From positions 1-24,838 of IMG/VR virus record IMGVR_UViG_3300032287_001872: 24,838 bases of DNA, one strand, 5' to 3'. Shown here in pieces: positions 1 through 24,838 of the stretch. The notes below the pieces were generated by a model. That model made no database searches. It was not told the DNA's origin and saw only the letters and a list, made by a program, of their open reading frames with translations. How positions within the stretch are numbered: the first letter of the stretch is position 1; each line of letters opens with the position of its first letter. The position numbers and the translations under genes are program-made. Source of the stretch: a virus.

Positions 1-1
1 G

Positions 2-370
2 GGCGAGCTGTGGAACGTGCAGGTGCAGGACAACCTGCTGGTGCTGGCCGACAGCAAGAACGGCCAGCCGCGCGTGATACCCGCGCACCCGCGCATCCGC
101 CACCTGCTGAAGCACCTACCCCTCACGGGCCACAAGCGCGGCGTGCAGGCCGCTTGGACGCGCGCCAAGGAAAAGGTAGGCCTGGGGGATGTGCGCTTTC
201 ACGATCTGCGCCACAGCGCGGCCAGCGAAATGGCCAACGCGGGCGTGCCACTTTTCACCGTGGGCCAGGTTTTGGGCCACAAAAGCCCAGTCAGCACCCA
301 GCGCTACGCGCACCTGTATGCCGACACATTGGCCGCCGCTGTGGGCCAAATTGGCCGCAAACGGGCCTGA
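2..370 (+). CDS. int: Tyrosine recombinase (phage integrase), C-terminal part only
   Basis: This is the C-terminal catalytic part of a tyrosine site-specific recombinase; the 5' end lies outside the window, so about 122 residues are seen in frame 2 up to the TGA at 368-370. The sequence shows the box II motif HDLRH (catalytic His and Arg), the LGHKS motif, and the RYAHL stretch with the tyrosine nucleophile; an upstream SKNGQPRVIP segment fits the beta-hairpin that carries the catalytic lysine. Members of this family integrate and excise phage DNA at att sites, often tRNA genes. The gene points toward the tRNA-Ser fragment at 450-512, only 80 bp away, which makes that site its likely target. 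It is the only gene on the + strand. It could instead belong to a neighbouring element if the window is a tandem lysogen. Confidence 0.9.
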   Translation, partial: GELWNVQVQDNLLVLADSKNGQPRVIPAHPRIRHLLKHLPLTGHKRGVQAAWTRAKEKVGLGDVRFHDLRHSAASEMANAGVPLFTVGQVLGHKSPVSTQRYAHLYADTLAAAVGQIGRKRA

Positions 371-371
371 C

Positions 372-392
372 TTGGGAGGATTTCCCCACAGT
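372..392 (+). repeat. Direct repeat copy A flanking the att core (candidate integrase arm site)
   Basis: This 21-bp stretch begins TTGGG and ends TCCCCACAGT, and matches 584-604 at 17 of 21 positions, with the last ten bases identical. The two copies lie in the same orientation on opposite sides of the tRNA-Ser core. Tyrosine integrases of the lambda class bind short arm-type repeats flanking the core, so that role is inferred. Two copies are few, and chance similarity is not excluded. Confidence 0.45.
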
Positions 393-410
393 GCCTGCTG
401 CCGAGGCCCC

Positions 411-450
411 TTAGCGTTACTTGAGAAAAGCGCGCTAAGTTGTTGATTTT
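411..450 (+). terminator. Possible terminator downstream of integrase
   Basis: TTAGCG (411-416) can pair with CGCTAA (433-438) across a 16-nt loop, followed by a T-rich run ending in TTTT (447-450). It lies 40 bp after the integrase stop. The stem is short and the loop large, so this is only a weak intrinsic-terminator candidate, and it may instead be part of the attachment region. Confidence 0.25.
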
Positions 451-512
451 GGCGGAAAGGGAGGGATTCGAACCCTCGGTACTGGAGAACCAGTACGCCG
501 GATTTCGAATCC
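450..512 (-). other. Attachment core: 3' half of a tRNA-Ser(CGA) gene (attP-like)
   Basis: Read on the minus strand, this segment holds the anticodon loop TTCGAAA with anticodon CGA (507-505), the 3' anticodon stem TCCGG, a long class II variable arm (stem TACTGG/CCAGTA), a perfect T-arm GAGGG-TTCGAAT-CCCTC (477-461), the 3' acceptor strand CCTTTCC, discriminator G, and an encoded CCA at 452-450. The 5' half is missing: upstream of about 512 the expected CCGGA stem strand and D-arm are not found. A tRNA 3' half of this kind is the classic core of a phage attachment site, because integration restores the tRNA. The neighbouring integrase supports this. It is not a functional tRNA gene by itself. 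Confidence 0.8.
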
Positions 513-529
513 TATGCGACACCCGCGCT

Positions 530-548
530 ACGAGGGAAGCTCCCTCGT
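530..548. repeat. 8-bp inverted repeat next to the att core
   Basis: ACGAGGGA (530-537) and TCCCTCGT (541-548) form a perfect 8-bp stem with an AGC loop. No T-run follows on either strand, so it is a poor intrinsic terminator. Its place between the att core and repeat copy B would also suit a protein-binding site in attP. Function unknown. Confidence 0.4.
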
Positions 549-583
549 GAAATAGGCGCAAAACAGGCATCTGGAGGGGTAGT

Positions 584-604
584 TTGGGCAGAAATCCCCA
601 CAGT
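584..604 (+). repeat. Direct repeat copy B flanking the att core (candidate integrase arm site)
   Basis: This is the second copy of the 21-bp repeat seen at 372-392, with 17 of 21 identical positions, in the same orientation and on the lysis-gene side of the core. It sits between two small inverted repeats (530-548 and 609-623). An arm-type integrase site is inferred from position only. Confidence 0.45.
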
Positions 605-608
605 CCAG

Positions 609-623
609 GCTCATTCGATGAGC
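609..623. repeat. Small hairpin after the last late gene
   Basis: GCTCAT (609-614) and ATGAGC (618-623) form a 6-bp stem with a 3-nt loop, 15 bp beyond the holin stop codon. It could mark the end of the late transcript, but no T-tract follows on the minus strand, so an intrinsic terminator is not supported. Confidence 0.25.
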
Positions 624-637
624 TACTGACCAATCGA

Positions 638-1153
638 CTAGCTCTTGGCCAGGAGCGCGGTCTTTGCGGCTGACCCTGCCGAGCTGCCGAAGTAGTACGC
701 CACCACCGAGGCCCAGGCGCCGCCCAGGGCGCCCAGCATGACCAGCAGGGCGTCGCCGCCGGCCTCGGGCTTGCCTTGCGCCAGCAGCCAGCTCAGCACC
801 CCAAAGAAGCCCACCGTGATGCCGATGGCCAGCAGGCGCGGGGTCCAGGTGTCGCCGCTGGCGGCCTCGCGGTTGCGGGCGCCGTCGCGGTCGGCCTGGT
901 GGATGCGCTCGAGGTCGATGTCCAGCTCGCGCATGCGCACCTGGAAGGCCTGCTCAGCGGCTTTGAGCTTGCCCAGGGCATCGGCGCCGCCCAGGGTGAC
1001 GGCCTGGGCCAGGTCGGCCTCGCTGCCGTCGGGCCGGCCCAGCAGGGCGTCAGACAGGGCGGCTGCGGCCACGCCGGCCAGCGGGCCTCCCAGGGCGGTG
1101 GCCAGGCCGGGCGCCACGGCGCCGACGATCTTCTTCCAGTCGATGTCGGGCAT
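638..1153 (-). CDS. Holin, GTA-type three-TM family
   Basis: This 171-residue protein looks like the three-transmembrane holins typified by gene transfer agents (GTA_holin_3TM family). It has an N-terminal small-residue hydrophobic segment (about residues 8-38), a charged middle with an LDIDLERIHQADRDGAR-type amphipathic stretch, and two clear membrane helices, about residues 105-125 (ending FFGVLSWLLAQG) and 133-160 (with AYYFGSSAG). Holins form inner-membrane lesions that release or activate the endolysin. The gene is last in the late operon, 5 bp after the endolysin gene, and a GGAGG ribosome-binding site lies about 11 nt before the ATG. No Rz/Rz1 spanin pair was recognised nearby. The family call is from recognised sequence pattern and not from a search. 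Confidence 0.8.
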   Translation of the reverse strand: MPDIDWKKIVGAVAPGLATALGGPLAGVAAAALSDALLGRPDGSEADLAQAVTLGGADALGKLKAAEQAFQVRMRELDIDLERIHQADRDGARNREAASGDTWTPRLLAIGITVGFFGVLSWLLAQGKPEAGGDALLVMLGALGGAWASVVAYYFGSSAGSAAKTALLAKS

Positions 1154-1158
1154 GGCGG

Positions 1159-1635
1159 TCAGGCCTCCATCAGGTCAGCAATTCGGATGGCCCATCCTTT
1201 GCCAAACGCAGGCCAATTCTTCAAGCTGGTCATGAAGCGCAGGCGCTGGGCAAGGATAGCGGTCTTGAGCTGCTGCGCGTCTTTGGCGTAGGCGGCGGAC
1301 AGGGTCTTGGGGCCGATGACGCCATCGGCCGTGACGCCAAGCGCCCGCTGCAGCCACAGGGCCGACTGCGCGGCGCCGCTGTTCACGGCGCCGTCGAAGA
1401 CGATGTAGCGCACCCCGGGCGGTAGATCGTCAGCGCGCACGGGGCGCCAGTAGCTCTCCAGGTAGATGCGCTTGGCCAGCTCCACCGGCAGAGCGCGCAT
1501 GTCGCCGCTATAGCCCGCCTGGCGGGCAACGGCCTCGGTGACGCCGAAGCGGGTTTTGCCGCCGCCGTCTTCTTCGTGGTCAGAAAAGTCGCCCTCGTGG
1601 CCGAGCAGCAAGGCAAAGGCGGTGTCGAAGTTCAT
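1159..1635 (-). CDS. Endolysin, GH108 muramidase with peptidoglycan-binding domain
   Basis: This 158-residue protein matches the GH108 (DUF847) lysozyme family. The N-terminal domain shows GHEGDFSDHEEDGGGKTRFG, with the family's expected catalytic glutamate at E14 and the Asp-Gly-Gly turn at D23-G25. The second half (WLQRALGVTADGVIGPKTL, then a helical region) fits the PG_binding_3 domain that usually follows. It cleaves peptidoglycan glycan strands at the end of the lytic cycle. There is no signal peptide, so it is expected to depend on the holin encoded next. It follows the one-TM protein gene by 7 bp and precedes the holin by 5 bp, forming a compact lysis cassette. Confidence 0.9.
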   Translation of the reverse strand: MNFDTAFALLLGHEGDFSDHEEDGGGKTRFGVTEAVARQAGYSGDMRALPVELAKRIYLESYWRPVRADDLPPGVRYIVFDGAVNSGAAQSALWLQRALGVTADGVIGPKTLSAAYAKDAQQLKTAILAQRLRFMTSLKNWPAFGKGWAIRIADLMEA

Positions 1636-1642
1636 GCGCAGC

Positions 1643-2005
1643 CTACCGTCTGACTTCGTGTTTGAAGGCCTCCCACGCGGCCAGGGCCAGCCAGCCGGCG
1701 GCCACCCACAGGCCGGCCGTCAGGAACTTGGACAGCACCTCGGCCTTGAGCTTGGCCCAGCCGTCAGCGTCGCGGATCTTGCGCTCGTGGGCCATGCGGT
1801 GGCCGTGCGGGTCACCGTCGGGAAAGGCCGAGGCAAAGGTGGCCCGCAGCGCCGCGAACTGGGTGTCCATGTGCGCAATGATCTTGGTCTCGTGGGCCTG
1901 CATGGCGTTGGTGAGGGCGGTGGCGATCATGAGCTGTACGCGGTCTTCAGTGAGGGCGGCCTGGCGGCGCTCAGGGCCGGTGTAGCTTTGCTGGTCGGTG
2001 GTCAT
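1643..2005 (-). CDS. Small membrane protein of the lysis cassette, function unknown
   Basis: A 120-residue protein with an N-terminal YTGPERR motif, a predicted helical middle (about residues 20-60), and one hydrophobic helix near the C-terminus (about residues 92-112, AGLWVAAGWLALAAW), followed by a short basic tail. The topology fits a single-pass inner-membrane protein with a cytoplasmic or periplasmic N-terminal helix. It lies between the tail-fibre assembly-like gene and the endolysin, and AGGAGGG about 11 nt upstream supports the start at 2005. By position it may act in lysis, for example as an accessory holin or antiholin, but the sequence alone does not show this. Confidence 0.75.
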   Translation of the reverse strand: MTTDQQSYTGPERRQAALTEDRVQLMIATALTNAMQAHETKIIAHMDTQFAALRATFASAFPDGDPHGHRMAHERKIRDADGWAKLKAEVLSKFLTAGLWVAAGWLALAAWEAFKHEVRR

Positions 2006-2047
2006 GCGGCTGCGCCCTCCTGCGCGGCGGGGGTGGGTCGGATTGAA

Positions 2048-2587
2048 TTAGGTGGGCCAGACCAACGGAGGCAGCTCGTCCTCGATGTCGGCGAGACTGG
2101 CCGGGATCTCCCGGTCGCCCGCGTTCACCTCGTCCAGCATGGCGTACAGCGCGTCCCAGGTCTGGGCCCGCACGTCGCGGCAGTAGGTGCCCTCGATGTT
2201 GAACCGATCCACCGAACAGCCGGCGTAGTCGCTGGCCGACTTGATGTCGTCGTAGTTGCGGGTGCGGGCGAAGGCGTCGAGCCGGGCCTGGGCCTCGGCC
2301 ACGATCTGGTTGAACCGCGCCCTATTGAACGCCGCGAGGTTGGCCGCCGACTGTTCCTCGGACAGCGCGTAGACCTCCCACCGCTGCTCGTAGACGCCCT
2401 CCACCAGCTCGGGCGCGATCTGGCGCACGCCCTCGGTGATGCTGTCGTGCGCCGGCCTGGGCGTGGGCGCCACCCAGACGTAGGGCTCTGGCGGGTTGAA
2501 GGGCTGCGCGAAAGACGTGTTGGGCATCAGCGCCCGGATGTCGTTCTCGTACAGCGGGTAGGCGTTGGTCTCGGTGTTGATCCACAT
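2048..2587 (-). CDS. Tail fibre assembly-like protein
   Basis: This 179-residue protein begins MWINTETNAYPLYENDIRAL and has a central helical region with an EEQSAANLAAFNRAR segment and a C-terminal part rich in acidic and aromatic residues (TWDALYAMLDEVNAG, ending LPPLVWPT). The pattern resembles small phage proteins that follow tail fibre genes and carry DUF4376-like or fibre-assembly-like regions. It directly follows a long fibre-like gene, with 10 bp between stop and start and a GAGGA ribosome-binding site, which supports a role in folding, attaching or tipping the fibre. Whether it is a chaperone or a structural tip cannot be decided from the sequence. Confidence 0.65.
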   Translation of the reverse strand: MWINTETNAYPLYENDIRALMPNTSFAQPFNPPEPYVWVAPTPRPAHDSITEGVRQIAPELVEGVYEQRWEVYALSEEQSAANLAAFNRARFNQIVAEAQARLDAFARTRNYDDIKSASDYAGCSVDRFNIEGTYCRDVRAQTWDALYAMLDEVNAGDREIPASLADIEDELPPLVWPT

Positions 2588-2597
2588 GATGCGGTCC

Positions 2598-4568
2598 TCA
2601 AGCGATGGCGAGGTAGATGTAAGTGGCGCCGGTGACGTTCACGTTCGTGGCCGCCACCTGATTGACGATGAAGCCGCTGTTGTCCGGGTCGATGGTGTCG
2701 TCGCTGGATTCGGCTGACAGCGTGTTGAGGGGCATGCGCGGATCGTTGCCAGTAACAATGCCGCGAGCCGTGTCCCAGACGTACCAATCGCCCGTGGCGT
2801 CGGTGCGCTTGATCAGCACAAACCGGGCGCCCGTAGCAAATCCGCAGTTGATCGTCTGCGACGTGCCCGCCGACCCCGCTGTTCCGCCGTTGCCCGTGTA
2901 CGAACCAACCTTGCTGACGCCGCCCACGGAAGCAAACAAATACGCGACCATATTGTTGCTGTTCGAGTTGGTCGAGGCGGATGTACCAACAGAAAACAGA
3001 GTTGACGTTGGCGCGGTGTTGTTCCATGCAGTTGCGTCTGCTGCCGCCTGTGCCGAACCAGTGTTCGCAAACAGCGCCAGCCTTTGTGTTGCGCCAAGAG
3101 GTGCGGCATAAACCGCGCCGTCGTTGGAGCCATTCCTTATCTTGACGATCATCAGCTCGGGCACTGCGCCCAAGCCGTGCTGCACGGTCGTGTTGGCGCC
3201 CGTGCCGGTGTAGCACACGATCTCAAAAAACCCACGCGCTCGCCTAAACGAGTAGTCCCACACAAGATCAGCGCCGCTGCCGCCGTTCCAGCTTCCGTTG
3301 TTGTCGGTAATGGCGACCGTCGTCGGGCGACTGAAATTTACGACCGTGGTAGAAAAAGCACTTTCGGATTGAGTAGCTGATGTTGCAAGGTTTGTGCGAC
3401 TGAGATTTCCGCCCCTCAAGCGGTCTATGGCAAACATTCTGTTGGCGTTGGCATTCCTAACTCCTGTCATAAACAGATCGGGAGGAAAGCCAGCCGTAAT
3501 CGTCGAGGCGACGCTCAATCCTGGACAGGTGTGAATCTCAGGCGTAAACACTTGCGTGCCAGCCGACGGTATCTTTGTGGGGCGACGGATCGCAACGTAA
3601 ACGTAGGTGTAGGACGATGCGTTATAGGAAGGTCCGATCAAACGGAACCCAGTCGGCGTAGGCGCAAACTGAGGCCCGCCGTCAAAATCTGCTGCCGTCG
3701 CATTGGGCTGCGAAATTATTTCCCCCGCCAGGTTCATGCCGCGCAAGCTGTCCAGGATGGCCCAGGGGTTGCTGGAAGTTTCATCCTTTACCAGCAGAAA
3801 TTGGGGCTCCCAGCCTAACGTGACTGTTGGCCCGCTGCCGCTGCCGTTGCCGGTGTAGGTGCCGCACTGGATGATGCCGTCGATCAATGTGTCGTGCGCA
3901 AACAGGTAGGCAACGTAAGAGCCGCCGTTCGTGTTGCCTGTATCGGCGCCAAGAGAAAAAACGCCTTCTGTCGGGGCGGTGTTGTTCCAGAACGTGGTGG
4001 ACGCAACCGAGTTGGCTGCATTGTTTACGGTGTAAACCCGGCCCGCGCCAACGCTTCGGTGATAGGCGTAGAACGGGTTGCTGCTGCCGATCTCTTTGAC
4101 AAGAATGAACCCCGGAGCGACGCCCAGCGAGTGCGCAATCGTCCGCGCTGCACCGTTGCCGGTGTAGGTCACCACGTCGAAGAATCGCCGAGCGCGGCGG
4201 AACGTCCACGAGTTGTATGAGTACGAGCTGCTGTTGAAATATCCGCTGTTGTCAACGCCCAGGGTGTAGCCGTTGTTGTTGAACGAGCTGAACGCTCCCG
4301 CGTAAGAAGTAATGGCTTCGTAGCCGGTCGTGGTCGAAAGCTGCTCGCCGAGACCGCGCACATTGTTGGCAAGAAGGTGGACGGCGGTTTGACTTCTCAG
4401 CTTTGTCCAAACCATCCCGCCGAAGCCCGACAGGTTGATGCCGTTGACAATGGCTTGCGTCGGGCCGGAACCTGACGTTGCCACGCCGTCGTAGACCCAG
4501 GGCGCGAACACGTCCTCGGGAAACGGCGCCCCGCCGCCGCCAGAAGTCAGGGCTAGCTTGGTGCTCAT
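2598..4568 (-). CDS. Large repeat-containing tail fibre-like protein
   Basis: A 656-residue Gly/Ser/Thr/Asn-rich protein with few charged residues, typical of beta-rich phage adhesins. It contains an internal duplication. Residues 123-224 (starting FRRARRFFDVVTYTGNG, ending YVAYLFA) match 441-545 (starting FRRARGFFEIVCYTGTG, ending MVAYLFA); both include AHSLG- or QHGLG-type turns and the identical WNNTAPT. Residues 236-329 (GTYTGNG, LLVKDETSSN, YVYVAI) match 554-655 (GSYTGNG, VLIKRTDATG, YIYLAI). Such modules occur in phage and marine virus structural proteins (DUF7483-like). It likely forms a host-recognition or side fibre at the tail tip. It is coupled to the preceding gene by a TGATG overlap. 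Its DNA is visibly more AT-rich than its neighbours, hinting at exchange of receptor-binding genes. Confidence 0.75.
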   Translation of the reverse strand: MSTKLALTSGGGGAPFPEDVFAPWVYDGVATSGSGPTQAIVNGINLSGFGGMVWTKLRSQTAVHLLANNVRGLGEQLSTTTGYEAITSYAGAFSSFNNNGYTLGVDNSGYFNSSSYSYNSWTFRRARRFFDVVTYTGNGAARTIAHSLGVAPGFILVKEIGSSNPFYAYHRSVGAGRVYTVNNAANSVASTTFWNNTAPTEGVFSLGADTGNTNGGSYVAYLFAHDTLIDGIIQCGTYTGNGSGSGPTVTLGWEPQFLLVKDETSSNPWAILDSLRGMNLAGEIISQPNATAADFDGGPQFAPTPTGFRLIGPSYNASSYTYVYVAIRRPTKIPSAGTQVFTPEIHTCPGLSVASTITAGFPPDLFMTGVRNANANRMFAIDRLRGGNLSRTNLATSATQSESAFSTTVVNFSRPTTVAITDNNGSWNGGSGADLVWDYSFRRARGFFEIVCYTGTGANTTVQHGLGAVPELMIVKIRNGSNDGAVYAAPLGATQRLALFANTGSAQAAADATAWNNTAPTSTLFSVGTSASTNSNSNNMVAYLFASVGGVSKVGSYTGNGGTAGSAGTSQTINCGFATGARFVLIKRTDATGDWYVWDTARGIVTGNDPRMPLNTLSAESSDDTIDPDNSGFIVNQVAATNVNVTGATYIYLAIA

Positions 4569-5614
4569 CAGAAGTTCTGCCCAACAGTCGAGGCGTACCA
4601 GTTGGTGCCGCCGTCATGGGTGGTGAGGGTAAAGATGTCCACCTTCCCGTTCGTGCTGGTCAGCGTTGGCGCCACCGCGTTGGCCCACTTGACCGCCGCC
4701 GGCCACGTCACCGTCCGCCCCGTGCCGTCCGCCGTGAACTGCAACAGCATCGTGTAGCCGAAGCCGGCCACCGGCGGGTTGGAAAGCGTCAGCGTCGTGA
4801 TGTTGGCGTTCAGGCTCACCGCGAACACCGAGCCGGCCGAACAGTCGAGCGTCAGCGTGCCGGCGGTAATTGACGGCGTGGTCTTGGTCTCGCGCACCGA
4901 CTTGAAGTAGGACGAGCCTCCGTTGGGCTGCCAGTAGATGTCGTAGTTGGTGGCGTAGTTGGCGCTGGCTCGGGGCTGCACCCAGAAGGCGCCCGAGGCG
5001 TAGGCGCCGACATCGAGCACGACGCTGGCCGCGCCGAAGCGGGCCACCGCGTTAGGGTCAGCCGCGCTGCCCGACGATGCCGGGGCGCCGCCCGAGATTG
5101 CGCTGTAGGTGTGCAAGCCCGCCAGCGGGGTGGCGACACCCTGGCTCAATTTGCCGGGGACGTAGAGGTCCTGCGCCACGGTGGCCAGCGCGGTCACGCT
5201 GATTGTCCAAGTCGAATAGGTGCCGCTGCCACCCGTGGCCGTCACGTTGACCGTCAGGGCCCCCGTGCCGCTGTCGTAGGCAGTGATCTGGCCGATCATG
5301 AAGTTCGAAGGGGTCATCGTCATGGCGATGATGACGAACTGCCCGAGGAACCACGTCTTGCCGGTCTGCGTGGTCAGCGTCTTGCTGCCGGTGCCGATCA
5401 GCAGCGAGGTCACCGACGTGCCGCCGTTGGTGGAGGCGTTCACCGCGCTGGTGCCGACGTTCACGACGGTGGTTGCCACCGCCACCATCTGCGACAGCGC
5501 AGGCACGAAGCGGGTGCGGTGGCCGCCGTTGGCAAGGCCGGTGCTCGCGTTGCTGTCGTCGGAGACGGTCGAGCCGTTGCCGCCCAGGTTGACGGGAAAG
5601 GTAACGCTGGCCAT
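4568..5614 (-). CDS. Tail fibre/appendage-like structural protein
   Basis: A 348-residue, Thr/Ser/Gly/Ala-rich protein. The N-terminal third includes TGSKTLTTQTGKTWFLGQFV, a pattern common in phage fibre beta domains. The C-terminal 110 residues (LDCSAGSVFAVSLNANITTL, VTWPAAVKWANAVAPTL, ending WYASTVGQNF) match a domain that recurs at the ends of many phage tail fibre proteins. It probably contributes a fibre or its base at the tail tip. Translation is coupled on both sides through TGATG overlaps with the distal tail-like gene and the larger fibre gene. Precise position in the virion cannot be read from the sequence. Confidence 0.7.
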   Translation of the reverse strand: MASVTFPVNLGGNGSTVSDDSNASTGLANGGHRTRFVPALSQMVAVATTVVNVGTSAVNASTNGGTSVTSLLIGTGSKTLTTQTGKTWFLGQFVIIAMTMTPSNFMIGQITAYDSGTGALTVNVTATGGSGTYSTWTISVTALATVAQDLYVPGKLSQGVATPLAGLHTYSAISGGAPASSGSAADPNAVARFGAASVVLDVGAYASGAFWVQPRASANYATNYDIYWQPNGGSSYFKSVRETKTTPSITAGTLTLDCSAGSVFAVSLNANITTLTLSNPPVAGFGYTMLLQFTADGTGRTVTWPAAVKWANAVAPTLTSTNGKVDIFTLTTHDGGTNWYASTVGQNF

Positions 5615-6474
5615 CAGATGATCTCCTTCAGTTCAAAGCTGCCGGTGAACCGCGTCGGGTCCGGCACGCCGATGCCGTTGAGCGCCGTCAGGCGGCCGGC
5701 AAAGGCTCGCAGGGGAATGTTCCCGGTGTCGTCGCTGTCCGGCACCAGCAGCACTTCGTTGTTCAGGCCGGCCTGGCGCTGCAGATCAAGCGCGAAGCTG
5801 TACGCCTCGGTGGTGGTCATCTCTTCGATGGCAAACCTGAACATGCGGCCCTTGGGTCGCGCATCGAAATACATGGTCCCCGACAGTGTGGTCACAGACG
5901 GCGAAGAGTCGAAGTAGTTGATTTCAGCGCCGTAGGCGTAGTTGGTGCCGGGCCGCCAGCCGCGAGCGATGATGCAACGCCCGATGTCGATGCAGCCGGC
6001 CGCGTTGGTGGTGTCGTCGATGTCCACCTCCCACCAGCGCAGGAACTGTTCTCTCGGCAGGACGTGGACGAACGGGCTCTGCAACCCGATAAGGTCGCCC
6101 GCCGTCAGCTCGCCCGTCCAGAAGTTGTCGTCCTCCCAGTTGCGCTGGCCCATGGCCAACGTGTCGGGCGGATAGCAGTCGAGCCAGCCGCTGTCGTAGG
6201 TGACGGTGCTGTAGCCGGCGGTCTCGTAGCCGAACACGCGCACTCGCCCGAACTGGCTGATCGTGTGCGCCAGCAGTGCCACCACGCCCACGGGCCGGGC
6301 CGCGCCAAGGTCGATGCGAAACTGCGTGGCCGCCAGGGTGGCGTTGGCCGTGCGGGCCACCCGCTGGATGATCGGGCTTTGCAGGTTGGCCAGCGGCAGG
6401 CCGGCGCTCCAGGAGCCGCCGGACAGCGTGGCGCTGTCGATGCGGTTTTGCCAAGCCAGAAAGACGTTTGCCAT
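5614..6474 (-). CDS. Distal tail-like protein with possible carbohydrate-binding fold
   Basis: A 286-residue protein, N-terminus MANVFLAWQNRIDSATLSGG. The segment from about residue 20 to 130 (NLQSPIIQRVART, FRIDLGAARPVGVVALLAHT, RVRVFGYE, DSGWLDCYP) resembles discoidin-like beta-sandwich domains found in tail-tip proteins, where they may bind surface glycans. The C-terminal part (GTMYFDARPKGRMFRF, ending TGSFELKEII) looks like the core beta domain of a distal tail protein. It follows the hub-like gene by 1 bp and overlaps the next gene by TGATG. A structural tail-tip role is well supported by order; the binding role is inference. Confidence 0.65.
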   Translation of the reverse strand: MANVFLAWQNRIDSATLSGGSWSAGLPLANLQSPIIQRVARTANATLAATQFRIDLGAARPVGVVALLAHTISQFGRVRVFGYETAGYSTVTYDSGWLDCYPPDTLAMGQRNWEDDNFWTGELTAGDLIGLQSPFVHVLPREQFLRWWEVDIDDTTNAAGCIDIGRCIIARGWRPGTNYAYGAEINYFDSSPSVTTLSGTMYFDARPKGRMFRFAIEEMTTTEAYSFALDLQRQAGLNNEVLLVPDSDDTGNIPLRAFAGRLTALNGIGVPDPTRFTGSFELKEII

Positions 6475-6475
6475 C

Positions 6476-8029
6476 TCAGCCCCAAAGCGTCAGCGTGAAC
6501 AGGTACTGGCGCAGGTCAGCCTGAATGCCAGTGATGACGAAGGCCTTGCCGCTGTTCATGCCGAATCGGTTGACTTGCAAAGTGACTGTCCTGCCAAGGT
6601 CGAGCAGCGGGGCCGTGGTGGCATCCACCCGCACCGTGACCTGATAGAAGTCGCGGCGCTGCTTGTAGATGCTCAGGCGCCGGGCCGCTTCTGTGGAAGC
6701 GTTTGCTTCCGTCACCAGCACGGTGTTGATCTCGATCTCGGGGCTGGTCGGGTTGGCGGTGAGGATGGCGTTGTCGTTCGCCTCCACGCGCCGGTACTCG
6801 TTGGCCAGGAACTCCTTTCGCACCTCGGTCACCGCGCTGGTGAGATCGTCCTGGGTGAACCAGATGCGCTGGTAGCCCATCTTGATCTTCCAGGCCGGCA
6901 TACCCGCGCCCGCGTCGCGGCTGGCCACGCGATCAATGCTCACGATGTTGACCGTGGTCAGCGTGGTCACGCTGTTGGCGATGTTGGGCAGCACGAGCTG
7001 GGCGATGCGGTAGGTGCCGCCCGAGTCCACCCCCCACCACGCGCCCACGCTCATGCACAGCATGTCGATGGCCTCGATGGCACTCATGTCGCGGCTCTCG
7101 GGGATATAGATGCCGCAGGCGTAAGGTGCCACCGTGTCCAGCGCCGTGATGTCTGCCGAGGAGATCGCGCCGGCCGACACGCCGGCCTTTTGCAAGATCT
7201 GGCTCCACAGTTGCCCGGCGGTGCGGTTGGCCGTGGCTGCGCCCTGCGTGGCGTCGAACGTGAGCGTTCCCTGGGTGTTGTCCGCCAGGCGCACGTAACA
7301 GCCGGCTGTGGCGTCGTTCCAGACCCGGTACTGGCCCGCCGCCGGGGCGGTGGTCTCCATGTCGGCCTGGGACGTGTAGACCGCCCCCGCCGTCAATGCC
7401 GCACCCCGGTTGTAGACAGCATCTACCGACTGCAGGGCAGATCCGCTGTGCAGTTGGTAGATCTTGCGGGTGGTGTTGACGCACGGCGCGGCCGCGTTGA
7501 AGACCTGCCCGTAGATCAGCGGCTTGGGCCGGCCCTTGAGATCGCCCGCCACGCCGTCCAGGCCCGCCGGCAGCGCATTGGTGCCGCCGTAGCGCACCTG
7601 CTGCAAGGGCTTGGCCACGGCCAGCTGCTTGTCGCGCACCCGAAAGCGCACCGTCTGCCAGGACAGCTCGGCCTGCTCGATAAGGCCGTCGATGATGACG
7701 GTCCAGGTCGGCACCACGCCGGCCACCACGTCGGCCAGCCGGATGACGATGCGCCGGCCGCCGAAGCTGTAGTTCAGCAGCGCATCGAGCCCGCCGTCGA
7801 AGTTGGCCAGGACCAGCTCGCCGAAGCCGAGCTGCGTCTGGCCAAACGTCTGCTGGTTCTGGAACATCGTGCGCTGGAAGTTCCCGCCCTGGATGATGCG
7901 GTTGTCCCAGTAGGTGTTAGCTGGGCTCTCGGTCGGCCCGCTGACGTAGCCGTGCGTGGAGTAGCGCAGCGTGACCTCGCCGGCGATGGCGGTGTCGTAG
8001 GCGGTGATCTCGGCGGTGACGATCAGCAT
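6476..8029 (-). CDS. Tail tip/hub-like protein
   Basis: A 517-residue protein starting MLIVTAEITAYDTA. The ATG at 8029 was chosen over longer in-frame starts because it lies 1 bp after the tape-measure stop (TGACATG) and because upstream sequence in this frame is Arg/Pro-rich shadow translation. It is directly downstream of the tape measure, the usual place for distal tail and hub genes. Visible features include FGELVLANFDGGLDALLNYS, GRRIVIRLADV, KPLIYGQVFN, and a late segment with EYRRVEAND and LDLGRTVTLQVNRFG, consistent with the beta-barrel plus alpha/beta domains of hub proteins. It is not a recognisable gpJ, and no NlpC/P60 motif is seen. Named 'tail protein' with good confidence; the hub role is inferred. 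Confidence 0.7.
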   Translation of the reverse strand: MLIVTAEITAYDTAIAGEVTLRYSTHGYVSGPTESPANTYWDNRIIQGGNFQRTMFQNQQTFGQTQLGFGELVLANFDGGLDALLNYSFGGRRIVIRLADVVAGVVPTWTVIIDGLIEQAELSWQTVRFRVRDKQLAVAKPLQQVRYGGTNALPAGLDGVAGDLKGRPKPLIYGQVFNAAAPCVNTTRKIYQLHSGSALQSVDAVYNRGAALTAGAVYTSQADMETTAPAAGQYRVWNDATAGCYVRLADNTQGTLTFDATQGAATANRTAGQLWSQILQKAGVSAGAISSADITALDTVAPYACGIYIPESRDMSAIEAIDMLCMSVGAWWGVDSGGTYRIAQLVLPNIANSVTTLTTVNIVSIDRVASRDAGAGMPAWKIKMGYQRIWFTQDDLTSAVTEVRKEFLANEYRRVEANDNAILTANPTSPEIEINTVLVTEANASTEAARRLSIYKQRRDFYQVTVRVDATTAPLLDLGRTVTLQVNRFGMNSGKAFVITGIQADLRQYLFTLTLWG

Positions 8030-8030
8030 G

Positions 8031-11000
8031 TCAGGCCCCTGCGCTTTCGGTGTAGGTGACCTGGAACGAGTTGGCGCCCACGTCCACCGAGTAGGTCGGC
8101 GACGAGTCAGCCAGCGCCGCGTTGGTCGCGCTGTTGCCGGTGTTGCTGGCAGTAGCCGCCGTGTTGGCCGCGACCTGGGCCTGCAGGTTGGCCACGTTCT
8201 GCGTGGCCGCGGCCAGCGCGGCCAGCCCGGTGGCAATGCTCACGTTGCCGTCGCTGATGGCTTTTTCGATTTTGGCCAGGGTGTCGTTGCCGGCCTTGAT
8301 CTGCTCGGCCACATCGCCAATGGCTGCTGTGGTGCTTTGCGCCTCAGGCAGCAGGCTGTCGAGCACAGCGGTGTTGGGCGCCTTGTCGGCCAGCTCGGCC
8401 AGCGAGCCCTCGATGTCGGCTGTCTTGAGTGCCTCGGTCAGCCGGGCAAACTCGGGCGCCAGCTGCAGCAGCGTGACCACCAGCTCCTGGCCCTGGGTGG
8501 TGGACACGTCCACCGACTCCACCAGCTTGCGGAATTCCTCCTTGTTGGATAGGTCGCCCGCCGTCGTTACGCCGGCCGCTTCCAGCTGCTCCTTGAGCCC
8601 CTTGGCGGTCAGGCCGATCTGCTCCTGAGCCGTGTAGTAGTCGGCCACAAACTGGCCCGAGATGGCCATCAGGTTCTCGATGCCGCCGGCCAGCGCAATG
8701 ATGTTTTCGCGGGCTTCGATGGACGACGTGGCGATCTTGGAGAACACCCCGCCCAAGGTGTTGAGCGACTCGCTCACTTGCGACAGCGCCACGAGCCGCT
8801 GCATCGTGTCGGCGATGGTCTCGCCAGCCTGCTGGAACGGTGCGATGACGGCCTCGAACTTGCCGGCCAGCGCGTCCTGGTACGTCTGGAAGATGAGGTC
8901 GATCGCCTTCTGGTCCTCCGCCGCGTCGCCGGTCAGCTTGGCCTTGAACGACGTGGTGACCTCGGACAACGTGGCCGCCGGCAGCTTGAGCGCAGCCGCC
9001 CACGCCTTGGTCTGCTCGAGCACGCCCTTGGCGCCGAAGTCGAGCGCGGCCGACAGCGAATCGCCTAGCTCGGAAAACTCCGTGCCCGACTTGTTTGAGC
9101 GGAACCAGCCGCCCTTCTGGAACCAATCCTGGTAGCGCTTGCCCGTGGCATCGCCGCCGCTGATCGTGCCCTCGATGCCGGCGTCCTTCATCTCCTTGGC
9201 CTTCATGCCGAAGGCGCGGTTGACCAGGCCACCGACCACGCCGGCAATCGGGCCGATGCCGGGAATGGCGCTGGCGATGCCCGCGATGGTGTTGACCGCC
9301 CCGCCAGCGCTGTAGCCGCCAGACAGGGCCTTGCTGATGCCGTAGCCCGCAAAGCCGTTGCCCAGCATGCCCATGCCCGAGCCGAGCATGCTGCCCAGGC
9401 CCGTGGGCCCGGCGATCATGTTGCCGCCGATGTTCTGCAGGCTGCTCAGGCCCAGCGTCTGGCCCAGGCCGGAGTTCACCAGGTTGAGCGCGGCGCCATT
9501 GATGGTGCCGCCGCTCAAGAAGTTCATGCCGCTGGACAGCAGCGACCCGAAGCCTGCGCCAGCGCTGCCTGCGGCTCCTGTCGAAGCGGCCGCATTGCCA
9601 AACCCCAACATGCTGCCGATGGCCCCGCTGACGGGCGCCAGGATGGCCTTGATGGTGGGCTGCAACACCATGCTCTTGAAGGCGTTGACCAGGGTGGACT
9701 TGAAGGCCTCAAAGAACCCTTTGCCCGACTCGAAGGCGCGCATGAGCGCATCGGTCAGGCCGTTGTTGATGCTGTCGGTGACGCGCCCCCATTCGGCGTT
9801 GGCCTCCTGGGCGGCCTTGATGTGAATGCCTTGCTCCTTGGCGTCGGCCAGGGCGCGCAAGCCGGCCGCCTGCTGGCGGTACTGGTCAGCCAGGGCGTTG
9901 TTTTCCTGCCGCTCCATGGCCAGGATGGCGTTGCGGTCGGCGGTGGCGGCGGCGTCGCGCAGCTTGGCCACTGTGAGCTGGCCGGTGTAGTCGACGCCGG
10001 TCTGCGCGGTGAGGTTGGCGGCTTCCTGCGCCAGCACCTGCTCTCGCAGGTTTTCAGTGATCTGCAGCGCGGCGGCGTATTCCTTCTCGCGCGCCGCAAT
10101 GGCCGCCAGCGTGGCCTTCTCGCCCTCTTTGATCTGCGCCACCTGCTCGCGCATGGCGTCCATTTCCAGCAGCTTGGCGCGGGCGGATTCCAGCTCCTGG
10201 TCGGTGAGCTTCTTCTTGCCAGCGCGCACCTCTTCTTCGAGCTTGAGGATCTCGCTTTCGGTCTTGGTCAGCTCGCGGCCCAGGCTGATCTGCTGATTCA
10301 TCGCCGCAAACTGCGCGTTCAGGCTCGCCAGGTAGTCCTGCCCAGCCTTGGCGGCTTGGTCGATGGACTCCTTGGCCTGCTTGGTGGCGGCGCTGAATTC
10401 AAGGGTTTTTTGGCCGGTCACGCCGTGCTGCTTGCCCAGGCGGTCCAGCTCGTTGCGGTTCTCCGCCGATGACAGGCTGTGGTTGTTCAGCGCGTCACGC
10501 TGCTGCAAGATGCGGTCAGTCATGCCCAGGATAGAAGCCTGGAACCTGTCCAGCTCCTCGCGCCCGCTTTGCGCGTCGGCCTTGATCATCTCGCCCACGC
10601 GGGTCCAGCCGGCGCGGCCTTCGGCGGAGAAGATGCCGCCGCCTTCGCCCAGGGCCGAAAACTGCGCCACGATGCCGCCGATTTCGCGGCCCACGGACTT
10701 GAAGACAAACGCCACGTCTGAGGCCAGAACGATCAGCGCCTCCAGCACGGTGCCCACGGTGCGGATGACGCCACGCATGACGTCGAATTGCCCAGTGGCT
10801 TGTGCAGCGCCGCCGGCCAGATAGTCGCGGATAGCGCCGCCCAGCAGCTGCGTCAGGTCGTACAGCGCAATCATTCCGGGCAGCAGGCCCAGGGCCAGGG
10901 AGCGCTTCAGGTCCTCGGTGCGCTCTGCCGCCACGGTCATGGCGTCGTTGTATTGGTCGGCCATCTCGGCCTGCTCTGCCGTGACCTTGGCCACCAGCTC

Positions 11001-11579
11001 GCCGGTGTTGCCCAGGTCGCGCATGAAGGGCAGCAGATCGGCGCCGCTCTTGCCCATCAGCGTCATGGCCACGGCGCTCTTGGCCGAGCCGTCTTCAAAC
11101 TGGTTCATGGCCTTGGCCAGCGCCAGCATCTTGTCTTCGGGCCGCATCGCGTTGAAGGCGTTGAAGTCCAGGCCCAGGGCCTTGAGCGCTGCGGCGGCGC
11201 CCTTGCTTTCCTCGGTGGAGCCGGCCATGTTCTTGGCCAGCTTGTTCATGGCCTGGCCGATGGTCTCGGCCGTGGTGCCGGTGAGCTTGCCGATCGAGGC
11301 AAAGGCGCTGAGGCTTTCCACCGTGGCGCCAGTCTTGATGCCCAGATCCTTGAGGCCCTCGGCGGCGTCGATGTAGCCCTTGACCATGCTGGTCACGGCG
11401 GCCAGGCTGCCAACGCCCAGCGCGGCCACTGCCGCCAGGCCCATGCCCTTGAGGGCGTCGCCCACCTTGAGGGTGGCGCTGTCCATGTCGCCCAGCTTGC
11501 TGGTGACTTGGGACAGCCCGCCCTGGACGCTGCTGACGCCCTCCAGGCTGAGCTTGATGCCGATGTCGCTGATGGCCAT
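8031..11579 (-). CDS. Tail tape measure protein
   Basis: At 1182 residues this is by far the longest gene, and it follows the tail chaperone frameshift pair, the expected place for the protein that sets tail length. It has an N-terminal tape-measure region (LSQVTSKLGDMDSATLKVGD, then FASIGKLTGTTAETIGQAMN), a hydrophobic segment around residues 45-66, a long charged coiled-coil region (about residues 420-525, with KTESEILKLEEEVRAGKKKL), and a Gly/Ala-rich hydrophobic stretch (about residues 640-800, with AIPGIGPIAGVVGG) that could insert in the host membrane during DNA ejection. The C-terminus has further helical repeats. The start at 11579 lies 18 bp after the chaperone stop. Confidence 0.95.
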   Translation of the reverse strand: MAISDIGIKLSLEGVSSVQGGLSQVTSKLGDMDSATLKVGDALKGMGLAAVAALGVGSLAAVTSMVKGYIDAAEGLKDLGIKTGATVESLSAFASIGKLTGTTAETIGQAMNKLAKNMAGSTEESKGAAAALKALGLDFNAFNAMRPEDKMLALAKAMNQFEDGSAKSAVAMTLMGKSGADLLPFMRDLGNTGELVAKVTAEQAEMADQYNDAMTVAAERTEDLKRSLALGLLPGMIALYDLTQLLGGAIRDYLAGGAAQATGQFDVMRGVIRTVGTVLEALIVLASDVAFVFKSVGREIGGIVAQFSALGEGGGIFSAEGRAGWTRVGEMIKADAQSGREELDRFQASILGMTDRILQQRDALNNHSLSSAENRNELDRLGKQHGVTGQKTLEFSAATKQAKESIDQAAKAGQDYLASLNAQFAAMNQQISLGRELTKTESEILKLEEEVRAGKKKLTDQELESARAKLLEMDAMREQVAQIKEGEKATLAAIAAREKEYAAALQITENLREQVLAQEAANLTAQTGVDYTGQLTVAKLRDAAATADRNAILAMERQENNALADQYRQQAAGLRALADAKEQGIHIKAAQEANAEWGRVTDSINNGLTDALMRAFESGKGFFEAFKSTLVNAFKSMVLQPTIKAILAPVSGAIGSMLGFGNAAASTGAAGSAGAGFGSLLSSGMNFLSGGTINGAALNLVNSGLGQTLGLSSLQNIGGNMIAGPTGLGSMLGSGMGMLGNGFAGYGISKALSGGYSAGGAVNTIAGIASAIPGIGPIAGVVGGLVNRAFGMKAKEMKDAGIEGTISGGDATGKRYQDWFQKGGWFRSNKSGTEFSELGDSLSAALDFGAKGVLEQTKAWAAALKLPAATLSEVTTSFKAKLTGDAAEDQKAIDLIFQTYQDALAGKFEAVIAPFQQAGETIADTMQRLVALSQVSESLNTLGGVFSKIATSSIEARENIIALAGGIENLMAISGQFVADYYTAQEQIGLTAKGLKEQLEAAGVTTAGDLSNKEEFRKLVESVDVSTTQGQELVVTLLQLAPEFARLTEALKTADIEGSLAELADKAPNTAVLDSLLPEAQSTTAAIGDVAEQIKAGNDTLAKIEKAISDGNVSIATGLAALAAATQNVANLQAQVAANTAATASNTGNSATNAALADSSPTYSVDVGANSFQVTYTESAGA

Positions 11580-11597
11580 CAGTGCGCCCGAAGAGCT

Positions 11598-12349
11598 TCA
11601 GTGGCGGCGCGCGCGCTGCTCATCGGCGCGGCGCTGGCGGGTCCACTCGACCAGGGTTTCGGCTTCCATGACCTGAAGGTCGGCGATGACCTCGGGCACG
11701 CGGGCACGCGGCACGAGGCGGCGCATGCGCAGCAGCGCATCCACGCCCGCGTAATCCAGGCCGATAGCGCCGGCAAAGCCCGTGCGCCACTGGGTGCGGC
11801 AGGCCAGCCAAACGGCCAGCACATCCTGATGCTCGGCCCACAGGTAAAAGACGCGCGGCTTGTGCGCCGCGGCGGCGTCATCCACCGCCACGAGGCCAAA
11901 GGCCGCCAGGGCTGCAGCCGACTCGTCTTCTGGGTCGTCATGGGTGGGCGGCGCGTCATCATCAGATCCACGGGTGAGTTCACCGCGCGCAAGCAGGCGC
12001 GCCGCCTCCCTCAGTTTTTTTCCTTGCCCTTGGCGCCGCAGGCCTCGATGTAGGCCTTGAGAACCAGGCCAGCCATGCCGACGATGTCCAGCAGCGAATG
12101 CAGCGCCGAGCCGCTGAAGGGCAGCTCCACGCCGTTATCGTCTTGCACGCCGGACCAGCCAACCACCACCGAGTCCAAAAACTCAGGCACGGTGCGGTCG
12201 TTGTTTTCGATGGCCAGGCGCAGCTCGGTGGCGGGCAAACGCCGGGCCGTCAGCGTGAAGCTGAAGGGCATGGCGCGGCCGGCGGCATCCGGCAGGCGCC
12301 CGGCCACGGGCACGCTGACGGTGTCAGAGACAACCAGACGAAAACTCAT
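11598..12349 (-). CDS. Tail assembly chaperone gpGT (made by -1 frameshift)
   Basis: This is the long form of the tail chaperone pair: translation starts at 12349 as gpG, slips -1 on A AAA AAC at 12020-12014, and continues to the stop at 11598, giving about 250 residues (112 plus 138). The -1 frame has no good start of its own near the junction and stays open from the slip site. Its C-terminal part (YLWAEHQDVLAVWLACRTQW, FAGAIGLDYAGVDALLRM, VIADLQVMEAETL) matches the DUF1799 family, which is commonly the T part of such fusions. In lambda the G:GT ratio controls tape-measure coating and tail assembly. An independent gene starting at the GTG at 11891 is the alternative, but the slip site and gene order favour the fusion. 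Confidence 0.8.
11985..12020 (-). promoter_or_regulatory. Programmed -1 ribosomal frameshift signal
   Basis: The heptamer A AAA AAC (12020-12014) lies in the zero frame as GAA AAA AAC, immediately before the gpG stop codon TGA (12013-12011). AAAAAAC is among the most efficient bacterial slippery heptamers. Eleven bases downstream, GCGCGC-CTGCTT-GCGCGC (12002-11985) can form a strong 6-bp GC hairpin that could stimulate slipping; the spacer is slightly longer than usual. After slipping, the next codons run open into the DUF1799-like frame. Confidence 0.8.
12011..12349 (-). CDS. Tail assembly chaperone gpG
   Basis: The short, zero-frame product of the chaperone pair is 112 residues and ends AKGKEKN at the slippery run. 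Features include MSFRLVVSDTVSVPVAGRLP and the central ATELRLAIENNDRTVPEFLD, DNGVELPFSGSALHSLLDIV, typical of small gpG-like or tail-chaperone proteins between the tail tube and tape measure genes. It is expected to coat the tape measure during tail assembly and to be absent from the finished tail. AGGGGTG lies just before the ATG. Most ribosomes should end here, with a minority making gpGT. Confidence 0.85.
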   Translation of the reverse strand: MSFRLVVSDTVSVPVAGRLPDAAGRAMPFSFTLTARRLPATELRLAIENNDRTVPEFLDSVVVGWSGVQDDNGVELPFSGSALHSLLDIVGMAGLVLKAYIEACGAKGKEKN

Positions 12350-12361
12350 GCCAGCACCCCT

Positions 12362-13324
12362 TTACAGGCAGACGAGCCGCAGCTCGTCGTTGCCAGCGGT
12401 GGTGGGCGTGAAGCGCAGGTTCTGCCCCATGTGAATGTCGCCCTCGTACTCGGTGTCACTCGGGTCGATGCGCTGCACCTGCGGGGCGTGCACGATGATG
12501 CCCACGCCCGCGCCGGTGCTGTGCGTGAAGCCCAGCGTGGTGGTGGTGTTGGCGTTGATGTCGGTGAGGAACGACACCTCCTGCGCGGCGGTGAGGTCCA
12601 GCTGCATGCTGCCCTGCACGTTGCGGTCAGAGATTGCTACGGACTGCCCGCCCAGCACGGCCTTGCGGCTGACGGTGTTTTGCAGGTTGATGCTCAGGCC
12701 GCGAGACGGGTACACCGTGCCGCTGGCCAGAGCCCCGGCGCTGTAGCTGCAGCCCAGATTGATGTCGCCGCTGTTCACGTCAGACACCACTTGCGGGGTG
12801 CGGAAGGCGGTGAGGGTGACGCTGGGGTCTGCCGTGGCGGTGCGCCCGCCGTCCAGGCCGGCAAAAGTGAAGCGCATCATGGGCGCGGCGCCCTCGTTGA
12901 GCATGATTTCCACGTTGCCCATGCAGCCGGTGGCCACGCGGCGCACGCCGTCGATGTGGTAGTAGATGGTCAGGCTGGTGAAAGTGGCCGAGACGGGCGT
13001 GTACTCCACGCGGGCCGGCGTGGCCAGCACGCTCTCAGCCATGCCGCAGGCGCGCAGCAGTGGGGCCCAGGCCGGTGCGGTGCCGGCGGTGCCGCTGTTG
13101 GCCAGCTCGACCTCGAAGCTGCACTCCACAAAGCGCGTGCCGGCGAGCTGGCCGCTGCCGCCAAAGTATGGGCGGATGAAGTTGCGCTCGACGTTGTTGT
13201 ACGAGAGGTTAAAGCTGGCATTGCTGACCAGCATGGCGTTGGCCGCGCCAGTGGGCACAGAGTCAACGCCGTAGGTCGTCTCGACCTTGGCCAGGATGGC
13301 GGTTTTGCGGATGAGGCGAGGCAC
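12362..13324 (-). CDS. Major tail tube protein
   Basis: A 320-residue protein with an N-terminal RKTAILAKVETTYGVDSVPT start, typical of siphophage tail tube proteins, followed by alternating beta segments (FIRPYFGGSGQLAGTRFVEC, LTIYYHIDGVRRVATGCMGN, MMRFTFAGL) and a C-terminal part with QGSMQLDLTA, HAPQVQRIDPSD and LRFTPT. Such proteins form hexameric rings stacked along the tape measure. It lies immediately upstream of the chaperone frameshift pair, the standard siphophage order. Its length is larger than lambda gpV, and the C-terminal third may be a decorating domain. Confidence 0.88.
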   Translation of the reverse strand: MPRLIRKTAILAKVETTYGVDSVPTGAANAMLVSNASFNLSYNNVERNFIRPYFGGSGQLAGTRFVECSFEVELANSGTAGTAPAWAPLLRACGMAESVLATPARVEYTPVSATFTSLTIYYHIDGVRRVATGCMGNVEIMLNEGAAPMMRFTFAGLDGGRTATADPSVTLTAFRTPQVVSDVNSGDINLGCSYSAGALASGTVYPSRGLSINLQNTVSRKAVLGGQSVAISDRNVQGSMQLDLTAAQEVSFLTDINANTTTTLGFTHSTGAGVGIIVHAPQVQRIDPSDTEYEGDIHMGQNLRFTPTTAGNDELRLVCL

Positions 13325-13330
13325 GGCGGC

Positions 13331-13501
13331 TTACTCCTTCGGTGCGGTGGGGGTGGGGGCTGCTGCGGGGGCGGCGGCCTCGTCGGTTTCGGGCAGGGGC
13401 ATCCAGGCGCTGCCGCTCCAGGTCCAGCGGCCACCGCCAGGCGGGGTGCCGACTGGTGCGGCAGGCGCAGCAGGCGTAGAGGTGGCGGGTGTCTGGGGCA
13501 T
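13331..13501 (-). CDS. Small Pro/Ala-rich protein between tail terminator and tail tube
   Basis: A 56-residue ORF, starting MPQTPATSTPAAPAAP and ending TPTAPKE. The only structured-looking part is the centre, RWTWSGSAWMPLPET, a Trp-rich motif between low-complexity Pro/Ala arms. It fills an otherwise empty 195-bp gap exactly, ends 6 bp before the tail tube start, and has GGAG about 10 nt before the ATG, so it is likely translated. Similar short proteins with a W-W-G centre occur in phage tail operons, but I cannot assign a function. Low complexity could mean it evolves freely. Confidence 0.6.
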   Translation of the reverse strand: MPQTPATSTPAAPAAPVGTPPGGGRWTWSGSAWMPLPETDEAAAPAAAPTPTAPKE

Positions 13502-13519
13502 GGTCAGATCGCTCCGGGG

Positions 13520-13969
13520 TCAGTTCTGCGCGGCCAGCGTGGTGCTGGCCGTGCGGTGGTTCACAAGCAGGTACACGGTGGCGGCGGCCACCGGGGTTTC
13601 GTTGTCATCGAGCTGCCAGTCGATGGCGGGCTGCATGCGCACGTCCACCACGCCCAGGCCGGTGGTGTTGAGCGCCGACAGACGGGACCAGACGGATTCC
13701 AGCAGCGTGTCCACGGCGGCCACGGGGTCCGCGTTGCCAATGGCGCTGCGCGCCAGGCACTCGATTTCGTAGCGCGTGGTCCAGTCATACGGGCCGCCCA
13801 GCAGCTGCGGCGTGGCGGCGCGCGTTTGCGCCAGGCGCACCACCACACCCTGGCCGCTGGCCGCGGCCACGGGGCGCGTGGCGTTGGCCCGCACGTTGCC
13901 GCTGGCCAGGGCGGGTGCGGCAGTGAGCGCGGCCACGATGGCCTGCTGGATGGCCAAGTGGGCGCTCAT
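13520..13969 (-). CDS. Tail terminator-like protein (gpU-like)
   Basis: A 149-residue protein, with N-terminal helix SAHLAIQQAIVAALTAAPAL followed by GQGVVVRLAQTR, WTTRYEIECLARSA, a helix VAAVDTLLESVWSRLSAL, and a final strand VYLLVNHRTASTTL. The alternating order, helix, strands, helix and strand, is that of lambda gpU and similar tail terminators, which cap the tail tube and stop its growth. It starts in a TGATG overlap with the FII-like gene and precedes the small ORF and tail tube genes, matching lambda order (FII, U, V). The function is inferred from pattern and order. Confidence 0.75.
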   Translation of the reverse strand: MSAHLAIQQAIVAALTAAPALASGNVRANATRPVAAASGQGVVVRLAQTRAATPQLLGGPYDWTTRYEIECLARSAIGNADPVAAVDTLLESVWSRLSALNTTGLGVVDVRMQPAIDWQLDDNETPVAAATVYLLVNHRTASTTLAAQN

Positions 13970-14247
13970 CAGGCGCGCTCCAGCAGCAGCCGGCTCATGC
14001 CGGTGCCGTCAGGCTCATGGGCGGCCACCAGGTAGTTGGTGGCGTTGACCACTGCAGCCACGCCTACGGGTGAGGCAGGCACCGAGGCGGTGGGCAGCGT
14101 CAGCACGGGCTGGGTGCCCGCCATGCCGATGCCCGCGCTGCCCAGGGCGAATTCGTTGTCGAAGATCGCTCGCACCGCCTGGCCGGCCACGGTACAAGAG
14201 ACACCGAAGTCGGCCGTGAAGGCGGCGAAGTTTTCGACGAGCTGCAT
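13969..14247 (-). CDS. Head-tail joining protein (FII-like)
   Basis: A 92-residue protein with FTADFGVSCTVAGQAVRAIF, then FALGSAGIGMAGTQPVLTLP and a C-terminal NYLVAAHEPDGTGMSRLLLE. This arrangement is characteristic of lambda FII-like connectors: a small beta barrel with a short flexible loop and a C-terminal PDGTG-type turn before the last strand. FII-like proteins join the filled head to the tail. The gene lies just before the tail terminator, with a TGATG coupling, and 28 bp after a beta-rich head protein gene. Confidence 0.75.
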   Translation of the reverse strand: MQLVENFAAFTADFGVSCTVAGQAVRAIFDNEFALGSAGIGMAGTQPVLTLPTASVPASPVGVAAVVNATNYLVAAHEPDGTGMSRLLLERA

Positions 14248-14275
14248 GGTGGCGGCCTGATGTGCAGCTTGATCG

Positions 14276-14638
14276 TCAGACGATCTTCTTGACGCCTACC
14301 GCCGTCACGCTTACCAGCTGCGGGCCGGTGACGATGGTGCCGACGTAGCGGATGTAGCGCCGCACCTGCTTGGACTGCACCGCCAGCACTGTGGTGGCTG
14401 CGCCAGTGCCTTTTTGCGCGAACGTCAAGCCTGAGACATCGGCAAACGTGGTGTTGTCGGCTGAATCCTGGATCTTGCCGTCCAGGGTGCCGGTGCCTGC
14501 GCCACCGTTTTGAGTGATCAAAATCGGCCCCTCGTAGTCGCGCAGGTCGATGCCCGTGCCGGTGACGGTGCTGGCCGCGCTTTGCGATGCGAGCAGCACT
14601 TCGGCGGTGGCAGCGCTGGGGAAGTTGAACTGGCTCAT
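14276..14638 (-). CDS. Small beta-rich virion protein, probable head component
   Basis: A 120-residue protein (MSQFNFPSAATAEVLLASQS) with short strands and a GKIQDSADNTTFADVSGLTF segment followed by RRYIRYVGTI and VSVTAV. The motif 'difference from expected value per replicate plus position' is seen in many phage structural proteins of this size, but I cannot name the family. It lies two genes after the capsid and overlaps the preceding gene by ATGA. The layout resembles the gene at 21353-21658, with an SxDxxxF/W motif and a terminal Arg-Ala or Arg-Tyr strand, so both may share a beta-sandwich fold. A decoration or connector role is inferred. Confidence 0.6.
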   Translation of the reverse strand: MSQFNFPSAATAEVLLASQSAASTVTGTGIDLRDYEGPILITQNGGAGTGTLDGKIQDSADNTTFADVSGLTFAQKGTGAATTVLAVQSKQVRRYIRYVGTIVTGPQLVSVTAVGVKKIV

Positions 14639-14868
14639 GTGTTGCTCCTGCGGCGCGTGGGTGCTGCCGCCTTGGGGGAGTTGTCGGTAGTGGCCTGAGC
14701 CTGGGCCGCATTGGGCTCAGGCGCCAGGCGCGCTTTGTGCGCGTTCAGCAGCTCGGCGGCCAGGCCAGCCGGAGCCTGGAGAAAAGCCCCCACCGGCTGC
14801 ACGGCGCCATCCAGCCAGAAGGCGCGCAGCACCTGCAGGTTGACAAGGGCGGACGGTTGGGTCTTCAT
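14635..14868 (-). CDS. Small hypothetical protein after the capsid gene
   Basis: A 77-residue protein with a short ordered N-terminal part (LVNLQVLRAFWLDGAVQPVG, then QAPAGLAAELLNAHKARLAP) and a low-complexity Ala/Gln/Pro-rich C-terminus ending in a basic RRR. It resembles small proteins that follow the capsid gene in many Burkholderiales prophages, with a compact domain built around an L-x-x-F-W start and an L-A-A-x-L-L helix. It overlaps the next gene by ATGA, which supports translation. Its function is unknown. A GC hairpin at 14881-14906 separates it from the capsid gene. Confidence 0.6.
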   Translation of the reverse strand: MKTQPSALVNLQVLRAFWLDGAVQPVGAFLQAPAGLAAELLNAHKARLAPEPNAAQAQATTDNSPKAAAPTRRRSNT

Positions 14869-14880
14869 GGCGCTGCGGCT

Positions 14881-14906
14881 GGGCCCGCGCCTTGCGGCGC
14901 GAGCCC
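14881..14906 (-). promoter_or_regulatory. Strong GC hairpin with GCAA tetraloop after the capsid gene
   Basis: In the minus-strand RNA, GGGCUCGCGCC (14906-14896) pairs along all 11 positions with GGCGCGGGCCC (14891-14881), with one U-G wobble, across a GCAA loop of the stable GNRA class. It starts 7 nt after the capsid stop codon. No U-tract follows, so it is more likely an mRNA stabiliser, processing site or attenuator than an intrinsic terminator. It could raise capsid output relative to downstream genes. Confidence 0.6.
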
Positions 14907-14913
14907 TGGCTCA

Positions 14914-16806
14914 TCAGGTGATGCTGGTGGCGCGGCTGAAGGCGGCGGCGTAGCGCACGCCCACGTCGCAGGTCTGGATGGCGCGGATGCCGGTGATCGC
15001 GGCTTGGAAATTCGCATACGGGTTCATTGCAATTTCCAGCATGCCCCAGTCGGCGATGATCACCTGGCTGAAGTCGCCGAAGATCATGCTGGCGGCGGTG
15101 AGCTGCAGCGAGCTCACGGCGCGGAAGCCGCTAACGCGGCCGTCCAGCAGGTTGCCTTCCCACAGCGGCGTGTCGGTGCTGCTGAAGCGCTGGCGGGCGG
15201 ACAGCAGGGCGGCCACAGATGGCGTGGTGACATAGGCGCAGTTCTCAGCCAGGGCGTTGCCGCCCGCCACGTCAGTCTGGAACTCCAGGATGCCGGCGTA
15301 GGCCAACGAGGTGCCCGTGACCGATCCGATGCTGGCGGTGGAGGCGATGCCCGTGGGCTGGCCCGAGTTGCCCGAACCTTCCAGCGCGGCCAAGTCAATG
15401 GCAATGGCCACCACCCGGGCCAGGTCGTTCATCACCAGCATGTCAACCGATGGGCTGGACTGCATCAGCAGCTGGCGGCTGATCTCCTGGTACGCGCCAA
15501 CGTGCTTGGGGCTAAGCGCGACCTGACCGAAGGCAGCGTTGGTCTCGGTGATGCCCGTGGCTTCGTTGGTCAGCCACATGGCGGTGTTGGCCGAGCTCTG
15601 GCGCGGGATGGTGACGTTGCCCTGCAGGCCGCTGAGCACCGTGGCGCCGAGCTGGCCCACGACGGTGCGGTTGCGCAGCAGATCAATGAAGCTGTTGCCC
15701 AGGTTGTCGGTCTGCACCAGGAAGCCGCCTTGCGAGCCGGTGCCGGCTGTCAGGTCACGCTTTTGCACCTCATACGGGACGAAGAACCCGCCGTTGGGGG
15801 CCTCACCGACGCCGGAGCGCTTCAAGATCGCCAGGTTGCACTCGCGCTCGAAGCCGGCACCCGTCCAGTCGCGGTCCACCAGGGCGCGAATGGCGCGGGT
15901 GATGCTGTAGCGCTGGGCTTCCTTGTGTGTGAGGCCGATGTCGGGCGTGGGCATGGGCTTGTTGGCCATGGTGCGCAGCACTTCGGCCTGGAACTGCTCG
16001 ACCGTGTGGCCGGCCTGGATGGACTTGAGCGCCAGCTCGCCGGCGCCCTGGATGCTGGCGGCCAGCTTGGAGATCTCGGCGGCGTGGTTGCGCTGCTCAA
16101 CGGTTTCGACTTGCATGGTGGTCCTCGTGGAGGTGATGGGCTGAGGGATGGAACGGTCGGCCGCCGGGGCGGCGGTGGCGGAGGTGCCGGCGGTTTGTTC
16201 GCTGGCGTCCTCGGCCGCGTCGGCGGCCGGGTCTTCTTCGTCGTCCTGGCTGCCGCTGACCATCACTTGGACCGTGACGGTCTCGAGGCTGCGGCCCACG
16301 CCGACACTGGCGTCGGCGGGCACGGAGACGAGAGAAACTTCAAAGGGCTCCCAGTCGGTGACGCGGAAGGTTTCAATGCCATCCTTGGTCTCGACCAGCT
16401 GAGCCTTGTGGATCATGTAGCCGACGCTGACGTTGCGGCGAATGCCGTCGACAACGTCGCGCCAGACTTCTTCAGCGCGGGCGCTGCGGCCAAAGCGCAC
16501 GACGGCGCGGGCCACTTTGTCAGCGCCCAGCGTGATGGACTCCACCACCCCTACGACGTCGCGCGTGTCGTGGTCCACCAGCAGGTTGGCGCCGCTGTTC
16601 AGGCGGCCCATGCGGATGGCGGGCGCTGTGCAGTCCAGGATCTCCACGCCCCAAAAACGCTGGTAAGGCGTCTCGCTGGCGAAGGCCAGGGTGGCGGTGC
16701 GGGTAGCTTCGTCCACAGCGCGGCGTTCGACGCTGAAGGCGCGGTGCAGGGAGCCTGTCTGCAGCTGTTTGCGCAGGGCCTCGGGGATGGTGGTGTCGCG
16801 GCTCAT
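14914..16806 (-). CDS. Fused prohead protease and HK97-fold major capsid protein
   Basis: A 630-residue fusion. Residues 1-175 are an HK97-type (U35) prohead protease: LLVDHDTRDVVG carries the expected catalytic His (H79), RNVSVGY the nucleophile Ser (S127), and WEPFEVSLVSVPAD the acidic residue region (E153/E156). Residues 180-225 are an Asp/Glu/Ala/Thr-rich linker. Residues 230-340 are a predicted helical delta-like domain. Residues 350-630 are an HK97-fold capsid protein (GTGSQGGFLVQTD, VTIPRQSSANTAMWLTNEAT, AYQEISRQLLMQSSPSVDML, ALEGSGNSGQPTGIAST). The start at 16806 was chosen because the region upstream lies in the repeat element; an in-frame GTG at 16824 is an alternative. Protease and shell are usually separate genes; here cleavage in the linker region presumably releases the shell protein. 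Confidence 0.9.
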   Translation of the reverse strand: MSRDTTIPEALRKQLQTGSLHRAFSVERRAVDEATRTATLAFASETPYQRFWGVEILDCTAPAIRMGRLNSGANLLVDHDTRDVVGVVESITLGADKVARAVVRFGRSARAEEVWRDVVDGIRRNVSVGYMIHKAQLVETKDGIETFRVTDWEPFEVSLVSVPADASVGVGRSLETVTVQVMVSGSQDDEEDPAADAAEDASEQTAGTSATAAPAADRSIPQPITSTRTTMQVETVEQRNHAAEISKLAASIQGAGELALKSIQAGHTVEQFQAEVLRTMANKPMPTPDIGLTHKEAQRYSITRAIRALVDRDWTGAGFERECNLAILKRSGVGEAPNGGFFVPYEVQKRDLTAGTGSQGGFLVQTDNLGNSFIDLLRNRTVVGQLGATVLSGLQGNVTIPRQSSANTAMWLTNEATGITETNAAFGQVALSPKHVGAYQEISRQLLMQSSPSVDMLVMNDLARVVAIAIDLAALEGSGNSGQPTGIASTASIGSVTGTSLAYAGILEFQTDVAGGNALAENCAYVTTPSVAALLSARQRFSSTDTPLWEGNLLDGRVSGFRAVSSLQLTAASMIFGDFSQVIIADWGMLEIAMNPYANFQAAITGIRAIQTCDVGVRYAAAFSRATSIT

Positions 16807-16812
16807 GTTGGC

Positions 16813-16857
16813 ATTGGGCCGCACGGGGGGGTGACATTTCCACCCCTGAATGTCACC
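16813..16857. repeat. Palindromic 45-bp element, copy 1 (portal/capsid boundary)
   Basis: GGTGACATT (16830-16838) and AATGTCACC (16849-16857) form a perfect 9-bp inverted repeat around a 10-nt spacer TCCACCCCTG. With the 17 bp to the left (ATTGGGCCGCA plus six bases) it matches 21754-21798 at 42 of 45 positions with no gaps. It fills the short gap between the portal stop (16859) and the protease-capsid start (16806). Function unknown: operator, RNA hairpin or recombination linker. Confidence 0.85.
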
Positions 16858-16858
16858 T

Positions 16859-18526
16859 CTACCCAGGCATGACGGCCTCGACGTTGATGGGCGCAGAAAC
16901 GTGCACCACGGCCGGCGCCTGCTCCAAGCGCACGTCAATGCGCTGCGGGGCGGTGGCGCGCTCGGTGAGGGCGGCCAGGGAACGAGTGACGGCTTCTAGC
17001 GCCTGCATCTCCCGCTGCGGGGCCTCGGCGGCCGGTGAGCCTGCAGTGGTGGCGCCAGGCGTGGCCTCGTAGGCGTGCATCGTGACGCCATAGTCGGCGG
17101 CGAGCTTTTGCGCGGCGGCGATCTTGCCGAGCGTGGCGTCGAAGTCGTAGCCCATCTGCGCGGCCAGGTCTTGCGGGGCGATGAGGCCGGCGCGCACGCT
17201 CAGGATCTTGGCTTCCATGTCGGACTTCGGGTCCACCCATTCCCAGCGGCGGCCCTGCCACTCGTGTGGCGCAAACTTGTCTATCTTGGAGGCTGGCAGG
17301 GCGCTGCCGCCCGGCAGCACGATGGCGCCGCTGAGCAGGGCCTGCTGCAGCCAGGTGGTGTAGAGCGGCTCGAGGAAGGCGTTGATGAACCAGGCCTGGT
17401 CGGCGGCCCAGCGGTCGCGCTCTTCGAGCGTGCCGCTGCGGATGCTGCTGAAGCTCACGCCCTCGAGGTCATTGGCCAGGCTGTGGTAGGCCACGCCCCA
17501 GCCGCTGGCGATGCGCTGCAGCGTGGTTTTGACGAAGGGGCCAAAGTTGTTGTCGGGGTAACGGCTCTCGAAGGGCGTGAAGCTCACGCCTGCGGGCAGG
17601 GTGTCAAAGGTGCCGGGCTGGGTGGTGGTGATGGGCTGCCCGGTTTCGTCGGCCGCGCCCACGGGGCTGATGCCGTCGGGGCTGGTGAAAAACCCAAAGT
17701 GGTTGGCGCCGTGCTCGGCGGCCAGAAGCGCGGCCAGCTTGAAGGCGCCCAGGTGATGCAGGCTCAGCATTCCCGGGGCCATCCACGGCACGCCGCGGGC
17801 CTGGCCTGGGGTGCCAACTTTGAAGCGGTGCAGCACCTCGTTGGTGCTGACGCGGATGCGGGTGCGGCTGGTGTAGGGGCCGTCGTTGGGGTGGCCATCG
17901 AAAAGGTGCAGCGCCAGCGGGCGGCCGAACGTGTCGCGCTCCACGCCCATAGTGATGCGATTGCCGCTGCCGGTGGCCGCGGTGTTGTAGCTGGTGTCGA
18001 TGCGGTCTACATCGATGAGCTGGATGGCAAAGTTGAATCGGTTGCCGGCGTCAGGGCCGCGGATGAAGCGAGCAAGAAACTCGCCGTCGCTGGGCAGGCC
18101 GCCGATGAGCGTGTCGCACACGTCGCGCAGGCTCATGGTGCGGGTGATGTCACAGGCTTGAGCCCATTCGGCGAAGGCGGACTCGATGGCCTTGTTGGCC
18201 AGGCCGTCAGGCACGTCGGGGCGGTTTTCCACGCGGGCCTGCAGCTTGAAGCCGTCAGGGCCCACGATGTTGGTTTGGCACATGCCAACGAACTTGCGGG
18301 CGTAGTCGTTGTTCTTCACCAGATCACGCCCGCGCATGCGAAGTTTGTCCAGATCGGTGCGCAGTTCTTCGTTGATGCTGGCGCTGGTGCTTAGCCAGTT
18401 GCCGGTGAGACGGTCTATGCGCGCGGCGTCAAAGCGCCGCAGGGCCACGGGCGGAGTGCGGCGGTCGATCAGACGGGCGAGGCTTGAGCGCAGCCGCTGC
18501 GCCAGACCGGGACGTGCTGCGGCCAT
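16859..18526 (-). CDS. Portal protein, lambda family
   Basis: A 555-residue lambda-type portal protein. Matching segments include the N-terminal RLTGNWLSTSASINEELRTD, RGRDLVKNNDYARKFVGMC and TNIVGPDGFKLQARV, the central QLIDVDRIDTSYN, EVLHRFKVGTPGQARGVPWM and GMLSLHHLGAFKLAALLAAE, and the late SFSSIRSGTLEERDRWAADQ and MEAKILSVRAGLIAPQDLAAQ. Portal dodecamers form the DNA channel at one head vertex, bind terminase during packaging and join the tail connector. The last 60 residues are an extra Ala/Glu-rich tail. The start follows the gpW-like gene by 9 bp with an AAAGG ribosome-binding site; the stop lies 2 bp from the palindromic repeat. Confidence 0.95.
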   Translation of the reverse strand: MAAARPGLAQRLRSSLARLIDRRTPPVALRRFDAARIDRLTGNWLSTSASINEELRTDLDKLRMRGRDLVKNNDYARKFVGMCQTNIVGPDGFKLQARVENRPDVPDGLANKAIESAFAEWAQACDITRTMSLRDVCDTLIGGLPSDGEFLARFIRGPDAGNRFNFAIQLIDVDRIDTSYNTAATGSGNRITMGVERDTFGRPLALHLFDGHPNDGPYTSRTRIRVSTNEVLHRFKVGTPGQARGVPWMAPGMLSLHHLGAFKLAALLAAEHGANHFGFFTSPDGISPVGAADETGQPITTTQPGTFDTLPAGVSFTPFESRYPDNNFGPFVKTTLQRIASGWGVAYHSLANDLEGVSFSSIRSGTLEERDRWAADQAWFINAFLEPLYTTWLQQALLSGAIVLPGGSALPASKIDKFAPHEWQGRRWEWVDPKSDMEAKILSVRAGLIAPQDLAAQMGYDFDATLGKIAAAQKLAADYGVTMHAYEATPGATTAGSPAAEAPQREMQALEAVTRSLAALTERATAPQRIDVRLEQAPAVVHVSAPINVEAVMPG

Positions 18527-18535
18527 GGGGAACCT

Positions 18536-19084
18536 TTACTGTTGGAAGCGCACGTACACGCGGCGCTGGTCGGGCAGGCCGGCGCTGACGCGCTGGGCGG
18601 CGTCTTCGCGGGCGACTTCGGCGCGGTAGCGGTCGCGCAGGGTGAGCAGCTCGGCCGGCGTCATGTAGCGCAGCTGGCGGTTGCCGATCATGTAGTAGGA
18701 CACCTCACTGCTGGCCCGGCCCTCGATGACAGCCTCAATGGCCTCCAACGTCTTGCGAGCGTGGCTGCGGCCATCGGTTGCGGTGGCGAAGCTCGGGCGC
18801 ACGCGCAGTGAGCCGGTGCCCACCGTGTAGACCTCGCCGGCCTTGGAGACCTGAGCGCGCCAGGTGTAGGTGCCGGCCACCCAGGTGGCGGTGGTGGCCG
18901 CGGCTACGGTGACCAGATGTTCGGCGCCGCTAGCGGCGGCGCTGAAGGTGTAGCGCTGCGCGGTGCTGACCAGCGTGTAGGTGAGCACCCAGCTCTGATT
19001 GGCGGGGTAGTCCTCCAGCGAACGCTGCCACTTGGCGGTGTCGCCAGCGATGATGATGTCGGGCTCAGTAGTGGGCACGCTCAT
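18536..19084 (-). CDS. gpW-like head completion protein with an added N-terminal beta domain
   Basis: A 182-residue protein in two parts. The first ~100 residues (DIIIAGDTAKWQRSLEDYPA, SWVLTYTLVS, TWVAGTYTWRAQVSKAGEVY) look like a beta-sandwich that recurs in phage structural proteins. The last ~75 residues (HARKTLEAIEAVIEGRASSE, YYMIGNRQLRYMTPAELLTL, then RYRAEVARE and RRVYVRF) match the small alpha/beta gpW fold, with its helix, short hairpin and second helix. Lambda gpW (68 residues) closes the portal after packaging. The gene lies directly before the portal as W does in lambda, and starts in an ATGA overlap with the preceding gene. Confidence 0.7.
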   Translation of the reverse strand: MSVPTTEPDIIIAGDTAKWQRSLEDYPANQSWVLTYTLVSTAQRYTFSAAASGAEHLVTVAAATTATWVAGTYTWRAQVSKAGEVYTVGTGSLRVRPSFATATDGRSHARKTLEAIEAVIEGRASSEVSYYMIGNRQLRYMTPAELLTLRDRYRAEVAREDAAQRVSAGLPDQRRVYVRFQQ

Positions 19085-19485
19085 AGCGTCTCCTGCACCA
19101 GTTGCAGCCCCAGGCGGCCCATCGCCACAAACGGCTCTTGGTCACTCACATCGGCCTCGGCAAACAGGTCGTCAATCTCGGCCTGCGTCACCGTCATGCC
19201 CTGCGCGATGCAGGCCTCGTACACCGTGATGGGGTCACCCGGATAGGCGTCTGTCTCCACCCAGGCATCGTCCTGCCACGCCCAGAACACGCACGGCACC
19301 ATGCTGGAAAAGCCTTCTGGAATCTGCCCGCTGCTGATGAAGTGCGTGGCAGGCTCTGCACCCGTGGGGCTCAGCGGCGTGATCCACATGTTGGCGTTGT
19401 GCGCCGGGTCCAGCGTGACGGCAATCTCACGGGCCAGCGCAACCTGCGCGGCTGAAATGATCATTGAACGGAAGATGTCGCTCAC
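19081..19485 (-). CDS. Hypothetical protein in the head operon
   Basis: A 134-residue protein that starts with GTG in a 4-bp GTGA overlap with the spike gene stop and ends in an ATGA overlap with the gpW-like gene, so it is very likely translated. It begins with a helix (DIFRSMIISAAQVALAREIA), then has HNANMWITPLSPTGAEPATH, a Trp-rich strand pair (VPCVFWAWQDDAWVETDAYP), and a C-terminal helix around EIDDLFAEADVSD. I do not recognise the family. Its coupling to the spike gene hints that it may help assemble or attach that protein, as fibre-assembly proteins do after fibre genes, but this is inference. Confidence 0.65.
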   Translation of the reverse strand: MSDIFRSMIISAAQVALAREIAVTLDPAHNANMWITPLSPTGAEPATHFISSGQIPEGFSSMVPCVFWAWQDDAWVETDAYPGDPITVYEACIAQGMTVTQAEIDDLFAEADVSDQEPFVAMGRLGLQLVQETL

Positions 19486-21353
19486 AGTGCCACCCCCGTC
19501 TTCTGCGCGACCCAGCTTTCAGTCGCGCTGATTTGGTTGGCGTTGGACTGTGCGCCTCGGATGATGAGGCTGTAGAGGTTGCCGTTTAGCGGCATCGTGG
19601 CGTTATTGCGGCGACCGATGTAGAGCGGATAGTTGCCGTAGTTGCCAGCGCCTTCGTCTCCGGTGCCGTTGGTTCCGCTTGCCGCGCCATTCACCCTCAA
19701 AGCACTCAAGTCGCCAGCAATATCTCCCGTTGCTGTTGCCACAAGCGTCACAGGTGATGCAAATGCAGCGGAAACTGCAACTTGACTGACTGAAGGGATG
19801 GCGGTGCCACGCGAAATAAAAGCTAAATTAGCAGCAGCGGCCGACCCATTATAATTTGGGATAATGTAAAACGATCCGGCATTCGCATTGGTGTCCGCAC
19901 TCAACTCGGCCAGTATCTCCGCCGCCGCATCACTCAGCTTCCTCACCCCCGCCCACACCGTCATCTTGTCCGTCGCGGAGAAGTCCACTCTATTCGTCAA
20001 CAGCGAATCATCCACCCCGTCAAACGCCAGATACGGCAGGAAGCCCGTAGTGTCGTAGTCCGTCGCAGCGGCGATGCGCTGGTAGGCGTTGCTCAGCAGG
20101 CTGTTGGTGAAGATGAGTTGAGTGCCCCAGACAACTTTTGCAGAACTTGCAGCAGGGGACCCGCTGACGTTCACGTTGTCATTGGACAAGTTGGCGTAAT
20201 ACAGAAATGAGCAGGATGTATTTGAGCCGTTGTCCGTGGCGGTTACGTTAATACGCCAATAGTTTCCTGCATTAACTACACTAACTATTGCAGTAAGTGA
20301 TCCGCCAACTAGGTTGTTTGCTGTACCAGTAACTGCATCAACGCCGACGTAAGCAATTCTGCGTGTTCCGCCTTGGAAATCCAATCCAAGCCCACCAAAA
20401 ACTGTTTCTGACGATTCTTTCTTGACGTAAATTGAAGCCATTACGGTCGCATTTGCAGCAACGGTTATAGTCTGCCTTACATATCGAAATGCACCGCCAG
20501 TAACAGCTTGAATTGAGTCCGCAGTAGTTGTTCCATCAGGAGCTACCGCTACATTGGCCACTACCGTTGGTGAATTAAGTTTGTCCCAAGCCGCATTATC
20601 AAACTGCTCCGAATACGTCAGCAGGTTATACCGCGCCCGCAGCACAGGGCGGGAGGTGGAGGTGGATTGGTAGGCGTGGTTGCCGGGGACTTCTTTGACG
20701 GAGACGTTGTCTATAAACGCAGTGCTGCTGACAGCGTTTAACCCCCAAAAAATAGTGCTAGCAACACCAGTGGCCAAAAAACTCAATGTATATGTAGCTG
20801 TAGAAACTGAGTTTACTGTTGTTACTGGGAATAAATCCACGCCGCCAACAGTTGACCCGACAGCCACGGCAGAACTGGTTGTGCCGTTACGGTAATTAAA
20901 GGTTACAGAATACCTTCTTCCAGCTACTGTCGTAAGCGTCTGATAAACGTATTGCGAGCTTCCAGTGCGAGTCATCTGCAACTCGCCACCAACAACATCA
21001 ATAGTCAAACCTACCGCAGTCCACCCCGTCGTCCCAGACGAAAAATCCCCATTCGTAACCAACTCCGGTCCCAGCGCGTTCAGCCCACCCAGCCGCTTAT
21101 CCAGCATCAACCCCACAGGTTGCTCCACCGCCGTCACCGGCGTGATGCCTGCGGAGTCTTGGAACAGCGTGGTCAGGTCTGACGGGTCGTACCACGCGCC
21201 TTGCTCGCCTGCAGCGAAGAGGGACGCCGGGCTGTCACCAGTGCCTTTGCCAAACACGCCACGGCCTGTCAGCAGGCCCATTGCGTTGGCGGTGATGCGG
21301 CTGGATCTGGTGCCGCCGCCGTGCACGGCCAACCGTGTGGGCTGGCCTGGCAT
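19482..21353 (-). CDS. Head-spike-fibre/LamG-like virion adhesin
   Basis: A 623-residue protein. The start at 21353 (MPGQPTRLAV) is chosen because its ATG overlaps the preceding stop as TAATG; a longer in-frame ORF upstream reads as Arg-rich shadow. Regions: 1-60 attachment-like; about 96-225 a carbohydrate-binding-like beta-sandwich (ELVTNGDFSSGTTGWTAVG); about 241-440 a region like the 'phage head spike fibre' domain (NLLTYSEQFDNAAWDK, APDGTTTADSI); about 445-615 a LamG/concanavalin-like domain (FLPYLAFDGVDD, LYIGRRNNATMPLNGNLYSL). It probably decorates the virion and may bind glycans. It sits between the terminase and portal genes, an unusual place. The DNA at about 20160-20950 is clearly more AT-rich than the surrounding genome, suggesting recent acquisition. 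Confidence 0.75.
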   Translation of the reverse strand: MPGQPTRLAVHGGGTRSSRITANAMGLLTGRGVFGKGTGDSPASLFAAGEQGAWYDPSDLTTLFQDSAGITPVTAVEQPVGLMLDKRLGGLNALGPELVTNGDFSSGTTGWTAVGLTIDVVGGELQMTRTGSSQYVYQTLTTVAGRRYSVTFNYRNGTTSSAVAVGSTVGGVDLFPVTTVNSVSTATYTLSFLATGVASTIFWGLNAVSSTAFIDNVSVKEVPGNHAYQSTSTSRPVLRARYNLLTYSEQFDNAAWDKLNSPTVVANVAVAPDGTTTADSIQAVTGGAFRYVRQTITVAANATVMASIYVKKESSETVFGGLGLDFQGGTRRIAYVGVDAVTGTANNLVGGSLTAIVSVVNAGNYWRINVTATDNGSNTSCSFLYYANLSNDNVNVSGSPAASSAKVVWGTQLIFTNSLLSNAYQRIAAATDYDTTGFLPYLAFDGVDDSLLTNRVDFSATDKMTVWAGVRKLSDAAAEILAELSADTNANAGSFYIIPNYNGSAAAANLAFISRGTAIPSVSQVAVSAAFASPVTLVATATGDIAGDLSALRVNGAASGTNGTGDEGAGNYGNYPLYIGRRNNATMPLNGNLYSLIIRGAQSNANQISATESWVAQKTGVAL

Positions 21354-21658
21354 TAGGACCCCATGATCACAGTGACCGCGGCGCCGGTGCCGCTTACGGC
21401 GGTGACGTTGGCGCGAAACAGCAGCCAAGGGGCGGCTACCGCCAGGCCGTCGCTGGCGCGGGTGGTGCCCGACAGCGTGATGGTGCCGATGCTGAGCCAG
21501 TCGCTGCCGTTGAGGGTGGCCTCGATCAGCACCGTGGCGCTGACGCTGCCCGTACCTACCACGGTGGCCTGAAAGGTTTGGGTAGTGGTGCCGGGGGGTT
21601 GGCTGGCACTGGCGCCGGTGGTCGTCGCGGCTGCCAGCAGGGTGACAATTTGAGACAT
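21353..21658 (-). CDS. Small beta-rich virion protein
   Basis: A 101-residue protein with a Ser/Thr/Ala-rich N-terminus and the core TVLIEATLNGSDWLSIGTIT, followed by PWLLFRANVTAVSGTGAAVT. This 'SLDGxxW...L...RaNV' type core recurs in small phage structural proteins with a beta-sandwich fold. It ends in a TAATG overlap with the spike gene and may be a base or adapter for it. The pattern is also seen, more loosely, in the 14276-14638 protein. No clear ribosome-binding site is seen; the palindromic repeat copy 2 lies about 100 bp upstream, so expression might be controlled there. Confidence 0.6.
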   Translation of the reverse strand: MSQIVTLLAAATTTGASASQPPGTTTQTFQATVVGTGSVSATVLIEATLNGSDWLSIGTITLSGTTRASDGLAVAAPWLLFRANVTAVSGTGAAVTVIMGS

Positions 21659-21753
21659 TGCGGCTGCTTTCGGCGTGTGTGGTGCGGGTATGGCTGCCTG
21701 CGGGCCTGGATCAAGACCCGGCGCGGGTCGTGGCTGTGCCCATGGTCTGGCTT

Positions 21754-21810
21754 ATTGGGCCGCAGCCGGGGGTGACATTTCCACCCCTGAATGTCACCAG
21801 GAATGTCACC
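21754..21810. repeat. Palindromic element, copy 2, with a third half-site
   Basis: Positions 21754-21798 repeat the element at 16813-16857 with 42 of 45 bases identical, including the inverted repeat GGTGACATT (21771-21779) / AATGTCACC (21790-21798) and its identical 10-nt spacer. Here another half-site AATGTCACC follows at 21802-21810, giving two tandem half-sites 12 bp apart. The element starts about 10 bp after the stop of the Mor-like gene and lies in the 162-bp gap before the head-gene block, which otherwise has no gene. This is where an operator or promoter would fit. Confidence 0.85.
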
Positions 21811-21820
21811 ATCCCAGGCC

Positions 21821-22111
21821 TCAGCCGCGGCGCACTATGCGGATGACGGTGCGGGGCGTGACTCCCTCGGCCCGGGCGATCTCAGCTAGGCGCTTGCCCT
21901 GCAGGTAAGCGCGCTGCACGCGGCTGGCGCGCTCTTGCGCGGGCGGCCGCACGCCCACGTGTACCTTGCAGCCACCCCAGGAGGCGCGCACCTCCTGCTC
22001 CACCTGGCGCGCAAGCTCGGCGTCCAAGCGGCGCTGCGTGGCCTCTTCGGCCTGCTGTATGCGCCGGATGATGTCGCTGACGATGCAGCTGCGGGGGTCC
22101 GTCGTCACCAT
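21821..22111 (-). CDS. Mor-type helix-turn-helix DNA-binding protein
   Basis: A 96-residue protein with an N-terminal helical region (about 10-42), a W45-G46-G47 turn followed by a strand (CKVHVGV), and a C-terminal helix-turn-helix (RVQRAYLQGKRLAEIARAEG, then VTPRTVIRIVRRG). This order, helices, WGG-strand, HTH, matches the Mor/C transcription activator family of phage Mu, whose members act as dimers on inverted-repeat sites upstream of promoters. The gene starts inside the terminase stop (ATATGGTGA overlap, AGGA upstream), so it is in the late operon. The palindromic element lies just downstream. Activation or feedback control of head genes is an inference; a packaging accessory role is also possible. 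Confidence 0.7.
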   Translation of the reverse strand: MVTTDPRSCIVSDIIRRIQQAEEATQRRLDAELARQVEQEVRASWGGCKVHVGVRPPAQERASRVQRAYLQGKRLAEIARAEGVTPRTVIRIVRRG

Positions 22112-24231
22112 ATGCGTCCTGTCTTGATGGCTGGCGGGTTGGCAAAGGGGTTGGCGCGCCTGGGCGGCGGTGTGGCGGAAGCTGCAGGGGCTGCAGCGGC
22201 GGTGGGCCGGGACTGAGCGGGCGGGGCTTGCTCGGGTGACGGCTGGGGGTTGTTGGTGGCTGGCGATTCAGCAATGGGGGCGGGTGCAGGCGGCTGCGGG
22301 GCCGGCCCAGCCGCTGCAGGCGCTTCGACCTGGTCGAACAGGCTGCGCTCTTCCACCCGTTGCTGCCACTTGGCCCAGTCGCCATCTTTCCAGCGGTCAA
22401 TGCCCGACAGGTGCGCGGCGGCCAGGGCGTAGACGGCGCAGTCCAGCGCCTCGTTGCGGCGGCCGGCGGGCTTGACCCACTCCAGGCGCGGGCGGCCTTT
22501 GACGTACTTGGTGACCAGGCGCTCGGCGGTCAGCTGCTCAAAGACCTCGGGCGGCAGGTGGCGGCTTAAGTGCACGTAGCCGGGGCCGGGCGCCTCGTTG
22601 CGCAGGCGGCCGTAGATCTCGGCCTTGGCGGTGTCGGTGCCGATGGGGAACAGCTTGACGCCACCCTTGAGCTTGGTGCCACGCCAGGACACGTCCTGAT
22701 CGGTGGCCTTGCCCAGGATGGCCTTGCCGGCCTGGCTCTGACCCTTCACCGCGTAGACGTGCGCGTGCTGGTGGGCGCGGGTGTAGGCGTACACCGCCTG
22801 GGTGTGGTGGCCGCCCGAGTCGATCATGCAGGCCAGCAGCGGCACGGGCCGGCCGCTGGCGTGCAGCACGGGCGTGCGGCGGTACTCGGTCAGACGCGCC
22901 CACGGGCTGCCGGGCTCTTGCTCGCCCTGGCCGGGGTCACCGTAGAAGACAGCTCGGTCCACCAGCTGGCGCTCCATGCCCCGGCCCCAGGCCCAGAGGT
23001 AGGCCTCGAGGCGGTCGCCCTGGGTGTCAACGCCCATCGTCATGACGAAGTGCCCCCAGTGCACCTGGCGCAGCGGGATGTCGGCCGCGCGCTTGCGCAG
23101 GGCGTGCTCGTCGGCGCGGTCGCCTTGCTCCTCAAAGGTCTCGGCCAGGCGGGTATTGACGAACACGCGCAGCAGGCTGATGTCGCCCGTGCGGCTGGCG
23201 GTGATGGCGGTTTCCCACTCGGTCACCAGCGTGGCCCAGCTCAGCCAGCCCAGCGGGCTGTAGAGGCTGCTGAGCTGAAAGCCGCGGATGCGCCCGGCAG
23301 CGGCGCCCAGGTTCTCAGCCACCCAGCGGCCACCGGCCAGCATGGCGGGCTTGTGGTGCTCGCGGATCTCGGCGCCGCAGCTGCGGCACACGTAGCGCAC
23401 GGAGTCGGGCAGCGCGCGGCCTTCGGCGTCTCGGTCCCACTTCAGGCCGTGCGGCTTGTCGGTGCCCCAGTCCAGCGGCTGCAGCTCGGCGCAGTGCGGG
23501 CACGGCACGTGGTAGCGGCAGCGGTCGCTGGCCAGGTAGCGGGCCTCGATGCGGCTGAAGTCTTTGGTGGTGGGCGTGCTGGTGAGCAGGCGCTTGCGGC
23601 GGCTGAAGGTGGACTGCCGGGCTTCGGCCAGCTTGATGGGGTCGCCCTCGCCGTCCACGTCAATCGGGTAGCCGTCGATCTCGTCCAGAAACAGGTCGCG
23701 CACGGGCATGGAGCGCAGGCCCGCGGCGCTGTTGGCGCCAGCGACGGCCATGAACCCGCCCGCGAATTCCTTGAGCAGGGTGGTGTTGGCGTCATCCCGG
23801 CTGCGGTTCTCGCGCACCTTGCGGCGCAGCGCGGGGCTCTCCTCGATCATGGGCGCCAGGCGCTGGCGGCTGTAGCGCTTGGCCATGTCGATGGTGGGCT
23901 GCACGATCATCACCGGCCCGGGGTTGGTGTCCACCAGGTAGCCCAGCCAGTTGGAGCCGATGCGCGTCTTGCCGGTCTGCGCGCCCCACATCAGCACCAC
24001 CTCTTCCACGGTGCTGTGCTGGCTGAGGCAGTCCATCGGCTCGCTGGCGTAGGGCGTGCGGGCGCTGCGGTAGGGGCCGGGCTCGGCGCTGTCTTTGGCG
24101 CTGAGGATGATGGAGCGCTCGGACCACTGGGCCACGCCGATGCGCGCAGGCATGGCCGCAAACTCGCGCAGGATTTCATCGACGCGCTGCTGCGCGTCAA
24201 CGAGCTGGTGCGGGAGGTCGCGGGCGCCCAT
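22105..24231 (-). CDS. Terminase large subunit, GpA family
   Basis: A 708-residue GpA-type terminase that cuts cos and drives DNA packaging. The ATPase domain shows Walker A GAQTGKT (83-89) and Walker B LFLDEID (180-186). Two CxxC pairs (C244/C247 and C282/C285) form a probable zinc-binding element. The C-terminal nuclease region has GVDTQGDRLEAYLWAWGRG, CMIDSGGHHTQAVY and ALDCAVYALAAAH, with three acidic residues expected for metal binding. From about residue 640 on the protein is a Pro/Ala-rich tail, longer than usual, ending KTGRIW. The gene follows the small subunit by 3 bp. GpA-family terminases are typical of cos phages, which fits the cos-like sequence at the right edge. Confidence 0.95.
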   Translation of the reverse strand: MGARDLPHQLVDAQQRVDEILREFAAMPARIGVAQWSERSIILSAKDSAEPGPYRSARTPYASEPMDCLSQHSTVEEVVLMWGAQTGKTRIGSNWLGYLVDTNPGPVMIVQPTIDMAKRYSRQRLAPMIEESPALRRKVRENRSRDDANTTLLKEFAGGFMAVAGANSAAGLRSMPVRDLFLDEIDGYPIDVDGEGDPIKLAEARQSTFSRRKRLLTSTPTTKDFSRIEARYLASDRCRYHVPCPHCAELQPLDWGTDKPHGLKWDRDAEGRALPDSVRYVCRSCGAEIREHHKPAMLAGGRWVAENLGAAAGRIRGFQLSSLYSPLGWLSWATLVTEWETAITASRTGDISLLRVFVNTRLAETFEEQGDRADEHALRKRAADIPLRQVHWGHFVMTMGVDTQGDRLEAYLWAWGRGMERQLVDRAVFYGDPGQGEQEPGSPWARLTEYRRTPVLHASGRPVPLLACMIDSGGHHTQAVYAYTRAHQHAHVYAVKGQSQAGKAILGKATDQDVSWRGTKLKGGVKLFPIGTDTAKAEIYGRLRNEAPGPGYVHLSRHLPPEVFEQLTAERLVTKYVKGRPRLEWVKPAGRRNEALDCAVYALAAAHLSGIDRWKDGDWAKWQQRVEERSLFDQVEAPAAAGPAPQPPAPAPIAESPATNNPQPSPEQAPPAQSRPTAAAAPAASATPPPRRANPFANPPAIKTGRIW

Positions 24232-24234
24232 GCG

Positions 24235-24771
24235 TCAGGTGGCGGCGGTGAGCTGCGACATCACCTGGCGCAGCTCGTCCTCGAGCAGGCCGTGGATGCG
24301 CGCCTGGTCGGTCTCGGCGGCCAGCTGCGCCGCCAAGCGGGCGGGGATCTGCAGCAGGCCTTCGCGGAAGGCGGCGGCGCGCTTGGCCAGGGCGGCGGCC
24401 CAGTCATCGGCGCGCACCAGCTGGCCTTGCAGCTCGGCCAGCTTCAGCTCGGCCAGCTCGGCCTCGGCCCGCTCGCGCCTGGCGCGGCTCTTCCAATAGC
24501 CGGCGGCGTTGTCTTCATCGTCGTCATCGTCGCCAGCGGCGGTGCCGCCGGTGCTGCCGCTGCCGCTGAGGTTGGCGTCGTCGGTGGCCCGGCTGCCCGC
24601 CCGCACGCGGGTGTTGCGCGCCCACTGCGCGTCCGCGGCCACGGGGTCGATCTTGCCGTTGATGAGGCTGATGCGCCCATCGCGCACTGCGCGCCGCACC
24701 GCGCCCTCGGTGCAGCCGCGCCGCCGGGCGTATTCGGCCTGGGTGATGAGCTGGACCGTACCGACAGGCAT
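24235..24771 (-). CDS. Terminase small subunit (Nu1-like)
   Basis: A 178-residue protein with an N-terminal winged-helix start typical of Nu1-like small subunits (LITQAEYARRRGCTEGAVRR, then AVRDGRISLINGKIDP), an acidic Gly/Ser/Asp linker (about 65-88, with DDDDDE), and a C-terminal helical region beginning YWKSRARRERAEAELAELKL that probably contacts the large subunit. The small subunit recognises the cos/cosB sites and positions GpA. It is the first late gene, starts 67 bp from the right edge with GAAGG upstream, and is coupled to the large subunit. Confidence 0.9.
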   Translation of the reverse strand: MPVGTVQLITQAEYARRRGCTEGAVRRAVRDGRISLINGKIDPVAADAQWARNTRVRAGSRATDDANLSGSGSTGGTAAGDDDDDEDNAAGYWKSRARRERAEAELAELKLAELQGQLVRADDWAAALAKRAAAFREGLLQIPARLAAQLAAETDQARIHGLLEDELRQVMSQLTAAT

Positions 24772-24810
24772 CAGCGCACCTTCAGCCGTACAAAGTCCGC
24801 GCGGGACCGA

Positions 24811-24838
24811 CTAGCGAAAACGCGGGGTTCGAATTACC
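24811..24838 (-). other. Candidate cos site / left cohesive end
   Basis: On the minus strand the edge reads GGTAATTCGAAC, then CCCGCG, then TTTTCGCTA (24820-24812). The lambda left end is a 12-base overhang, six more bases (CGCGGG), then TTTTCGCTA. So the nine-base block lies exactly 18 bases from the end in both, and the GC-rich six bases lie in the same place. The outer part is a partial dyad (GGT...ACC). The terminase genes start right beside it. Lambda's comparison is from memory, and the window edge may be arbitrary. Confidence 0.55.

Follow-up and report, generated by a model that had tools for sequence, protein, structure and literature searches.

A metagenomic contig ending at a lambda-like cos site and carrying a half tRNA-Ser(CGA) attP beside its integrase gene: probable linear virion DNA of a temperate phage

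The window analysed here is the whole of IMG/VR record IMGVR_UViG_3300032287_001872, 24,838 bp long and classed as linear. We are highly confident that its source is a temperate tailed phage with lambda-like 5' cos ends, probably infecting a member of the Burkholderiales, that it covers the greater part of the late half of that phage's linear virion genome, and that the half tRNA gene near its left edge is the attP core of this phage. The terminus at its right edge, shared with other contigs, is what allows linear virion DNA to be told apart from a prophage, from tandem prophages and from a closed circle.

From left to right, the window holds the C-terminus of an integrase on the plus strand, about 270 bp of intergenic DNA and then minus-strand genes from 638 to 24771 (Table 1). 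On the left the window stops at an arbitrary break of the assembly within the integrase gene, which is truncated there and whose full-length product counts 317 aa in two relatives, G004 and G008. Besides the proteins listed in the table, the minus-strand late set encodes a portal and tail proteins including the tape measure. Searching the DNA of isolated phages gave only short matches of 66-77% identity, mostly in the endolysin and integrase genes, and a literature search for a described relative yielded work on a Ralstonia phage and on the Paracoccus virome only.

Table 1. Features located in the window, with strand and the evidence used for each
Feature	Position	Strand	Evidence
Tyrosine integrase, C-terminal 122 aa	2..370	+	PF00589, E=1.1e-16; phrog_1
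Putative integrase arm-type site, integrase side of attP (TTGGGAGGATTTCCCCACAGT...)	372..399	+	Direct repeat with 584-611
Spacer in the 'long' attP allele, missing from the 'short' allele of relatives	393..449	.	Comparison of relatives
attP core, tRNA-Ser(CGA) 3' half, anticodon stem/loop to acceptor 3' end	450..512 (start 449/450)	-	Alignment to host tRNA loci
Putative integrase arm-type site, late-gene side of attP (TTGGGCAGAAATCCCCACAGT...)	584..611	+	Direct repeat with 372-399
Border of the shared xis-int-attP cassette, beyond which the sequence varies between phages	626..637	.	Alignment of relatives
Last late gene, protein of unknown function	638..1153	-	phrog_1544 match
Endolysin (Glyco_hydro_108 + PG_binding_3)	1159..1635	-	Domain matches
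Terminase large subunit (TerL; GpA ATPase + nuclease)	22105..24231	-	Domain/phrog matches
Terminase small subunit (TerS)	24235..24771	-	phrog_57
cos cohesive end GGTAATTCGAAC (inward reading), natural right terminus of virion DNA	24827..24838	-	Contig-end comparison

A first-pass annotation, made from the letters of the window, had described the 3' half of a tRNA-Ser(CGA) at 512-450, without its 5' half, between the end of the late operon and the integrase gene; ARAGORN and the alignment to host loci bear out both its coordinates and its identity, well beyond what chance would give. On one side of the fragment are the last late genes (638 onward, minus strand), on the other is the integrase (2-370, plus strand), and ARAGORN found no complete tRNA in the window. 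When a 66-bp query covering the core was compared with Burkholderiales genomes by BLAST, matches were obtained in 297 of 300, the best being 86-91% identical over about 63 bp with E-values down to 1.2e-18, and the 20 best host loci (20/20) are all intact tRNA-Ser genes with anticodon CGA. Identity between phage and host begins at the gene's 3' end ('TGGCGG..'), takes in the T arm, the variable arm and the anticodon loop and ends with GGATTTCGAATCC, while the D-arm and the 5' acceptor strand of tRNA-Ser(CGA) are absent from the phage in the alignment to the host loci. Since the identity begins in the anticodon stem, the site belongs to the anticodon-loop class, one of those described previously for tRNA attachment sites (PMC4383910), and the crossover is predicted to take place in the anticodon loop. 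The half tRNA beside the integrase is the attP of this temperate phage before integration. The same region (453-506) also resembles an Rfam family, Plastid-psbl-rps4 3UTR (RF04351), at 53.4 bits, below the gathering threshold of 68; we judged this to be a resemblance to antisense tRNA-Ser and not a plastid element, the match apparently arising because antisense tRNA-Ser sequence is part of that family.

The core is bracketed by a 28-nt direct repeat (372-399 and 584-611) whose copies are 75% identical. They have in common the 10-mer TCCCCACAGT, which arises by chance in 108 of 20000 shuffles. The distance between the start of the core and that of the right copy is exactly 141 bp in every attP contig reaching that far (30/30, window included), and in two relatives (L024 and L025) an identical C->T change is found in both copies. 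These repeats have the appearance expected of integrase arm sites, and on the strength of their sequence and spacing we assign them a putative arm-site function. Between the integrase-side repeat and the core, about 56 bp are present or absent among phages with nearly the same integrase.

The gene order of the window recurs widely. A scan with the integrase fragment returned 35 viral loci, and in about 30 of these the integrase, the half tRNA and the late genes follow one another as they do here; an exact 36-bp pattern of the core was found in 33 viral contigs, with one copy in each. No bacterial flank or intact tRNA stands at the att site of the window, and none of the viral contigs scanned as integrase relatives carries an intact tRNA-Ser; one of them has an unrelated tRNA-Arg. 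The most informative relative is G008, of 38,025 bp, which runs from cos to cos with GGTCATTCGCGAG at both ends. Its order, with ORFs chosen by codon-position GC, is TerS (at 70), TerL, late genes, attP core (22,899), integrase (22,991-23,944, minus strand), early genes and contig end. The early genes form a leftward block encoding a cytosine methyltransferase, a DUF2303 protein, an HNH endonuclease, an exonuclease and a phosphatase, followed rightward by a VapE-type primase/helicase and a minor-tail-like gene. The second relative, G004, has an integrase 98% identical to that of the window, and its start lies about 100 bp or less from the early-side cos. Its genes include those for a primase, a repressor and a methyltransferase, and an HTH_17 ORF, small and xis-like, precedes the integrase. 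At L191 7-708 and L190 18232-18957 the minor-tail-like gene (phrog_1924) was observed alone at the early-side cos end, apart from the late operon.

The initial reading of the order late genes - att core - integrase as that of attP in a free phage thus agrees with what is seen in about 30 contigs and in the cos-to-cos genome. It had also been anticipated that a free phage, extended to the left, should continue into early genes and end at cos. The window's own sequence stops inside the integrase gene, and the early half is seen in relatives: G008 passes from the integrase into early and replication genes and ends at cos, G004 likewise enters early genes, and bacterial genes left of the integrase, which would have marked an ordinary prophage end, were not found in the relatives.

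The right edge had been called cos-like by the same annotation, and the comparison of contig ends substantiates this description. Read inward, the window starts with GGTAATTCGAACCCCGCGTTTTCGCTAG, and a scan with the small terminase recovered 11 other contigs, from 11 metagenomes, that begin at the terminal base of the window; one contig (L042) has A, not G, at the first terminal base. Other relatives run across cos into a conserved stretch, CCCCCCGGTCTGGGTCCT..., and a pattern scan for this stretch yielded seven contigs of the opposite end that stop 12 or 13 nt beyond the window's terminal base. The overlap measures 13 nt in the lineage of L131, L134, L137 and L139 (13 also in G008) and 12 nt in L127 and L136. 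End repair gives 5' cos ends the cohesive sequence in common, and in assemblies such ends come to lie where contigs begin or stop (PMC5557969). An overlap of 12-13 nt between opposite ends therefore fits end-filled, lambda-like 5' cohesive ends, whereas a k-mer break would give overlaps of k-mer size. Judged from these contig ends, the right edge is a physical terminus of the lambda-like 5' cos type. Four contigs (L125, L128, L133 and L140) have the same early-side cos sequence, but the DNA past cos differs from the usual TerS-side sequence, which suggests other packaging modules behind the same cos.

Several arrangements other than packaged linear DNA could place these genes in this order. 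At the junction of two tandem prophages, the late genes of one copy would be followed by a shared half-tRNA att site and by the integrase of the next, an order identical to that of attP, and tandem arrays at tRNA genes do exist, 125 tandems of two or more being listed by Islander (PMC4383910). Gene order by itself is unable to exclude such a junction; it is the terminus that does so. A terminase-type right end held in common with 11 contigs, together with the 12-13-nt overlap with the opposite end, is unlike chromosomal DNA, and the same junction appears in about 30 contigs, none of them with an intact tRNA-Ser, and in a cos-to-cos genome, so that we regard the tandem arrangement as extremely unlikely. 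The end of an ordinary single prophage (attL or attR), or the integrase of a different element lying beside the attR of the window's phage, would also show the integrase and half tRNA typical of such ends. Neither the 5' half of the tRNA nor bacterial genes are present, however, each record has a single tRNA core, and integrase and attP move together across phages as one block, mostly 89-97% identical; the probability left to this explanation is practically negligible.

The window might instead derive from excised circular or concatemeric phage DNA and not from packaged linear DNA. Cos is crossed within one contig in L040, L043, L045-L048, L050-L052, L054, L055, L057, L060 and L063, and a cos-crossing relative that also carries attP is G010; from such relatives it is evident that circular or concatemeric, unpackaged forms also exist. 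The window, however, has its edge precisely at the cos nick, a position that would not be favoured in a closed circle, and we consider this origin very unlikely. The first-pass annotation had favoured virion or circular DNA: its virion part stands, given the edge at cos, and is narrowed here to packaged DNA in linear form, as opposed to a closed circle.

Concerning the host, it had been proposed to search bacterial genomes for a complete tRNA-Ser(CGA) with a matching 3' half. The best loci are intact tRNA-Ser(CGA) genes, but no exact match was found and the best reached 91%. At 3 mismatches or fewer, the core had no match in 399 Burkholderiales genomes (0/399), in 117 genomes of one family (0/117) or in 398 genomes of the phylum (0/398). 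The host is probably a member of the Burkholderiales. The arrangement expected after integration is seen, for an integrase 48% identical to that of the window only, in a Burkholderiales MAG (L038), in which the integrase, preceded by an HTH_17 ORF, directly adjoins an intact tRNA-Ser(CGA) at 5332-5422 in the same relative orientation of integrase and tRNA; past the tRNA come serS (seryl-tRNA synthetase) and then MgsA/RarA genes. The element to the left of this integrase is not obviously the window's phage. At 618-2837 it has an ABC-transporter-like ORF near the integrase (function read by eye), and it may not be a phage.

The integrase and attP belong to a cassette of about 1.65 kb, extending from the xis-like ORF to about 627 in window numbering, with sharp borders on both sides. 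Its identity is 89-97% among most phages and 80-83% in the lineage of G008 and L025, and L002 and G004 align in the cassette only (96.8% over 1,702 bp). The cassette occupies 1-629 of the window and 9585-11257 of L191, and its neighbouring genes are unalignable between phages. Contig breaks within the int-attP part were observed in L008, L023, L026, L029, L031, L032 and L034, as at the left edge of the window; perhaps co-occurring phages share the cassette and assembly halts there. Lambdoid phages are known to exchange their integration cassettes as modules. It is possible, though we hold it only tentatively and think it rather unlikely, that a compact xis-int-attP cassette is passed as a unit between unrelated phages, many of which thus compete for one tRNA-Ser(CGA) site; it is found in many metagenomes and integrated in no genome searched, perhaps through rare lysogeny or unsequenced hosts.

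In the life cycle that can be proposed for this phage, the cohesive ends would join on infection to give a circle carrying late genes, attP and integrase. The integrase would then bind the arm sites at about 380 and 592 and recombine attP with the host tRNA-Ser(CGA) gene in the region of its anticodon loop. On one side the product would show a rebuilt intact tRNA followed by the integrase gene, and on the other the displaced 3' half of the host gene beside the lysis genes.

All this is ordinary temperate phage biology, and mechanistically nothing in it is new. Its interest lies in the fact that a metagenomic contig is recognisable as virion DNA by sequence alone, from an attP-type junction and a cos terminus common to independent assemblies. 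Genomes complete from cos to cos, the 38,025-bp relative among them, receive the label 'linear' because their end repeats of 12-13 bp are shorter than the 20 bp required of direct terminal repeats (PMC8116208).

The closest model is the lambda virion map (cos - terminase - late genes - attP - int - early genes - cos), whose order is the same here. A gpA-type TerL and a TerS lie beside cos in this phage too, and the cohesive end is 5' and of 12 nt (13 nt in one lineage). The lambda left end, GGGCGGCGACCTCGCGGGTTTTCGCTA, has the same form as the right end of the window, and just inside the end the two sequences are similar (CGCGGGTTTTCGCTA in lambda, CCCGCGTTTTCGCTA in the window). Unlike in lambda, the lysis genes are found where the late operon approaches attP, away from cos, and attP is located in a tRNA gene; in the relatives, the early region encodes a DNA methyltransferase and a primase, of VapE type or another, and one minor-tail-like gene stands at the early-side cos end. 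In the anticodon-loop class of tRNA-fragment attP sites (Islander, PMC4383910), the 3' part of the tRNA, from the anticodon stem, lies beside the integrase gene as it does here, and integration would rebuild the tRNA; with respect to this class nothing essential differs, the target here being tRNA-Ser(CGA).
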